Notes under the pieces: generated by a model
Database searches by the model: none
The model's input: only the letters and a program-made list of their open reading frames with translations
What the model was told of the DNA's origin: nothing
From: a virus
Virus record (IMG/VR): IMGVR_UViG_3300006750_000007
Span: 1 to 62,291 of that record
DNA length: 62,291 bases
Direction: 5' to 3' (one strand)
Part shown: piece after piece, positions 1-62,291 of the stretch
Layout: each line of letters starts with the position of its first letter
Position numbering within the stretch: the first letter of the stretch is position 1
Position numbers and translations under genes: made by a program

Positions 1-33
1 TGTTTGAAAAGGAGAAATATAGGTCTATAGGTC

Positions 34-51
34 TAAGGGCGTAAGCCCTTA
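34..51. other. Hairpin near left edge
   Basis: A 7-bp perfect stem (TAAGGGC with GCCCTTA) around a GTAA loop is visible. No T-run follows on the + strand, so a Rho-independent terminator is not convincing. It may be the 3' end of a transcript entering from outside the window. Confidence 0.4.
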
Positions 52-74
52 AACACATAAACTATACAATACAT

Positions 75-257
75 TTAAGCATTTGGATTGATTAACCAAT
101 CTAAGTTGGTCAATACTCCATCTATTATTACTTGTTCCTTTTTCATATGGCGATACGATTTAAGAATAGTGTTACCTATAGTGGTATTATACCTTATTAT
201 GATAAGGTATAGATTAGAGTCATAGGTATTAACTCGATTATACATAAAGTCCAACAT
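75..257 (-). CDS. Doubtful small ORF (60 aa)
   Basis: This is an open frame of 60 codons on the minus strand in an otherwise gene-poor region. The peptide has no recognisable domain, no signal peptide and no clear membrane segment. Its start codon lies inside one arm of a 7-bp inverted repeat (251-257 with 272-278), which could be an operator or leader hairpin. In such AT-rich DNA an ORF of this size can occur by chance. I list it because the same strand carries a better supported small gene at 463-651. Confidence 0.22.
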   Translation of the reverse strand: MLDFMYNRVNTYDSNLYLIIIRYNTTIGNTILKSYRHMKKEQVIIDGVLTNLDWLINPNA

Positions 258-278
258 ATTAACATACTTTAATGTTGG
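251..278. promoter_or_regulatory. Inverted repeat, possible operator or leader hairpin
   Basis: CCAACAT at 251-257 is repeated in inverse as ATGTTGG at 272-278, with a 14-nt AT-rich spacer. It overlaps the putative start of the ORF at 75-257 and no gene reads into it from the left. Operator or hairpin functions are both possible; the sequence alone does not decide. Confidence 0.35.
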
Positions 279-333
279 TTAGTCTTTGTATCATGATATG
301 TCTTCAAAGATTACTTTAATATTTTAAATGTGT

Positions 334-415
334 GAGGAGCTATAAACTCTCCTCCCTGCACTCAGCTGATGTGCGATTTTCCTATATGCCTATAGGGTGG
401 CTTTTAATATTAAGC
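334..415. other. Cluster of short hairpins, possible structured RNA
   Basis: Four small inverted repeats follow one another with no ORF: GAGGAG/CTCCTC (334-339/349-354), GCAC/GTGC around TCAGCTGAT (358-361/371-374), CCTATA/TATAGG (381-386/391-396) and GCTT/AAGC (400-403/412-415). Such a density of GC-containing stems stands out in AT-rich surroundings. It could be a small RNA, a leader or an origin-type element. I do not recognise a known RNA family. Confidence 0.3.
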
Positions 416-440
416 TTTATTGATGTTCAAAAAGAGAGTA

Positions 441-475
441 AAAAAAAGGTATAGCCTTTAGGCTATACTCTTTTT
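441..475 (-). terminator. Intrinsic terminator of the leftward gene
   Basis: An 8-bp stem (GTATAGCC at 449-456, GGCTATAC at 461-468, loop TTTA) is followed on the minus strand by a run of Ts (RC of 441-447). The + strand side also ends in TCTTTTT, so it may work in both directions. The stop codon of the gene at 463-651 lies inside the stem. Confidence 0.8.
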
Positions 476-651
476 GATACGAACTCGTATCCGATGGCTT
501 CGTCACTAAGACCAAGCGTTTTCGCTTGGGCGTGAGTGAAGAAGACGGAGCTAGGACGAGAAAGCTTTTTAGCTTTCTTGTCTAAAGAAGCGTTGAATTC
601 AACAATGACGAAATTATCTGTTGTTTTGATGTTGGCGATGATATTTTTCAT
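463..651 (-). CDS. Small hypothetical protein (62 aa)
   Basis: This encodes a 62-residue soluble, basic peptide of unknown function, without transmembrane segments or cysteines. The C-terminal half (around residues 33-60, with FFTHAQAKTLGL and IGYEF) has the look of a folded small phage protein rather than a chance ORF. Its reality is supported by an intrinsic terminator whose stem contains the stop codon. It is transcribed away from the rightward operon, so the 652-995 interval is a divergent control region. The DNA just upstream holds a GC-rich hairpin (669-676 with 683-690) that could lie in its 5' leader. Confidence 0.6.
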   Translation of the reverse strand: MKNIIANIKTTDNFVIVEFNASLDKKAKKLSRPSSVFFTHAQAKTLGLSDEAIGYEFVSKRV

Positions 652-787
652 AACGCAATAGTATTAGCGGAGCGGGTTAGTTCCCACTCCATTACAAAGC
701 GCGGGTCTTTGATTGAGATGGTCAACGTATTCATAAATAAATTAAAAAAATATTTTCCCTAAAAAATTTTTTATATTATTTTTTTTA

Positions 788-795
788 TATCTTTA
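788..795 (+). promoter_or_regulatory. Candidate -7 element of a rightward promoter
   Basis: TATCTTTA matches the Bacteroidetes -7 consensus TAnnTTTG at all but the last base and sits at the edge of a T-rich tract. A clear TTG -33 element is hard to place because the upstream DNA is nearly all A and T. If used, the transcript would start near 802 and carry the 830-882 hairpin in its leader. Confidence 0.3.
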
Positions 796-829
796 CGCCA
801 GTTAACAACGATCACCACTACTCAGGATT

Positions 830-882
830 AAGCCTCCTGTCTTTCTTTCTTTCTTTCTTTTATTTCATCTCTCAGGAGGCTT
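830..882 (+). repeat. 10-bp stem with a TTTC-repeat loop
   Basis: AAGCCTCCTG (830-839) pairs perfectly with CAGGAGGCTT (873-882). The 33-nt loop contains about five tandem CTTT units. The right arm is followed by TTCTTCTT, so it could terminate a short leader transcript, or act as an mRNA leader structure or small RNA. The stem is among the most GC-rich segments of the left end. Confidence 0.55.
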
Positions 883-959
883 CTTCTTAAACATAAAATT
901 ACATTCATAATTATTCATATCTACTATAGAGGATAATAATGCCTTGAACTGAAATAGAA

Positions 960-979
960 AGTAAACAGATTTGTTTACT
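960..979 (+). promoter_or_regulatory. Inverted repeat just upstream of the first rightward gene
   Basis: AGTAAAC (960-966) and GTTTACT (973-979) flank AGATTT. The repeat ends 16 bases before the ATG at 996. It could be an operator for a dimeric regulator or a leader hairpin that affects translation. Confidence 0.4.
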
Positions 980-995
980 AATTAAAAAAGAAAGA

Positions 996-1295
996 ATGAT
1001 AGCTTACAAATTATTTAGAGAATTGAAGGATGGTAATATTACACCATTATTTATTAATAAGAAATTAAGACTTCCTTTTAATGAGTGGATGCCTGCAGAA
1101 GAACATCGAACTAAAGGATTCGCATTTAGACCTGGATGGCATTGTACTCATAAAGCAGAGGCTCCTCATCTATCCTCTAAAGGGAGAATATGGTGTAAGG
1201 TGGAAATAGAGGACTACGAGATTATGGAGCGTCCTAAGCATCAAGGAGGCACTTGGTATTTAGCAAAAAAGATGAGAATTTTAGAAAGGATATAG
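996..1295 (+). CDS. Conserved hypothetical phage protein (99 aa)
   Basis: This encodes a 99-residue soluble protein of unknown function. It has the composition of a small conserved phage family, with a tryptophan- and histidine-rich middle (around residues 44-68: FRPGWHCTHKAEAPHLS and GRIWCKVEIEDY) and a C-terminal GGTWYLA segment. I recall similar small proteins in phages of several hosts, but no function is assigned to them. It is the first gene of the rightward run, preceded by an A-rich start region and an inverted repeat. It is separated from the next gene by 49 bases that carry a possible promoter element. Confidence 0.75.
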   Translation: MIAYKLFRELKDGNITPLFINKKLRLPFNEWMPAEEHRTKGFAFRPGWHCTHKAEAPHLSSKGRIWCKVEIEDYEIMERPKHQGGTWYLAKKMRILERI

Positions 1296-1306
1296 AGATT
1301 TTTTCT

Positions 1307-1314
1307 TATCTTTG
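1307..1314 (+). promoter_or_regulatory. Candidate -7 element TATCTTTG
   Basis: This is an exact match to the Bacteroidetes -7 consensus TAnnTTTG, located 30 bases before the ATG at 1345 and within the gap after 1295. I cannot place a convincing TTTG -33 box 19-21 bases upstream, so the promoter may be weak or activator dependent. Confidence 0.35.
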
Positions 1315-1344
1315 TTTTGAAAGAAATTATTAAAAGAAAGAAAA

Positions 1345-1749
1345 ATGGAGAAATACTACACACCAGAAATAGAAGAGTTTCATATTGGCTTTAAATATGA
1401 AATAAGAGATGGAGGACATTGGCATCAAAGTATTTATGCTTCTTCTCACGGATTAGATACTAGGACCTTAACAAATTTAGTCAGAGTCAAACACCTTGAC
1501 AGAGAAGATATAGAGAGTTGTGATTTTAAACAATCTAGCCTACATAGCAATATCTTTTTAAAGGATTGTGATGAATGGAATCACAGACCTGCAGAATGCA
1601 TAGGGATAAACTTTAACGAAGGGCTTGACCATATATTGATATTCTTTGTAGAGAAAGGAGGAAAGATTAAGTATGGGCAAACTATTTTCGCAGGGAAACT
1701 TAAAAACAAATCAGAACTTAAACGAATACTAAAACAGATAGGAGTATGA
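1345..1749 (+). CDS. Hypothetical protein (134 aa)
   Basis: I do not recognise a family. The product is a soluble protein of 134 residues with no membrane segment or signal peptide. It has a His/Trp cluster near the N-terminus (GGHWHQS, about residues 23-29) and scattered cysteines without a metal-binding spacing. The C-terminus is lysine rich. It is translationally coupled to the next gene through an ATGA overlap, which supports both as real genes of one operon. Its position between a possible promoter and the nuclease gene suggests an accessory or early role. Confidence 0.65.
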   Translation: MEKYYTPEIEEFHIGFKYEIRDGGHWHQSIYASSHGLDTRTLTNLVRVKHLDREDIESCDFKQSSLHSNIFLKDCDEWNHRPAECIGINFNEGLDHILIFFVEKGGKIKYGQTIFAGKLKNKSELKRILKQIGV

Positions 1750-2033
1750 TACACACAGCAATTATTATTAGCATGGCATCTTTAGGATTTAGATGTATTA
1801 CTGGACCAGGAATGGTTTTTTACTTCCTGCGTAAACCATTTGAGAATGCTCATCCAATAATCAAGTATTTAGCTAAACCTTTAATCCTGTGCTCTACCTG
1901 TATGGCATCAGTTCATACATTAGTATGGTATCCTTATTTAATAGGAGAGTATAATTGGAATATAGTTATTACTATGTTAATGGTAGCATTTCTAAATACA
2001 ATATTGTATAAATTAATAGAATCATTTAAGTAA
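1746..2033 (+). CDS. Small membrane protein with CSTCMAS motif (95 aa)
   Basis: The 95 residues hold about three hydrophobic segments: residues 2-27, around 40-60, and 72-88. A CSTCMAS motif lies at the start of the second. Similar short membrane proteins with a CxxCMAS motif occur in Bacteroidetes phages and prophages, from memory, without known function. The start overlaps the previous stop (ATGA) and the stop overlaps the next start (TAATG), so translation is coupled on both sides. A role at the inner membrane, such as exclusion or takeover, is only a guess. Confidence 0.7.
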   Translation: MIHTAIIISMASLGFRCITGPGMVFYFLRKPFENAHPIIKYLAKPLILCSTCMASVHTLVWYPYLIGEYNWNIVITMLMVAFLNTILYKLIESFK

Positions 2034-2293
2034 TGGAAGAAAGATATATTCCTTCTGAAGAGGAACTAAAAGAACTAAGCCTAGAAAAAGGAGAAGTCAC
2101 AGAAGTAAGTGGCTTTATCATATCGGCACATCAAGGAGATTTTCATATGGCTATATATGAGAAACAATTTGAACCTAATAAAGGATTTGTAGAATTTGTA
2201 TTACAAGATCCTAATAAAGGAATCGTATTTATTGGAATACTTAAATCATTTGAAGAACTTAAAGATCAATTAGAGAGATGTCGACTGAGCTAA
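2033..2293 (+). CDS. Hypothetical acidic protein (86 aa)
   Basis: This is an 86-residue protein with an acidic N-terminus (EEELKELSLEKGE) and a central stretch of alternating hydrophobic and polar residues suggesting beta strands. No known domain is seen. It begins within a TAATG stop-start junction with the membrane protein upstream. It overlaps the nuclease gene by 16 bases, so it belongs to the same tightly packed operon. Confidence 0.6.
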   Translation: MEERYIPSEEELKELSLEKGEVTEVSGFIISAHQGDFHMAIYEKQFEPNKGFVEFVLQDPNKGIVFIGILKSFEELKDQLERCRLS

Positions 2294-2952
2294 AATACTC
2301 AAAAGATAAAAGAGTAGTCTTTGATGAAGGTCCTCATACTTACATGTTAGGTAAAAGACAGTTGACTTCGGTCACTACATTTCTCTCTAGGTTTAAGAAC
2401 AAGTTTGATAGAGAAGGTGTGTCTAAGGCTTATGCCAAGAAACATAAAATAGCTCAAGCTAAAGTGTTAGAGGAATGGGACCAGAAGAGAGATTTCTCTT
2501 GTGAGATGGGAACAGCTGTACATAAGATATTTGAGGATTATATAGATGGTAAAGGAATTATTGCTAGCGGAAAATATCCTAAAGAACAAGTAGCTATTGA
2601 CTTTATATATGATTATTTTGTAAGTGGGAAGCTTACTCCTATAGAGTCTGAGTTAATTGTGTATGATACTAAGAAAGGATTAGCAGGACAGATAGATTGT
2701 TTAGCTAAAAAACCTGATGGTACTGTAGTGATGCTAGATTGGAAAACTAATAAGAAGTTAAATGATACTGGCTTTGCTGGTCAAAGAATGAAACAACCTT
2801 ATACTCATCTACAGGATTGTAATCTTAATCACTATGCCATGCAATTAGATATTTATAAATCTATGTGTAAAGAATATGATATTAAGAAAACATTTATTGT
2901 CCACATAGGATTTGATAAATATCAAGTAATAGAAACAAAAGAAATATTATGA
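2278..2952 (+). CDS. PD-(D/E)XK nuclease (Cas4/RecB-like), 224 aa
   Basis: This is a probable single-strand or end-acting DNA nuclease of the PD-(D/E)XK superfamily. The full motif set of the RecB/Cas4-like class is visible: the GTAVH helix motif with His82, SELIV with Glu124, the AGQID strand with Asp140, the DWK motif with Asp154 and Lys156, and a C-terminal QLDIY helix (Gln189, Tyr193). No iron-sulphur cysteine cluster is present, so it is not a true Cas4. Phage homologues act in recombination, replication or host DNA degradation. It sits upstream of the packaging genes and overlaps the genes on both sides, with ATGA coupling to the next one. Confidence 0.85.
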   Translation: MSTELKYSKDKRVVFDEGPHTYMLGKRQLTSVTTFLSRFKNKFDREGVSKAYAKKHKIAQAKVLEEWDQKRDFSCEMGTAVHKIFEDYIDGKGIIASGKYPKEQVAIDFIYDYFVSGKLTPIESELIVYDTKKGLAGQIDCLAKKPDGTVVMLDWKTNKKLNDTGFAGQRMKQPYTHLQDCNLNHYAMQLDIYKSMCKEYDIKKTFIVHIGFDKYQVIETKEIL

Positions 2953-3149
2953 GTAAACTAACAATAGAAATAGATTTTAAAATAGGACAGATGGTTTATT
3001 TAAAGACAGATCCTGAGCAAGTAATCTTTATGGTAACTGCTCTTAAAGTAGAAGCAGACTGTGTATTATATGAATTAGTTGCGGGGCTTACAAGAGGCCA
3101 ATTCCCTTCTATAGAGATATCTGAAAGTAAGTCAATAGAATATATGTAA
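2949..3149 (+). CDS. Small hypothetical protein (66 aa)
   Basis: The product is a 66-residue, mostly beta protein (MVYLKTDPEQ, VTALKV, VLYELVAG), of a type I recall as short unannotated proteins in Bacteroidetes phages. There are no cysteine pairs or membrane segments. It is coupled to the nuclease through an ATGA overlap and is the last gene before the promoter at 3159-3189, so it closes the left rightward operon unless transcription reads through. Confidence 0.6.
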   Translation: MSKLTIEIDFKIGQMVYLKTDPEQVIFMVTALKVEADCVLYELVAGLTRGQFPSIEISESKSIEYM

Positions 3150-3158
3150 GAAGTTTTA

Positions 3159-3189
3159 TTTGGAATTATAATATAAAGTGTTATATTTG
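3159..3189 (+). promoter_or_regulatory. Strong Bacteroidetes-type promoter for the packaging/head operon
   Basis: TTTG (3159-3162) is followed after exactly 19 bases by TATATTTG (3182-3189), a full match to the Bacteroidetes sigma-factor consensus TTTG-N19-TAnnTTTG. Transcription should begin near 3196, about 20 bases before the ATG at 3216. It lies in the only non-coding gap between the nuclease operon and the packaging genes. Confidence 0.75.
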
Positions 3190-3215
3190 TAAATACAAGT
3201 TGCAATTATAATTAT

Positions 3216-3581
3216 ATGTTAAAGGAAATTCCTATAAAATGTACTGATAGAAACTTCTATCGGTTTTACGTAGAGCTATTGAATCCTATAGCCAAGTTAC
3301 GGAAAAAAGAATTAGACGTCTTAGCTCAACTTTTATATTATGATAACAAATATAGAAGTCTCGAAGAGAAGATAAGATACAAGATACTTTTTGATCAAGA
3401 TACTAAATTAGAAATAAGAGAGGTCCTGAATTTATCAGAAGCCTCTCTAAATAATAATTTATCAGAGCTCAGGAAGAAGAAAGTAATTAAAAATAATCAG
3501 ATTGCTAAGGGTTATAGAGTAACTCCAGGCAAGCATAATAAATTAGTCTTCAACTTCATAATACATGCTGATTCAAAATAA
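3216..3581 (+). CDS. Winged-helix DNA-binding protein (121 aa)
   Basis: The C-terminal half reads as a winged helix: a helix at about residues 66-76 (KLEIREVLNLS), a recognition helix (SEASLNNNLSELRKKKVI, about 76-93), and a wing ending in a hydrophobic strand (VFNFII). The N-terminal half (KLRKKELDVLAQLLYYDNKY) is helical and typical of short phage proteins with this fold. It may regulate the late operon or take part in packaging as a DNA-binding factor. It is the first gene after a strong promoter and overlaps the next gene by 17 bases. It could instead be a small terminase subunit; the sequence does not decide. Confidence 0.65.
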   Translation: MLKEIPIKCTDRNFYRFYVELLNPIAKLRKKELDVLAQLLYYDNKYRSLEEKIRYKILFDQDTKLEIREVLNLSEASLNNNLSELRKKKVIKNNQIAKGYRVTPGKHNKLVFNFIIHADSK

Positions 3582-3789
3582 GACTAAGAGAATTATTAAA
3601 AGGTTGGCTACTAAGTATAATCTATCTGAAGCAGAAATTACTAAGATAGTTTATGCAGGAATTACACTGATGAAGGATAAGATGAAAGAGGGTGACGGAT
3701 ATAATGAAGAAACCTATAGTAATACTAGAATAAAAGGATGGGGAATATTTGCAGTAAGACCCCATCGATTTAAAAAGAAAGAAGAATGA
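3565..3789 (+). CDS. Small basic protein of the packaging region (74 aa)
   Basis: This is a lysine-rich protein of 74 residues with a helical N-terminal half (KRIIKRLATKYNLSEAEITK) that resembles a small helix-turn-helix or HU-like entry helix. It ends in IKGWGIFAVRPHRFKKKEE. The GxFxVxPxR pattern with a basic tail suggests nucleic-acid binding, but I cannot name a family. It overlaps the genes on both sides and so is co-translated with the terminase-region genes. Confidence 0.55.
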   Translation: MLIQNKTKRIIKRLATKYNLSEAEITKIVYAGITLMKDKMKEGDGYNEETYSNTRIKGWGIFAVRPHRFKKKEE

Positions 3790-4337
3790 ATCTATTAGAA
3801 GTAACTAGAAAGGATGGACTGGAGATAAATCCTCACTTACTCGTGATAAAAGAGTTTAAGAAAATATGGACTAGAGATAGGAGTAAAAATAAAGCTAACG
3901 CTCAGAATGAATTAGCGTATATATATTATTGGTGTTCTGCTAAGTCACCTTATAGAAAATACCCTAATGAAGAAAGGACTGATAGGATTAAAGAAGATAT
4001 CTTCGATAAGAATCCTAAATGGAAACCTGATCAGTTAATAAATGATGCATGTATTAAATATATAGAGTTAACTACTTCTATTTATATGGAATTACTACAG
4101 GATGCTGTTGGGGCTGCTCAACAATTAAGAAAATACTTTCAGATTGTTAATGTAGAAGATATGGATGAGAAAGGTAAACCTATATACGCCGCAAAAGATA
4201 TCATAGCTAATATGAAATCAATAGGAGATGCTATCACTGGTCTTAAGAAATTAGAAGAAGAGGTAGAAAAAGATGAGGCTAAGACAGACTCAAAAATTAG
4301 AGGAGGAGGACAAAAAGGAATATTTGAAGATGCATAA
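3786..4337 (+). CDS. Conserved packaging-region protein, possible small terminase (183 aa)
   Basis: The 183-residue product has a conserved-looking block around residues 30-70 (ELAYIYYWCSAKSPYRKYPNEER) and a long helical middle, then an acidic, Lys-rich coiled segment (KKLEEEVEKDEAK) and a glycine-rich tail. I recall proteins with the SPYxxYPxxER block upstream of terL in other Bacteroidetes phages, where they are unannotated. Position, size and helical content fit a small terminase subunit, but no helix-turn-helix is clear. It overlaps the upstream gene by 4 bases. Confidence 0.6.
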   Translation: MNLLEVTRKDGLEINPHLLVIKEFKKIWTRDRSKNKANAQNELAYIYYWCSAKSPYRKYPNEERTDRIKEDIFDKNPKWKPDQLINDACIKYIELTTSIYMELLQDAVGAAQQLRKYFQIVNVEDMDEKGKPIYAAKDIIANMKSIGDAITGLKKLEEEVEKDEAKTDSKIRGGGQKGIFEDA

Positions 4338-4443
4338 ATATATACAGACGGGTACTGATATTATTATAACATGGTGCTCGACATCTACGGATGAAGATTT
4401 AATAGATATAAAGTATCAATATATAAAAGATGGAGAAAAATAA
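4330..4443 (+). CDS. Possible coupled micro-ORF (37 aa)
   Basis: An ATG at 4330 inside the end of the previous gene opens 37 codons that exactly fill the 92-base gap before the gene at 4430, overlapping it by 14 bases. The peptide begins MHKYIQTGTDIIITWC. This IGxDI-x-I-x-W-like opening resembles the start of larger Bacteroidetes phage structural proteins, so the ORF might be a remnant of one. Overlap with both neighbours fits the packing of the rest of the operon. Too short to be sure. Confidence 0.4.
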   Translation: MHKYIQTGTDIIITWCSTSTDEDLIDIKYQYIKDGEK

Positions 4444-4867
4444 TAAAGTATTCAGAGTAAGATTTCATTTGCAAGCAGGAGAGAACTTTGAAAAATGGCA
4501 AGTCAAAGATGAATTAAATAATATAAAGTTCTATGATCCTAAAGAGGTTACTCTAATAATGGAGAATTGTACTCTTAAGAATAGAAGAAAGATTGCACAG
4601 AAAATTAACAAAGGAGCTAATAAGACTGTATGTGCTTGGGTACAATGTACTAGAGTTACTCCTGTTAAACCAAGATACGATGAGTTAGGAATTATTGTTC
4701 ACTATAGTCCTCGTGAACATCCATTCTGGGAAACCAGAGGAAAGTGTTTAGATAACAAAGATTTTGGAGTATTAATTACTGAAGGAAAACTTGTAAAGGC
4801 TTTATTACCAAAACATATTAGAGATCAACATGAAGAAAAAAAAGCTGATAATACCATTATTCGATAA
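4430..4867 (+). CDS. Conserved hypothetical protein upstream of TerL (145 aa)
   Basis: This encodes a 145-residue basic soluble protein. Its pattern (RVRFHLQAGENFEKWQVK, then FYDPKEVTLIMENCTLKN, then KTVCAWVQC, then a HYSPREHPFW block) is one I recall as a conserved unannotated family in crAss-like and other Bacteroidetes phages. No function is known to me. It overlaps TerL by 38 bases, so the two are closely coupled and a packaging or head role is the natural inference. Confidence 0.7.
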   Translation: MEKNNKVFRVRFHLQAGENFEKWQVKDELNNIKFYDPKEVTLIMENCTLKNRRKIAQKINKGANKTVCAWVQCTRVTPVKPRYDELGIIVHYSPREHPFWETRGKCLDNKDFGVLITEGKLVKALLPKHIRDQHEEKKADNTIIR

Positions 4868-6878
4868 GGAGAAGTCATTTGATAAGCATGATAATTTTAG
4901 AGAAGCTGCCCTTCACTTTAAAGAGTTTGGTAGATATACTAATTATACTCCGAACGATCATCCTGGTTCTCAATATTACAAGTATTGGGAAGAAGAGCAT
5001 CGTCGTTGTATAGAAGGATTAAATTTAGGATGGGATTTTATATCAGGTTATAATTATTGGTATCTTAATTATTCTCCCATACAGGTAGTAGAAGCACTAG
5101 AAGAAGTTAGTGAAGATGGTAGAGTTGAGGGTAGAAGGTTTGAAGACTTTCCTGCGTTCTGGGATGGTGATTATTATTACTATCATTATTTAGAAGAAGC
5201 AGAAAATCGAGGTAAACATGGTTCTGTTTTAAAAACAAGGGGTAGAGGTTACTCATTTAAAGGTGGGTCAATGTTGACTCGTAATTATTTTCATATTCCT
5301 AAGTCTAAATCTTATGCAATGGCATCTGAAAAAGCTTATCTTAATGAAGATGGTCTTCTTACTAAAGCATGGGACATTATGGATTTTGTTGATGAACATA
5401 CTCCTTGGTCTAAACGTAGACATTTTGCTGATAGACAAATGCATAGAAGAGCTAGTTATTCAGAAACTACAGGAGGACTAAAAATAGAAAAAGGATACAA
5501 GTCAGAAATTATTGGAGTATCATTAAAAGATAATCCTGATAAAGCAAGGGGAAAAAGGGGTAAGCTAATACTTTGGGAGGAAGCAGGAAAGTTTCCTGGT
5601 CTACTTAAAGCCTGGCAAGTAGCACGGCCATCAATGGAACAAGGTAAAATTACTTTTGGTTTAATGATTGCGTTTGGTACAGGTGGTACAGAAGGGGCCA
5701 ACTTTGAAGCGCTAGAAGAAACATTTTATAATCCTAAAGGTTATAATATTCATCATATAGAAAATATTTGGGATAAAGGTAGAGAAGGAACACAGTGTGG
5801 ATTCTTTATGCCTACTCTTATGAACTATGAAGGATGTTATAATAAATACGGAAGGAGCGATCAAGACAAAGCAAAAGAATGGGAGGATAAAGAAAGAAAA
5901 CTAATTAAAGAGAATGCTCAAAATGCTAATGCTTATTCTCAACATGTAGCAGAGAATCCTTATACTCCTCAAGAAGCAGTGATGAGAACTGCAGGTTCTA
6001 TATTCCCAATTAGATATTTAAGAGAACATCTTACTGAAATAGAATCAGACACTAAGAAGTATATAGATACTTCATGGATTGGTAAGTTTGTAGTAGAAGC
6101 TACAACTGGTAAAGTTGATTGGAAACTGGACCCAGATGCTAGACCAATTACTGCATTTCCACTTACAGATTCAAACAATATTGATGGAGCTCCCGTTCTA
6201 TATGAAATGCCTTATAGAAATGCTGATGGAGATATTCCTTATGGAATGTACATAGCAGGATGTGATCCATACGATCATGATGAATCTCAAACAAACTCGT
6301 TAGGTTCGTTATTTATAATGAATGTTCTTAACGACAGGATAGTAGCTGAGTATACAGGGAGACCTTCCACGGCGGAAGAGTTTTATGAATTGTCACGTAG
6401 AATATTAATATATTTTAATGCTAGAATGAATTATGAGAATAACCTTAAAGGATTATTTACATATTTCAAGAATAAGAATGCAACTCACTTACTTACTGAT
6501 ACTCCTGAAGTGCTGGTAGACAAAGAAGTAATGACTACAACTATGTTGAACCGTAAGAAAGGTACACCTGGTACGGTAATGGTTAACAAATGGGGCCGAG
6601 AATTAATTAAGACTTGGTTACTAACTCCTTGTCCAGATAATCCAGACGTAATGAATTTACAAAAGATTCGTTCCATCCCACTACTAAAGGAGTTAATTTA
6701 TTGGAACAAGGAAGGTAACTTTGATAGAGTTTCTTCGTTAATCATGTTAATGATTCAAAAACAAGAAGTTGCACGAATAGATGTTCATAAAGAAAAAAAA
6801 ATAAAAACATTATCGCAAGATCCATTTTGGGATAGGCCATTTAAAACACAAAATAGCTATAATAAATGGAACTTATAA
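4830..6878 (+). CDS. terL: Terminase large subunit (682 aa)
   Basis: This is the packaging motor: an ATPase that pumps DNA through the portal, joined to an RNase H-like nuclease that cuts the concatemer. A Walker A-type loop is at about residues 136-146 (TRGRGYSFKGG), Walker B at 246-251 (LILWEE). The nuclease begins with the strand IAGCDPYD (Asp479) and ends with FDRVSS (Asp632). The RGRGxS-type loop and 680-residue length match crAss-like TerL proteins. The ATG at 4830 lies inside the upstream gene; no later in-frame start would give a better N-terminus. The portal gene follows after 45 bases. Confidence 0.95.
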   Translation: MKKKKLIIPLFDKEKSFDKHDNFREAALHFKEFGRYTNYTPNDHPGSQYYKYWEEEHRRCIEGLNLGWDFISGYNYWYLNYSPIQVVEALEEVSEDGRVEGRRFEDFPAFWDGDYYYYHYLEEAENRGKHGSVLKTRGRGYSFKGGSMLTRNYFHIPKSKSYAMASEKAYLNEDGLLTKAWDIMDFVDEHTPWSKRRHFADRQMHRRASYSETTGGLKIEKGYKSEIIGVSLKDNPDKARGKRGKLILWEEAGKFPGLLKAWQVARPSMEQGKITFGLMIAFGTGGTEGANFEALEETFYNPKGYNIHHIENIWDKGREGTQCGFFMPTLMNYEGCYNKYGRSDQDKAKEWEDKERKLIKENAQNANAYSQHVAENPYTPQEAVMRTAGSIFPIRYLREHLTEIESDTKKYIDTSWIGKFVVEATTGKVDWKLDPDARPITAFPLTDSNNIDGAPVLYEMPYRNADGDIPYGMYIAGCDPYDHDESQTNSLGSLFIMNVLNDRIVAEYTGRPSTAEEFYELSRRILIYFNARMNYENNLKGLFTYFKNKNATHLLTDTPEVLVDKEVMTTTMLNRKKGTPGTVMVNKWGRELIKTWLLTPCPDNPDVMNLQKIRSIPLLKELIYWNKEGNFDRVSSLIMLMIQKQEVARIDVHKEKKIKTLSQDPFWDRPFKTQNSYNKWNL

Positions 6879-6923
6879 AAATAAATAATTATTATTGTAA
6901 ATTGATAAAATTCAAAAAAAGAA

Positions 6924-9389
6924 ATGGCGTATAATAATTTAACTCAGTTTCCTTCTCAAAAGAAATCAACTGCTCAAAAATTAGCGAGTAATAAAAAATG
7001 GGCAAAGGAATGCATTGATGCTTCTGAAGGTATTACAGACTTTAAAGACAATAGAATTCGTAGATCTTATTATAACAAGAAAGTCAACTATGATTTGTAC
7101 AATGATATCTTAGATCAAAATGATATTCAACAAGTTACAAATCCAATGGGATTACGAGATACTTCATTTCCTGCTAAGATGCAAAACTATCCAATAGCTA
7201 ATCCTAAGATAGATCTTTTATTAGGTGAAGAATATAAAAGAAGATTTGATTGGAGAGTACGTTCTGTAAACTCAGATGCTATATCACAAAAGGAAGACGA
7301 AAAGAAAAATCAAATAATGCAACTGATGAAGGAGCATTTAACTGAAGATGTATTTGATGAAGAAGAAGCAAAAAAAGAATTACAAAAATTAAATAAATAT
7401 CTTAATTACGATTACCAAGATCTTAGAGAATTAAATGCTACTAGACTTCTTACATATTTATACAAAGACCAAAGCCTTAAAACAAAATTCAATGCAGGAT
7501 TCTTAGACGGTTTAATTTCAGCAGAAGAAATTTATTGTTGTGATATTATATCAGGAGAACCAGTAATGAGAAAAGTAAATCCTCTTAATCTTCATACTTT
7601 ACGTAGTGGAGATTCTCATTTTATTGAAGATTCAGATATCATAATTGAGTTCTCATATGAATCAATAGGGAGAGTAATAGATATGTTCTATGACGAACTT
7701 ACGCCTAAAGAAGTAGATGACTTAGAGTCTGGTCATTCTTTAAAGAGCGAAACTAATTCACCATTAAATCATAAAAGTGCTAATGCTATTTTTGATCTTA
7801 GCACTTTAGCACAAGAACGTAATGGACAAGATGGACTGGTTGAAGTAAATTCAAATGCTGATCAATCTTATACAGGTGGAACATACGATACTGAAGGCAA
7901 TGTAAAAGTTACTAGAGTAGTATGGAAATCTAGAAGAAAGCTAGGCAAATTAAAATATTACGACGAAGAAGGAAACGAACAAGAAAAGATTGTTGACGAA
8001 AACTATAAAGCAGAGAAAGAGAGAGGAGAAGAAATTAAATGGATTTGGGTTAACGAATGGTGGGAAGGTACAAAAATCGGGGAGAATATTTATGTTAAAA
8101 TTGGACCACGTCCTGTACAATACCGTTCAATGGATAATCTTTCTAAATGTTATCCTGGATATGTAGGCACACTATATGCTACTAATGATTCAAAAGCGAA
8201 ATCATTAATGGATAGAATGAAACCATATCAGTATCTATATAATGTATTTATGTATAGAACTGAATTAGCATTTGCTAAATCTAAAGGTAAAATTGCACAA
8301 CTTGATTTATCTTTAGTACCAGACGAATGGGAACTTGATAAATGGATGTACTATGCTGAAGTATTAGGATGGGCCCCTGTTGACAGGTTTAAAGAAGGAA
8401 CTAAAGGTGCAGCTCAAGGAAAATTATCTGGGCAATTCCAACAACCTACTCAAGTATTAGATATGGAGATGGGTTCATATATTCAACAACATATTATGAT
8501 GTTAGGATATCTAGAGAACCAAATGGGAGAAATAGCAGGTGTTACTAAACAACGTCAAGGACAAATAGAGAATAGAGAATTAGTTGGAAACGTTGAAAGA
8601 GCAGTTAGTCAATCATCTCATATTACTGAGAAATGGTTTTCTGTTCATGATAATACAAAACTAAGAGCGCTAGCTACTTTATTAGAAACAGCTAAGTACG
8701 CATATAAAAAAGGTTCTAAGAAATTACAATATGTAACAGACGAGTTACAAACTGTAATGTTTGAAATAGATGGAGAAATGTTTAACGAAGCTGACTATGG
8801 ATTATTTATCTCGAATACTAATTCGGATATGGAATTACTTGCTTCTCTTAAGTCACTTGCACATGCAGGTATACAGAATGATAAGATATCGTTCTCACAA
8901 CTTATGGATATATACAATTCAGAATCTATATCTAGTATTCGTAGAAAAATTGAGAAGAGCGAAGCAGACAAAGCTCAAGAAGTTCAAGAAGCTCAAAAAC
9001 AACAACAAGAGCACGAGCAACAAATGGCAGCTAAACAACAAGAAGTTCAAAAAGAACTTCAACAAATGCAAATCGATAACCGTGAAGACGAACAAGCTCA
9101 TGAGATGGAGAAAGCATTACTGGATAGTAATACTAAACTTCAAATTAAAGCTATGGATTTCAACACAGGAGAAGAAAGAGATGATGATGATACTAATGAC
9201 AATTCTGTTAGAGATGACATCGATTTACAAAAACTTGTTCAATCTGGAAAGAAGATAGAGCAAGACTTTCAGTTGAAAAAAGAACAACTAACGGAAACTA
9301 AACGTAAGAACTTAGCCGACGAAAGAATAAAAAATAAGGATTTGAAGCAAAAAAAGGAGATAGCCTCCAAGCCTGCTATGACTAAATAA
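6924..9389 (+). CDS. Portal protein (821 aa)
   Basis: By position (directly after TerL, before scaffold and capsid), size and composition this is the dodecameric portal at the capsid vertex. The N-terminal half is typical of large crAss-like portals (YPIANPKIDLLLGEEYKRR, about residues 88-106). The middle holds the helical DQNLKT/FNAGF-type region. The end, from about residue 673 to 776, is a Gln/Glu/Lys-rich coiled coil, probably the barrel or crown helix. The start is preceded by an A-rich stretch. A perfect 7-bp hairpin follows the gene. Confidence 0.9.
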   Translation: MAYNNLTQFPSQKKSTAQKLASNKKWAKECIDASEGITDFKDNRIRRSYYNKKVNYDLYNDILDQNDIQQVTNPMGLRDTSFPAKMQNYPIANPKIDLLLGEEYKRRFDWRVRSVNSDAISQKEDEKKNQIMQLMKEHLTEDVFDEEEAKKELQKLNKYLNYDYQDLRELNATRLLTYLYKDQSLKTKFNAGFLDGLISAEEIYCCDIISGEPVMRKVNPLNLHTLRSGDSHFIEDSDIIIEFSYESIGRVIDMFYDELTPKEVDDLESGHSLKSETNSPLNHKSANAIFDLSTLAQERNGQDGLVEVNSNADQSYTGGTYDTEGNVKVTRVVWKSRRKLGKLKYYDEEGNEQEKIVDENYKAEKERGEEIKWIWVNEWWEGTKIGENIYVKIGPRPVQYRSMDNLSKCYPGYVGTLYATNDSKAKSLMDRMKPYQYLYNVFMYRTELAFAKSKGKIAQLDLSLVPDEWELDKWMYYAEVLGWAPVDRFKEGTKGAAQGKLSGQFQQPTQVLDMEMGSYIQQHIMMLGYLENQMGEIAGVTKQRQGQIENRELVGNVERAVSQSSHITEKWFSVHDNTKLRALATLLETAKYAYKKGSKKLQYVTDELQTVMFEIDGEMFNEADYGLFISNTNSDMELLASLKSLAHAGIQNDKISFSQLMDIYNSESISSIRRKIEKSEADKAQEVQEAQKQQQEHEQQMAAKQQEVQKELQQMQIDNREDEQAHEMEKALLDSNTKLQIKAMDFNTGEERDDDDTNDNSVRDDIDLQKLVQSGKKIEQDFQLKKEQLTETKRKNLADERIKNKDLKQKKEIASKPAMTK

Positions 9390-9411
9390 AAAAGCTATAA
9401 GCTAATTTTTA

Positions 9412-9430
9412 TTGTTAGAAACACTAACAA
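9412..9430. other. Hairpin between portal and scaffold genes
   Basis: TTGTTAG (9412-9418) pairs perfectly with CTAACAA (9424-9430) around AAACA. There is no T-run on the + strand, so it is more likely a 3'-end or mRNA-stability element within the operon than a terminator. Confidence 0.4.
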
Positions 9431-9469
9431 AAAATTGTAAAATCACTAAACAGTAACTAATATTGCATT

Positions 9470-10648
9470 ATGAATTTAGACGGAGAAATAAATTTTGATA
9501 TAGACTTGAATTCAATCGGAGACGAAATGATTCAAGTAGATATGCCAGCTGGCGCGGACGTTGCATCCTCGACAGAAGACCCAGAAACTCAAGAAATTGG
9601 GAAAAACTCAACAACCTCAGAAACCGCAGTGGACGCAGGAGAGGCGAAAGAGAAAGATCCGAATCTTATTGAGATTCCTGATACACCAACCAATCAGTCA
9701 AAGACTGAGGATAATAATTCTGGAAAGAGCCCTTCTCAGAACGCTAAGGCGTCTGATTCTCCGACAGATAATAAAATTGCAACTCTAGCTAAAGCATTAA
9801 CTGAGAAGGGCGTTCTTTCTGAAATACCTGACGATTTTGATGGTACAGTAGAAGGATTACTTGGATTAGTAGGAGGAGAAGTAAACATAGGAATACAATC
9901 TTATAAAGATTCGCTTCCTGAAGCTATTAGAAACGTTATCGATAATTACGAAGAAGGAGTTCCTTTGGACAGAACAATCGCTAATCAATCTAGACAAATA
10001 GAATACAAATCCATTACTACAGAATCTATAAATGATAATATTGAGCTCCAAAAAAGATTGGTAGCTCAAGATCTAATCAACAGAGGATACTCGGAAGAGA
10101 AAATCGCTAAAAGATTAGAAATGTTTGAAAACAATGAAAGTCTGATGGAGGAAGCAAAAGATGCTCACTCCACTTTACTTCAAGCTGAAGAATACCGCGA
10201 AATAGAAATGAAGAAAAATGCAGCGGCTAATTTTAAAAGGCAAGAAGATAACAATAGAAAGACTTTAGAAGATATTAAAACTTCTATTGACGCATCTGAA
10301 GAGATTGTGCCAGGAATGAAATTAAATAAAACTTCTAGAGACAAGTTATACAAATCATTAACCTCTCCAGTAGATAAAGATGCAAATGGAAATCCCATGA
10401 ATGCAGTCGCTGCTACGAGAGCTAAAGATGTGTTAAAGTTCGAGACTACTTTGCATTACTTACATCAGTTAGGTGTATTTAATGGAGATTGGTCTAAGTT
10501 AACAAAAGTAGCTAAGAGTAGCGCCTCTAAAGAATTAGAAGCCCTTCTTGATAATACTAATGACTTCAACGGAAACAATTCAGGTTCAGCAGGAGTATCT
10601 CCTGGTGCTGGTTCGGTTCTAGAAGGAATGAAGATTTTTGATAAATAA
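9470..10648 (+). CDS. Putative scaffolding protein (392 aa)
   Basis: The gene lies between the portal and the major capsid protein, the usual place for the internal scaffold. The first 110 residues are acidic, Ser/Thr/Pro-rich and probably disordered; the rest is helical and charged, with no enzymatic motif. This composition fits a scaffold that is removed on maturation. Codon use in the N-terminal part is more GC-rich (around 9550-9760) than its neighbours, which often marks fast-changing disordered regions. No protease gene is evident next to it. The assignment rests on order and composition. Confidence 0.7.
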   Translation: MNLDGEINFDIDLNSIGDEMIQVDMPAGADVASSTEDPETQEIGKNSTTSETAVDAGEAKEKDPNLIEIPDTPTNQSKTEDNNSGKSPSQNAKASDSPTDNKIATLAKALTEKGVLSEIPDDFDGTVEGLLGLVGGEVNIGIQSYKDSLPEAIRNVIDNYEEGVPLDRTIANQSRQIEYKSITTESINDNIELQKRLVAQDLINRGYSEEKIAKRLEMFENNESLMEEAKDAHSTLLQAEEYREIEMKKNAAANFKRQEDNNRKTLEDIKTSIDASEEIVPGMKLNKTSRDKLYKSLTSPVDKDANGNPMNAVAATRAKDVLKFETTLHYLHQLGVFNGDWSKLTKVAKSSASKELEALLDNTNDFNGNNSGSAGVSPGAGSVLEGMKIFDK

Positions 10649-10673
10649 GTAACAAGTAAAATTTAAATAATAT

Positions 10674-12152
10674 ATGTTAATTTCACCACTACAAAAGTAT
10701 GAGCCAAAAGATTGGACTGGCCTTACTACCGAAAATCACTTAGGGGCATTGTTCGCAATAGAACCTCAATTAGTGACAAGTTTAATTGAAAATATCTACC
10801 AAGTAAATCTTGGCGATGATTTAATTAGCTTTATGAATCAATTTCCAGTTGAACATCTTGAAGATGACAGACCATATGAATGGATGTTACAAGGTGCAGA
10901 TGAGAAAAACTATCCGTTAGTTGCTTCTTATGCTGATTTCGACAAAAATGCTTTACCAGCGAATGCAGGTATTAACATTACAAGGTTTGTCTTAGAATTT
11001 CCTGAAAGAGGATTCGAAGCTACTGACGTTATTGTTGGTAACAAACCAGATCTATACAAGTTGAGAGTTGTTGCAGATCCTGTGCCTGCTGGAACTAACT
11101 ACTTATATATGGTTGAATTAGTAACAGGTGATAGCAACCTTTCAGTTCCTGCTGAAGATGTAGCTGCTGGTACTAAGTGGTCTAAAGAATATTCTTTAGT
11201 TGAACAAACACTTTCAACTAGAGGTGGACTTACAAGTCACACTTCTCCTTTCAGAATGCAGAATGTAATGTCTATGATTCGTAAGCAATACACTGTACCT
11301 GGAAACATGATCCGAAAAGGTAAGAATAAGCCATTGGCTTTCTCTTGGAAAGATCAAAGTGGTAAAACTCAAACTGCTTGGATTAATAAGTTAGATTATG
11401 ACTTTATGGTTCAATGTCGTAGAGAAATGGCTAGATTGTTAATGTTTGGAACATCTAACAAAAAAGCTGATGGTACTTATGGTAACGCTGGAGATTCTGG
11501 ATTCGAGATTCGTTCTGGAGCTGGTTTAAGAGAGCAAATTGCTCCTTCAAACAAATTCATGTACAACAACTTCGATCTTGATTACTTGACTGAAACATTG
11601 TTAGGTTTATCTGTAGGGAAATTACCTGAAGATAAGAGACGATTTGTATTAGGAACTGGAGAGTACGGAATGTATCAATTCCATAAAGCTGCTGAAGAAA
11701 AAGCTTCTAACTTTACTCCTAACTTTTCTCAAGATAGAATTTACAAGTCTGGAGAAAACAAAATGGGATACAGAGGTCAGTTCTTAGAGTATAAGACTGT
11801 AAACGGTATTACTGTTGAACTTATGCATGTACCTCAATATGATGATCCAGTTAGAAATAAATTGTATCACCCAGATGGAGGTTTAGCTGAATCTAGACGT
11901 TATACTATCATGGACTTCGGTACTGCCGATGGAGACGCAAATATCAAGCGTGTTGCTATGAAAGGAGATGAAGAAATCTTCAAGTATATCCCAGGTTTAA
12001 GAGATCCTTATTCTCCATACAACAACTTGACTAAACCAGGAATGGCGTCTACATCTGTTGATGGTTACGAAGTACACAAAGCGTACATCGGAGGAATAAT
12101 GGTTAAAAATCCAATGAGAATGGCGGAATATATTCCGAACATTTTAGCATAA
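10674..12152 (+). CDS. Major capsid protein (492 aa)
   Basis: This is the shell protein, by order (scaffold, then capsid), length near 490 residues as in crAss-like phages, and composition: many aromatic and glycine residues, a mixed alpha/beta sequence and no repeats. The N-terminal arm (about residues 1-60) precedes a helical spine region. It is expected to adopt the HK97 fold, which I infer from context. The gene ends at a strong intrinsic terminator (12164-12200), which would keep capsid mRNA more abundant than the genes beyond. Confidence 0.9.
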   Translation: MLISPLQKYEPKDWTGLTTENHLGALFAIEPQLVTSLIENIYQVNLGDDLISFMNQFPVEHLEDDRPYEWMLQGADEKNYPLVASYADFDKNALPANAGINITRFVLEFPERGFEATDVIVGNKPDLYKLRVVADPVPAGTNYLYMVELVTGDSNLSVPAEDVAAGTKWSKEYSLVEQTLSTRGGLTSHTSPFRMQNVMSMIRKQYTVPGNMIRKGKNKPLAFSWKDQSGKTQTAWINKLDYDFMVQCRREMARLLMFGTSNKKADGTYGNAGDSGFEIRSGAGLREQIAPSNKFMYNNFDLDYLTETLLGLSVGKLPEDKRRFVLGTGEYGMYQFHKAAEEKASNFTPNFSQDRIYKSGENKMGYRGQFLEYKTVNGITVELMHVPQYDDPVRNKLYHPDGGLAESRRYTIMDFGTADGDANIKRVAMKGDEEIFKYIPGLRDPYSPYNNLTKPGMASTSVDGYEVHKAYIGGIMVKNPMRMAEYIPNILA

Positions 12153-12163
12153 AATATATAACT

Positions 12164-12200
12164 AGGCAGTCTGCAGAAAACTGTGGACTGCCTTTTTTTT
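12164..12200 (+). terminator. Intrinsic terminator after the capsid gene
   Basis: The 13-bp stem AGGCAGTCTGCAG (12164-12176) and CTGTGGACTGCCT (12181-12193), allowing G-U pairs, has an AAAA loop and is followed by a run of eight Ts. Since genes continue in the same direction 18 bases later, it probably acts partially, raising capsid mRNA over downstream mRNA. Confidence 0.9.
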
Positions 12201-12217
12201 AATTAATAATAAATAAA

Positions 12218-13090
12218 ATGGAGAAAAAATCAGTAGTTGCAACTGAGGAGTTTAATCCTCTACAAGAAAAAACAATTAGAATAGTAGCTGTGCCAAGGAG
12301 TAATAATTTACCTCCTGATCACGACGGAGCATTTATGTTCACTGGAACAAAACATAGTGTTTGTTTACCGTTCGACATTAAGAAAAATGGATTGTGCAGA
12401 GTCCTCACAAGAGAGGAACAAACGTTCTTTGAAAACGAATTAGATTTAGAAAAAGGAGATTTATCTGTCCATAAAAAGAAAGATAATTTCTGGCATACGT
12501 TCTACGTAGTTCTAAGTAAAGATGATCACTCATTAGATCTTAGTGATCCAATGGATAATCTTCGTTACAGAGTACTAGCTGTACAACCAGATGTAGCCCC
12601 AACATGGGAGCAAAGATATAGTTCAGGTGCATATAAATTTGCATTAGTGGATGATGAAGTTAAAACGAGAATTGCTGTGAAGCAAACAAATACTCGTAAA
12701 GATGCGTATAAGTTCTTAGGGAAGGTTGAAGACCATCCAGATAGAATGAGAGACGTTCTTCGTATCTATGGAGAAGATCCTGGAGCACGAGGTAAGAAGA
12801 AAAAAGATGAGTATAGAGAAACATTAGTTAAATCTTTAGGAGACTTAATTGATGATGATGCTAAATTAGAAAAACTAATGTTAGTAGTAGCTGATCCTCA
12901 TTTTGAAATGAAAATATTTATTGAAGATGCACTTGCGATTGCAGCATTAAAGAAAGAAGGTACTAAGTACTATCTTCCTGGAGATGATAAAATCGGTGGG
13001 ACGCTTCAAGAAACTATAGATTATTTTAAAAACGCAGTAAACCAAGATGTTTATTTGAAAATTAAAAATCAAATCGATATAAGTAACTAA
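12218..13090 (+). CDS. Virion protein downstream of capsid (290 aa)
   Basis: This is a 290-residue mixed-charge protein with no enzyme motif. It starts 18 bases after the capsid terminator and couples to the next gene by a TAATG junction. I recall proteins of this size and type directly after the capsid gene in other Bacteroidetes phages, annotated only as structural or hypothetical. A basic stretch (GARGKKKKDEYR, around residues 189-200) may contact DNA or RNA. Head completion or capsid accessory function is likely but not shown. Confidence 0.65.
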   Translation: MEKKSVVATEEFNPLQEKTIRIVAVPRSNNLPPDHDGAFMFTGTKHSVCLPFDIKKNGLCRVLTREEQTFFENELDLEKGDLSVHKKKDNFWHTFYVVLSKDDHSLDLSDPMDNLRYRVLAVQPDVAPTWEQRYSSGAYKFALVDDEVKTRIAVKQTNTRKDAYKFLGKVEDHPDRMRDVLRIYGEDPGARGKKKKDEYRETLVKSLGDLIDDDAKLEKLMLVVADPHFEMKIFIEDALAIAALKKEGTKYYLPGDDKIGGTLQETIDYFKNAVNQDVYLKIKNQIDISN

Positions 13091-13821
13091 TGCAGTATTT
13101 AACAGCCGCCGAAATGAAAGTTGAGTTTGAAATCTTATTTGATAAGATTACTAACTTATCAGCACCAGGATATGATAATGATGAAATATCATTATTCTTA
13201 AACTTAGCGCAAGAGAGAATTTTAAAAGGCAGACTGAATCCGAAAGGAAATAAATACGGAGATACATTTGAAGAAACAGAGAAAAGACGTAAAGACTTTT
13301 CTGAATTAATAAGAGATGCTATAGATGGGAGTGGTAATTTAACCACTTCCATTTCTAGTAATCAAAACGGAATACTTCCTAATGGTGTATTTTTTGATTT
13401 ACCTCTAGACTTTTTATATGCTATTACAGAAAGAATAGAAAGCGATATTGTTTGTGGAACAAGCTTTAAACAAATAGATGTTAAGCCTATTACTCATGAC
13501 CAATATAATATTAATGTAAATAATCCATTTAAACAACCTGATGATAAATTAGCTTGGAGAGTGGACTTTAGTAGAGAAAATGTAAGTTCTACAGAAAAAA
13601 AGAGACATGAAATTATAACTGATAGTTCATATTCTCCAAAAAAGTATTACCTTCGCTATATTAAACGTCCTGTGGACATTAATATTGATGGAGCCATAGA
13701 TTGCGAATTAGATGCTGCAATACATAGAGAGATTGTAGCAAAGGCCGTAGAAATAGCATTAGAGACTGTTCAAGACCCAAGATTCCAATCAATGAAGATT
13801 GAAAATAATGAAATTGAATAA
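13090..13821 (+). CDS. Probable head-tail connector/ring protein (243 aa)
   Basis: The N-terminal region (residues 1-45: LTAAEMKVEFEILFDKITN, then DNDEISLFLNLAQERIL) is the helical opening I associate with podovirus head-to-tail connector or tubular proteins that dock below the portal. A middle beta region and a C-terminal helix follow. Similar openings occur in the tail genes at 24667 and 25870. It is coupled to the previous gene by TAATG. In crAss-like virions several ring proteins bind the portal; this may be one. Confidence 0.6.
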   Translation: MQYLTAAEMKVEFEILFDKITNLSAPGYDNDEISLFLNLAQERILKGRLNPKGNKYGDTFEETEKRRKDFSELIRDAIDGSGNLTTSISSNQNGILPNGVFFDLPLDFLYAITERIESDIVCGTSFKQIDVKPITHDQYNINVNNPFKQPDDKLAWRVDFSRENVSSTEKKRHEIITDSSYSPKKYYLRYIKRPVDINIDGAIDCELDAAIHREIVAKAVEIALETVQDPRFQSMKIENNEIE

Positions 13822-13852
13822 ATAAATAATAATTAACTTAAAAACGTGTAAA

Positions 13853-15145
13853 ATGAACACAACAACAAATTCACAACTTTTACTGGTAGCTCTAGATGTA
13901 GCTAGAACAGCTTCAGTAAGTTTAGACCCTACATCAGCTGACTATTTAGCTGACGGAGAGGTAGTAGTAACAAGAGAAGATGGTAGAACAATATTAGTAG
14001 CCGCTGCTAGTCCAATGCCAGCTAAAGTAAGAGTCGTACAACGAAAAGGTGATAAGCTAGTAGCTTCTCCAATTCTTGACGGAAGCAAATTAAAATCTTA
14101 TAAAGGTGCTGCATATGCTGCTGCAACTGAACAAGTAACTTACATTGGATATAATGGTGCAAGCGAAGCTATTGACGTAATCAATTCTAATGTTTACTTA
14201 ACAAGAGTTATCCGTCAGGATACACAATCTACTTTCTTAAATAAAGAAATGATGAAGTTTGGTACTTTAAAATCTAGTGCTTCTGCTTCTCAATCTGAAA
14301 TTTCTTTAGGATTAGCTTCTTCTTTAATTGCTAACTTTGCAAGAGAACCAGAGAAAGAAATTAAATTCGAAAGTGTTTGTGATGACGCAGGCGCAATTAT
14401 CCCTACAGGGACAGGTACAGTAAATGTATCTAACGGTTCTAAAGTTATCACATTCGCAACTGCGGTTGATAATGCAACTGGAGCAACTGTATTATTAGTT
14501 AATGAATTTTTAAGATTCGGAACTGCTGTAACTGATCCAGTTTATAAGATAATGTCTATCGATGTTCCTAATGAGCAAATCACTTTAGATCGTCCTTATG
14601 AAGGCGTTTCTGATAGTGCTGTAGCTAATAATACAATCGAGCGTATTACTGTAGCTTTAGGTGCTGCTGCTGACTGGGGTGTTAAAATGACTGGTCTTGC
14701 TAGAAAATTCACTGCTGGTACTTTCAAATATTCTAAAGTAAGATTTGAAGTAACATTAGCTGAAGACTTCGGTACTACAGTTGTTACTAAAAGTGCTGCT
14801 GCAACAGAAGGTGTAGGAATGTACGAACAAGTAGCTGAACTAGAATGGTTTGTAGGAAGTAACGCAATCGAAAGAATTGGTACTCCTTCTCCAGTTATTA
14901 CTGCTTCAGTAGGAACTGAGTCTGGTCACGGATACGGATGGATTGAAATTGCTTGCGATAACGTATCTCATGTAGGCGTTGCAGGACCTGCAGTTTCTAA
15001 AATTGAAGTAAAAATTGCTTGTAACGGTGGAGCAGCTGGTGGTACTTTTGGTACTTCTATTACTGATAACACTAACGGTGTTGCTGATACACTTGATGCA
15101 TGGGCATCTGCTCATGGCGGATTTGCTGCTTCAGGATTAGCATAA
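13853..15145 (+). CDS. Probable abundant virion protein (430 aa)
   Basis: The 430-residue product is rich in Ala, Val, Thr and Gly with mostly beta-strand pattern and no charged coiled coil. It has codons that look adapted for high expression. An N-terminal segment (SADYLADGEVVVTREDGRTIL, about 28-48) resembles openings of abundant structural proteins in Bacteroidetes phages, from memory. It is followed by a strong UUCG-loop terminator. Decoration, head fibre base or tail component are all possible; I cannot choose between them. Confidence 0.65.
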   Translation: MNTTTNSQLLLVALDVARTASVSLDPTSADYLADGEVVVTREDGRTILVAAASPMPAKVRVVQRKGDKLVASPILDGSKLKSYKGAAYAAATEQVTYIGYNGASEAIDVINSNVYLTRVIRQDTQSTFLNKEMMKFGTLKSSASASQSEISLGLASSLIANFAREPEKEIKFESVCDDAGAIIPTGTGTVNVSNGSKVITFATAVDNATGATVLLVNEFLRFGTAVTDPVYKIMSIDVPNEQITLDRPYEGVSDSAVANNTIERITVALGAAADWGVKMTGLARKFTAGTFKYSKVRFEVTLAEDFGTTVVTKSAAATEGVGMYEQVAELEWFVGSNAIERIGTPSPVITASVGTESGHGYGWIEIACDNVSHVGVAGPAVSKIEVKIACNGGAAGGTFGTSITDNTNGVADTLDAWASAHGGFAASGLA

Positions 15146-15162
15146 ACAAATAATTATAAATA

Positions 15163-15197
15163 ATATATAGAGCTCTTCGGAGTTCTATATATTTTTT
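15163..15197 (+). terminator. Intrinsic terminator with UUCG tetraloop
   Basis: ATATATAGAGCTC (15163-15175) and GAGTTCTATATAT (15180-15192) form a 13-bp stem with one G-U pair, capped by a very stable C(UUCG)G loop and followed by TTTTT. It separates the head block from the fibre block. Confidence 0.92.
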
Positions 15198-15230
15198 GTA
15201 TTTTTACCTTAACATTATATCCTTTTTTTC

Positions 15231-15806
15231 ATGGCATTAGAATTAAAAATATCCGCTTGTATAAAAAACTCTTGTAACGAATTACAAATAGAAGACATTA
15301 CTGGAGTTTATGATGCTAGTGCTAATCCAACTGGATGGGAAAATGCAGCTACAGTATTAGCAGCAAATGTTTCAACAGTCGAACTTATTATCACTTATCC
15401 TGATGGAACTTCTCAAACAGAGACTTTAACGTCTCAATTTCCTGGTACAGTTACAGGAATAATTACTTACGACCCTATTACTGTTTCTGACCTATCAAGT
15501 TTCTCTGATGGGCTTTATAGTATAAAATATAAAGTAACTACAGATACAAACGTAGTTTACTCAACAATTTTACGACCTTACTTTACATGTTTAGCAGAAT
15601 GCTCAGTAAATAAACTATGGTCCGCATATGCATCTGCATTTTGCGCTTCATCTTGCGATGTTGAATTAAAATTAGAAAAAGCTCAATTAGGCGAAGCGTT
15701 ATTGAGCGCTATACGTTCAGCAGTATTATGTAATAATACAACAGCTGCAGATAGTTTATTAGAAAGATTAACCCGACTTGCAGCCTACGAGGACTGCGGT
15801 TGCTAA
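15231..15806 (+). CDS. Cysteine-rich structural protein with C-terminal CGC (191 aa)
   Basis: The N-terminal part (residues 1-125) is beta rich (LQIEDITGVYDASANPTGW, then TVELIITYPDGTS) and resembles an immunoglobulin-like or fibre-attachment module common in Bacteroidetes phages. The C-terminal 65 residues are helical with several cysteines (CLAEC, CASSC) and end in CGC. The protein at 17691-18257 has the same arrangement and the next protein starts with CNCSDQC. Paired cysteines suggest disulphide or metal links between these virion parts. It is probably a head- or tail-fibre attachment protein. Confidence 0.65.
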   Translation: MALELKISACIKNSCNELQIEDITGVYDASANPTGWENAATVLAANVSTVELIITYPDGTSQTETLTSQFPGTVTGIITYDPITVSDLSSFSDGLYSIKYKVTTDTNVVYSTILRPYFTCLAECSVNKLWSAYASAFCASSCDVELKLEKAQLGEALLSAIRSAVLCNNTTAADSLLERLTRLAAYEDCGC

Positions 15807-15820
15807 AAATATTATAAAAC

Positions 15821-16807
15821 ATGTCATGTAATTGCTCAGACCAATGCTCAACTCCTATAACAATCCCTACAGGAAATGCAGGAAATAATGGGACCGATGG
15901 CTCAGATGGAATATTCGGAGGCTTTTCAAGCAACTGGTTATTTTCTAGTTCTACTTCAACAGGACCATCAGCAACAGAAATAAGATTAAATAATGTTACT
16001 CCAGCATCAGTAGCATTTATATATCTAGCTGACTCAAATGCAAATAGTATAGATATGAGTGCTTTTCTTACTAGTTTTTATAATGGAGCTAGTTTTGGAA
16101 AAATAAGATTATATAAAGAAGACGATAAAACTAAATTTTGGTTAGGAACAATAACTGCTGTTACAGATAATGGCACAGATTTTCAATTAACTGTAACTCA
16201 TATTCAAAGTAACGGTACGTTTACTGCTGCAGATTCTATTATTGTTTCATTCGCTCCTGCAGGTGCAGATGGTGCGATTGGTGCAGCTGGTTCTAATGGA
16301 ACTAACGGTGTTGATGGAGTAACAGTACTTCACAATGATTTAGCTACTTACTCAAGATCGACTGCTTCTTTTGCTAGCGTTGCTTCTTATACAGTTCCTA
16401 TTGGAACATTAGCTACTAATGGTTCAATGTTAAAAATTAAACTTCTTATAGATAAAACTATTGTAAGTGACATTTCTAGTGGTATTCAATTATATATTAA
16501 TGGAGCAATAGCTCATTCAGGAATAGGTGGCTCACCATCTCAATTTAAATTCCAACAATCTGCAACTCATTCTATATTAGAATACACTCTTCATAGAATA
16601 TCTAATACCTCAGCAGCTTCAGATTATAGATCAGTTTCAATGGTAGACTATCAAGAGCAAAGAGCTGTAGCAGGATTTGAGAATGCTGTATCAATAGGAG
16701 TTCTAGACTTTGATGGAGCTACTACTAATATAGCAGTATATATTAAAGGCAATGGAACTGATAATGTAAATCTTAAAGGATTTTCAGTAGAGCACTATAT
16801 AAAATAA
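15821..16807 (+). CDS. Fibre-like protein with short collagen-like runs (328 aa)
   Basis: The N-terminus has CNCSDQC. Two short Gly-rich collagen-like runs follow, at about residues 19-32 (GNAGNNGTDGSDG) and 147-167 (GADGAIGAAGSNGTNGVDG). The last 150 residues are beta rich like a C1q- or knob-type fibre tip (VLHNDLATYSRST, then SIGVLDFDGATTNIAVYI). A trimeric fibre on the head or tail is the natural reading. It lies between two other structural genes with 14- and 6-base gaps, in one operon. Confidence 0.7.
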   Translation: MSCNCSDQCSTPITIPTGNAGNNGTDGSDGIFGGFSSNWLFSSSTSTGPSATEIRLNNVTPASVAFIYLADSNANSIDMSAFLTSFYNGASFGKIRLYKEDDKTKFWLGTITAVTDNGTDFQLTVTHIQSNGTFTAADSIIVSFAPAGADGAIGAAGSNGTNGVDGVTVLHNDLATYSRSTASFASVASYTVPIGTLATNGSMLKIKLLIDKTIVSDISSGIQLYINGAIAHSGIGGSPSQFKFQQSATHSILEYTLHRISNTSAASDYRSVSMVDYQEQRAVAGFENAVSIGVLDFDGATTNIAVYIKGNGTDNVNLKGFSVEHYIK

Positions 16808-16813
16808 CAAACA

Positions 16814-17689
16814 ATGATTATAGAAACTTATAAAGATATAGAAATACAAGCTGGAGGTCTGGTTTATGAAGGAGCCACTTCTGCTTCTGCAAATATTGAT
16901 GTTAACGATCCTACAATAGTTTACAGAATTAAAAGTACTGGTAGTCCAAGTATGGGAGCTAGTTATACTGTAGCTACTACAGGTACTGCTATTAAAGGAC
17001 ATAAAGTCACTATTAAATATGAAGCTACTGTAGACTTTAATGGTAATACTCTTACATTAATGGGAACAACTATTGATGTAGCTTATGAAGCTAAGAAATT
17101 TATTGTAGAATCTATTTATGATGGCGCAGCTTGGAATACAATAGTATCAGTTGATTTTGATCAATCTGATATTATTATTGCTGACTCTATTAAAGCTGAT
17201 TCAGTAACTAGTACAAAAATATTAGATGATGCTATTATTTCATCAAAAATTTTAGATGGCGCAGTAATAGCTTCTAAATTAGATCCTTCAATACTACCAA
17301 TAAAAGCAGTAAATGTAGCTATTCCTTCTGCTGATATATTGACTGGTAATGTTACTCCAATATCATTAATAATCGATAACGTTAAAGAATCTTATCTTCT
17401 TTTAGGTGCATCAATGAAATCAGATGCAGGAGGAACAATTCCTTATGCTACTAATACAATTATTCAAATATTTCAAAATACTGCACAAGAACCTTTATTT
17501 GAAAGTGATTTATTAGGATTTGCTACTGGAGTAGAAAAAAGATATCAATTAGCAAGTCACGACCCAATTATTAATAGAAGTCAAATTATTTCAAATAAAG
17601 GATTTAATATGACTATAAAAACAGGAAATCCTACTGCTGGAGACAGTGATATAAGCATACTTATATATTATATGGTAATAACAAGTTAA
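16814..17689 (+). CDS. Fibre protein with short repeats (291 aa)
   Basis: The middle (about residues 118-157) contains repeated IxADSIKADSVTSTKIL / DDAIISSKILDGAVIASKL units, a pattern typical of trimeric beta-helical fibre shafts. The N-terminal 110 residues are beta rich and may bind the virion; the C-terminal third may be the tip. It starts 6 bases after the previous stop. The role is adsorption or decoration, by comparison with phage fibres. Confidence 0.7.
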   Translation: MIIETYKDIEIQAGGLVYEGATSASANIDVNDPTIVYRIKSTGSPSMGASYTVATTGTAIKGHKVTIKYEATVDFNGNTLTLMGTTIDVAYEAKKFIVESIYDGAAWNTIVSVDFDQSDIIIADSIKADSVTSTKILDDAIISSKILDGAVIASKLDPSILPIKAVNVAIPSADILTGNVTPISLIIDNVKESYLLLGASMKSDAGGTIPYATNTIIQIFQNTAQEPLFESDLLGFATGVEKRYQLASHDPIINRSQIISNKGFNMTIKTGNPTAGDSDISILIYYMVITS

Positions 17690-17690
17690 A

Positions 17691-18257
17691 ATGTATACGT
17701 TAAGTTGTAGAAATAAACATATTCAAGCAATACAGTGTCTTCACGGTCAACTTGGAGGTACTCTTGCTACTGCTCTTGCAACAGGTAGAGGAGATACTTC
17801 ATGTTTAATAAAAAGAGTTAATATTATACGTGCGTATTTAAGAATTCTTTATTGCCATTGGGCTCCTACAAAAGAAATGAATCATTTATCTTCTATAAGT
17901 ATAGATGCATTATCTGTTAGTCTTACTATTGATCAAACTACTGTCGCAGGAGGGCTTATACAATATTCTAGCGCAGGAGTAACAAATTACATTGTAGGTC
18001 TTGAAGCAATTTTAGATATGTTTGATGCAGATCCTAATATATCTGGAAATATAGTCGGAAATAAATTATACATTTGGTCAAGTAGTCCAGATGCTCCAGT
18101 ATATTCAAATCTTACAAATATTACAGTAGAAGAATTAACTAACTCTACAGAAGATTTTTTATTAAAAAAGAATTGTTTAACTGACTCACAAATAAATGAC
18201 ATTATAACATCAGCATATAAAGTTCTGGAAACAGAATCAGGATGTGGATGTTCTTAA
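17691..18257 (+). CDS. Cysteine-rich structural protein ending in GCGCS (188 aa)
   Basis: This protein of 188 residues carries several cysteines in its N-terminal third and ends in GCGCS, echoing the CGC end of the protein at 15231-15806. The two also share a helical segment just before the cysteine tip. The middle is beta rich. The gene begins 1 base after the previous stop. I infer that the two proteins are structural partners or distant paralogues that cap or anchor the fibres encoded between them. Confidence 0.6.
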   Translation: MYTLSCRNKHIQAIQCLHGQLGGTLATALATGRGDTSCLIKRVNIIRAYLRILYCHWAPTKEMNHLSSISIDALSVSLTIDQTTVAGGLIQYSSAGVTNYIVGLEAILDMFDADPNISGNIVGNKLYIWSSSPDAPVYSNLTNITVEELTNSTEDFLLKKNCLTDSQINDIITSAYKVLETESGCGCS

Positions 18258-18272
18258 ATAAAATAACATAAC

Positions 18273-18542
18273 ATGGACGCATCACAAGAATTATTAAATA
18301 AATCAATAACAGGAACTAATCCTTACTTTATTTCAGATACTGCTACTCATACTGGATTATCTGGTTATGCTGTATATGCTATTGAAGATACAGTAATAGC
18401 AGGATTTGTACCTTCTCCAAAAGGAAACACTTTAGTAGCTGAAACTATATTAGCAGGTCATATTTGGTATTTATCATGTACAGAACTTACTCTTACTTCA
18501 GGAGCATGTTTTGTATACAATCATCATACTATAGCAGGATAA
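18273..18542 (+). CDS. Small virion-associated protein (89 aa)
   Basis: An 89-residue beta-rich protein (GYAVYAIEDTVIAGF, then LAGHIWYLSCTELTLTSGACFVYN) of a kind I recall as small proteins within fibre regions of Bacteroidetes phages. The pattern with a central EDT and a C-terminal LTSG block suggests a single beta sandwich. It probably decorates a virion component. The gap to the lectin gene is 25 bases. Confidence 0.55.
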   Translation: MDASQELLNKSITGTNPYFISDTATHTGLSGYAVYAIEDTVIAGFVPSPKGNTLVAETILAGHIWYLSCTELTLTSGACFVYNHHTIAG

Positions 18543-18567
18543 GGAATCATTAAATAAAGTTAGTATT

Positions 18568-19974
18568 ATGTCATTAGGACTAGGATTAAATCTATATAAA
18601 ACAAAAGCAACTGGCGCAAGCGGGAGCGGGGCCTATTCTAATACTAAGAGCCTAGAGTTTGACGGTGTAGACGATAGGGTAGACTTTGGAATAACCAACG
18701 CTGGAACTAATGACGTATCGTTTAGCTTCTGGATGAAAACTACAATGGTAGTAGCTTCCTTTGGCTCTGCAACCGCTTTTGGAGGAAGGGCAACTGTAAA
18801 CGGAGACACATATACTTTAGGTCGTTTAAGCTATATTATATCAAGTTCTACTATTTTAAGAGTTAGGTGTTTTAACACTTTCGGTACTACTCAGATAAAC
18901 GATGGAAATTGGCATCATATAGCTTTTACCCACAACTACACAACTAAAGAAACTAAAGCGTATGTAGATGGAGGGCTAGAAGTTACTGTAACTTTTCCTG
19001 CTCAAGCCAACGCTTTTTTTGTTGCTCAAGGATGGAATGGTTTTAATGCTGCATATCAATATAGTGGCAATGTAGACGAACCAGTATATTTTCAAAGAGT
19101 ATTAAGCCCTACCCAAATAACTGACATCTATAACAGTGGAGTACCTACCGATTTAAGCGACTTCAGTCCTTATGGCTGGAGTAGAAATGGAGATAATGGT
19201 TCTTGGAAGTCTCCACAATGGCTATTGCCTAATAATGAGAACAAAGATAAAGTATCAAATTATAGTTTTGATTTAGATGGTATTGATGATTATATTGATT
19301 TAGGAAATGACAGTAGTTTAGATATTTTTGGCTCTGACTTTACTATTTCACTATGGGCTAAGTGGGGAAATCAAACAAGTAACTCAAATGGATTAATTAA
19401 TTTTGCAGCTAATACAAACAAAGCAGTAATTACTTTAGGTTTTAGCAGTCAATATGGAAAAATAAGTTTTGGAACGGGTTCTTCATCTACAATAGGTATA
19501 TTGTATAATTGCGGTAGTGGGTATAATGATAATAACTGGCACCATGTAATGTGTACATTGCAAGGTAGTACGAGGACAGTATATGTTGACGGAGTTGATA
19601 TTTCTTCAACGGGTAGTGGTTCTAATATTTCAGTTGGCTCAAACAATGACATAGGTAATAGAGCAAGGAGTAGATACTTTGTAGGTAATATTGACGAGGT
19701 AAGTATTTTTGACTCAGTTATACCTATTGGTGATTTATGGGATGGTAGCGGAGAACCTACTACGCTACCAAGCGGAGCAGTAGCTCATTATAAAATGGGT
19801 AAAGAAGCTACTTTCAGCGGTGGAGTTTGGACTGTGCCCGATGCAATAGGCAGTAATGACGGAACATCTAACGGGATGACAATAGAGGACAGAGTAGGCA
19901 ATGCACCTAATTCAGAAAACAATGCTTTATCTTTCAACATGGATGAGGTGGACAGGGTAGAGGACACACCTTAA
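18568..19974 (+). CDS. Tandem LamG-type lectin, candidate receptor-binding protein (468 aa)
   Basis: Two concanavalin A-like (LamG) domains are visible. The first spans about residues 25-200 (SLEFDGVDDRVDFG, SFWMKTT, NWHHIAFTHNY, KAYVDGG, GNVDEPVYFQRVLS). The second spans about 230-400 (YSFDLDGIDDYIDLG, DFTISLWAKW, NWHHVMCTLQG, VYVDGVD, GNIDEVSIFDS). A short C-terminal block (MTIEDRVGNAPNSENNAL and NMDEVDRVEDTP) recurs at the ends of such proteins in phages. The fold binds glycans, so this is the best candidate for host recognition. Its first 150 bases and its C-terminal coding part are visibly richer in G and C than the middle, suggesting mosaic exchange. Confidence 0.85.
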   Translation: MSLGLGLNLYKTKATGASGSGAYSNTKSLEFDGVDDRVDFGITNAGTNDVSFSFWMKTTMVVASFGSATAFGGRATVNGDTYTLGRLSYIISSSTILRVRCFNTFGTTQINDGNWHHIAFTHNYTTKETKAYVDGGLEVTVTFPAQANAFFVAQGWNGFNAAYQYSGNVDEPVYFQRVLSPTQITDIYNSGVPTDLSDFSPYGWSRNGDNGSWKSPQWLLPNNENKDKVSNYSFDLDGIDDYIDLGNDSSLDIFGSDFTISLWAKWGNQTSNSNGLINFAANTNKAVITLGFSSQYGKISFGTGSSSTIGILYNCGSGYNDNNWHHVMCTLQGSTRTVYVDGVDISSTGSGSNISVGSNNDIGNRARSRYFVGNIDEVSIFDSVIPIGDLWDGSGEPTTLPSGAVAHYKMGKEATFSGGVWTVPDAIGSNDGTSNGMTIEDRVGNAPNSENNALSFNMDEVDRVEDTP

Positions 19975-19986
19975 AAATATAAAAAA

Positions 19987-20253
19987 ATGAATAAGAAAAC
20001 ATACGCAATAATTAAACTCTCAGACATAGGCTTAATAGACTTTTCTCAAGTGGCTCAGAGTTCAGCATCCACAGTTAGAAAAAGTTTAGACAATACTCAA
20101 TTTGTAATAAAATGGCAGGAAGGATATGAGCCTACTTTTATAGAGGACGGCTCAGTTATTCCAGTAGGAATTTACAATCATTCTGAGGTGCTAGAATTAA
20201 TGGGTACACCTTTTTGGAGCGGAGAAGTAGAGGAAGAAATGAAAAAGATTTAA
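19987..20253 (+). CDS. Hypothetical protein after the lectin (88 aa)
   Basis: No known family. The 88-residue protein starts with a beta strand (TYAIIKLSDIGLIDFSQV) and has a central VRKSLDNTQFVIKWQEGYEP block. Small genes directly behind receptor-binding genes often encode chaperones or tip proteins, and the more even base composition it shares with the lectin's 3' end suggests the two travel together. This link is inference. Confidence 0.5.
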   Translation: MNKKTYAIIKLSDIGLIDFSQVAQSSASTVRKSLDNTQFVIKWQEGYEPTFIEDGSVIPVGIYNHSEVLELMGTPFWSGEVEEEMKKI

Positions 20254-20260
20254 AATTTAT

Positions 20261-20491
20261 ATGATGGAACAAGTATTAGAACATAATCCGATAGTTAATT
20301 TAGGTGGAGCCACAACAGTATTCGCATCAATATTTATGAATATATGGAATTACTTATCATTAGAAAACATAAACTTCTTTTTAGTCTTTGTTACTTCTAT
20401 AGGAGGTTTAATATTTTTATTCTATAAAATAAAGCATGAACGTAAAAAAATTAAACTAATAGATAAACAACTAAACGAGGATGAAGAATAA
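20261..20491 (+). CDS. Small membrane protein of the lysis region (76 aa)
   Basis: The protein has one or two hydrophobic segments (about residues 17-30 and 37-56) and a charged C-terminal tail (KIKHERKKIKLIDKQLNEDEE). Its size and its place just before other membrane proteins and the endolysin suggest a holin-type or holin-regulating protein. It overlaps the next gene by 11 bases. Confidence 0.55.
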   Translation: MMEQVLEHNPIVNLGGATTVFASIFMNIWNYLSLENINFFLVFVTSIGGLIFLFYKIKHERKKIKLIDKQLNEDEE

Positions 20492-20942
20492 ACTAATCGA
20501 AGGAATAAAGAGCCAGTTGGTTACTTTAATCATAGGAGGATTAGTAGTTGCAATCGTATTTTTAAAAGACATTTTTAAAGCTGGAGCTGATGTTAAAGCA
20601 CAAGAAACGTTCATTACATTTTTAAAATCAAAAGAATCTGTTAAGTTTATAGATTCTAGATCTGATACAGTATTTATTAATAAGATGCATGATCCTTTAT
20701 CATGGGATTTTATATTTGATAATAAATATTTTAAGCGATACACAGAAAATAAAACAGAAGAGTTATCTACAGCAATAGATAAATTATTTCTTGAATCTTC
20801 TCTTCTAATGTTTAATAAAGTTGATAGTATAGCAAAAGAAATTGGGATAAGAACAGATGAATTGTTACCTTTAGCGATTGAAATAGGAAAAGCTTATGAA
20901 TCGGGAGAATTAGAAGTAAGAATTGTAAGAGCAACATTTTAA
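20481..20942 (+). CDS. Single-pass membrane protein, lysis region (153 aa)
   Basis: One transmembrane helix lies at about residues 13-29 (LVTLIIGGLVVAIVFLK), followed by a soluble domain of 120 residues, likely helical. The topology resembles a membrane-anchored accessory of the lysis cassette, such as an antiholin or spanin-like component. There is no lipobox. It overlaps the gene before it and is 11 bases from the small membrane protein after it. Confidence 0.55.
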   Translation: MKNKLIEGIKSQLVTLIIGGLVVAIVFLKDIFKAGADVKAQETFITFLKSKESVKFIDSRSDTVFINKMHDPLSWDFIFDNKYFKRYTENKTEELSTAIDKLFLESSLLMFNKVDSIAKEIGIRTDELLPLAIEIGKAYESGELEVRIVRATF

Positions 20943-20953
20943 AAAATATAACA

Positions 20954-21145
20954 ATGAAAAATTTTATAGATAGATTATTTAAAAGTGGATTAATAACAAC
21001 TATGCTAGGTATTTGTATTCTTGGAATAGGAGTATTTCTTTATATTAGTAAAGAACATAATGAAATAGAAGCTGGTGCAGTTTGTACTATCGGATTACTT
21101 CTATTAAGAAGTAAGGATTCTTTAATAGGAATATCTAAGAAATAA
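20954..21145 (+). CDS. Holin-like protein (63 aa)
   Basis: The 63-residue product has two hydrophobic segments (about residues 13-31, and 40-52 as a weaker one) and charged ends. It is joined to the endolysin gene by a TAATG stop-start junction, and direct coupling to the lysin is typical of holins. The function is inferred from size, hydrophobicity and position. Confidence 0.6.
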   Translation: MKNFIDRLFKSGLITTMLGICILGIGVFLYISKEHNEIEAGAVCTIGLLLLRSKDSLIGISKK

Positions 21146-21660
21146 TGGAAACTCTAAGAGGTTCTATAGTAAGTTATGCTTTTGAATACTTAGGTCAAGA
21201 AGAAATTAAAGGAAATATGGGATTTAAGGATCCTGTATTTAATGATAAAATGAACTCAGTTGGAATGGTTAATGGATATGCTTGGTGCTGTCTATTTACT
21301 GAACTCTGTTGGGTTGAAGCTTATAAAGAATTTAATCCTGAAGTGTTACCTTTACTAGCTAAAGAATTTACAGCTGGAACTGTTAAAACGTTTCGACATT
21401 TTAAATCATTGGGATGGACAAGTAGAACTCCTGAAGCAGGCGACATAGTAATATGGCAAACATATAAAAGAGGTAGAGCTAAAACTAGTGGGCATGCTGC
21501 AATAGTAATTGAAGTTAATGGCAACTCATTAAAAACTATAGAAGGGAATACAAATGATAAAGGAGGGCGAGAAGGATACATTGTTGCTCAAAAAAATAGA
21601 ACTATTAATTTTGATAATAATAATGGCTTAAGAATGTTAGGATTTATTAAACCATTATGA
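21145..21660 (+). CDS. Endolysin, CHAP-like cysteine peptidase/amidase (171 aa)
   Basis: This is a peptidoglycan-degrading enzyme with the CHAP-type (NlpC/P60-like) triad visible: Cys48 or Cys49 in GYAWCCLF, His117 in SGHAAIVIEV, and an IEGNTN segment with Glu133/Asn135. The AGDIVIW strand preceding the His is also typical, and the layout resembles the TIGR02594 family of short phage and bacterial hydrolases. There is no signal peptide, so it would rely on a holin. Its start overlaps the holin-like gene (TAATG). Confidence 0.85.
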   Translation: METLRGSIVSYAFEYLGQEEIKGNMGFKDPVFNDKMNSVGMVNGYAWCCLFTELCWVEAYKEFNPEVLPLLAKEFTAGTVKTFRHFKSLGWTSRTPEAGDIVIWQTYKRGRAKTSGHAAIVIEVNGNSLKTIEGNTNDKGGREGYIVAQKNRTINFDNNNGLRMLGFIKPL

Positions 21661-21830
21661 AAATAAAAGACTTTATTTATGCAACTATACAGTTATTTAT
21701 AGTGTATATAATAGAAAAAAGATATTATGGGAAAAGAATGGAATATAGAAACTTATACAAAAGAAACTCTATACAAGATTGTTCTCGTCGTTCTTTTATT
21801 TATCCTCCTGTTCCGACACTGTGGATCTGA
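21657..21830 (+). CDS. Possible overlapping small ORF (57 aa)
   Basis: An ATG overlapping the endolysin stop (ATGA) opens a 57-codon frame that runs into the next gene in another frame. The first 20 residues include a hydrophobic stretch (FIYATIQLFIVYII) that could be a membrane segment, then a basic, aromatic tail. Nested or overlapping small membrane genes are common in lysis cassettes. Only the first 67 bases lie outside other genes, so a chance ORF is also possible. Confidence 0.3.
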   Translation: MKIKDFIYATIQLFIVYIIEKRYYGKRMEYRNLYKRNSIQDCSRRSFIYPPVPTLWI

Positions 21831-22341
21831 TAAAAAATTTAGTCCTGATAAGACTATTGTGGTTAAAAGTGATACTGTATACGTGAAAGGAAATGATATA
21901 CTCATTCCCTTTCTCGATACAGTTTTTATAACTAAAGTAGTCACTAAAAATGTAAAGCCAGAAATCATATACCTTAAAGATAGTTCTCAACTAGTTAAAT
22001 ACGATACTTCTATAGAAGATAGTTTACTAACGGGAAACATCAGTACTACTATTCAACTTCCAAGTAAAAGTCTAATAGAACAAACGTTCTCATATACTCC
22101 TAAGTTTCCTAAAAGAATTCTTAGAGTAGACACAGTTAAGATAGAAACTACAATAGAAACAACTATTCGAAATGAGAGAAATATACTAGTTGGAGTAGGG
22201 ATTGGAGCAAGTAAAAATAACTTATCGATTAATTTAGGCGGCGGATTTAGAGACAAACAAGGAAGAGATTATTTTTATCATTTTGATATGTTGCAAAAAT
22301 CCCATAACTTTGGGATACAAATACCATTAAGATGGCGATAG
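21727..22341 (+). CDS. Spanin-like inner-to-outer membrane protein (204 aa)
   Basis: The protein has an N-terminal transmembrane helix (about residues 16-29, KIVLVVLLFILLF). A periplasmic region follows, rich in Thr, Val and Asp with DTVY and DTVFI motifs. The final 60 residues are four amphipathic strands (ILVGVGIGAS, LSINLGGGF, YFYHFDML, FGIQIPLRW) that look like outer-membrane strands with an aromatic end. This pattern resembles DUF6808-like small proteins of Bacteroidetes phages, from memory. A role in joining or disrupting the membranes at lysis is my inference. Confidence 0.6.
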   Translation: MGKEWNIETYTKETLYKIVLVVLLFILLFRHCGSDKKFSPDKTIVVKSDTVYVKGNDILIPFLDTVFITKVVTKNVKPEIIYLKDSSQLVKYDTSIEDSLLTGNISTTIQLPSKSLIEQTFSYTPKFPKRILRVDTVKIETTIETTIRNERNILVGVGIGASKNNLSINLGGGFRDKQGRDYFYHFDMLQKSHNFGIQIPLRWR

Positions 22342-22727
22342 GAAAAACAATAGATCAAATAGATAGGCTTCATAAGACACATAAAGCTATATCTGGACAA
22401 GTTTATGATTCAGAAGATGGTAAACAATATCTTGGATTAGCTAGTGGACGTCTTAAATTTATTGGTTCAATAAATAATCAAGTTAGTTATGACAATGGAA
22501 TCTCTACTGTAGCAAATATTGGAAAATATAATAATGAACAAATAGAAGCTCAACTTGATCAAGTTGAAACAAACAGATTAGATATTTTAACGCATCCTTA
22601 TAGTGGAGTTTCTTTTATTCCGACAAACAGAATCTTAACAATTATCGAACATAGTCAAATGATTAATTACGGAGAGTTAAGAATTAGTGGAGTTTTAGAT
22701 ATAGATGGCGACTTAATTTTAAAATAA
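22332..22727 (+). CDS. Hypothetical virion or fibre-associated protein (131 aa)
   Basis: The N-terminal 70 residues are polar with GQVYDSEDGKQYLGLASGRL, then a helical segment (NEQIEAQLDQVETNRLDIL), and the final 30 residues are a beta tail (GELRISGVLDIDGDLILK) typical of fibre or baseplate-edge proteins. It overlaps the spanin-like gene by 10 bases and precedes a fibre gene by 6. It is probably a fibre accessory or short fibre. Confidence 0.5.
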   Translation: MAIGKTIDQIDRLHKTHKAISGQVYDSEDGKQYLGLASGRLKFIGSINNQVSYDNGISTVANIGKYNNEQIEAQLDQVETNRLDILTHPYSGVSFIPTNRILTIIEHSQMINYGELRISGVLDIDGDLILK

Positions 22728-22733
22728 TAAACA

Positions 22734-23789
22734 ATGGCACGGATACAAATAGGAACAGAGAACGGTTCTACACTAGGCAATCCAACAACAGGAGACTTTT
22801 ATATCTTTATAGATAGTAATAATGCCAATAAATATACCTTAAGAGATAGTACAGGAACTGATACTATTTTAGGTGGTGGTGTAATTGGTGATTTATTATC
22901 TACAAACAATTTATCAGATGTTGCTAATGCTGTTACTTCACTATCTAATTTAGGGGGAGAACCTGCATTTTCTAAGAATACAGGATTTAATAAAAATCTT
23001 GGAACAACCGCAGGAACTGTTTTAGAAGGAGATAAAAATGCTGCTATTGCATTGAATACAGCAAAATCAACAAACGCTACACATACAGGAGAGGTAACAG
23101 GTAACGGAGCTTTAACTGTAGATAGTACAGCTATAAGTAATAAAGCTTCTGTAACAGCAGCAAGTGGAATGGAGGTTCTTGTTAATGATGCAGGTACTCT
23201 TAAAAAAGCTGATGCAGATGACTTTTTAGGAGGAACAACTAATTTAGGAGCAACTGCTAATGGAACTTCTTTAACAGTAACATCTTCAACAGGAACTAAC
23301 GCAACTATTCCAGCTGTTACTACTTCTGCTTGGGGGGCTATGACAGATGAAGACAAAACAAAACTTGATGGCATTAGTGCAGGGGCTGACAAATATTATT
23401 CTCAAAACTTAATTGACACAACAGGAGGAACTATTGACGCTCCTTACGGTACTCCTGCAATATTAACAAGTTCAGCTAATTTTTATATTACAGTAGTTGA
23501 AACAGGTACTTATATTATTCATGGCAGTGTAAATACAGACAATGATTTAAATAAAGATAACAATGCCTTAGAGTTGGTATATGGGATAGACACAGGCTCT
23601 GGAGCAGCAATAGGCCCTGTTCCTTATCAACAAAATTTACAAGGCAAGAAAAACAAAAGAAACGGTATCCAGGGAACTTGGCTTGGAGTGTCATTAACAG
23701 CAGGAGATAAAGTTCATATGTATATGAGTACTTGTGATGATAGTTGTACTTGGTTAGGTGGAAGAATATTTATAGCACAATGGAAATAG
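22734..23789 (+). CDS. Tail fibre with C1q/jelly-roll-like tip (351 aa)
   Basis: The start (MARIQIGTENGSTLG) and the following Ser/Thr/Gly/Ala-rich shaft, with AFSKNTGFNKNLGTTAGTVLEG and a GAMTDEDKTKLDGISAGADKY block, are common in Bacteroidetes phage and prophage fibres. The last 110 residues (YITVVETGTYIIHGSV, GVSLTAGDKVHMYM, GGRIFIAQWK) match the strand pattern of a C1q/TNF-like jelly roll. A trimeric receptor-binding fibre is likely. It overlaps the next gene by 10 bases. Confidence 0.8.
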   Translation: MARIQIGTENGSTLGNPTTGDFYIFIDSNNANKYTLRDSTGTDTILGGGVIGDLLSTNNLSDVANAVTSLSNLGGEPAFSKNTGFNKNLGTTAGTVLEGDKNAAIALNTAKSTNATHTGEVTGNGALTVDSTAISNKASVTAASGMEVLVNDAGTLKKADADDFLGGTTNLGATANGTSLTVTSSTGTNATIPAVTTSAWGAMTDEDKTKLDGISAGADKYYSQNLIDTTGGTIDAPYGTPAILTSSANFYITVVETGTYIIHGSVNTDNDLNKDNNALELVYGIDTGSGAAIGPVPYQQNLQGKKNKRNGIQGTWLGVSLTAGDKVHMYMSTCDDSCTWLGGRIFIAQWK

Positions 23790-24130
23790 ATAATCCTTGT
23801 ATAAAATGTATGGGAAGTTGTTGTTCTTTAGAGGTAGATATAAGTAGAGATGAATATAATAAGTTTATAAAAATGGGTTTAGAAAATAATTTAACAAAAA
23901 ATATCTCTAAATTTATAATAGAGCATCCAGAATTTAAAGAAAAAGAAAATGATTTAGATGAGATGTATGAAAATGAATATGCGGTACTAAAATCAGGAAA
24001 AGATGGGTATTGTATGTTTTTGGATAGAAAAACAAGATTATGTAATATTTATAATGATAGACCAGATACTTGTAAAAATTTTAGTAATAAATCAAATGAT
24101 TGTAAAAAAATAAAAAAATGTATAGCTTAA
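23780..24130 (+). CDS. YkgJ-family cysteine-cluster protein (116 aa)
   Basis: The motif CIKCMGSCC (Cys7, Cys10, Cys14, Cys15) with a second group (GYCMFLDRKTRLCNIYNDRPDTCKNF) is the signature of the YkgJ/UPF0153 family, thought to bind zinc or an iron-sulphur cluster. I place the start at 23780, not 23744. The upstream in-frame ATG would add residues that only mirror the fibre's 3' end, and the family begins just before the first Cys. It overlaps the fibre stop. The role in a fibre region is unknown; modification of a phage or host protein is one possibility. Confidence 0.8.
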   Translation: MEIDNPCIKCMGSCCSLEVDISRDEYNKFIKMGLENNLTKNISKFIIEHPEFKEKENDLDEMYENEYAVLKSGKDGYCMFLDRKTRLCNIYNDRPDTCKNFSNKSNDCKKIKKCIA

Positions 24131-24642
24131 TAATTTCCACACTAAATACTAATGCAGATGCTAAATACTTTAGCAAATGGTTAAGGGATAATTATACACT
24201 TACTTATAAGGGATTATCTATAGGAGGAAAAGTTATTATCCAGTTTAGTGCCGAACCTTCAAAAGCTAATAAAGCTACTATAACAGACAGGTATCAATCA
24301 TTAACTACTGAAGATGTTTTAGTTTTAGAAAATATAATTATAACTTACGAAAAAAGAACAAACGATGGACTTAATTATTACAATGAAATTAGAGCAGATT
24401 TATCTTTAGAATATAATCAAGAAGAAATTGATATTAAACAAGCAAATTATATTGAAACAAAATTAATTAATGTTAAAAGCTTTTTGTTGTCTGGAGATTG
24501 GGTAACAGCTCAATATCAAACAGACAATGTACTTGTAAAAGAGGGTAAAGTTTCTGAGGAGGACATAGAGAATGGCTTTACTCAGGAAAGATACGACAAC
24601 CTAAAAGAGCAGATAGATATATACGTTAAAGCTAACTATTAA
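24118..24642 (+). CDS. Hypothetical protein (174 aa)
   Basis: I do not recognise a family. The 174-residue product has a beta-rich N-terminal half (LSIGGKVIIQFSAEP) and a helical acidic C-terminal half, with no cysteines and no membrane segment. It overlaps the YkgJ gene by 13 bases. Codon use in its last 100 bases is less AT-rich than the start. It ends the accessory block before the conserved tail genes. Confidence 0.5.
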   Translation: MYSLIISTLNTNADAKYFSKWLRDNYTLTYKGLSIGGKVIIQFSAEPSKANKATITDRYQSLTTEDVLVLENIIITYEKRTNDGLNYYNEIRADLSLEYNQEEIDIKQANYIETKLINVKSFLLSGDWVTAQYQTDNVLVKEGKVSEEDIENGFTQERYDNLKEQIDIYVKANY

Positions 24643-24666
24643 AATATAAACATTAGAATATAAGAT

Positions 24667-25377
24667 ATGACACTTAACGAATTAGCATATGACCTTTTAG
24701 AGAGAGTTCGAGCAGAACTTTCTGATGACGAATACATAGATAAACGTCAACTTAAATTTTGGATCCATAATCAAAGAGCATTATGGCTCAGAAATGAATT
24801 AAATAGAAATAGAACTATAGATTCTAATATTATTCAAGACTTAGGTTGTGTAGAATTAGAAGTAGTTGATGCTTCTGCTTGTTCAGATATTCCTGTAGGA
24901 TGTTCTGTACTTAGAACTATAAAAGATATTCCTAACACTATAGAATTACATAATAAAACATTGATTACTAGAATAGGACCTTTAGACCAATCTATTCCTG
25001 ATTTTACTTTTACATCTCATGAAAGAGCAATCTTTTCAGGTAATGGTAGATATAATGTAAAACATGTCTACGCATATTTGTTAAATAATAAAATGTACCT
25101 TAAATTTGATGAAGAGTGTAACCTGGAAGCTAAAATGTTAACTCATGTAAATATTCGAGGAGTATTTGAAGATCCAACAGAAGTAGCTACATTTACAGAT
25201 TCAGACGGACAAGCTTGCTATTCAGATGACGAAGAGTATCCTTTGAATAGATGGATGTATAATTATATAAAAGATGCTATAGTTAAAGCTGATCTTTCTA
25301 ATATGATTATGTTACCTACAGATTCAACAAATAATGCAAATATAGAATTAAGCGGGCTTCAAGATGGCAAAGGATAG
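24667..25377 (+). CDS. Conserved tail ring/connector protein (236 aa)
   Basis: The opening (LNELAYDLLERVRAELSDDEYIDKRQLKFWIHNQRALWLRNE) is the helical start typical of podovirus head-tail ring proteins, and the same type opens the genes at 13090 and 25870. Beta strands follow, with a helical C-terminus. It is the first of a four-gene block with overlapping ends (25364, 25870, 26676) that matches the conserved tail block of crAss-like phages. It probably forms a ring below the portal. Confidence 0.7.
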   Translation: MTLNELAYDLLERVRAELSDDEYIDKRQLKFWIHNQRALWLRNELNRNRTIDSNIIQDLGCVELEVVDASACSDIPVGCSVLRTIKDIPNTIELHNKTLITRIGPLDQSIPDFTFTSHERAIFSGNGRYNVKHVYAYLLNNKMYLKFDEECNLEAKMLTHVNIRGVFEDPTEVATFTDSDGQACYSDDEEYPLNRWMYNYIKDAIVKADLSNMIMLPTDSTNNANIELSGLQDGKG

Positions 25378-25870
25378 AATCAAAACACATATTGGGTCAG
25401 CAGACATTTATGCCTTCTATAGAAGAAATACAGATAACAAAACTGTAGAACGTTCAACCTTTAGTAAAATTACTGATGAGTTTAACGAGTCAATAATGAA
25501 TGCTGTCATATATGAAGGTTTTGAATTTTCTCTACCGTTTAGATTAGGACATATAAGAATAAGAAAGCATAAGCCAATATTAAGATATAATGAAGACGGG
25601 TCTTTAGATAAAACTCCATTACATCCAGACTGGCAAGCAACTAAAAAGTTGTGGGCTGAAAATACAGATGCTAAGGAACGAAAGCAATTAGTCTTTCATA
25701 CTAATCCTCATACTAATGGATATCAGTATAAATTCTTTTGGCATAAAAAACATTGCAATATTAAAAACCATACATCATATTGTTTTATTCCTAGTAGAGC
25801 TAACAAGAGAAATCTTGCAGCACTATTAAAGAACCCTGAGATGATGAAACAAATACAATTTTTTGAATAA
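25364..25870 (+). CDS. Conserved crAss-like virion protein (168 aa)
   Basis: This is a basic protein of 168 residues with a central LPFRLGHIRIRKHKP motif and a C-terminal YKFFWHKKHCNIKNHTSYCF block, followed by SRANKRNLAALL. From memory the arrangement recurs as a short conserved gene between two ring-protein genes in crAss-like phages; its function is unknown to me. Positive charge and position suggest a DNA-contacting tail or connector piece. It overlaps the ring gene before it by 14 bases and the gene after it by TAATG. Confidence 0.65.
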   Translation: MAKDRIKTHIGSADIYAFYRRNTDNKTVERSTFSKITDEFNESIMNAVIYEGFEFSLPFRLGHIRIRKHKPILRYNEDGSLDKTPLHPDWQATKKLWAENTDAKERKQLVFHTNPHTNGYQYKFFWHKKHCNIKNHTSYCFIPSRANKRNLAALLKNPEMMKQIQFFE

Positions 25871-26676
25871 TGGCACTAAATGGAAAATACGTACGTATAG
25901 AAAACATACTTGAAAGAGTATACACAGATTATGGATTTGAAGACGATCTAGAATGGATAAGCGCTATCAACTGGATAGGTGATGCTCTAGATAAGATTGG
26001 TGCTCCTGCTCCATTAACTAAAAAAGTTACTGACGCTAATGCAAAATTTGGTCATTACGACCCTATTGTTATCTGTAATCATAGAGGAGATCTTCCTTGC
26101 GACTTAGCTCAAATTATATCTTGTAGAGAATATACTACTAAGAGTCCAATGACAGAAGCTTCTTCTACATTTCATATTTCAGCTAACTCAAATGTAGATA
26201 CTACTACTTCAGGATACTTAAATAATGAAACATTAAGTTCTACTACTGAAGCAGATAATGTAGTAAAGTTTTCACAACCACTTTCATATGAACTTAATGG
26301 AGGAAAGATATTTACTTCATTTAAAGATGGTAAAATTGAAATGGCTTATTGGGCATATCCAACAGATGAAAGAGGTTATCCTCTTATTCCAGATGAGATA
26401 TATTATAAAGAAGCATGTACTAATTATATTGCTCATAAGTTATCTAGAAAATTAGCAGGACGTAATCAATACAATCCTCAAATGGCTGCTAACATAGAAC
26501 AAGAATGGTTATTTTATGTTAACGCCGCTAAACAAAAAGCATTAATGCCGTCTATAGATAAGATGGAATCGATTAAGAATCAATGGCTTAGACTTATACC
26601 ACAAGTCAATGAACATGATAGTCACTTTGTATTCTTAAGCGATCAACAAAATCGAACAATTCATAACGCTAGATAA
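25870..26676 (+). CDS. Tail ring/tubular protein (268 aa)
   Basis: The N-terminal helix region (YVRIENILERVYTDYGFEDDLEWISAINWI, about residues 7-36) and the C-terminal helix region (YKEACTNYIAHKLSRKLAGRN) frame a beta-rich middle. This is the layout of the T7 gp11-like tubular proteins and of crAss-like ring or hub proteins. It sits between TAATG junctions on both sides, so it should be made in a fixed ratio to its neighbours. It forms part of the short tail by position. Confidence 0.72.
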   Translation: MALNGKYVRIENILERVYTDYGFEDDLEWISAINWIGDALDKIGAPAPLTKKVTDANAKFGHYDPIVICNHRGDLPCDLAQIISCREYTTKSPMTEASSTFHISANSNVDTTTSGYLNNETLSSTTEADNVVKFSQPLSYELNGGKIFTSFKDGKIEMAYWAYPTDERGYPLIPDEIYYKEACTNYIAHKLSRKLAGRNQYNPQMAANIEQEWLFYVNAAKQKALMPSIDKMESIKNQWLRLIPQVNEHDSHFVFLSDQQNRTIHNAR

Positions 26677-29600
26677 TGCCAGCAAGCAAGAATACTTACA
26701 TAGGGGGACTAGATAGAAATACGTCAAAGTCAAAGTATAAGAATACTAATTACTATGACGCAAAGAATATTAAGGTAATCACGGAAGGTGGTCTATCTAC
26801 TGGTTCTATTGAAAATGAAAAAGGTAACAAGTTTACTTTTAGTATTCCTGATTTACCGAAACAATTTGTTATTAAACCTAGTACTATATCAAGTGAACTT
26901 ACAGTTAACTTTGGAAGTATTGGTACTCAAGTAATAAATAATGTAGTAGAGAGTAACGTTTATCAAACTCTTATTTCACATCCTACTATGGCTGCACTTA
27001 TAACAGCTGGAGATGTAGAAGTTGTCGAAGTAGGTGAAACTGCTATTGTATATGATCTTACAGATCAAAGTATAGGTTGGATGAGTCCTGAGTATATGGT
27101 AGATGCTACATCTAAAGTAACAAGTCCTAAAATAATAGGACACGGAATGCTTCATGATGATGTTATATTATTCACTACTTCATCAGAAGAAGAAACTCCT
27201 GTAGGTACTGATGGACAGATTTGGAAATTTAAATATGATGAGATTAACGGTACTGTAATAGGAATTAACGGTATAGAATTAGATAGAAAGGTACATTTAT
27301 TGAATAACAGTAAGTTAAATTTTTCAACTAATTATAGAATAGAAGAAGCAGTATGCAGATATGAAAATATTAAGACAGGTAGGATATATTTTACTGATTA
27401 TAATAATTCACTTAGAACATTTAATGCTTATTCAGATAGAATCTTACTTAAACAACCTTCAGAATTTGACATTGTCGATTCTATTTCTATGTCCATTCCT
27501 GTTGTTGATGGGATTGGCATTGGTGGGATTGGCGCTGGGTCAGTAGTACAAGTAGGATATAGATTAGTAAATACAATTTCAGGTACAGTTACTACTATGA
27601 GTCCTTCAAGTACTCTAATTCATCTTACTCAATATGATTCAAATTTAGAAGACTATCAAACATATCAAGGTTCGACAGCTGGAGCAGTAGCTAATTCTAG
27701 ATCTATTACTTATACAATTAAGGATATAGATATTGATTATGATTTAATAGAACATTTTGCAGTTGTATATTCATATCAAGATAATCCTACTATTGTAAAG
27801 TTCTCCGAGGAAGCAGTACCTGCTACAGGAGAATTAACAGTTACATTTAATGGAACTGAAGACTATATTTATTTTACATCTTCTGAGTTTAATATTCTTA
27901 ATCAATCGTTTGTTGCTAAAACATTAACTAGTATTGATGATAGATTAGTTGCTGCAAATATTAAACAAGCTGAATTTGATGTAGACTTTGATGCTAGAGC
28001 ATATAGATTTAATTCTGGTTCTAACGTCATTAAACTTCACGATACGAATAATAATGAAATTTCAAAGGATACTTCTCAACCATCTTTTAATTGGTCAGAT
28101 ATTCCTGAAGATCATGATGCTATAAACTATTACAATCAAGAGTATCCTGAATTTTACATAGGTAATGGAGGAACTCAAAATGATTGGAAAAATAACTATC
28201 AAAAGAAATATCAAAAAGGTTCTACTACCGTTCTTGGAGGAACAGGAGGAAAAGTATCATATAAGTTTGTAAGCAAGAGTTTAAGCGGAAATGAAAATTT
28301 GGCTAATCCTACTACAGTACCTGGAGGTAGTGGAGGACATATTGTTGTTCCTAGATTTCTTTCAAGTGATGGTCCATCTATATTAGGAACTAAAAATGCA
28401 GATGGTACTAACAGAGAATATCCTATAGCAGATCAATATAAAAATCAAAAGTCACCATTAATCTCTACTCTTTGGACAGGTTATGCTAGAGGCGAAACTT
28501 ATAGATTTGGTATTACATTCTTTGACCTTAAAGGCAATCCTTCATATGTTAAATGGATTGGAGATATTAAATTTCCTAATCAATACGATGGAATACCTAG
28601 TACTTTTTCGACAGGTTCTCCTTGGAAATTAATAAATAGTGATTCAACAATAACAAGCATCAGAAATATAGCTATTGAATTTACTGTAGATATTAGTTCT
28701 TTAGTTGGAGAGATATCTGGATTCTCTATTGTTAGAGCTGAAAGAAAAGAAAAAGATAAAACTAGATTAGGTACTGGCGTAATTTCTCAATTTGAAGGAG
28801 TAGAAAAAGATCTCGATCAAAAATATAATATATATTCATCATGGAGAAATACAGTTAATTTAGATAATTCAGAAATGGGAACTGAATTTGATAAAATAAA
28901 CGGAGCTTCAGATCAAAAATGTATTACTATTTCTGATAGATTTTCTCACACTGAGGCTTTTGGAACTAGTACTCCATATAAAAACTTAATTAATTTTAGG
29001 TCTCCATTATCTCAATTTAGAAATTATAATAATTATAATTCTACATCTTTAGATTGGTTACAACCTACAGAAATATTTTTTACTAAATTAGTAAATTGTT
29101 ATAATGATACAAGTGATAAATCTTATGCTTTTTACATGAAAGTAGAAGAGTCAACAAATCCTTTAAGAACTAGCACATCTTCTAATAGTTCAAGTCTTAC
29201 TGGTCATACATTAGGAAGATATTTTTTAATTAATTCTGAAAGAGAACTTAAATCTGGAGAAGCAATAGATTTTAATGAATCAGTATTTGATGGTTTTGAT
29301 AATTCTTCAGATTATAATTACTTACTTAATGCTTATCCCACATTAACTAATAATTCTAATAACAAAGGTGAAGTATTAGGATTAGGAAATAATACTCATC
29401 TTTTAAATATGAGAGAGCCTAATCTTAACCCATTAGTTCCTGATTGGTGGACAGATCCTTCTGTATTATTTGGACTTGGAAATTCTTCTACTTTAAATAA
29501 TTTTTTCTACTCAGGTCAACAAGGATGGAATAATGAAACACATAGAAGAAATCCATATCTTACATCTGTATCTTATAATAGATTTGTAACTAATCAATAT

Positions 29601-31271
29601 GGAGGATGGTCTCATTTACAAAGAAGTAAAACTAAATATATAGAAACAGGTCATTTTCAAACAGTTAATGAGATTAATAGCGGAGTTCTTACTTCTGATG
29701 TTTGGGGAGGAGATACATATACTACATATCATGATGAGGAAATGATTGTACCTTATTCAGATAGAGACCAATCTTCTAGTCAATCATTTGAACCTCCTAT
29801 AGATAAGAAACAAGTAGGAATAGCTGTAGTTTATCCTGCAGAGACTTCTATTAATACTCATCTTAGAATAGGAAAACATTGGGCTAAAAGTAAAGATTAT
29901 GATACTAATTGGTTATTATTAGATGGAACTCAAGCATTCGAAGATTTAGATTTCAACGAAGTTTATAATCAACAATCAAATATTAAAGCTACTTATATAG
30001 CAAAAGATCCTATAGCTCCTGTAGTTGAGGAGTTTCCTCATATGATAAAAGTATCTGAAGCCAAGATAGATGGAGAACTTATCGATAACTGGGCAACTTT
30101 TAAACCTCTTGTGTTTGACGAAGTAGAAGGATTACACGGTCCTATAAATAAGATTGTAGCATTTAGAAACGCATTACTATTTTATCAAACTAATGCTGTA
30201 GGTTCAGTAATTATTAATGAAAGAGTAGCTATTCCAAATCAACTTGGAGACGCTATTGTTTTAGGAGATGGTTCTGTAATTAATAAACCTTCATATGTTA
30301 CTAAAGAGACAGGAGCTCTACATCAGTTTTCAGTAGTGTCTACTCCAAGAGCAGTCTATCATTATGATGATGTTCGAAGAAAGATATATAAATTTGCTGG
30401 AGAAATGATAGCCGTTACTGATTTAAAACATATATCAAGTTTTTTCAATGACATAATAGGAAACCTTATTAAAAATGATAAGACTCTTCAAGATATAGGT
30501 AAAGGAGTACATTCTACTTATGATTACAAAAACAATAGAGCAATCTTTACTTTCTTAGGAGTAGATGTTATAAAAGATTGGGTAAGCGGAACATTTGAAT
30601 CAGGACAAATAATTGTTTATGGAGGAATGTATTATCTTGTAAATAGTAACTTTACGTATACTGCATCAGATAAATTTGAAGACCCTCAAACCCCTGATGA
30701 CTTTGATACCACAGTGTATCCTAATTTAAAAGGCGATTTTAAGAATGGATTTACTATTACGTATAATGAACTAATAGACTCGTTTGAATCATTTATGGAT
30801 TATGTTCCTCAGATATATATGGATTGTAATCGTAGATTATTAACTGTAGACCCTGAAGCTAAAGGAAAAGCTTATATACAAGATGATGGGACATATGGAG
30901 AATTTTATGAAAATAAATATGATTCTCATATAGAACTACTTATTAATCCTCATGCTGATTATACTAAAGTATTTGATAATATCGAGTTCAAGTCAGAAAT
31001 AAAAATCGATGATGTAGATCAACCTACAGAAACCTTATCATCTCTACAGTTCTATAATGATTACCAAGACACAGGAGTAATCCCTTTAGTGATAGGTACG
31101 AACATTCAAGAAAGAATGAGAACTTGGAGAAGTCGTATTCCTAGACACAATGGAACTAAAGCAAGAATGAGAGATTCTCATATTAGATTGATTTTAAAAT
31201 TTGAAAATGATAATAATAAAAGATTAGTTCTTCATGATGTAATAACTCACTTTAGAGTAGCTAACATGTAG
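26676..31271 (+). CDS. Large tail nozzle/muzzle protein (1531 aa)
   Basis: This very large, mainly beta protein begins with PASKNTYIGGLDRNTSKSKY. That opening, GGLDxD-type followed by YxDAKNIxVIT, is typical of T7 gp12-like nozzle proteins and of the crAss-like muzzle. The final part (residues about 1150-1531) contains segments that fit a propeller or closing domain (IVAFRNALLFYQTNAVGSV, and IRLILKFENDNNKRLVL). It should form the hexameric end of the tail that holds the DNA and ejected proteins. It is coupled to the ring gene by TAATG and ends the tail block. Confidence 0.82.
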   Translation: MPASKNTYIGGLDRNTSKSKYKNTNYYDAKNIKVITEGGLSTGSIENEKGNKFTFSIPDLPKQFVIKPSTISSELTVNFGSIGTQVINNVVESNVYQTLISHPTMAALITAGDVEVVEVGETAIVYDLTDQSIGWMSPEYMVDATSKVTSPKIIGHGMLHDDVILFTTSSEEETPVGTDGQIWKFKYDEINGTVIGINGIELDRKVHLLNNSKLNFSTNYRIEEAVCRYENIKTGRIYFTDYNNSLRTFNAYSDRILLKQPSEFDIVDSISMSIPVVDGIGIGGIGAGSVVQVGYRLVNTISGTVTTMSPSSTLIHLTQYDSNLEDYQTYQGSTAGAVANSRSITYTIKDIDIDYDLIEHFAVVYSYQDNPTIVKFSEEAVPATGELTVTFNGTEDYIYFTSSEFNILNQSFVAKTLTSIDDRLVAANIKQAEFDVDFDARAYRFNSGSNVIKLHDTNNNEISKDTSQPSFNWSDIPEDHDAINYYNQEYPEFYIGNGGTQNDWKNNYQKKYQKGSTTVLGGTGGKVSYKFVSKSLSGNENLANPTTVPGGSGGHIVVPRFLSSDGPSILGTKNADGTNREYPIADQYKNQKSPLISTLWTGYARGETYRFGITFFDLKGNPSYVKWIGDIKFPNQYDGIPSTFSTGSPWKLINSDSTITSIRNIAIEFTVDISSLVGEISGFSIVRAERKEKDKTRLGTGVISQFEGVEKDLDQKYNIYSSWRNTVNLDNSEMGTEFDKINGASDQKCITISDRFSHTEAFGTSTPYKNLINFRSPLSQFRNYNNYNSTSLDWLQPTEIFFTKLVNCYNDTSDKSYAFYMKVEESTNPLRTSTSSNSSSLTGHTLGRYFLINSERELKSGEAIDFNESVFDGFDNSSDYNYLLNAYPTLTNNSNNKGEVLGLGNNTHLLNMREPNLNPLVPDWWTDPSVLFGLGNSSTLNNFFYSGQQGWNNETHRRNPYLTSVSYNRFVTNQYGGWSHLQRSKTKYIETGHFQTVNEINSGVLTSDVWGGDTYTTYHDEEMIVPYSDRDQSSSQSFEPPIDKKQVGIAVVYPAETSINTHLRIGKHWAKSKDYDTNWLLLDGTQAFEDLDFNEVYNQQSNIKATYIAKDPIAPVVEEFPHMIKVSEAKIDGELIDNWATFKPLVFDEVEGLHGPINKIVAFRNALLFYQTNAVGSVIINERVAIPNQLGDAIVLGDGSVINKPSYVTKETGALHQFSVVSTPRAVYHYDDVRRKIYKFAGEMIAVTDLKHISSFFNDIIGNLIKNDKTLQDIGKGVHSTYDYKNNRAIFTFLGVDVIKDWVSGTFESGQIIVYGGMYYLVNSNFTYTASDKFEDPQTPDDFDTTVYPNLKGDFKNGFTITYNELIDSFESFMDYVPQIYMDCNRRLLTVDPEAKGKAYIQDDGTYGEFYENKYDSHIELLINPHADYTKVFDNIEFKSEIKIDDVDQPTETLSSLQFYNDYQDTGVIPLVIGTNIQERMRTWRSRIPRHNGTKARMRDSHIRLILKFENDNNKRLVLHDVITHFRVANM

Positions 31272-31285
31272 CATTAGAAATTTTA

Positions 31286-31317
31286 TTTGCTTCGTATTAC
31301 TATATTAATTATTTTTA
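31286..31317 (+). promoter_or_regulatory. Candidate promoter for the giant virion genes
   Basis: TTTG (31286-31289) is followed after 20 bases by TATTTTTA (31310-31317), which differs from TAnnTTTG only at the last base. It lies in the 115-base gap after the muzzle gene, the largest gap in this part of the operon. Transcription would start near 31324, giving the gene at 31387 a leader of about 60 bases. Confidence 0.5.
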
Positions 31318-31324
31318 CAAAGTT

Positions 31325-31408
31325 ATGCCAAATCCTACTAAGTCTAAGTCATCTAAAAATTCTACTAAACCTACAAAAGTTAATTTATGCCAGATACAGA
31401 CCCAATAA
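31325..31408 (+). CDS. Possible leader micro-ORF (27 aa)
   Basis: An ATG at 31325 opens 27 codons rich in Lys, Ser, Thr and Pro that run over the start of the gene at 31387 in another frame. It could be a leader peptide or coupled ORF, or a trace of an N-terminal extension lost by frameshift. The candidate promoter would place the transcript start right at this ATG, which speaks against translation. Weakly supported. Confidence 0.22.
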   Translation: MPNPTKSKSSKNSTKPTKVNLCQIQTQ

Positions 31409-33453
31409 AAAAACTAACTGATAAAGAATATCAAAAAAGAGCTGACAACAGCAAACACTATTTTAACTATTCAGGTTCAAGAAGTAATGCTGGAGTTCCA
31501 ACAAACTACAATGAAAGAGTAGAATTTTATCCTGGAGTTCAAGACGGAGTACGTCAATATGAAGATATCGAAGGAAAGTTAACTTCATTTAATAGCCTGA
31601 TAGCTCCTGTTAGAGCAGCATTTTTAGCTAGAGGTAGAGCTTTAACTACTGCTGAAGCTGAAGCTATTTCTCCTGGAATTGGAGCTCTAGAACAAGAGAT
31701 AACTGATTGGATGGGAACTCAATCTACAATGAAAGGTAAAGTTCCTTCATTTACAGGAAATACAGAAATAGAGTCAGGTCTAGGACTAAGTGCTCAAAGA
31801 GGTCAGACTATGTGGGGGCCAATGAGAACTTCACAATCTTATGGAGTAAGTAGAGAACCTTTTGATTGGAAAAAAGAAAGAAGAAAAACACCTGGTTCTG
31901 TATCAAATGCTGGAGAAATTCAACAAGAAGGTATATTAGGGCCTACAGGAAAACGTGATTTAACTCAAACTTCATTAAATAGAGAAGTTCAAACAGACAA
32001 CGCTGCATATATTAATAATCCTTATCTTTCACAAGAACAAATACTTAGACAAAGAAAGACAGATGCTAAACCAATAAGTAAAACTTTTCATGCTGCTGGC
32101 GGTCAATTAGGAGATATAGAGCGTATAGAACCTAAAGGCGCACAAGAGATACAAACTTTAGGATTTGATCCTGCAGAAGGAATGGATGAATATCTAGCAA
32201 AGATAAATTTAGCAACATACAATAAAGATGTTCCTAGTGGAAATTACACTAGAGAAATGGAGGGTCATAATATAGATTATAGTTTAGGATACAATCCAAC
32301 TACTAGAGAAGAAGGTTTACCTTATAAAAGTCTAAGTGATCGTTTTAAAGATCTTACAGACCCATTTACTGGAAAAGGCATAAGACAAACAAGAAAACAA
32401 AGTAATATTCAATATGGTGTAGGTGGAGATATAGGTGCTGGAGTTGTTCCGACTCAATTTGGAGTAGGAGGCATGATTAATCAAGGGGTAGATGCTGTAT
32501 GGGGTTTATTTGGAGATAATGAGTCAACCGCTGCTGATATGGTTTCAGGAGCAGCAGGTGCAGTAGGAGGATTCTTTACAGGTAACTATGGAGAAATGAT
32601 TGACCAAGGAGGAGACGTTTGGGGAGGAGTAGCAGAATTAAGCGAAGACTCTTCAGGGAAATTTGGAAAAGGATTAAATAAAGTAGCAGAGTCTGCAGAA
32701 TCATCATCTCATATGGTAGGTAAATATATGCAAGGTGATATTCAAGGAGGAAACCAATGGCTTGGAGAAACTTTAAATGATACTGGAAATTTAATAGGTG
32801 GAGACGTAGGTTCAGGATTTAATCAAGCTGGAGATTTTGCTAATAATAATTTAGCACAAGCTAATCAAGCTATAGGAGTAGGTCAAGGAATATATGGAGC
32901 AGCTTCACAATTTATGGCTAACGGAGGCCCTTTTAATAATGATGGGCCACTAGCTCAACCACAAGGAGACATATACTTACCTTTTGATGGAACTAGACCT
33001 TCTTATACTGACGCTAGTGGTGAAGAAAGGTCTGAATATAAAATAGGTATAGGAACTGAAAAAGGAGAGATGGTTATACCTACTGTATGGGATGGGGAAC
33101 AGCATACTGAAGATGAAGCTGTTGAAAGATATTTTAATACAGGAGAACATATGGGAGGCCCTTATGGTTCTATAGAAGAAGGAGAACGTGCTGCAAAACT
33201 TAGAACTAACATGTACAATGAACATCCAGCATATAGAAAAGAAAATGCATACGGAGGACAAATAAATCCTTATGCATGTGGAGGAAAAATGAGACATGGT
33301 GATGGAGGTAACTTATCAAACACAACTAAGTATAACGGATTAACACACGAACAAGGAGGATTACCTTTAGGAAATACAAATAACGAAGTAGAAGATGGAG
33401 AAGTGAGATGGGATAACAATGGAGAATCTTGGATTTTCACAAATAGATTTTAA
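31387..33453 (+). CDS. Large virion protein, candidate cargo/ejection protein (688 aa)
   Basis: The first 350 residues are polar and probably partly disordered. A Gly/Ala-rich, amphipathic region follows (about 345-530, repeated GG and AGAVGG runs), which could insert in membranes. A C-terminal module (about 535-620: YKIGIGTEKGEMVIPTVWDG and DEAVERYFNTGEHMG) is common in phage structural proteins. The last 70 residues carry AYGGQINPYACGG and end in a HEQGGLPLGNT/VEDGEVRW block. The next gene shares the AYGG motif. Position after the muzzle and before the polymerase suits a protein loaded into the capsid. Confidence 0.65.
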   Translation: MPDTDPIKKLTDKEYQKRADNSKHYFNYSGSRSNAGVPTNYNERVEFYPGVQDGVRQYEDIEGKLTSFNSLIAPVRAAFLARGRALTTAEAEAISPGIGALEQEITDWMGTQSTMKGKVPSFTGNTEIESGLGLSAQRGQTMWGPMRTSQSYGVSREPFDWKKERRKTPGSVSNAGEIQQEGILGPTGKRDLTQTSLNREVQTDNAAYINNPYLSQEQILRQRKTDAKPISKTFHAAGGQLGDIERIEPKGAQEIQTLGFDPAEGMDEYLAKINLATYNKDVPSGNYTREMEGHNIDYSLGYNPTTREEGLPYKSLSDRFKDLTDPFTGKGIRQTRKQSNIQYGVGGDIGAGVVPTQFGVGGMINQGVDAVWGLFGDNESTAADMVSGAAGAVGGFFTGNYGEMIDQGGDVWGGVAELSEDSSGKFGKGLNKVAESAESSSHMVGKYMQGDIQGGNQWLGETLNDTGNLIGGDVGSGFNQAGDFANNNLAQANQAIGVGQGIYGAASQFMANGGPFNNDGPLAQPQGDIYLPFDGTRPSYTDASGEERSEYKIGIGTEKGEMVIPTVWDGEQHTEDEAVERYFNTGEHMGGPYGSIEEGERAAKLRTNMYNEHPAYRKENAYGGQINPYACGGKMRHGDGGNLSNTTKYNGLTHEQGGLPLGNTNNEVEDGEVRWDNNGESWIFTNRF

Positions 33454-33455
33454 CT

Positions 33456-35291
33456 ATGGCTAACAAGAAAAAACAAAAATTGTCATTTGCTCAAAGAGCA
33501 GAAAGAATAATGAAAAAATACGAAGCTAGACCTGACGATACTGCTGCTCAGGATTCTAAGAACCGTGAACTTAGTGTTCTACAAGAAGAACAAAAATTAG
33601 AAATGCAAAACAGAGCTATGGAAGCTGCAGAAACTATGAAGTCTCTGGGCTATGGTCACATGTTAGCTTCTGATGAACCTCAACAAGGTCCACCTCAACC
33701 TTCTCAAGAAGAGATGATGGCTATGCAACAGCAACAAGCTATGATGCAACAACAAGGTCAAGGTATGCCTCAAGGACAACAAATGGCTGCTTATGGTGGG
33801 CACATAAATAGATATAAATGGGCTAAACCTACCAAAGAAGACGCAGAAGCTGTAAATAAAGTATTGCCTAAATGGATGCAACATGCTTACGGAGGTGATA
33901 TTAATATGTATCATTCTGGAGGAGAAGTAGGACATACTCATGATGATACTAAAATGGGACCGAATCCCTATAATAATATAAATGCTGCTCGTGAAAAGTA
34001 TGAAATAGCACGTAGAAAATTTAAACCTAAAGGATTTAAAAAAACTAAATATCATTTAGAAAATTTACCAGAAGCAGAAGAATATCGCGAAGCATTAAGA
34101 AATGCTCCTAAACATGTATTAGAGCAATATGATATAAACAGATCAAAGCATTATAGTTCTCCTATAGAGATGTTAAAAGACTTTGATGAAAGAAATACTA
34201 CAAAAACTAAGGCTCCGATTGAAAATTATAATATTTATGATGACTATAAGGCAAGTACAGATAGTTTAAATGAATTGGCTTTTTTAGAACAACAAGCAGA
34301 ACTTGGAAAGCACACGGGAGCAATGGCAAATAACTATGACCATTTTAAAGACAGAGCAGATTATGCTAGTTATAAAACGGATATGAGTCCTTCTCTTAAA
34401 AAATATTATGATGATAATATTAAAAAAATAGGTATTGAAGGGCAACAAGGATTTTATCATTCTCCTGATTATGCTATACCTAAAAAAAATGTTTATAATA
34501 AAAAGTATCCTTTAAGTTCTTCTAATTATTTTTCTGAAGATGAATTAAAGGCTAAAGGTACAGCAGAAAAAGCAGCTAAAGCTAAAGCAGACAAAGAGCG
34601 TGCAGAATATAATAAAATAGTAGCTGCAGGAGGTAGAAACTTTATAGAAAGCAAAGCTTACGGTGGGCATATGAATAAGTATGCGCCTGGAGGAGAATTT
34701 GAAGCTGAATCTGTTAACCCTTGGATTGCAGCTGGACAATTAGCTCCTGATGTATATGGTCTTGCTCAAAACTTAAGACCAGGTGATGACTTTACATCTA
34801 AAAAGATGGATTCAAATATTTATACAGATACTAGTGCAGAAGAAGCTGCTATTGATAGAGCTACTGGTTCTGCTGGGGCTGGACTTAGAGAGAATTTAAG
34901 ACGACTTGGTTCTGCTGGAGCTAAATCTGCAGCAGTTACTGGAGCTACTCAAATAGCTACTGGAGCTGGAGCTCAAAAAGCAGGAGTAATATCTCAAGCT
35001 CAACAACTAGATGATAAAACTAACTTAGGAATAGAAGCTCAAAATAATGCATTAATTAATGCAGATGCTCAATTCAATATGCAACAAGAAGGAGCTAGAA
35101 GAACAGCTACTGAACAATATCTTAGAAACATCGGACAAGAAACTGTTCCTGGTATAGCACTAGACCAAACGCAAAATGAAATGCAAGCTGCAATAATTAA
35201 AGCGCTAGGAAGTGGGGACTATGCATACGAAGGAGGAATAGAAGATTTAATTTTAGCCTTTCAAGGAGGACAAGCTAAAAAAGGAGAATAA
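33456..35291 (+). CDS. Virion protein with AYGG-N-Y motifs, candidate cargo (611 aa)
   Basis: The N-terminal 110 residues are charged, then Gln/Met-rich. The motif AYGGxxNxY occurs at about residue 110 (AAYGGHINRYKW), 146 (HAYGGDINMYHSGG) and 402 (AYGGHMNKYAPGG), and once in the protein upstream. A His-rich GGEVGHTHDDT segment follows the second copy. The C-terminal 180 residues are Ala/Gly-rich helices with Gln clusters. Start is 3 bases after the previous stop. No enzymatic motif is seen; an internal virion protein ejected with the DNA is my inference. Confidence 0.6.
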   Translation: MANKKKQKLSFAQRAERIMKKYEARPDDTAAQDSKNRELSVLQEEQKLEMQNRAMEAAETMKSLGYGHMLASDEPQQGPPQPSQEEMMAMQQQQAMMQQQGQGMPQGQQMAAYGGHINRYKWAKPTKEDAEAVNKVLPKWMQHAYGGDINMYHSGGEVGHTHDDTKMGPNPYNNINAAREKYEIARRKFKPKGFKKTKYHLENLPEAEEYREALRNAPKHVLEQYDINRSKHYSSPIEMLKDFDERNTTKTKAPIENYNIYDDYKASTDSLNELAFLEQQAELGKHTGAMANNYDHFKDRADYASYKTDMSPSLKKYYDDNIKKIGIEGQQGFYHSPDYAIPKKNVYNKKYPLSSSNYFSEDELKAKGTAEKAAKAKADKERAEYNKIVAAGGRNFIESKAYGGHMNKYAPGGEFEAESVNPWIAAGQLAPDVYGLAQNLRPGDDFTSKKMDSNIYTDTSAEEAAIDRATGSAGAGLRENLRRLGSAGAKSAAVTGATQIATGAGAQKAGVISQAQQLDDKTNLGIEAQNNALINADAQFNMQQEGARRTATEQYLRNIGQETVPGIALDQTQNEMQAAIIKALGSGDYAYEGGIEDLILAFQGGQAKKGE

Positions 35292-35302
35292 AAAAATACA
35301 AC

Positions 35303-38011
35303 ATGGCAAATAACGCATTCAAATCAAATATATATCATAAGCCTGGACAAGCTAAATACAAATCTCAGTTTGTTCCTATGCCTTTAGATTTTATGGCTAA
35401 ACAAATAGCAGGTAAACAAGCTAAGTATGATAAGCAAGATTTGCTTATGGATAAAGATGCCTTATGGGACCAAGTTTCATTACCTGGTTATGATACTAAA
35501 TATGTAGAGGATAGAAAAAAGCAACTCACTGAATTACAAGAAACTTTTGCAGGAAAAGATTTAGGTTCTTCTCAAGTACAAAAAGAGTACGCTAAAGCTA
35601 TGAGAAAATTTAGAGATGATCCAGATAATAAAAAAGTTAAAGCAGCTGTAGATCTTCATAATAAATATCTAGCTAGAAGAGAAGAATTAAATAAGAAAGG
35701 AGCTATAGCTGATGCTCCAGTATGGTTCAGAGATTATGAAAAAAAATATAAAGAATATACTAAAGAAGGAGGATTAGGATTTCTTGGTCCTGGACTTGGT
35801 AGTCATCTTATTACAGAAGGAGTAGACATAAGAGAACATGCAGAGAAACTATATAATAATATGGGAGAGTCTGGAGCTGACTATAAAAAACAGTTAAATA
35901 ACACTGGAATATATTATGAAAAAGGCAAAGTAGGAATAAGTGGAAAAGATATATCAGATAAAACACGAGCTGGACTTAGATCTTTTGTTGAAGGACCCGC
36001 AGGAAAACAATTAAGCGCAGAGTATGACGCATTAGTAGAAGATGGAATGATAGATGAATCAAAAATCTCTAAAGGAGACTACATTAAAGATTATCTATTA
36101 GGCGTTGGTTCAGAACGTATTCATATGAAATATACTGGTACAGATGCTGCTGCTTTAAACACACTAAGAAAAGAAAAGAAAGAAGCAGATGAAAAAGTTG
36201 TTTATGCTCCTACTGGTTTAGAACTTGACGAAACAGAAAGTAATAAAACTACCATGTTAGATTTAAAAAATGACATGAATGATTTTGATTCTAAAATAAC
36301 AGAATTTGAAGAACAAATAGCAGCGAAACCTGTTCATATGTTTGACCCTATCACATATGACGAACAAGGTAATAAAATATATAGCGATAGAGATAAAGCA
36401 TATAACATTGAAGTTGCTAAAGAAGATGCTTATTTAAACTATCTTATATCAGAAAGAGATGCTATTAAGAAAACATTTGATGCAGAAGATGCTAGATTAG
36501 ATGCAGCATATGATAAAAGTGTAGATAGAGCTTCTATAATTAATGCTACTCCTCTTAAAGGTACGTGGATGGGAGATATATTAAGTAAGTCTTATAGTGA
36601 TCCTAATCAAAAACAAGAAAATATAAGTAATATCGTTAATGGAACAGCTGCTTCATTAGGATTAGAAGGAGATGAATTAAATAAGTTTAATATTGGAATG
36701 CAAGCAACTTCTGAAAATGAAACTTTAGCTGCTGCGTTACAAATATTCGAAAGTGGAGAAGGAAGTAACGAAGCAGGAACGTTATTCGGTTTTGAAGTAT
36801 CTGAAGGAGGCAACTTAACTTATGGTAATCTTCAAAAATTATTTAACGAATTAGGAGTAGATATAGATGTGACTAGCGATGGTCTTCATTCACTTGGTTC
36901 TACAGTAATTATGAAACAAGAAAGTCCACAAGCAAATTCAAGCAAGATTAATTATTGGAGAACAAAATTAATTGAAGGAGTAGCTGCTCAAAATGGTGTA
37001 AATTTTAAAGATATTACGAGTATTGATGGAAAAGTACAATATGAAAAAAATAATATATTAAATGATTTTACTACTAACTTTAGTCAAATCGCTACTTCTC
37101 AATTAGATAAAGATAAATGGAAACAAAATAAAATAGCTAGTGGAGAAGGTGGAGTAGTTAATTATAATCATAATGTAGGACTAGGTGTACCTAAAGGAGA
37201 CTTAGTTATTTATAAAAATGGAAGTACTAAAACATTTAAAGCAAATGACAAATTTATAGAAGCTGACATGAATAATAATGCTAGTAGTTGGGGATTATAT
37301 AGTAGAGACGGAAGACCATTAGAAGAGGCATTATTAGGAAATGAAGCATATACAGGATTTATTTTTGATTTGAGTCAAATATCAGATGCTAAAGTAGATA
37401 AACTTTATGGTGACAAAAAAGAACGAGACGCTAATGGGAAAGTAGTTGGAGAAGTAGGAGAAGGATATACATTTAATGTAAAAATTCCTTATACTTACAC
37501 GAAAGCGAATGGAGATATAGGAAAAGGAGAAATAAGAAGAGACATCTATGCGACAGAGCCTGTAGGAAATAATGGTAGCTATGCTAATGAAACAAGAATG
37601 TATCAGAAAGAAAATAGAGACCAAGCATACAAAATAAATCCTCTTTCTGAAGTTGTTAAAAATTATGCATACGACAAAGACTCTCGTTCAAGTAGTAGAA
37701 TCACTAGTCAACTGATTACTCAAAAAGAAACTGCAAGTACAGAACTTGCTAATTTAGCTCTTAACTATGTTTTAAATGATGCTGGCGCAACAATGAAAAC
37801 AGTTCCTGTATATAGAGGAGGAATGGTTGATGGATTTGATGCTGTATTTAGTCTTACTGGTAAAAGCGAAGATGCTATTGAAAAGTACTTTACTACTGAA
37901 GATGACATTGATGAATTTTTAAATGATATGACAAACTTAGTTCAGTTAGCAGAAACAGGAGAATTAGATCAAAAGGAAATAAATGCCATATTGGACGAAC
38001 TATTAAAATAA
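35303..38011 (+). CDS. Large virion/ejection protein (902 aa)
   Basis: The 902-residue product is charged, mostly helical, with no signal or enzyme motif. It opens with NNAFKSNIYHKPGQAKYKSQFVPMPLDFM. I recall similar Tyr/Pro-rich openings in large virion proteins of crAss-like phages placed before the giant genes. It has helical repeats up to about residue 480, then mixed alpha/beta. It lies 9 bases ahead of the 2891-residue gene. Cargo or channel-forming function is inferred from position. Confidence 0.6.
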   Translation: MANNAFKSNIYHKPGQAKYKSQFVPMPLDFMAKQIAGKQAKYDKQDLLMDKDALWDQVSLPGYDTKYVEDRKKQLTELQETFAGKDLGSSQVQKEYAKAMRKFRDDPDNKKVKAAVDLHNKYLARREELNKKGAIADAPVWFRDYEKKYKEYTKEGGLGFLGPGLGSHLITEGVDIREHAEKLYNNMGESGADYKKQLNNTGIYYEKGKVGISGKDISDKTRAGLRSFVEGPAGKQLSAEYDALVEDGMIDESKISKGDYIKDYLLGVGSERIHMKYTGTDAAALNTLRKEKKEADEKVVYAPTGLELDETESNKTTMLDLKNDMNDFDSKITEFEEQIAAKPVHMFDPITYDEQGNKIYSDRDKAYNIEVAKEDAYLNYLISERDAIKKTFDAEDARLDAAYDKSVDRASIINATPLKGTWMGDILSKSYSDPNQKQENISNIVNGTAASLGLEGDELNKFNIGMQATSENETLAAALQIFESGEGSNEAGTLFGFEVSEGGNLTYGNLQKLFNELGVDIDVTSDGLHSLGSTVIMKQESPQANSSKINYWRTKLIEGVAAQNGVNFKDITSIDGKVQYEKNNILNDFTTNFSQIATSQLDKDKWKQNKIASGEGGVVNYNHNVGLGVPKGDLVIYKNGSTKTFKANDKFIEADMNNNASSWGLYSRDGRPLEEALLGNEAYTGFIFDLSQISDAKVDKLYGDKKERDANGKVVGEVGEGYTFNVKIPYTYTKANGDIGKGEIRRDIYATEPVGNNGSYANETRMYQKENRDQAYKINPLSEVVKNYAYDKDSRSSSRITSQLITQKETASTELANLALNYVLNDAGATMKTVPVYRGGMVDGFDAVFSLTGKSEDAIEKYFTTEDDIDEFLNDMTNLVQLAETGELDQKEINAILDELLK

Positions 38012-38020
38012 AATAATAAT

Positions 38021-41000
38021 ATGTCGGAAGAATTAGACCCAATAACAGGACTCCCAGGTGATCCTCCTGAGAAAGTAACTAAACTTACATTATCTAAAGA
38101 TCAAATTAAATCTTTAGCTAATAAAGCTAATCGATATTCTAGTCGAGGATTAAGCGCTACTCAAGTAGGAGGACCAGACGTAATAAAAGATATTAGACAA
38201 AAATATTCTGATATTGAAACTAAACCTGGCAAAGTTCATTTACAAAATATAGATAAACTATATAAAGGTTTAGAATATGCTGGTTTAAAGCATAAAGCTA
38301 AACTTGCTGAAGAACAAGGATTCTGGGGAGAACTTGGAGGAGCTGTTGCTCAAACTGCAGCAGAAATTGTTGGTGGTACATTAGAAGGTGTAGGTTACTT
38401 AGGTGATCTTACTCACTGGGGAGATATTATCTCAGGAGGAGACGGAGACTGGGAGAACTGGTTATCAAGCGCTGGTTCAAGCTTAAAAGAATATGTTGCT
38501 GAAGCAGCACCAATACACGAAAATCCATTAAATCCTTCTACTAGAGAATGGTTTCTTTCTGGAGTTCCAACTGTAGCGTCATTTGTAGGAATGATGATAC
38601 CTGCAGTAGGTACAGTTTCAGGATTATCTAAAATAGGAGCATTAGGTAAAGCTGCTAGAATATCAAGTAAAACTAGCGATTTAGCAACGCTTCTTAAAGC
38701 AGGAAAATCAATAGAGATTGCAAAGACTATTTCTGTCGGAGGAAACAGAGTCAAAGGATTATCTACTGCTATAGTATCTCGTCACATTGAGAACATGATG
38801 GAAGCTAACGGAGTTTGGCAAGAACAAAAACAAAAACTTATTTTTTCAGGAGTAGATTATATGACTGCAGAAAAGGAAGCTAGTGAAGCTGCAATGCAAG
38901 TATACAATCAAAACTGGGTAATGTTAGCTCAAGATTTACCTCAATATATGATGTTGGGTAGAGGAATGAATGCTGCCAGAGGAGTTAAATCTATTCGTCA
39001 AGCAGCTAAAATGGGAGACGATGTAACTAAGTCTGCATTTAAAAAGACACTTGGAGTAGTAGGAATAGGAGCATCAGAGGGGGCTGAAGAAGCATACCAA
39101 TATGTAGTATCTCAAGATGCTATGTACATGAGCGATTATGCTAATGGTTTAGTAGCAGAAAAAGGATTTTCAGAAAGACTTGGAGAATATATTAAAGAAG
39201 AAGAATTCTTTGATTCAGTATTTTTTGGTGCTTTAGGTGGAGTAGCAATGAACACTATGGGGAAACCTATTACTAGAGCTGGAGATGGAATAGCTAATAT
39301 GGCTAGACATATAACAGGTAGAGAATCTAAAGATGGTTTATGGGGAGGATTTAAAAAAGATTGGAAAGAAGATCCTAGAGTACAAGAACAAATACATAGA
39401 GCAGCTAAGATATCTTTCTTATCTAAACAACTTGCTGAAGCTGCAGAAAAAGATGTTAAGTTAGCATACGATAACTTAAGAAATCAAGGGGTTGCTGATA
39501 TGGTTATGGAAGCTGCAGCTGTAGGAAACTATGATAGAATGGTTAACGAGATTAAAGAACTTCAAAATATGACTCCTGAGCAATTAGAAGAGTCTCAAGT
39601 CACTGAAGAATTTTTAAATGAAATTCCATCTATCTTAAAAGAAGCAGAAGAAATTAAAGACATGTGGAACGCAGAAACTAAAAGCACTCTGCCTAAGTAT
39701 GTAGGTACAATGGTTTCTGCTAAATACAAGTTAAAGAAATTAAAAGATCAACAAGGAGGATTACAGGACGAGTTAATGAAAGCTAACGAAGACTTTAATT
39801 TTGGAGAACTTCTTACTGAAGCTGGTCAAGATTACTTAAAGAACGAATACATTATTCAATCCCTGAAGAGATCTATTGAGCAGGCTGAATTCATACTTAA
39901 GAATAAGCCTCACATGAGCGAGTGGGAGAAGACTCAATTAAAAGAACAAATAGGAATTAAAGATGAAAAAACAGGAGAGTGGGCATCAGGAAGTTGGAAT
40001 GAAGAATTAGAAAACGCTAAACAATTTAGAGTAGATTCTAAAGCATCAACAAAAAAAGAATTTAAAAATTCTATTGAACTTAGTAATAAAGATAAAGAAT
40101 TAATTAAGAGAATAATAACTACTCCTAGTTTAGATGTAGTTAAAGCTCAAACTAGACTTAATTGGAATACAGCTAATATTAATTCTCATCTTAATTCTTT
40201 AGTTAGATTAGGACAAACAGAATATCAAACTCAAATAGAAGACTTTCAAAAAGCTCAAGTAAAAACTAATGAGAAGATTGGTAAAATTAGACAACTTTAT
40301 AATGATGTAAATTCTGGACAAGAAGCAACATTAGAACCTCAACTAGGTGAAGATGGTAAATACTATGAGCATGTTAGACCTTTAAATCATTTCAATAATC
40401 AATCTAAGATTAGAGAAGCTGAAGAAATATTAGAGACTCTAGATGAAGCAGAGAAAAAAAGATTTGCTCCAGTAATAGAAGAAATGAAATCTATCGTTGA
40501 TGATAACAGATCTGTATATCAAAAACGAGCTAGACAAAAGAATAACAAAGCTAAAAGAATTAAAGGTCTTAAAGGATATCATAGAGTAAATAGATTAGCT
40601 AAGAAGTTAAATGCATTTCGTGAAAATAACGATCCTAGATTTAGAGAACTTACTCCTAGCGAATTGTTTATTTCTGACCAAGATGTATTCAGAGTTACTT
40701 ATAAAGGTAAAGACGGAGTACTTTCTCAAGAAGAAGGGGAGATGACATTTACTCCTAATGATGGAGGAATTCCTCATATTATATCAGGTAGAACATCTAA
40801 ACAAACTCTAGAACAATTAGGAATAGGAATGATTAGTGAGTACGCTTATCCATTAGAGTTCTCTGTTGAAGGAGATTCTCTAGGTATTTGGATAGGAGAT
40901 AACTTAATGTCTTTCAGTACTTTAAATCCTCTTAGTTCTATTAAATGGGATAAGAATGAAAACCTAGCTTCTATTACATTAAATGATTCAAAAGGTAATC

Positions 41001-44000
41001 CTGTTGTAATTACTAACCCTCAGTTAGTTGCAGAGTTATCAGAATTTGTATATTTGTACCAAGAATTGGTAGATGAGTTCTCTAAAGAAGAGGAAAATGT
41101 ATTTTTACCTGAACACGGAGTAACAGTTCAATACAATACATCTAATCCTAATAAGTCTAAATTATATAAGACTGATGAGAATGGACAATTATATGAAGTA
41201 CTAGGAGAACTACCACTACAAGAAAATGGAAAGTACACTATTAAAGGTGTAATACTTAACAAATTTTTAGATAACTTTAAGATAGGCGTACTTACGCCAA
41301 TGTCTAAGAATAAAATAATTAAAGATAGAGACTATGCAAACAATACAGCAAAAGCTAAACAACAAACTCAAGAACAGGCAGCTAGCCAAGAAGCTGGCTT
41401 CAATGAGCCTACAGGACAGACTGAAGTTTCTGAAGCAAAGAAGCGAGGAGAAGAAGTAGAAACAGAAGTAGCTGATGATATAGAAGAAACTGAAGAGGTG
41501 GGAGCAGTAGCTCTATCTGAGTCAGGTGATAATGTAGAAGTAGAAGGGGAAAAGGGTAAGATAACTGTAAATTCTTCTGATACTATAGGAGGAAACTTTG
41601 ATAATTTATCTCCTGAAGAACAAGCTGAATTAGAAGCCGCTGGATTTGGACAAGGTCCTAATGAAGAACAAGGCCGTAATGAAGAACAAGAACAATATGA
41701 AAATGAAAATGAAGAAGAAAGTCCATTTAAAGAAGATGTGGATGAGACATCTACTGAAGATGAGCAACAGACTACAGAGGACGTAGAAACTATTATTTCT
41801 GAGGAAGCTTGGGAAGAATTTGTAGATGAAGATTATGTTTCTCAAGAAATCTTAGAAGGAATAGCTAAGAAAATGAGAGACGGAATTCCTTTTACAGAAA
41901 AGGAACTAGCAGTATATCAATCAAAAGCTGGAGAAATAGAAAGTATAAATATAATTCATTCAACTAAAGAAACAGAAAATCCTCAATCAGGATTCTTTAC
42001 TGTAAAATTAGCTACAGGATTAATTGTTAAATCTCCTTCTCATAAGTTATTAATTAATGATAATGGAGAAATAGAACAAAGAAAAAGTAAATTAAAAGAT
42101 GGTTCTTTAGAGGATCAACCTTATGTATTTAACTTTGATATGTTAAACAATCCTAATGTTAAAGAAGGACACGAAGTTAAGTTTGTTCATACTCCTACTA
42201 AATATTCAGAAGAGCAAGATGTAGAACCTGGAGAAGAATTTATTAACGCTCCTATATATGTATTCTATAAAGACGGAAAGAATTGGGCTCCTGTAGGATT
42301 ATTACAAGCAGGAAATACTAAGGAAAGAAAACTAATCTTTGACGCATTAAAGACTAAAGACGAAGTTAAGGCTACGATTAAGAATCAGAAAGTTAAACAA
42401 GAGATGTATTCTTCTAATGCATCTAACTTTAGAAATAGAATAGACCATAATACTGGAGAAAAAGTTTTTCAAAGTGCTCATGATTCTTTAAGTACTGCTT
42501 GGGTAGAAACTAGAGATGGTTTTGAATTAACTAATGAAGCGCCTATTATTATTCTTTCTACAGAGGGAACCTCAAAAGCAACTGATACTTCATCTGAACC
42601 TAGATTCTACGATAGAGATTTAGATCCTAAAATAGCATCTGATGTTTCTAGGTCTGAAATTAAAAAAATGAAAGGAGACCAAGAAGGTCACATATGGGCA
42701 GCTGTAATAAATCCTAGTGGAATATATGTTCCATTTAAATTATCTACTAGTAACTTAACTCAAGAAGCTAAAGATAAAGTAGAAGAGTTAATACTCATGG
42801 GAGATTATGATGCTATAAATGAAATTACTCATTCTAACTATGATTCAGATTTATCTAGGGAATATGATAAATTCTTTCAAGTTATAAATACAGGAAAATC
42901 TAAATTTATAAGATTCAAACATAAAGGAATAATATATAAAATAGATCATGCTCAAATAAATAAAGGTTTAAAAGGAGAAAAGATGACCATGTTTCTTCAA
43001 GCATTAGACTTAAAAGGAAAAAGCCTACAATCTATAAAAGATAAAAAAGGAAAAACAATAAAGAAAGAAGTAACCTTAGAAGAGTTTAAGGGAATGATTT
43101 CTGAACTGTTAAACAAAAAGAAATTTAATGTTATTAATAGTAACTTAAGAACAGGAGAGAATTATGTTAGTCCTATTAGTGGTAAAGAGTATAACTCATA
43201 CGAAGATTACTTAACTGGAGCTAAAGATATAGATGGAAATGAAAATGCTGAATCTCCTGCTGAAGGACCTAATGATGCAAACTCTATTCTTCAATCTGAC
43301 CTTTGGGGACATAATGGAAGTTTCTTCTTTGACCAAGGTGTAGACTATGAAATAGATGAAGTTTCTAAAAAGAAACCTGCAACTAAAAAAACAGTAAAAG
43401 CGAGTACTCCTCAACCAACACAAACTACTGAGGTTAAAGAAGGTGTGTCTGAAGTATTTAAAGATAATAAGGAATTATCTAATATAGGTACAGAACAACA
43501 ATATTCTAATTATTTAGACACTATATTCCCTGATAGTCAAACAAATGAGATATTTCATCATTGGAGTATGAAAAATATACCAATAGGAGAAAAAATAGGT
43601 GAAGATATTTTAGGTAGAGTCCAAGGAATTTGGCTATCAAAAAACAAAGAGCATTGGAAGGATATTGTAGGAAATAAAGCTAAACGGTTAAAGCAAGAAT
43701 TAAAAGAAAACTATATAATAGTAAATGCTAAGAATATTTTTGTTAGTTCTACTGTAACGTCTCCTGATGGTAAAAGTTTCCCAAAAGGGTATGATGCTAT
43801 ATTTGCTTATGATGAAGCTCCTAATAATTATGAAGGCCCATTAAAATCTGAATTTAAAACAATAGATGATTTTGAAGCAGTAATCAAATCAAAAGAGCAA
43901 TTGCATGAATTAGGTTCTAAAGAAGATGTACAAGGATTTAGAGAGTTTGTTAGTAAATCAACACAAACTAGTGAGGTTGATTTAGGTACTGAAACAGCTC

Positions 44001-46696
44001 CTAAAGGAGGTAAGGTAGATATTGATATAGTTAAAGGAAAATCTCCTCAACCTGGGGCAGTAGTAGCATTTAGAACTGAGGGTAAGACAGAGCAGAATAT
44101 GATTGATGCTCTTGAAGATAATGCTGTAGGTAATCCTTTTGGTCCTTATGCGGCTATAAAAGAAAAGACTGTTGTATCAGTTACTAGATTTTTAGATTGG
44201 TTAGAAGGTAAAGGAGATACAAACGTAATGCAAGATTATAGAGATGCTTTATTGGCTAAAGTTCCTGAACTAAAAGGTAAGACAATTTATTACTATAAAG
44301 ATTTAGGAAGACCTTCTCATGCAACAGCTTTAGATTATTTCCTAAATAAGGCAACTACTCAACCACAAACTAGTGAGGTTGAAATACCTAAAGTAAATAT
44401 TGGAAAACCTACAATAGATGTAAACATAGGTCCCGATACTGGAATTTTTGCAATAAAACAAGGCAATAAGGTAATAGGAGATATAAGTGTAAGTTTTGAA
44501 GGAAATTTCAAAGAAGGAATTATACCTAAAGGTACAGGAGAAGCTTTTATTGCTGGAGTAGAGATATATGAAGATTCAAATAAAGGTGAAAGATTTGGAG
44601 TAAGTGCTTATGTAGAAGTTGCAAACTATATGGCAAACCTTGGATACACATTAAGTTCTGGCATAAGCACTTCGGAATCAGCTAAAAGAGTTTGGGAAAG
44701 TCTAGTAAAAAGGGGGTTGGCAATTAAATCTGGAAACAGTTTTTTATACAAACCAACACAACAAACTAGTGAGGTTGAAGTATTATCAATAAGTCAACCT
44801 ACTCAAAGTGAAGAAAATTGGATAATGGAAGTTCAACAAGAAGATGGTAGAATATTGAAAGTTCAGACTATGAGTATGAGAGATAGAACATCTGACAGAA
44901 AAATAGAAGATGTAACTATAGCTATTGTAGATAAAAATACAGATATAGAATTAAATGAAAGTGAGATTAAAAAAGATTTACCTAGAGGAGGGAAAGAGAA
45001 ATTTAGATTACTTAAAGAAAGAAGAGACGCTCAAGCATCTGCTATATTAGGAGAAGCGTTAACAGCTTCTTTTAAAGGAGTGATGTTAGTTAATGTTTCT
45101 GAAAGAACTGCATACTTAAATGCTATAAGAAATGAGTTTAAACCAATTAGTAAGGTTGAAGGAAACATAACTCAGGATAATAAAAGCTACTATAGAGGTC
45201 AAATAGAAAAGCCAACTATTGATAAAGATGGCAATCTTGTTCTTTATGGAATAGAAGATGACTTATATAAAAGAGCAGGTTTAAAAAGTAAAGGAGTTTC
45301 AATGACAGATAATTTAGAAACTGCTGTAGGATATGGTGAAGGTCAACTTGAGGGTGCTGAAGCAAGATTTGATGATGAATGGGGCTATGATATAAATACT
45401 TGGGAAGCTGAAGATGCCTATAATGAACTAAAAGATAATGGATATTGGTTAATACAAATACCTAAAAACATTTCTAATGAGATAATAAAAGAAGCAGGGG
45501 AAGTTAAGGTTATTGGTAATAAAATTATAATCCCTAAAGGTCAATTCAAAATTGAACAGATTAGTGAAGTTGAGACTAAGAAAGAAGTAAAAAAAGAAAA
45601 ATCAGAACCTTTATTTTCAGAAGAACTTACTCCTCCTAAAACACGAAAAGTTAAAGCAGTTAAGAAACATAAAGGTACTGCTCAAGAAGTAACTACTGCT
45701 AAGATTAATGATATAGTTAAAGAGTCAGATAACTTTGAACTTGCTACTGTAGAACTAGAAGACGAGTATGGAGATATAATTGACGAAAGTGTTTATCTAG
45801 ATACAGAAACTAATGAACTAATAGAAAGACAATCTAATGCTGTTGTTAGATATATCAATGGAGATCCTATAGATTCATCTAAGCCTGATGTAATTGCTGG
45901 TGCAGCTGTAGGTAATTTAGTCGATATCTTAGGTAGAGAAATCTTTGCTGGCAACAAAATTAATTTTGAAGCTATTCAAAAAGAAGCTAATAAAGCTAAC
46001 GAAGAATCAGGATACAACATAAAAGTTGGAGAAGATGTAGTGACTAAATTGAAGCTAATACTTAGTAATGTTTACGATGAGCTTATTGCTAGTGGACATA
46101 CTATAGTATCTAAAGATGTATTTATTACTGCTCAATATAATAATAAAGAAGCTCAACTATCTGGTCTTTCTGGTATAGGAGGAACTCTCGATTTAATAGC
46201 AATAGATAAGAATGGAATTGCTCATATTATAGATTTTAAAAATATTAAGCTCACTGAGAAAAATAAAAACCGTATATTTGAAAATATATTTGGAGGAGGA
46301 AGATATACATCGAAAGTAGAATATTGGTCTAACCAACAAACAGCATATAAAATTATAACGGAGAAATACGGAGTTCCCGTAGGTTCTATAAATATTTTAG
46401 GGGTGAGTACTGAGTACGAATACGACGAAACTGATAGCGAAATTGAACTTAAGAATGTGACTCTTACTACAGAGCTAGTAAAGACTCCAAATAAGTATAT
46501 ATCTCCATTATCAAATGGACTTATTCAATTAGAAGAAAGCGACATCATCAAAAAAGAATTACCTCCTAGAATTGGAAATGAAGTATTCACAGGAAAAAGT
46601 GCAACATCTGATCCAACTGAATCATTTGACTTAGATGTTGAAGATGATTCAAATGATGCAGAAGCTGAAGCATTCTTAAAAAATAAATGTAAATAA
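38021..46696 (+). CDS. Giant multi-domain virion protein with effector-like modules (2891 aa)
   Basis: The N-terminal 450 residues hold amphipathic or hydrophobic segments (about 100-130, 178-212, 344-417) typical of ejection proteins. A long helical region follows, then an acidic Glu-rich disordered stretch (about 1110-1270). From residue 1801 on, QT(T/S)EV linkers at 1801, 1982, 2116 and 2248 and a variant at 2513 separate four modules: ART-like (1806-1981), DUF4326-like with GNPF at 2037 (1987-2115), GNAT-like (2121-2247) and ART-like with YYRGQ at 2390 and SMT at 2427 (2253-2512). The end carries a PD-(D/E)XK nuclease (Asp2724, Asp2738-x-Lys2740). I infer an injected polyvalent protein. 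It joins the polymerase gene by TAATG. Confidence 0.8.
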   Translation: MSEELDPITGLPGDPPEKVTKLTLSKDQIKSLANKANRYSSRGLSATQVGGPDVIKDIRQKYSDIETKPGKVHLQNIDKLYKGLEYAGLKHKAKLAEEQGFWGELGGAVAQTAAEIVGGTLEGVGYLGDLTHWGDIISGGDGDWENWLSSAGSSLKEYVAEAAPIHENPLNPSTREWFLSGVPTVASFVGMMIPAVGTVSGLSKIGALGKAARISSKTSDLATLLKAGKSIEIAKTISVGGNRVKGLSTAIVSRHIENMMEANGVWQEQKQKLIFSGVDYMTAEKEASEAAMQVYNQNWVMLAQDLPQYMMLGRGMNAARGVKSIRQAAKMGDDVTKSAFKKTLGVVGIGASEGAEEAYQYVVSQDAMYMSDYANGLVAEKGFSERLGEYIKEEEFFDSVFFGALGGVAMNTMGKPITRAGDGIANMARHITGRESKDGLWGGFKKDWKEDPRVQEQIHRAAKISFLSKQLAEAAEKDVKLAYDNLRNQGVADMVMEAAAVGNYDRMVNEIKELQNMTPEQLEESQVTEEFLNEIPSILKEAEEIKDMWNAETKSTLPKYVGTMVSAKYKLKKLKDQQGGLQDELMKANEDFNFGELLTEAGQDYLKNEYIIQSLKRSIEQAEFILKNKPHMSEWEKTQLKEQIGIKDEKTGEWASGSWNEELENAKQFRVDSKASTKKEFKNSIELSNKDKELIKRIITTPSLDVVKAQTRLNWNTANINSHLNSLVRLGQTEYQTQIEDFQKAQVKTNEKIGKIRQLYNDVNSGQEATLEPQLGEDGKYYEHVRPLNHFNNQSKIREAEEILETLDEAEKKRFAPVIEEMKSIVDDNRSVYQKRARQKNNKAKRIKGLKGYHRVNRLAKKLNAFRENNDPRFRELTPSELFISDQDVFRVTYKGKDGVLSQEEGEMTFTPNDGGIPHIISGRTSKQTLEQLGIGMISEYAYPLEFSVEGDSLGIWIGDNLMSFSTLNPLSSIKWDKNENLASITLNDSKGNPVVITNPQLVAELSEFVYLYQELVDEFSKEEENVFLPEHGVTVQYNTSNPNKSKLYKTDENGQLYEVLGELPLQENGKYTIKGVILNKFLDNFKIGVLTPMSKNKIIKDRDYANNTAKAKQQTQEQAASQEAGFNEPTGQTEVSEAKKRGEEVETEVADDIEETEEVGAVALSESGDNVEVEGEKGKITVNSSDTIGGNFDNLSPEEQAELEAAGFGQGPNEEQGRNEEQEQYENENEEESPFKEDVDETSTEDEQQTTEDVETIISEEAWEEFVDEDYVSQEILEGIAKKMRDGIPFTEKELAVYQSKAGEIESINIIHSTKETENPQSGFFTVKLATGLIVKSPSHKLLINDNGEIEQRKSKLKDGSLEDQPYVFNFDMLNNPNVKEGHEVKFVHTPTKYSEEQDVEPGEEFINAPIYVFYKDGKNWAPVGLLQAGNTKERKLIFDALKTKDEVKATIKNQKVKQEMYSSNASNFRNRIDHNTGEKVFQSAHDSLSTAWVETRDGFELTNEAPIIILSTEGTSKATDTSSEPRFYDRDLDPKIASDVSRSEIKKMKGDQEGHIWAAVINPSGIYVPFKLSTSNLTQEAKDKVEELILMGDYDAINEITHSNYDSDLSREYDKFFQVINTGKSKFIRFKHKGIIYKIDHAQINKGLKGEKMTMFLQALDLKGKSLQSIKDKKGKTIKKEVTLEEFKGMISELLNKKKFNVINSNLRTGENYVSPISGKEYNSYEDYLTGAKDIDGNENAESPAEGPNDANSILQSDLWGHNGSFFFDQGVDYEIDEVSKKKPATKKTVKASTPQPTQTTEVKEGVSEVFKDNKELSNIGTEQQYSNYLDTIFPDSQTNEIFHHWSMKNIPIGEKIGEDILGRVQGIWLSKNKEHWKDIVGNKAKRLKQELKENYIIVNAKNIFVSSTVTSPDGKSFPKGYDAIFAYDEAPNNYEGPLKSEFKTIDDFEAVIKSKEQLHELGSKEDVQGFREFVSKSTQTSEVDLGTETAPKGGKVDIDIVKGKSPQPGAVVAFRTEGKTEQNMIDALEDNAVGNPFGPYAAIKEKTVVSVTRFLDWLEGKGDTNVMQDYRDALLAKVPELKGKTIYYYKDLGRPSHATALDYFLNKATTQPQTSEVEIPKVNIGKPTIDVNIGPDTGIFAIKQGNKVIGDISVSFEGNFKEGIIPKGTGEAFIAGVEIYEDSNKGERFGVSAYVEVANYMANLGYTLSSGISTSESAKRVWESLVKRGLAIKSGNSFLYKPTQQTSEVEVLSISQPTQSEENWIMEVQQEDGRILKVQTMSMRDRTSDRKIEDVTIAIVDKNTDIELNESEIKKDLPRGGKEKFRLLKERRDAQASAILGEALTASFKGVMLVNVSERTAYLNAIRNEFKPISKVEGNITQDNKSYYRGQIEKPTIDKDGNLVLYGIEDDLYKRAGLKSKGVSMTDNLETAVGYGEGQLEGAEARFDDEWGYDINTWEAEDAYNELKDNGYWLIQIPKNISNEIIKEAGEVKVIGNKIIIPKGQFKIEQISEVETKKEVKKEKSEPLFSEELTPPKTRKVKAVKKHKGTAQEVTTAKINDIVKESDNFELATVELEDEYGDIIDESVYLDTETNELIERQSNAVVRYINGDPIDSSKPDVIAGAAVGNLVDILGREIFAGNKINFEAIQKEANKANEESGYNIKVGEDVVTKLKLILSNVYDELIASGHTIVSKDVFITAQYNNKEAQLSGLSGIGGTLDLIAIDKNGIAHIIDFKNIKLTEKNKNRIFENIFGGGRYTSKVEYWSNQQTAYKIITEKYGVPVGSINILGVSTEYEYDETDSEIELKNVTLTTELVKTPNKYISPLSNGLIQLEESDIIKKELPPRIGNEVFTGKSATSDPTESFDLDVEDDSNDAEAEAFLKNKCK
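43421..43437 (+). repeat. Linker repeat 1 (QTTEV)
   Basis: This copy differs by two bases from the perfect 17-base repeat that begins at 43964, 44366 and 44762. It lies in frame in the 2891-residue gene and marks the start of the first effector-like module. Confidence 0.7.
43964..43980 (+). repeat. Linker repeat 2 (QTSEV)
   Basis: CAAACTAGTGAGGTTGA is identical in three places of the gene (43964, 44366, 44762). It encodes the linker between the first ART-like and the DUF4326-like modules. Confidence 0.9.
44366..44382 (+). repeat. Linker repeat 3 (QTSEV)
   Basis: Identical 17-base copy, 402 bases after copy 2, in the same reading frame. It separates the DUF4326-like from the GNAT-like module. 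Confidence 0.9.
44762..44778 (+). repeat. Linker repeat 4 (QTSEV)
   Basis: Identical 17-base copy, 396 bases after copy 3. It separates the GNAT-like from the second ART-like module. A diverged copy (QISEV) at 45557-45573 closes that module. Confidence 0.9.
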
Positions 46697-49600
46697 TGAG
46701 ATATTGTCCTAATATAAATACAAAAGAGTTTAAAGAGATGGAAGCATCTCTAGGTAAAGAAGTTGCAACTACAGTATGGTTTAATAATAATGGAAATCAT
46801 ATAGAAATGGACCGTAATGGAAAACCATCTCAATTATTTAAAGATGCTGTTTCTTTTTATGGAAGTAGATCTGAAGCAATTAAAATTAAAGCTCAAATAT
46901 TTACTAAGTCTTATCTTGCTAATGATAACTGGATTAATAATAAAACAGAACCTACCATTATGGATATGGACCCTGATTTTAATTCTGTTGAAACATTTAG
47001 AATTGAACATGAAGGAATTATTAAATTAGATGAAGCTAAAACTTGGTTAGAACAAAGAGGCATTCCTTTTAATTCTGCTACTCAAATAGTAGAAATAGCA
47101 AATCATATTCCTGCTTACGCAGCAGGATCATATACTGATGGACTTGTTTATTTATCTTTAAATTCTCCTATAGGAACAGCATATCATGAAGCATTTCACG
47201 CTGCCTTTTCTGGATTCCTTACTCCCGCTAAAAGAAAAAAGATATTAAAATTAGCAAAAGAAAGATACTATAAAAATGAAGACCCTAGAAACGTATACAT
47301 GAATGTATCCATTGATAACTATCGAGGATACTTTCAAGAATATGGTTCGCAAGAAGGTTATGAAATGAGTGTATTAGACAACAAATTAGTAATAACTAAA
47401 GACGGAGTCAAAGTATCTAATGAAGAATTTAAAGATATAGTTGAAGAGTTAAATGAAATGGTGCTAGAAGAAAGACTAGCTGATGAATTTAGAATGTTTG
47501 TTGAATCAGAAGGAACTTATGCTCCTACTGAGAAAGGACTAGTTGCTTTCTTTAAAAGTTTATTGAAACATATTAAAGACTATATGAGTCATAAGTCAAC
47601 TATCGATACATTCTTTAAAGATATTGAAGGTGGTAAATTTGCTCAAAAAAGATTTAAGTATTTAAAAGGAAAGAAAGATAAGTATTCTATTTATGATGAC
47701 TTTACTACTGATCAAGTTGAATCAGTAATAAATATTATTACTAGTAAGTTTGCTACTACTATAGATATGCAAGACATTAAAGATGTTGATCCTAACGAAG
47801 TAATGGAGAATCTCAGATCTATATTTGTTAAAAGCATGTTCAGAAAATTAAATCCTGAAACTAATAAATACGAAGCTATAAACGTTGAAGATGCTAAAGC
47901 ACTTTATCAAAGAATGACCAATGGAGACCTTACACTTCCTACAGGAGTTAAAAGGACTAAACAATGGAAAGAACTTTTTAGTATCTACCAGAACTGGTAT
48001 AGTAAAAAAGATGAGTCAGGCAATACTACATATAGAGGATGGGCAGAATTAGCTAAAAAAGAATTAAAAGGTTTTGGATATACTATAAAAGGAGATTTAG
48101 TTGAAAGTGCTGAAGAAGAGTCTTTAGGTAGTGGAGAAAAAGATCATAGTAAAGCAGCCATAGAAAATAATAGAAAAGATACTTTATCTCAAAAGGTTAA
48201 AAACTTTTTGTCTAGAATAGTTAAGTATACTCCTGACGGAAGACCTTCTATGTCATTTTTAGGAACTACTGAGTTTATGCCATTCTCTGAAATGTATCAG
48301 GATGTAGCTCATATTGTTACTAATACTACTGATTGGAACTCTATGATGTCAGAACTTAAAAGAAATGCAGCTCAAAAACCAGCTGTAGGCTATGTGTACA
48401 GACAGCTTAAAGAAAAAATGGAGAGAGGAAACTTAGAAGATCTAAAGTTTATCGCTTCTTTCTATTCTAATATGGAAATGACTTATGTTGATTTTATAGG
48501 TGGAACTCAAGAAGTAGTATATGATCAGGAAACAGGAATGCCTACAGTATCGATTAAATACTTTAACTCCAATCAAAATAAAGTAGGAAGAATGTTAAGT
48601 CGAAGATGGTCTGCTAGCGCTCACCGTCCTGATGGATTAGGTTTATTTGAACTTAAGGGACTTAAGTTCAAGATTAATCAAAATAAAGTCGCTCTTCTTG
48701 AAAGAGAATATAAGATTATAAAAGAGATTAGAACAAAAGATTCTATAATTGAGGATCGTCATATTGACGCTTTAATTAGTTTTATGAATACTATTGGAGC
48801 TGATATTAGACAAGTTGATTTTAAGAAATTATTAGATGAAGGATTAATTATAGATAATAATTTATTGAAAGGTGGAGAACTATATAGATATGTTTATTCT
48901 GGTCAATCTATTCATTCTAATAATAAGAGAGGATTCGGAGTTCTTATTGATTCATTAATAGATAATAGAGATCCTTACAAAGAACAGTCAGGAATAATTG
49001 AACGATTTATTAGAATAGGAGAACAATTTGAAATTGAAAGTCAAGGTTCATTTATAAATAGCGCTAACAAATCTGTATATCCTGTTAATATGCATACTAC
49101 GATGAGTAGAATATTTAATGCATTTAAGAAATACAGATCTTCTTTATCTGATTCTTATTGGAATAAGTTTGTAGAACAATATAAAGGAGACAAAGCTTTA
49201 TTTCCTCAAGGACAAACAGAGAGTGTATATGATGACTTATTCTTAAGTTCTATAATGGCTACTCATCCTAAAGGAGCACATAATAACTTCTTTACTAAAA
49301 TATTTAAATTTGAAGACTTTGATGGATTCAAAATGAAAGGAGAAGTTGACCATACTTTTGATTATTCATCTCTTACTCCAGTTACAACAACATTAAATAG
49401 GCTTAACTTATTTATAAATAATTCTAGTAAGGGTACTATGAAAATAGCTCTTCCTACAATGGCTGATAGAAATAGAGGAGTATTTGTAAGTCTTCCTAGA
49501 ATATCTACACAAAAAGGATTACACCAATATTCTAAAAAGAGTATTAATAATATATTAAAGGGAATGATTTATCAAGACCTAATGAGAATAGGTCAAGTTT

Positions 49601-52600
49601 CAGAACAGATAAAAATAAGCTCTAGAAATAAAACTCAGTTATTATTTACTCCAGATAGCAAAGGTAACTATAGAGGTCTTGAATTTCATCAATTCCCTTT
49701 TTTAAACAAATCTGATAATCCAGCAGTAAAAAAATTATTAGCTTATGCTAAATCTTCAAAAGAAGATAAGTCTGTATTAGCTGAAGAAGATGTTGAAATA
49801 TGGCTAGATGAAGCAATGCTCATATCTAAAGATAATATAGAAAGAGAACAATTAATTAAAAACAAAAAAGATAAAGATTCTTATGTAGATATAACTGAAT
49901 TTATAGATTCTCAAGTAGAAAGTTTAAAAGAAAGATTAGACGAATACGGAATAGAATCAAATAAGAATAAGAAGAAAGCTCAATTAGATTATAGTGCTCT
50001 AGCTAAACTTTATACTAAGTCAGGAAGTGTATCTGAGTTTAGAGAAAACCCTGATGCATTCTATAGAGATTTTATTATTGCTGGTCATGTTAGTAAGATG
50101 TCATTTATTAAAATGTTGACAGGAGATCTTTCATTATATAAAAGTACTGAAGCTTGGTCTAAGCGTGTTGGTGGATTAGGAACTCCTGGACAAGAAAGTT
50201 TTCAATCTGACTTTATTCCTGGAATAGAATATGGAGATAAGCCTACTTATAACATGGCTGTAATCAAAGATATTTATAAGAAAGACACAGTCAATTTAGA
50301 TTTCTTAGCTTCTGTATTTGGAGAAAAACCAGTTAAAGCATATAGAAAAGGGAAAGGGTCCAATAAAACGGATGCTATGGGATTCACTACATTAGACAAG
50401 CATATGAGAAAGATGCAAGCTCATGATATGTGGACAGATGAACATCAAAAAGCTTACGAAAACTATAACTCTAGAGATCGTCTTTCTAGAAACATAAATG
50501 GCAAATTCGAATATGTAAGAGAAGATGGAGTAATAGTTCGTCCTAAACTTACACCTATTAAAACATACCATGATGGCATGTATTTAAAAAACGGTAAGAT
50601 GGTTCGTATTCTTATAAAACACTCGACAATGCCTTTGTTAATGGAGTTTACTAAAAACTATCCTCATTTTGAGCAACTTAGAAAAGCTATGTTGAAAATG
50701 AATATTGATGAAGTAAATATGGATTCTGCTGTTAAAGTTGGAGCAGAACATATAACAGAATTAAAATATGATGAAAGTGGACTTATTTCTAATTTAGATG
50801 ACCTTCATTCTATGGAATTAGAAACTAGATTCCAAAGAGTTCCTCAAACTATTCCTAGTAAAGTTAGAGATTCTAAATTAGGTTCTCAGTTAATGAAGTT
50901 AATCGTAGCCAATTTAAGAAAGAACTATTCTAATTATGAATTTAATGTTGGAGGAAAGATTGTTAAAGGAGATGAAATGATTGAAAAATATCATGATGTT
51001 CTTGAAGCAATGATAGAAAATGGAAGAGAAAAGTTATTTAAAGAAATTGGATACGATAAATTTCTTGCTTCTAATCAAGATAAAGAATCAACTAAAAAGT
51101 TTTTACAAAATCTTAGAAATATTCTTGAGAAATCTGGAGAAGAAAGAGATCTTCCTGATAACTACTTAGATGCCCTAGCTATTGTTGATAGCATTGTAGA
51201 AGATGTCGAACGTTCTAATTTTAAAGTTCCTTTGGCTTTTCCAACTATTCAAAATAAGTTTGAACAAATTATTCTTTCATTAGTAAAGAATAACGTAATG
51301 AGTCAAACTATTAATGGCGAATCTCTAGTTCAAATTGCTGAGTTTGGAGCTCATAAAACTAGTAAAGAACTTAAGTTTATTCACGGCGAGAAACATGTAG
51401 TAGATTTTAAAGATATATCAATATCTTATTTTGTAAATGTAAGAGGAGGCAAGTTTAAAAGCGCCAAAGAAATATCCGTAGGAGGAATAGTTCAATATAA
51501 TGGAGATAATTATCATGTTACAAAAAAGAAAGGCGATAAAATAACAATAGTCAAAATTGAAGCTGCTGAAGTAGACATACCTTATAAATTAGCTGAAAGA
51601 TTAAAATTACCTAGACATCCTGTTACTGGAGAATTCATTGTAGACCCTGAAAGTTTCCCTGAAGAATTACGAAATATAGTTGGTTATCGTATCCCAACTC
51701 AGGGTAAATCATCTATGCTACCTTTACGAATTAGAAAGATTTTAACTCCCGCACAAGGAAAAGCAATAATTGTACCTGGAGAAATTACTACTCAAATGGG
51801 GTCGGATTTTGATATTGATAAGTTATTCTTAATGATGCCTAACTATGATATCAAATGGAAAACTAAAAATGGAGATGTCTTTGACGAAAAAGGATCTTTT
51901 GTTTCACAAATGAAAAAGAGAGGTTTTGACATTTCTAGAAAAGATGCTAGCAAGTTAATGGAAGATGAAGACTATGTCCAAGATATGACAATAATCTCTG
52001 ATTCAGGAGTTGCAGACATTGGAGACCTTATAGAAGCTAGGAAAAAAACATTATCATTTTTAAATAAAAAGTTTAAAGAACTTAATCCTAAATTAGTAGC
52101 TGAAAAAGTTTCTTATGATCTTGAAAATCTCCACGGCGCTAAAAGAGAGTCATTAGAAAATGCATTTCTAGATATTGCATTAGGCATTCTTACTAATCCT
52201 ATAGTAGGTAAAGAGCTTATTACTTCTGTAGATTCTCAAACGTTTCCTCAATTAGTAGAAATAATGGCTCCAAAGTTAAAAGATTATATTTCTGAGTTAG
52301 ATCCTGCTAATTGGTCTACTGAAATAGACCTTGAGATAAGAAATAAAATGGGTAAAATTGGTATTGGTATTTATGCTGTAGCATTAAATGGTCAGGCAAT
52401 AAGACAACACTCTAAGCAACCTGTTTTATTAAATGAGCAATACTCAGTAAAGTTTGACGGCAAAAATATTCAAAATGTATCTGAAGAATACGATGAATTA
52501 GGTAATCCAATTACAGAACATTTCAACAAGCACTTGAATATGTCTGTGGATAATGCTAATGAGCCGATGATGGAAGTATTAAATGATAATGCATTTACAT

Positions 52601-54258
52601 CTCCTGTTACATCCCTAATTATCTCTTCAGGGATTAGTAACAATGGATTACAAGTTAAAGGCAAAGATGAATTAACTGGAGATCCAGGAGAAATTGCAGC
52701 GTACTTTAGAAATCAGCCTATCATTAGAGAATTTACTAATTACTATATTAATGAAAATGGTAATCCTTCTCAAATTAGAACTTTAGCTAATAAGTTTTTA
52801 AAAGAAAAAGGATATAATAATATAAAAATAGAAGGTCTAAATGGAACTGTTAATATATCAACTAAAGAACTTCAAGATAATATAGGTCTAGATGTAAAGG
52901 ATGCATTGAGTCAAGAAGAAGTTATAAATAATTTTATTCTTTATCACGATGCAGGTAGAATGATGAATAATTTAAATAAAATTCTTAATGCTGATAGAGT
53001 TAAATTTTCAAATGTTGCTCAATTAGAAGAATTTTTCGCCATTTTAAAAGAAGTAGAAGATTTAGAAAGCGATGATAATCCTAATGGAAGAAATAGATTC
53101 TTTACTGGATTTGAAGGACTAGTTCGAGGAGATGATTTTAGATTATCTAAAGCCTTTAGAGGTGGATTAGAAACAGCTAAAGAATTGTCTGATTTATTTT
53201 TCCCTTTTCAAAAGAGTGGAATAAATAAAGCTAAAGAATTAATGAGAGAAGGATTGAATAAAAGAAGATTTACAGCTGAAGATTATAAAGTAATTAATAA
53301 ACACTCTTTACTTTATATGTTTAGTCAAAGACATATTGTAAGTCCTATTTCTCCATTATTCTCAACCGCTTCTATTAATTACTTAATGAAAGGAGATAAT
53401 TCTATAGATAGACAATTAATAAGTATTAAGACTCAGATTGAAGATTCAGAAGAAGGGGATGCTTTATTCAGTCTTAAAGGAAATGCATTTTTAAATAGAT
53501 TATTTCCTCATCCTGATAATTTTAAAAATAAAGAAATAACTGTAAATGGAAGGGGAGAAGAAGTTCCTTTTAGTGAAGTTAAATCTTTAATGTTTGAGTT
53601 TGGATATGATAACGACGTAAAAGAAATCAATAATATAACTCATTCTTTTAAAAAATTATATGAACATCCTTTACCAGAAGTTCGAGACTTAGCTAAAAAT
53701 TTAGTTTACTATCAAGTTCTATCTAAAGGATTTGATTCAGGACCTAATTCTTATGCAGATTTAATCCCTATAGAAGTGTGGAGCGATAGACAATTATCCT
53801 TACAACCAGGGAAAGAGGAATCAATGATTGAGTTTTTTAATAATAATTATACAGTATTTGAAAATGGAAAATTCTTTAAAGGATTCTTCGAAGGATTTGT
53901 AAAAAATAATACTCAAGCACGGAATCTTATTCCTAAAATGAAGAAGATAGATCAGAAACATATACAAGGAGAAGCCTTTACTGCAACAGATAGCAATAGA
54001 CAATTATTTGATAAAGACATGGGATTTGTAGATTATTTCATTACTTTTGATAAAAGTGTTAAGCAAAACGTTTTATTTAAGAAGGAAAGTGGAGACAAAG
54101 GAGATAGAGCAACTTACAATGTAATAGAAAGAGAAGGGATACCTTTTAAACTTATGGCGTATAACATTGATCAAAAATCTGATTTTGCAGACATTTATCC
54201 AGATGCTCTTACAGTAGCAAAAATTAATGATTTAAACGGTAGAAAAAATTGTATATAA
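46696..54258 (+). CDS. Virion RNA polymerase with N-terminal zincin-like motif (2520 aa)
   Basis: This is a giant DNA-dependent RNA polymerase of the crAss-like/YonO type. The catalytic loop is DFDID (Asp1704, 1706, 1708), inside the block GEITTQMGSDFDIDK preceded by YRIPTQGKSSMLPL. MLTGDLSLYK and WSKRVGGLGTPGQ upstream also match the family. The distance from DFDID to the C-terminus (about 810 residues) is close to that I recall for gp66 of Cellulophaga phage phi14:2. The N-terminal region has HEAFH (His164, Glu165, His168) with EERLADEF (258-265), a gluzincin-like metallopeptidase signature. In related phages the polymerase is packaged and transcribes early genes after entry. It is flanked by TAATG junctions. 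Confidence 0.92.
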   Translation: MRYCPNINTKEFKEMEASLGKEVATTVWFNNNGNHIEMDRNGKPSQLFKDAVSFYGSRSEAIKIKAQIFTKSYLANDNWINNKTEPTIMDMDPDFNSVETFRIEHEGIIKLDEAKTWLEQRGIPFNSATQIVEIANHIPAYAAGSYTDGLVYLSLNSPIGTAYHEAFHAAFSGFLTPAKRKKILKLAKERYYKNEDPRNVYMNVSIDNYRGYFQEYGSQEGYEMSVLDNKLVITKDGVKVSNEEFKDIVEELNEMVLEERLADEFRMFVESEGTYAPTEKGLVAFFKSLLKHIKDYMSHKSTIDTFFKDIEGGKFAQKRFKYLKGKKDKYSIYDDFTTDQVESVINIITSKFATTIDMQDIKDVDPNEVMENLRSIFVKSMFRKLNPETNKYEAINVEDAKALYQRMTNGDLTLPTGVKRTKQWKELFSIYQNWYSKKDESGNTTYRGWAELAKKELKGFGYTIKGDLVESAEEESLGSGEKDHSKAAIENNRKDTLSQKVKNFLSRIVKYTPDGRPSMSFLGTTEFMPFSEMYQDVAHIVTNTTDWNSMMSELKRNAAQKPAVGYVYRQLKEKMERGNLEDLKFIASFYSNMEMTYVDFIGGTQEVVYDQETGMPTVSIKYFNSNQNKVGRMLSRRWSASAHRPDGLGLFELKGLKFKINQNKVALLEREYKIIKEIRTKDSIIEDRHIDALISFMNTIGADIRQVDFKKLLDEGLIIDNNLLKGGELYRYVYSGQSIHSNNKRGFGVLIDSLIDNRDPYKEQSGIIERFIRIGEQFEIESQGSFINSANKSVYPVNMHTTMSRIFNAFKKYRSSLSDSYWNKFVEQYKGDKALFPQGQTESVYDDLFLSSIMATHPKGAHNNFFTKIFKFEDFDGFKMKGEVDHTFDYSSLTPVTTTLNRLNLFINNSSKGTMKIALPTMADRNRGVFVSLPRISTQKGLHQYSKKSINNILKGMIYQDLMRIGQVSEQIKISSRNKTQLLFTPDSKGNYRGLEFHQFPFLNKSDNPAVKKLLAYAKSSKEDKSVLAEEDVEIWLDEAMLISKDNIEREQLIKNKKDKDSYVDITEFIDSQVESLKERLDEYGIESNKNKKKAQLDYSALAKLYTKSGSVSEFRENPDAFYRDFIIAGHVSKMSFIKMLTGDLSLYKSTEAWSKRVGGLGTPGQESFQSDFIPGIEYGDKPTYNMAVIKDIYKKDTVNLDFLASVFGEKPVKAYRKGKGSNKTDAMGFTTLDKHMRKMQAHDMWTDEHQKAYENYNSRDRLSRNINGKFEYVREDGVIVRPKLTPIKTYHDGMYLKNGKMVRILIKHSTMPLLMEFTKNYPHFEQLRKAMLKMNIDEVNMDSAVKVGAEHITELKYDESGLISNLDDLHSMELETRFQRVPQTIPSKVRDSKLGSQLMKLIVANLRKNYSNYEFNVGGKIVKGDEMIEKYHDVLEAMIENGREKLFKEIGYDKFLASNQDKESTKKFLQNLRNILEKSGEERDLPDNYLDALAIVDSIVEDVERSNFKVPLAFPTIQNKFEQIILSLVKNNVMSQTINGESLVQIAEFGAHKTSKELKFIHGEKHVVDFKDISISYFVNVRGGKFKSAKEISVGGIVQYNGDNYHVTKKKGDKITIVKIEAAEVDIPYKLAERLKLPRHPVTGEFIVDPESFPEELRNIVGYRIPTQGKSSMLPLRIRKILTPAQGKAIIVPGEITTQMGSDFDIDKLFLMMPNYDIKWKTKNGDVFDEKGSFVSQMKKRGFDISRKDASKLMEDEDYVQDMTIISDSGVADIGDLIEARKKTLSFLNKKFKELNPKLVAEKVSYDLENLHGAKRESLENAFLDIALGILTNPIVGKELITSVDSQTFPQLVEIMAPKLKDYISELDPANWSTEIDLEIRNKMGKIGIGIYAVALNGQAIRQHSKQPVLLNEQYSVKFDGKNIQNVSEEYDELGNPITEHFNKHLNMSVDNANEPMMEVLNDNAFTSPVTSLIISSGISNNGLQVKGKDELTGDPGEIAAYFRNQPIIREFTNYYINENGNPSQIRTLANKFLKEKGYNNIKIEGLNGTVNISTKELQDNIGLDVKDALSQEEVINNFILYHDAGRMMNNLNKILNADRVKFSNVAQLEEFFAILKEVEDLESDDNPNGRNRFFTGFEGLVRGDDFRLSKAFRGGLETAKELSDLFFPFQKSGINKAKELMREGLNKRRFTAEDYKVINKHSLLYMFSQRHIVSPISPLFSTASINYLMKGDNSIDRQLISIKTQIEDSEEGDALFSLKGNAFLNRLFPHPDNFKNKEITVNGRGEEVPFSEVKSLMFEFGYDNDVKEINNITHSFKKLYEHPLPEVRDLAKNLVYYQVLSKGFDSGPNSYADLIPIEVWSDRQLSLQPGKEESMIEFFNNNYTVFENGKFFKGFFEGFVKNNTQARNLIPKMKKIDQKHIQGEAFTATDSNRQLFDKDMGFVDYFITFDKSVKQNVLFKKESGDKGDRATYNVIEREGIPFKLMAYNIDQKSDFADIYPDALTVAKINDLNGRKNCI

Positions 54259-57200
54259 TGGCATGTTCGTTAGACACCCTTGGTAAAGGAAAAAGTACAC
54301 TATATAAAGAGTTAACAGATACTTATGGTGAAGATATTGCAGACAGTGTATTCATAAAAATTCATTCTGAAGATTTTAAACAGTTTTTTGGTAACTGGGA
54401 ATTGTATTATAACTATGATTATATTAAAGATAATATTCTTATTCCTAATCATAAAACTAGAGAGGCTGCTTCAGCTCACGCTAAAGAATTAAATGACCGA
54501 TTCGGTAAAGGAAGCGCTCAGGCTATATCAAAAAGAGACGGAACAAAAAAAGTTATTCTTAATCGTCCTATAAATGTATCAGCTGCTGTAAATAAGCAAG
54601 GCGAACCAATGTTGATGTATAATCTAGATTCTTTTGATACATTTACTTCTGATAAAAAGAAAGCTGGACAATTCGATTCTTCAGGTTACTCTGGTCATTT
54701 TCCTGTACCTTCTATAGGAGAAATAAAACCTATGTTTCTTAACGTAGCTAGTTTTGACTCTAAAGTAGGAACAGTAGCAGTAGCAACTCATACACAGGTA
54801 CAAGTAGCTGGAACTTTTCATACTAATGAAGCTAATACTATGACTCTTGGAGAATTACAGAAAGAGGAAAAAGTCATTAAAGAAAAAACTAAATCTCTTG
54901 AAAAAGGGGATAAATCTGCAGAATCATTAAGAAAGCTCGAACTTTTAGCTAGACGTTCTATAGATATTCTAAGAAAGAAGAAGACTATCTATGAAGCTAA
55001 GAATCAAAAAGGAGGAGTAGCAAAAATGAATAAACTAATAAGCTCTATAACTAGAAAAATTAGAGATAAAGAATTTAGTACTGCAGTATTAAATTTTATA
55101 TGGTATGGATTTGAACGTTCTAATAATATAGATATTAAAAGTATAACAAATATAGAAGATAAGTATTGGGCTAAAGGCGCAACAAAAGAAGATAAAAGAA
55201 AACAACTTCAACGATTAGAAAAAGCAATAGACGCTTTATCTAGTTTTGATGTTGTTACGAAGTTCTTCGGTCAAATAAAAGGTATTGCTATTAGCGATCC
55301 TAGATTTGATGAAGAAGTAATAAATAGAGAATTTAGAAATAAATATATTGCTGTAATTAAAAGTAATATAAGAAGTGCTAGAGAGGCTTATCTAACATTA
55401 GCATATGACTTAGGAGCTGATTTTCTAATGCAGTTTAATTCTGATCCTAATCTTACTAAAAAGAAACTTCAAAGTATGTTTGTCCATATGACAGACGATG
55501 TTCATAATCTTACTGCTAAGTTTGGAGCTATGGCTGATTCTAGAGATCAAGTATTAGCATTAGTAGCAAAAGCAATAGAGAGAAAGAAGAACGAAGTAGC
55601 TAAAAGAGAACAATATTTTCAACAAACTAAATTAAGAGTAGAGGCAGAACTTCTTCAAAAGTTTCAAGGTAAGAAAGTATCTCATGAAGCAATGTATAAT
55701 TTTATGCTTGAAAGAGATGGAAACGGAAAGTTAACTGGTCATTATATTCACCCTAATTCAGAAAAAGGTAAAGCTTTACCTGCTCCTCAACTTAGATTTT
55801 TAAACTTCTTTCATTTAGAGTACAGTAACGCTCAAAAGAAAATTCATAAAAACTTTAGAAGAGGAACTGAACTTCCTACTATACTTAAAAATTTAGACGA
55901 AAGAATAGCAGATAAATCTTCTACAGGAGTTATAAAAAGTACTATTAAATCGACTAAAGAAAAATTTACATTTACAAGTGACGAAACTGAATATATAGAA
56001 ACTTTAACTGATGAAAATGGTAAAGTTATCAAAGTAGTTCCTATTAAATATATAAGTCATGAAGCAATTGATCCTAATGATATATCAGTAGATTTAGAAT
56101 CTTCTCTTTCTAGATTTGTAACTATGGCTGATAATTATGAAACTATGAATGGCATAGTTACTGAAATAGAAGGAATTAAAATGTTACTATCTGATAAAAG
56201 ACAAGTTACACAAAAATTAGGTTCTAAAAAATATTTAACTAAGGGAACAACTAAAGAAGCTACTAAAAGTGCAATAGAATCTAATGCGTATAAAATGCTT
56301 GTTGACAATGTTGATATGCAGTTATATGGAGAATTTAAAAATATAGAATCTGAAGGAGCTTTAAATGTTGGTAAAACAGCAGATACAATAAGAGGACTTA
56401 CAGCAACAGTTCAATTAGGATTTAATCCTCGTTCAGCATTAAATAATTTAACAATGGGTAATATGGCAAACTTCTTTGAAGGTAGAGGAGGCCAATTTTA
56501 TACTAGTACTCATTTAAGAAAAGCTAAAGTAATATATGCTAAAAATTTACCTGGTTTTTTATCTGATGCTACTAAGAGATATAATAACAATATGATTAAT
56601 ATCTTTATGAATCAGCATAATATTTTTCAAGCATTTGATGATTTTGGCAAACCTTTACCTTCTCATGTAGCAGCAAACAGATTTATGTCTAATGCTAGTC
56701 AATTAATGCAAGAAGGAGGAGAGCACGAAATTCAAGTAGAACAAGCTGTAGCAATACTACTTTCTCATAAAGTAATAGATGGAAAAGTTTATAGCTTTCA
56801 AGAGTATATGGTAAAAGAAGGAGTAGCTAATAATAAAGCAGAAAAGAAAAAATTTGAAGCTCTTACTTCAGTATTTGAAACTTTAAAGAAAGAAGATAAC
56901 ATTACAACTAGTTCTGTTAGTAATGAAGAAATGGCTAAACTAACTGAAAGAATTAAAGCATTATATAGAAGAAGTCACGGTAACTACTCTAAACTTACCA
57001 AAGCTGCTGCTAATAAACAATGGCAATATAGACTTGCTTTGCTATTTAGAAGTTGGTTACAGCCTGGATTTGATAGACGTTTTGCTCCAGAGAAGTTTAA
57101 TTCTGGAAATGAAAAAAGAATGGTCCCAAATGAAGCAGGAATTCCTACAGAAACAACATTTGAAGAATTTCTAAGAAGTAATAAGGTTACTAATAGTCTT

Positions 57201-57824
57201 AAAACTAGAAAAGAATTTAAAAAACATAAAATAGTAGAGTCTTCTGTAGAATATGCATTTAATCAACAATTAGGAGCTCACATCGGAGGTAATTATCGTA
57301 TAGCTTATAACTTCATGAGACAATTAGTTAGAGATACTGAAGGTATAGCACTAATGACAGCATATAGAGGAGAAAATGGATATAATAATCTTCCTGAATG
57401 GAAGAAATCTGCAATTAAATCTACAGTCACAGAACTTGCTACATTTGCTTTACTTATTGTAGTAGTAAATGCATTAGCTGAAATAGGAGGAGATGACGAT
57501 GATAGTTTATTACTTAATGCTACAGTATATCAAATGTATAGATTAAAATCTGAAGTTGGTTTCTGGATAAATCCTTTAGAAGTTCCAAAGATTTTAAGAT
57601 CTCCATCAGCTACTTTAGGTATGACAGAAAAAATAGCAAAAGCAATAGGCTATTCTTTAGAACCATTAGTTACATGGGAAGATTGGTCAGTATATAAAAG
57701 TGGATATCATAAAGGAGAAACAAAAGCAGGAAGATACTGGAGAGATGTAACTCCTTATTATGGACAAATAAGTTCGTGGTATGACTATGGAGAATATGTC
57801 AAAAACGTAAAAAAATTCATGTAA
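54258..57824 (+). CDS. Large virion protein with N-terminal ART-like domain (1188 aa)
   Basis: I choose ATG 54258 rather than 54249 because it forms a TAATG junction with the polymerase stop and gives the usual MACSLDTLGK opening. Residues about 35-180 (FKQFFGNWE, NKQGEPMLMYNLDSFDTF, GYSGHFPVPS, IKPMFLNVASF) match the frame of phage ART-like domains (FxxWFGDW, GEPLVVYHG, GFYF, FLNIxNP), but the YHG and GFYF positions are altered, so catalysis is doubtful. The middle is helical (LGFNPRSALNNLTMGN, about 716-731). A hydrophobic segment lies near 1058-1078. This is a probable ejection protein. Confidence 0.75.
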   Translation: MACSLDTLGKGKSTLYKELTDTYGEDIADSVFIKIHSEDFKQFFGNWELYYNYDYIKDNILIPNHKTREAASAHAKELNDRFGKGSAQAISKRDGTKKVILNRPINVSAAVNKQGEPMLMYNLDSFDTFTSDKKKAGQFDSSGYSGHFPVPSIGEIKPMFLNVASFDSKVGTVAVATHTQVQVAGTFHTNEANTMTLGELQKEEKVIKEKTKSLEKGDKSAESLRKLELLARRSIDILRKKKTIYEAKNQKGGVAKMNKLISSITRKIRDKEFSTAVLNFIWYGFERSNNIDIKSITNIEDKYWAKGATKEDKRKQLQRLEKAIDALSSFDVVTKFFGQIKGIAISDPRFDEEVINREFRNKYIAVIKSNIRSAREAYLTLAYDLGADFLMQFNSDPNLTKKKLQSMFVHMTDDVHNLTAKFGAMADSRDQVLALVAKAIERKKNEVAKREQYFQQTKLRVEAELLQKFQGKKVSHEAMYNFMLERDGNGKLTGHYIHPNSEKGKALPAPQLRFLNFFHLEYSNAQKKIHKNFRRGTELPTILKNLDERIADKSSTGVIKSTIKSTKEKFTFTSDETEYIETLTDENGKVIKVVPIKYISHEAIDPNDISVDLESSLSRFVTMADNYETMNGIVTEIEGIKMLLSDKRQVTQKLGSKKYLTKGTTKEATKSAIESNAYKMLVDNVDMQLYGEFKNIESEGALNVGKTADTIRGLTATVQLGFNPRSALNNLTMGNMANFFEGRGGQFYTSTHLRKAKVIYAKNLPGFLSDATKRYNNNMINIFMNQHNIFQAFDDFGKPLPSHVAANRFMSNASQLMQEGGEHEIQVEQAVAILLSHKVIDGKVYSFQEYMVKEGVANNKAEKKKFEALTSVFETLKKEDNITTSSVSNEEMAKLTERIKALYRRSHGNYSKLTKAAANKQWQYRLALLFRSWLQPGFDRRFAPEKFNSGNEKRMVPNEAGIPTETTFEEFLRSNKVTNSLKTRKEFKKHKIVESSVEYAFNQQLGAHIGGNYRIAYNFMRQLVRDTEGIALMTAYRGENGYNNLPEWKKSAIKSTVTELATFALLIVVVNALAEIGGDDDDSLLLNATVYQMYRLKSEVGFWINPLEVPKILRSPSATLGMTEKIAKAIGYSLEPLVTWEDWSVYKSGYHKGETKAGRYWRDVTPYYGQISSWYDYGEYVKNVKKFM

Positions 57825-57836
57825 ATTAAAAACATT

Positions 57837-59207
57837 ATGGGAGAAGAAACTGGTATAAAAAGATATTTTTATTCTAATGAAGATTATATTATTAAATCTT
57901 TTAAGTCAGGAATGAAAAGAGGAAAAATTGGAGAATTTATAAAAAATAAATATAATATTGATGTTACAGATAGAACATGTAGAAGTCATGTATATGATAT
58001 TTTAAAAAAAGCAGGCCTTATTGATAAGGTTGTCGAAACAATAGAAGAAATAGGACTTATTGATTTTGAATCTACTACAGATACAAAAGACTATGATAAT
58101 TCTAAATCTATAAATTTTGATTTTCCTAAACCTGAAGATAAGAAAAAACCAGAAAAAGCAAACATCGAAGATAGACTAATTGAAGAATGTGAAAAATATG
58201 GTCTCGACCCTTCTGCGGTGAGCTCATATAAATTTGTTAATCACAATGGTCAAGATAAATTAAATATTGCTTTTCACCCCGATTACAAAAAAGACAACAG
58301 AACATCTGACGACTGGCTTGATAACTTCAAAGATATGATTGAAGATAGAATCGATCCTAAAATACCAACAGAAGTTAAAGAAGGAGAAAATATTCTAATA
58401 ATGAATATAGCTGATCTTCATGTAGGAATGGACCCAAATTTTGAAGGTTCTAGTATTTGGGAAGCTACTTGGACAAAGCAAGACATTATTGACGTAGCAT
58501 ATGAAATAGTTGCTTTCATTAAAAAGAAATTCGCTACAAAAGCATATCAATCAACAGTATTGAATTTATTAGGAGATTTAGTTGATGGATTTAACGCCGA
58601 AACTACAAGAGGTGGACATAAGTTGCCTCAAAACATGTCAAATATTGAACAATCTGACATAGTAGTTCTTTTCTTATATACTATAGTACAAGAATTACAC
58701 AAAGAAAAGATTCCTCTTTCTGTATATGGAACTTCTAATTCAAATCATGGTGGAGATTTTGAACATTTTACACTTCAAAAGTTTCAACTAATGGCTCAAT
58801 ATGAGTTCGGTACTCCTATAGTGATATCTAAGAAGTTAGCATTAGGATATAATTTACCTGGAACTAGAAAACCAGTTATGATTATGCACGGTAAAGATAA
58901 GCAATTTGCTACTAGACCTTTCCCCGCCAAAATTGATGACAAAGATGACTATAAAATAGAAGCTATTATAGATGCAGTTTGTGATAGACGTTCTCATCTT
59001 AAACCTATTGTATTTAAAGGAGATTCTCATCAGCATGTAATTCAATCTAAAAAGAATTATGAGTGGATAGCATGTATGACTAATGCTCCATCATCTGATT
59101 GGGTGAAAAACAACTTCTTTAATACCTCTAAAGGAGGAATAACATACTCAATATATAGCATACTTACCGATACTGTAGAAACAGGACTTCTTCCTTTCGA
59201 CGAGTAA
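57837..59207 (+). CDS. Calcineurin-like metallophosphoesterase with N-terminal HTH (456 aa)
   Basis: The metal-binding motifs of the calcineurin-like fold are all visible: D193-x-H195 (ADLHVG), GD247xxD250 (LGDLVDG), N303-H304 (SNSNHGG), H351 (MHGKD) and H398-x-H400 (GDSHQH). The N-terminal 75 residues look like a helix-turn-helix (GKIGEFIKNKY, then TCRSHVYDILKKAG), suggesting nucleic-acid binding. Substrates may be DNA ends, RNA or nucleotides; the family is broad. It is 12 bases after the last giant gene and is the final gene of the rightward operon. Confidence 0.85.
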   Translation: MGEETGIKRYFYSNEDYIIKSFKSGMKRGKIGEFIKNKYNIDVTDRTCRSHVYDILKKAGLIDKVVETIEEIGLIDFESTTDTKDYDNSKSINFDFPKPEDKKKPEKANIEDRLIEECEKYGLDPSAVSSYKFVNHNGQDKLNIAFHPDYKKDNRTSDDWLDNFKDMIEDRIDPKIPTEVKEGENILIMNIADLHVGMDPNFEGSSIWEATWTKQDIIDVAYEIVAFIKKKFATKAYQSTVLNLLGDLVDGFNAETTRGGHKLPQNMSNIEQSDIVVLFLYTIVQELHKEKIPLSVYGTSNSNHGGDFEHFTLQKFQLMAQYEFGTPIVISKKLALGYNLPGTRKPVMIMHGKDKQFATRPFPAKIDDKDDYKIEAIIDAVCDRRSHLKPIVFKGDSHQHVIQSKKNYEWIACMTNAPSSDWVKNNFFNTSKGGITYSIYSILTDTVETGLLPFDE

Positions 59208-59223
59208 ATCGAATATAAAAAAA

Positions 59224-59252
59224 AATGCAGGAACCGTAAAGGTTCTTGCATT
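59224..59252. terminator. Bidirectional terminator between convergent operons
   Basis: AATGCAGGAACC (59224-59235) and GGTTCTTGCATT (59241-59252) form a 12-bp stem with one G-U pair and a GTAAA loop. On the + strand TCTTT follows; on the minus strand a T-run (RC of the A-run at about 59216-59225) follows. It stops both the late rightward and the leftward transcripts. Confidence 0.88.
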
Positions 59253-59272
59253 CTTTAACAAAGCGACTAACT

Positions 59273-59491
59273 TTAATCATTAAAATAATTTCTAACAGTT
59301 CTTTGCCAGAACCACATCAAAATTATTACCGTAAAAATTATTACACTATTTACAATCCATTTTTCTGTTAAAATATTAATAATAGATACTACTAATAATA
59401 CTAAAATCAAATGTAATGCTATAGTGCTAATTAAAGCTGGCTTACTACTAGCAAGCCAACTACAAAATGGAAATTTTCTTTTTTTCATCAT
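59273..59491 (-). CDS. Small membrane protein (72 aa)
   Basis: The product has a basic N-terminus (MMKKRKFPFC) and two transmembrane segments at about residues 19-40 and 46-62, ending in a charged tail. It is the last gene of the leftward run before the terminator. A 110-base gap with tandem 12-bp repeats separates it from the gene upstream, so it may have its own control. Function unknown; small two-span proteins of this kind often act in exclusion or lysis control. Confidence 0.6.
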   Translation of the reverse strand: MMKKRKFPFCSWLASSKPALISTIALHLILVLLVVSIINILTEKWIVNSVIIFTVIILMWFWQRTVRNYFND

Positions 59492-59601
59492 CTTAAATTT
59501 TAAAAATTAGACACTCCATTAAGTTTTCATTTGTGTTTTTACTTGTGTTTTTACTTGTGTGTTAATTTATCACGGAAATGATTCGTTTTAGTCTTCTTTA
59601 T
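59492..59601. repeat. Gap with tandem 12-bp repeats
   Basis: TTGTGTTTTTAC is repeated exactly at 59531-59542 and 59543-59554, with a partial third copy (TTGTGTG) from 59555. The repeats lie in the leader or promoter region of the leftward membrane-protein gene. They could be binding sites or a slippage product. I see no clear TAnnTTTG element. Confidence 0.5.
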
Positions 59602-59868
59602 TTATTTTAGTTGTTTATACTTGAGTAACTTAGATTCTAATGATTTACATCCCTTATATTCACCATAAGCTCCTTCAGAAGCTATTCTAGCAAATGTCAG
59701 CATATCTTTATCTGTCCATTCTAAAGGTTTAGGTAAAGGGGATTCATAACCAAATTCTTTTTCTTGTCTTAATTCATTTAATGACCTTCGTCTAGTAATT
59801 TTCTTATCGTACATAGCTTCAATATTTATTATTTGTTTTTCAAGAATATATCTTCCTATCTTACTCAT
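59602..59868 (-). CDS. Hypothetical protein (88 aa)
   Basis: This is an 88-residue basic, helical protein without cysteines or membrane segments. Two parts are distinctive: a RRRSLNELRQEKEFGYES stretch and LEWTDKDMLTFARIASEGAYG. The second looks like a helical protein-binding motif, but I know no family. It starts 1 base after the stop of the upstream gene, so it is cotranslated with the rest of the leftward operon. Confidence 0.55.
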   Translation of the reverse strand: MSKIGRYILEKQIINIEAMYDKKITRRRSLNELRQEKEFGYESPLPKPLEWTDKDMLTFARIASEGAYGEYKGCKSLESKLLKYKQLK

Positions 59869-59869
59869 T

Positions 59870-60130
59870 TTATTTCTCTATTTCTCCTGTACCATTACAA
59901 TAATCACAAACTTGCGTTATATAATTACTAAGGTGCTGAGTTCCATTCTCACAATGTGAGCAGTCTACTGTATATGTACCATCTACTTGTAAATCATATT
60001 TACTAGCTATATCGTATATATTTTCTTGTATAGCAATGAAGCCATCATCTGACCTATCCCATGTATTATCTAATGCCATTTGGCAGTCTGTTAGTATCTG
60101 TGATAACAAGTTCTCTATGTCTACTTTCAT
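59870..60130 (-). CDS. Small zinc-binding protein (86 aa)
   Basis: The C-terminal half has CSHCENGTQ and CDYCNGTGEI, two CxxC pairs with the GxG context of a DnaJ-type zinc ribbon. The N-terminal half is helical (VDIENLLSQILTDCQMAL). I choose the ATG at 60130 (MKVDIENL), 2 bases after the upstream stop, over the one at 60148, which would overlap. Such small zinc ribbons are common in early phage regions and may bind nucleic acid or host proteins. Confidence 0.6.
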   Translation of the reverse strand: MKVDIENLLSQILTDCQMALDNTWDRSDDGFIAIQENIYDIASKYDLQVDGTYTVDCSHCENGTQHLSNYITQVCDYCNGTGEIEK

Positions 60131-60132
60131 GA

Positions 60133-60399
60133 TTATTTTTTTATCCAATTATCCCAAAGAGGATCTGATCCTCTTTCTTTAAAAACTTCTATTGTAGGAG
60201 ATGATAAATTTTCTTTTGGTGTCATTTGTACTGAAGTATCATCTAATGTTTCATAAGTAAGATCCATATTCATATCCATACTCCATAAATCATTAGAACA
60301 TTCTATTTCGCCTGACTTTAATTTAGTCAAAACTTCTTTTTCTCTCTCAGGCGGTATTTCTACTCTTTCCCAAGTTGTTATTTTAAAATCTATATACAT
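60133..60399 (-). CDS. Hypothetical protein (88 aa)
   Basis: No family is recognised. The 88-residue protein is acidic with a beta-strand start (YIDFKITTWERVEIPPEREKEVL) and a likely disordered middle. It lies between a small membrane protein gene and the zinc-ribbon gene and shares the leftward operon, with an 11-base gap upstream. Confidence 0.5.
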   Translation of the reverse strand: MYIDFKITTWERVEIPPEREKEVLTKLKSGEIECSNDLWSMDMNMDLTYETLDDTSVQMTPKENLSSPTIEVFKERGSDPLWDNWIKK

Positions 60400-60410
60400 A
60401 ATTTAATGTT

Positions 60411-60620
60411 TTAAGGTAAATAAATTACAATATTCACTACTGTATATATTAATGATATAAGATTAAAGATAAGTGCAAAACTAAAGAGTAAGAAATTATC
60501 TCCAACAGCCTTTTCTAAAGCATCTTCAACATTATGTTTAATATTATATTTATATCTTTTATATATAATCCTATCTAATAAGAAAGTGATTATAAATACT
60601 AATACTGTTAATGTTATCAT
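60411..60620 (-). CDS. Small two-span membrane protein (69 aa)
   Basis: Two hydrophobic segments (about residues 1-16 and 47-68) flank a basic loop (RIIYKRYKYNIKHN). Its start overlaps the stop of the GH73-like gene by 4 bases (ATGA type), so translation is coupled to that secreted enzyme. The pair may work together at the envelope. Confidence 0.6.
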   Translation of the reverse strand: MITLTVLVFIITFLLDRIIYKRYKYNIKHNVEDALEKAVGDNFLLFSFALIFNLISLIYTVVNIVIYLP

Positions 60621-60973
60621 AATTTAATATTTTTAATTTTTTTAATATATTCAGGGTCTTTAGCATATCCTAAGTCTGTTAAGAACTTATAATAATCTCC
60701 TCCTTTATATTTATACTGTATTTTAGTTATATATGCATCACAGCTTTCTTTCCAGTTATCAAATATAAGATACTTGTGGTCATATCTAAGGCCAAATAAG
60801 TTATGTCTGGCTCTACAACTATAAGATTTAAAATGTCCTGTCTCTAATACAGCTTGTGCTGTTACTATTTTGGGGTATTCACATTTTATTTCTACTAAAT
60901 AGTCATATACTTCTTGTTTAGTTTGAGTAATACCAAAAATTGGAATTAATAATAATATTAATAAATTTTTCAT
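60617..60973 (-). CDS. Secreted GH73-like glucosaminidase (118 aa)
   Basis: The N-terminus (MKNLLILLLIPIFGITQ) is a clear signal peptide of the type seen in Bacteroidetes. The mature part has the glucosaminidase signature AQAVLETGHFKS (catalytic Glu44 in LETG) and RHNLFGLR, then YAYITKI-type and YA-Y repeats typical of GH73 lysozyme-like enzymes. At 118 residues it is short for the family but keeps the core. It would act on peptidoglycan in the periplasm and does not need a holin. It lies on the opposite strand from the lysis cassette, so it may be expressed early. Confidence 0.82.
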   Translation of the reverse strand: MKNLLILLLIPIFGITQTKQEVYDYLVEIKCEYPKIVTAQAVLETGHFKSYSCRARHNLFGLRYDHKYLIFDNWKESCDAYITKIQYKYKGGDYYKFLTDLGYAKDPEYIKKIKNIKL

Positions 60974-60983
60974 ATTATTTTTA

Positions 60984-61259
60984 TTAAGTTAAATAATCAA
61001 TATAAGGGTTTTCTCCTGAACCTTTTAATTTCTCTATTTCTTCTTTTAGTTTTTCTATTTCTGCATTTTGTTCTTTAAATACATTAATTTGATCTCTAAC
61101 CATATCTCCTAACATTTTGTTTTGTGCTAGAACAGTTTCTGTTAATATGCAATTATCACTAAGATTTTCTAATACATCTCTTTGTCTTGGAGTTATGCCG
61201 TGAAATATAACATGTCCAAACTCTGGATGCTTTACTTTTATTTCATTTTCTTTACTCAT
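60984..61259 (-). CDS. Small coiled-coil protein (91 aa)
   Basis: A short N-terminal part (VKHPEFGHVIFHGITPRQRDVLENLS) precedes a helical coiled coil (about residues 50-80, KEQNAEIEKLKEEIEKLKG). I place the start at 61259 (MSKENEIK), which overlaps the upstream stop by 8 bases, rather than at 61283. Oligomerisation is likely; the partner and the function are unknown. Confidence 0.55.
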   Translation of the reverse strand: MSKENEIKVKHPEFGHVIFHGITPRQRDVLENLSDNCILTETVLAQNKMLGDMVRDQINVFKEQNAEIEKLKEEIEKLKGSGENPYIDYLT

Positions 61260-61446
61260 TATTTCTTTTTTTGGGTCCAACATTCTTTTTAGTAAGCATA
61301 TCCATCAGGTTATCCATTCTAGCAGGTACAACTTTAAATGAATTACATACATCACAACACCTACCTTCTTTAACAGGCGTTGCATTATTTCCATAGCCTA
61401 TATATTCTAATGAACATATACAACATTTTTTAATTTCTCTACTCAT
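61252..61446 (-). CDS. Small zinc-ribbon protein (64 aa)
   Basis: CCICSLEYIGYGNNATPV and GRCCDVCN give two CxxC pairs spaced as in short zinc ribbons. The GYGNNAxPV link is one I recall in many small Bacteroidetes phage proteins. The C-terminus is basic. It may bind nucleic acid or a host factor. It lies 43 bases from the gene upstream and overlaps the next one. Confidence 0.65.
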   Translation of the reverse strand: MSREIKKCCICSLEYIGYGNNATPVKEGRCCDVCNSFKVVPARMDNLMDMLTKKNVGPKKRNNE

Positions 61447-61489
61447 CTTTGTTTTGGTTTAGTGTGGTTTATTTCTTTGTTATATTTAA

Positions 61490-61723
61490 TCATTCACTTG
61501 GGTACATTGTATTATCAAAAGAATTAAGTAAAGTTTTAGCTAACTCAATAGTTTCTTCCTCTGTTAATTGTATGTAGCCATCAGAGTTGCTTACTGTTAA
61601 TTGCAACATCCTACCTTTTTCTGCACCACCCCAAAACCTTGTTAAACTCATAGTAGTTTCTATTCTTTCAGTGCTTAATTCTGATTCTTTTATTCCTTTT
61701 AATGTTTCTATGTGTGTACTCAT
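61490..61723 (-). CDS. Hypothetical protein (77 aa)
   Basis: The 77-residue protein has a beta-rich middle (ERIETTMSLTRFWGGAEKGRMLQLTV) and a C-terminal helix (LTEEETIELAKTLLNSF). This pattern recurs as a small conserved protein in phages of varied hosts, as I recall, without function. The 92-base gap upstream contains the palindromic site 1. Confidence 0.6.
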   Translation of the reverse strand: MSTHIETLKGIKESELSTERIETTMSLTRFWGGAEKGRMLQLTVSNSDGYIQLTEEETIELAKTLLNSFDNTMYPSE

Positions 61724-61759
61724 AATTTATAATTTTTTAAATCGTTCATAACTAAAATA

Positions 61760-61809
61760 TAACAACGTGTATAGCACATTAAAACGATGCCATACACAAT
61801 GCGTTAGCA
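61760..61809. repeat. Palindromic attC-like site 1
   Basis: The inner stem pairs GTGTAT (61767-61772) with ATACAC (61792-61797) and GCA with TGC (61774-61776/61788-61790). TAAC and GTTA pair outside. The loop CATTAAAACGA (61777-61787) is identical in site 2. It begins 6 bases beyond the stop of the ORF at 61816-62097. The geometry recalls integron attC sites, but the ends (TAACAACG and GCGTTAGCA) do not fit the classical core exactly. Confidence 0.6.
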
Positions 61810-61815
61810 TTAATA

Positions 61816-62097
61816 CTACGTCCATAGTGCTAATCTAATTTTCATCAACCTATTAAGCATTTCATTGTCTTCATCATCATTATCAAATGAATCATCATTT
61901 TTACGCTTAACCCACCATTTGTAAAGTAACCTTACTTCATCTACAAAGTCCTTGTATGCTTCATAATCGCAATGGGTGTCAACATTTTCTTTTTCAACGC
62001 AATCTTGTAATATCTGAAAACAAGCGTGTAGCATTATGTGGTCTCTATCAACCCATTGCTTTGCGTTTGGTAAGCTATCAATCTTTAGTATTCTCAT
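61816..62097 (-). CDS. Hypothetical protein, candidate cassette gene (93 aa)
   Basis: This is a 93-residue soluble acidic protein. Its first half (WVDRDHIMLHACFQILQDCVEKE) is a pattern I recall from short unannotated proteins in phages and bacterial mobile DNA. The middle has a WWVKRKNDD segment and an acidic DNDDEDNE run. It lies exactly between two palindromes that share a loop sequence, so the gene may be a mobile cassette. Function unknown. Confidence 0.6.
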   Translation of the reverse strand: MRILKIDSLPNAKQWVDRDHIMLHACFQILQDCVEKENVDTHCDYEAYKDFVDEVRLLYKWWVKRKNDDSFDNDDEDNEMLNRLMKIRLALWT

Positions 62098-62122
62098 AAT
62101 CTGTTTTTAAAATAATCCGTAC

Positions 62123-62177
62123 TAATGCTAACAATATGTAACAGCCATTAAAACGACCTGTTACACGGAGCATTATA
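62123..62177. repeat. Palindromic attC-like site 2
   Basis: Perfect stems TAATGCT/AGCATTA (62123-62129/62169-62175) and TGTAACAG/CTGTTACA (62137-62144/62158-62165) are separated by unequal bulges. The loop CATTAAAACGA (62146-62156) is the same as in site 1. The right arm overlaps the stop of the leftward ORF at 62173-62286, as in integron cassettes, where attC begins at or near the stop. Confidence 0.62.
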
Positions 62178-62286
62178 TGCAATTTTGCATTTTATCCTCC
62201 CAATATTTTTTTCTTTTATAATGATAATAACCAATAGGTGAAAAATGTATTCCATCTTCATCCCATTTAGTATTAGCATCCTCCAT
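62173..62286 (-). CDS. Small ORF at right edge (37 aa)
   Basis: The frame from ATG at 62286 gives 37 codons, rich in aromatic residues (FSPIGYYHYKRKKYWED). Its stop overlaps palindromic site 2. The start is only 5 bases from the window edge and an earlier start may exist beyond it, so this could be the end of a longer gene. Function unknown. Confidence 0.4.
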   Translation of the reverse strand: MEDANTKWDEDGIHFSPIGYYHYKRKKYWEDKMQNCI

Positions 62287-62291
62287 TATAA

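Follow-up and report, generated by a model that had tools for sequence, protein, structure and literature searches.

Putative integron-type gene cassettes at the right end of a crAss-like phage, with related arrays in jumbo phages

The right end of the phage record and its two hairpin sites

The DNA analysed here (the window) consists of one linear IMG/VR record, 62,291 bases long, and its crassvirus capsid protein and terminase matches (PF23898 and phrog_6681) satisfy membership of the Crassvirales. Its right end carries three leftward ORFs and two hairpin sites, whose coordinates are gathered in Table 1. By eye, the end of the outermost ORF (62174-62291, ..DGIHFSPIGYYHY..) looks like the C-terminus of an SGNH hydrolase and may belong to a third cassette. 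Further inside the window, a small ORF at 60617-60973 has a glucosaminidase domain (PF01832, E 1.9e-14) and is probably a lysis enzyme.

Table 1. Features of the window, with their strand and the basis of each reading
Feature	Position	Strand	Basis or remark
Terminase large subunit	4830..6878	+	phrog_6681, E 9.8e-138
Major capsid protein, crassvirus type	10674..12152	+	PF23898, E 8.9e-127; identifies the phage
End of colinearity with sister phage L355	61461..61479		Next to where the array of cassettes begins
Second cassette, beginning with GTTATATTTTAG at site 1 (61763-61752) and ending with TTAAATATAAC (61489-61479)	61479..61763	-	Sequence reading
77-aa ORF in the second cassette	61490..61723	-	Belongs to phrog_20881, a phage protein family without known function
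Site 1, attC-like hairpin, stem GTGTATgGCA / TGCTATACAC, loop TCGTTTTAATG (gene sense), both outer boxes intact	61752..61814	-	Covariance model R1
Body of the 93-codon cassette, private complementary ends GTTAGCATTAGTACGG (62132-62117) and TAGTATTAATGCTAAC (61818-61803)	61803..62132	-	
Cassette ORF, 93 aa	61816..62097	-	No Pfam or PHROG match; all-helical prediction of low confidence
Site 2, attC-like hairpin, stem CGTGTAACAGG / CTGTTACAT.., outer AACG box gone	62121..62183	-	Covariance model R1
C-terminal end of the third leftward ORF, which runs off the record edge	62174..62291	-	Sequence reading; stop codon at site 2

The initial annotation had described two palindromes with a common loop, CATTAAAACGA, on either side of the 93-codon ORF. 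Both are present, at about 61763-61809 and 62128-62175, with the leftward ORF between them, and the 11-base loop sequence has only these two copies in the whole record. On both strands the palindromes fold better than dinucleotide shuffles (z -2.6 to -3.7). The annotation had also placed them at the stop codons of leftward ORFs, and this holds for both: the TAG of the 93-aa ORF touches site 1, and the start of site 2 coincides with a TAA (about 62174-62176) closing the ORF that is open at the window edge. To score the sites, a covariance model (R1) was built from 27 other sites, excluding those of the window and their nearest kin. Site 1 reaches 65.3 bits (E 1.4e-11, 61814-61752; DNA fold z -3.25) and site 2 reaches 44.3 bits (E 5.7e-7, 62183-62121). 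The third-ranked match, at 16.8 bits, is a chance one, and R1 thus finds only two places in 62 kb. Since its seeds were selected for stems of at least 7 pairs, the covariation estimate is biased upward. The initial scan demanded the loop and GTTAGCA and not the stem, and the hairpin is present in most of its matches.

The sites have what is expected of attC, R'' and R' boxes around a self-complementary center, with TAAC and GTTA invariant and the stem variable. Both boxes are intact in site 1, while site 2 lacks one, which is a correction to the initial annotation: a 6-nt deletion has removed the outer box, leaving TGCTCCGTGTAACAGG where the related contig L105 has TGCTAACGCTCCGTGTAACAGG, the two sites being 97% identical over 65 nt. 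Because this crossover box is lost, the 93-codon cassette is probably now frozen on its outer side. The region has no match in Rfam, and site 1 has none among plasmids and a single convincing one among named phages, in Tenacibaculum phage JQ.

The half-site TGCTAAC/GTTAGCA, noted earlier as shared by the two palindromes, is real and represents both ends of one cassette. When the right 4.3 kb is searched blindly, it emerges as the sole complementary end pair of at least 10 nt, versus 0.10 expected, and these private ends (GTTAGCATTA / TAATGCTAAC) are complementary as in integron cassettes. The 93-aa ORF is without a match in Pfam, PHROG or named phages, and its structure prediction is of low confidence (pLDDT 66). 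Its relatives, 34-96% identical, are found in nine other viral contigs; the close ones (89-96%) lie in seven other contigs, five of which (L123-L127) share DNA homology that starts at 61802, at the box edge. A second cassette, with the 77-codon ORF, lies beside the first. Its ends share 9 complementary nt, and beyond its end there is plain phage sequence. As no hairpin is found there, the 61478/61479 junction is, on our analysis, a candidate for an attI-like or secondary insertion point, and an analogous hairpin-free junction exists at the attI of jumbo phages (see below).

A sister crAss-like phage, L355, is 97.6% identical to the window up to 61461 and different beyond. The homology stops 18 bases short of the second cassette, and L355 holds a different cassette with matching ends. 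This end-matched cassette (GTTATGTGCC / GGCACATAAC, positions 10537-10812 of L355) adjoins a double hairpin, TTCTACCACATTAAAACGTGGTCTAACAG..., which is also present in L095, where the next cassette differs. No tyrosine recombinase (PF00589) is detected in the window, nor is there one in the sister record G001 of 35 kb; both records are incomplete. For this reason the window array is described as CALIN-like. Its two R1 matches, 369 bp apart and without an integrase, satisfy the CALIN definition, with the site type judged by our own model. The records of the other contigs with GTGTAT-type sites are also without a recombinase, save for one weak PF00589 match under the cut-off.

Private ends and shuffling of cassettes across phages

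Cassettes of this site family start with GTTA-N5 and end with N5'-TAAC, the five bases being private to each cassette and mutually complementary. In a set of 79 cassettes from other contigs, a cassette's own two ends match at 5.28 of 9 positions; with shuffled ends the figure is 4.16 (sd 0.12), and within a physical site the halves agree at only 3.9. This private match is what the excision of a circle and its re-insertion at G^TT leaves behind. Complementarity between start and end, which defines an integron gene cassette, is thus satisfied by the 79 cassettes and by the window pair. Gene-strand stops are found at 204 of 274 distinct sites, as opposed to 38 for the opposite strand and 31 when positions are drawn at random. 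In 27 viral stretches the exact core of site 1 recurs with different genes around it, and cassettes that are 94-100% identical (up to 100% over 400 nt) occur with different neighbors. The integron-like cassette proposed from the window alone is therefore supported by its R-box ends, foldable center, gene ends at the sites and private complementary ends, and by arrays in one orientation. In addition, a single site core separates many different genes, and one gene (89-96% identical) is bounded by different sites.

The conserved loop was considered as the usual crossover point and rejected, the arms pairing within a site (10.5-10.9) and not across a cassette (7.2). A hairpin travels with its gene on the 5' side in five of nine pairs and on the 3' side in none of three, which is suggestive only. 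Pfam recognizes 12 families only among 91 cassette ORFs, including Mom, N6/N4 DNA methylase, MazG, endonuclease VII and 5'-3' exonuclease.

Several variants of the sites were also observed. Chimeric hairpins with arms of different stem types, sometimes exchanged between adjacent sites, are seen in L119, L279 and L298. In L007, L016, L039, L054, L076, L095 and L355, some sites have a second, small hairpin with the same loop, CATTAAAACG, immediately beyond one of their ends. Long sites of about 104 nt occur in arrays with short ones (L096 1163-1253, L110, G026-G036).

Arrays, recombinases and a candidate attI in jumbo phages and Bacteroidota

Large phage records carry arrays of the same site family beside a conserved recombinase. 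In L096, five short sites and a long one are followed by a 268-aa tyrosine recombinase, and around 78 relatives of this enzyme all 75 upstream sites are on the recombinase strand, with one site downstream. At each of 57 distinct jumbo-phage loci, the last cassette ends in TAAC; next comes a conserved sequence without a hairpin, TATTATATATAAACAAGTA, which immediately precedes the recombinase gene. The attI-like pattern AAC-TATTATATATA (AAC..TATAT) is present at all 57, its match being slightly off the junction in two. Judged by its sequence and position, the hairpin-free TATTATATATAAACAAGTA stretch is a candidate attI. The arrangement expected of an integron, an attI beside the integrase and the array start, is then satisfied in jumbo phages, with the window having a candidate junction only. 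A T4-type Gp23 capsid protein scores over its cut-off in 9 of 13 jumbo-phage records tested.

These loci bear on whether any site-specific recombinase is needed. Genes could instead change places passively, through homologous recombination between hairpins that recur in intergenic regions of phages or that serve as terminators. The hairpin cores are indeed near-identical within a lineage, homologous recombination could also make the few chimeras with arms from two types, and the crAss-like records lack a recombinase. Yet such passive exchange leaves unexplained the private complementarity of a cassette's two ends, the hairpin-free attI beside a conserved recombinase and the strict strand bias. 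Nor is there a typical T-run after the hairpins, which argues against a terminator role. We consider this explanation very unlikely and prefer site-specific recombination of integron type.

The jumbo-phage recombinase is not a classical IntI. It is best described as XerA-like, with 186 bits against NF040815, below the curated cut-offs; against the IntI family TIGR02249 it reaches 160 bits versus a cut-off of 265, with the match split in two, and an alignment with IntI1, IntI2 and the M16-3 IntI reveals that the IntI patch is absent. The genes of an integron are also expected to face away from attI and intI, and here they face the recombinase at all 75 upstream sites and in all 4 chromosomal cases described below. 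On the strand opposite to the genes, the order intI, attI, attC nevertheless has the canonical polarity, with the genes facing attI. Of the integron-type reading first proposed, the cassettes are retained, whereas the canonical IntI is replaced by a Xer-like, patch-less companion and the canonical gene direction is reversed.

A companion enzyme that resembles XerA, XerC and XerD could also indicate a Xer/dif-type (pdif) module, in which XerC/XerD sites flank a gene and are used in double-stranded form. In dif modules the sites are 28 bp long, nearly fixed in sequence and alternating in orientation. Each phage site is instead a hairpin about 63 nt long, whose self-complementary stem varies while its loop is fixed, and all sites are directly oriented; we regard a pdif module as extremely unlikely compared with an integron.

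As the initial annotation advised, the sites were sought in Bacteroidota genomes. Of 150 Flavobacteriales genomes, 32 have R1 matches, and 147 Pelagibacterales genomes have none. This site distribution makes exchange with a host cassette pool plausible. All 10 site-bearing genomes checked have tyrosine recombinases matching the family alignment, and in 4 of the 10 a site lies 1-9 kb from a patch-less recombinase, with the genes facing it each time. These four Flavobacteriales chromosomes are G137:C32, G088:C5, G140:C1 and G052:C3; the recombinase frame is interrupted by a stop in G088:C5 and G052:C3. Since the evidence for private ends is only weak in the chromosomal regions near recombinases, a chromosomal version of the system is suggested and not shown.

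Among the matches listed, which were evenly sampled, the best plasmid relative of the jumbo-phage recombinase is a XerD-like gene beside tet(X3), 49% identical over 222 aa (L380 2543-4713, Acinetobacter plasmid NZ_CP104336.1). A hairpin ending in GTTATGTGCC lies between this gene and tet(X3), and a long attC-like stretch comes after tet(X3). R1 has no match in the tet(X3) region of L380, and the link is made by eye and by the recombinase only.

The remaining alternative is an ordinary CALIN, that is, canonical attC cassettes captured by a standard Bacteroidota IntI of the host without any separate system. CALINs are known from virulent phages, including a Polaribacter phage, P12002L, that has this site family, and IntI1 is able to act on one of its attC sites (Qi et al., 2023, PMC9892861). 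R1 finds sites of 62.4 and 52.1 bits in P12002L, between methyltransferase genes and in the same region as the published calls, which were made with HattCI/INFERNAL. In that work it was attC2 that recombined with attI1 through IntI1 (PMC9892861). The site family has thus probably already been tried with IntI1, with the reservation that which P12002L site is attC2 is not established. Against an ordinary CALIN, no IntI over the TIGR02249 cut-off is found in any of nine site-bearing Bacteroidota genomes; patch-less recombinases occur near sites in 4 of 10 genomes and beside the jumbo-phage arrays; and the gene orientation is reversed. We judge it unlikely, and retain a system with its own Xer-like recombinase.

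Proposed mechanism and comparison with known systems

We hold it highly probable that the gene cassettes at the right end of this crAss-like phage are of integron type and move in the following way. A cassette consists of one small gene with private complementary ends (GTTA-N5 ... N5'-TAAC) and an associated attC-like hairpin. A tyrosine recombinase would fold a single strand of the site and cleave it within the G^TTA box, the cutting point and single-strand intermediate being inferred. Cassettes would then be excised as circles and re-inserted at attI or at another attC, a recombination that is also inferred, and the crAss-like phage may have received its own in trans, from the enzyme of a Bacteroidota host or of a co-infecting phage. 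Established at the sequence level are the sites, the arrays, the private ends, the shuffling between phages, and the presence in jumbo phages of an attI and a recombinase beside arrays. Neither circles of excised cassettes nor empty sites nor recombination products have been seen. With somewhat less assurance, we think it likely that Bacteroidota and their phages share an unrecognized integron lineage with patch-less Xer-like recombinases, in which jumbo phages have the complete system and smaller phages, including crAss-like ones, carry cassettes.

Taken together, the jumbo-phage arrays and the crAss-like cassettes point to an unrecognized gene-swapping system of Bacteroidota and their viruses. 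Integrons are described as rare in this phylum, and in Bacteroidetes proper IntegronFinder 2.0 reported a single complete one, in Salinibacter ruber (PMC9024848). If patch-less recombinases run arrays there, standard searches requiring IntI would miss such integrons. An integron of its own would give a phage a dedicated route for trading small genes, including the Mom-type and methyltransferase genes by which DNA is guarded against restriction.

attC sites and CALINs in virulent phages have already been reported (Qi et al., 2023, PMC9892861), and those of the window resemble them in their attC-like sites, R boxes, foldable center and lack of an integrase, the site family itself being present in P12002L. 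That study does not report the fixed loop, the reversed gene orientation or crAss-like phages, nor Bacteroidota jumbo phages that have a recombinase and an attI of their own. In the literature searched, which leaves out preprints and subscription journals, we found no description of such complete integrons in Bacteroidota jumbo phages or of cassettes in crAss-like phages, and the patch-less phage integron appears to be new. The Xer recombinases (XerA/XerC/XerD, NF040815, TIGR02224/02225) are the best-scoring class for the jumbo-phage enzyme and have the short C-terminal layout in common with it, but it scores under their curated cut-offs and is located at cassette arrays rather than dif.

A similar case is aph(3')-IVb of Riemerella anatipestifer, a Flavobacteriaceae gene whose 3' flank has an attC-like fold and which was inserted although no homology flanks it, by a mechanism not fully elucidated (PMC13148043). 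The authors name no recombinase (PMC13148043), and the likeness is drawn without a sequence comparison. The same Xer-like system could explain homology-independent gene capture in Flavobacteriaceae and, if so, would provide a testable recombinase for the Riemerella insertion (PMC13148043).

Another close model is the canonical integron. Both have a recombinase beside a hairpin-free attI, an array of hairpin sites, private complementary ends and small diverse cargo, and the polarity of attC and attI is canonical on the strand opposite to the genes. The phage version differs in that its recombinase lacks the IntI patch, its genes face attI and the recombinase, and the loop sequence of its sites is conserved across lineages.
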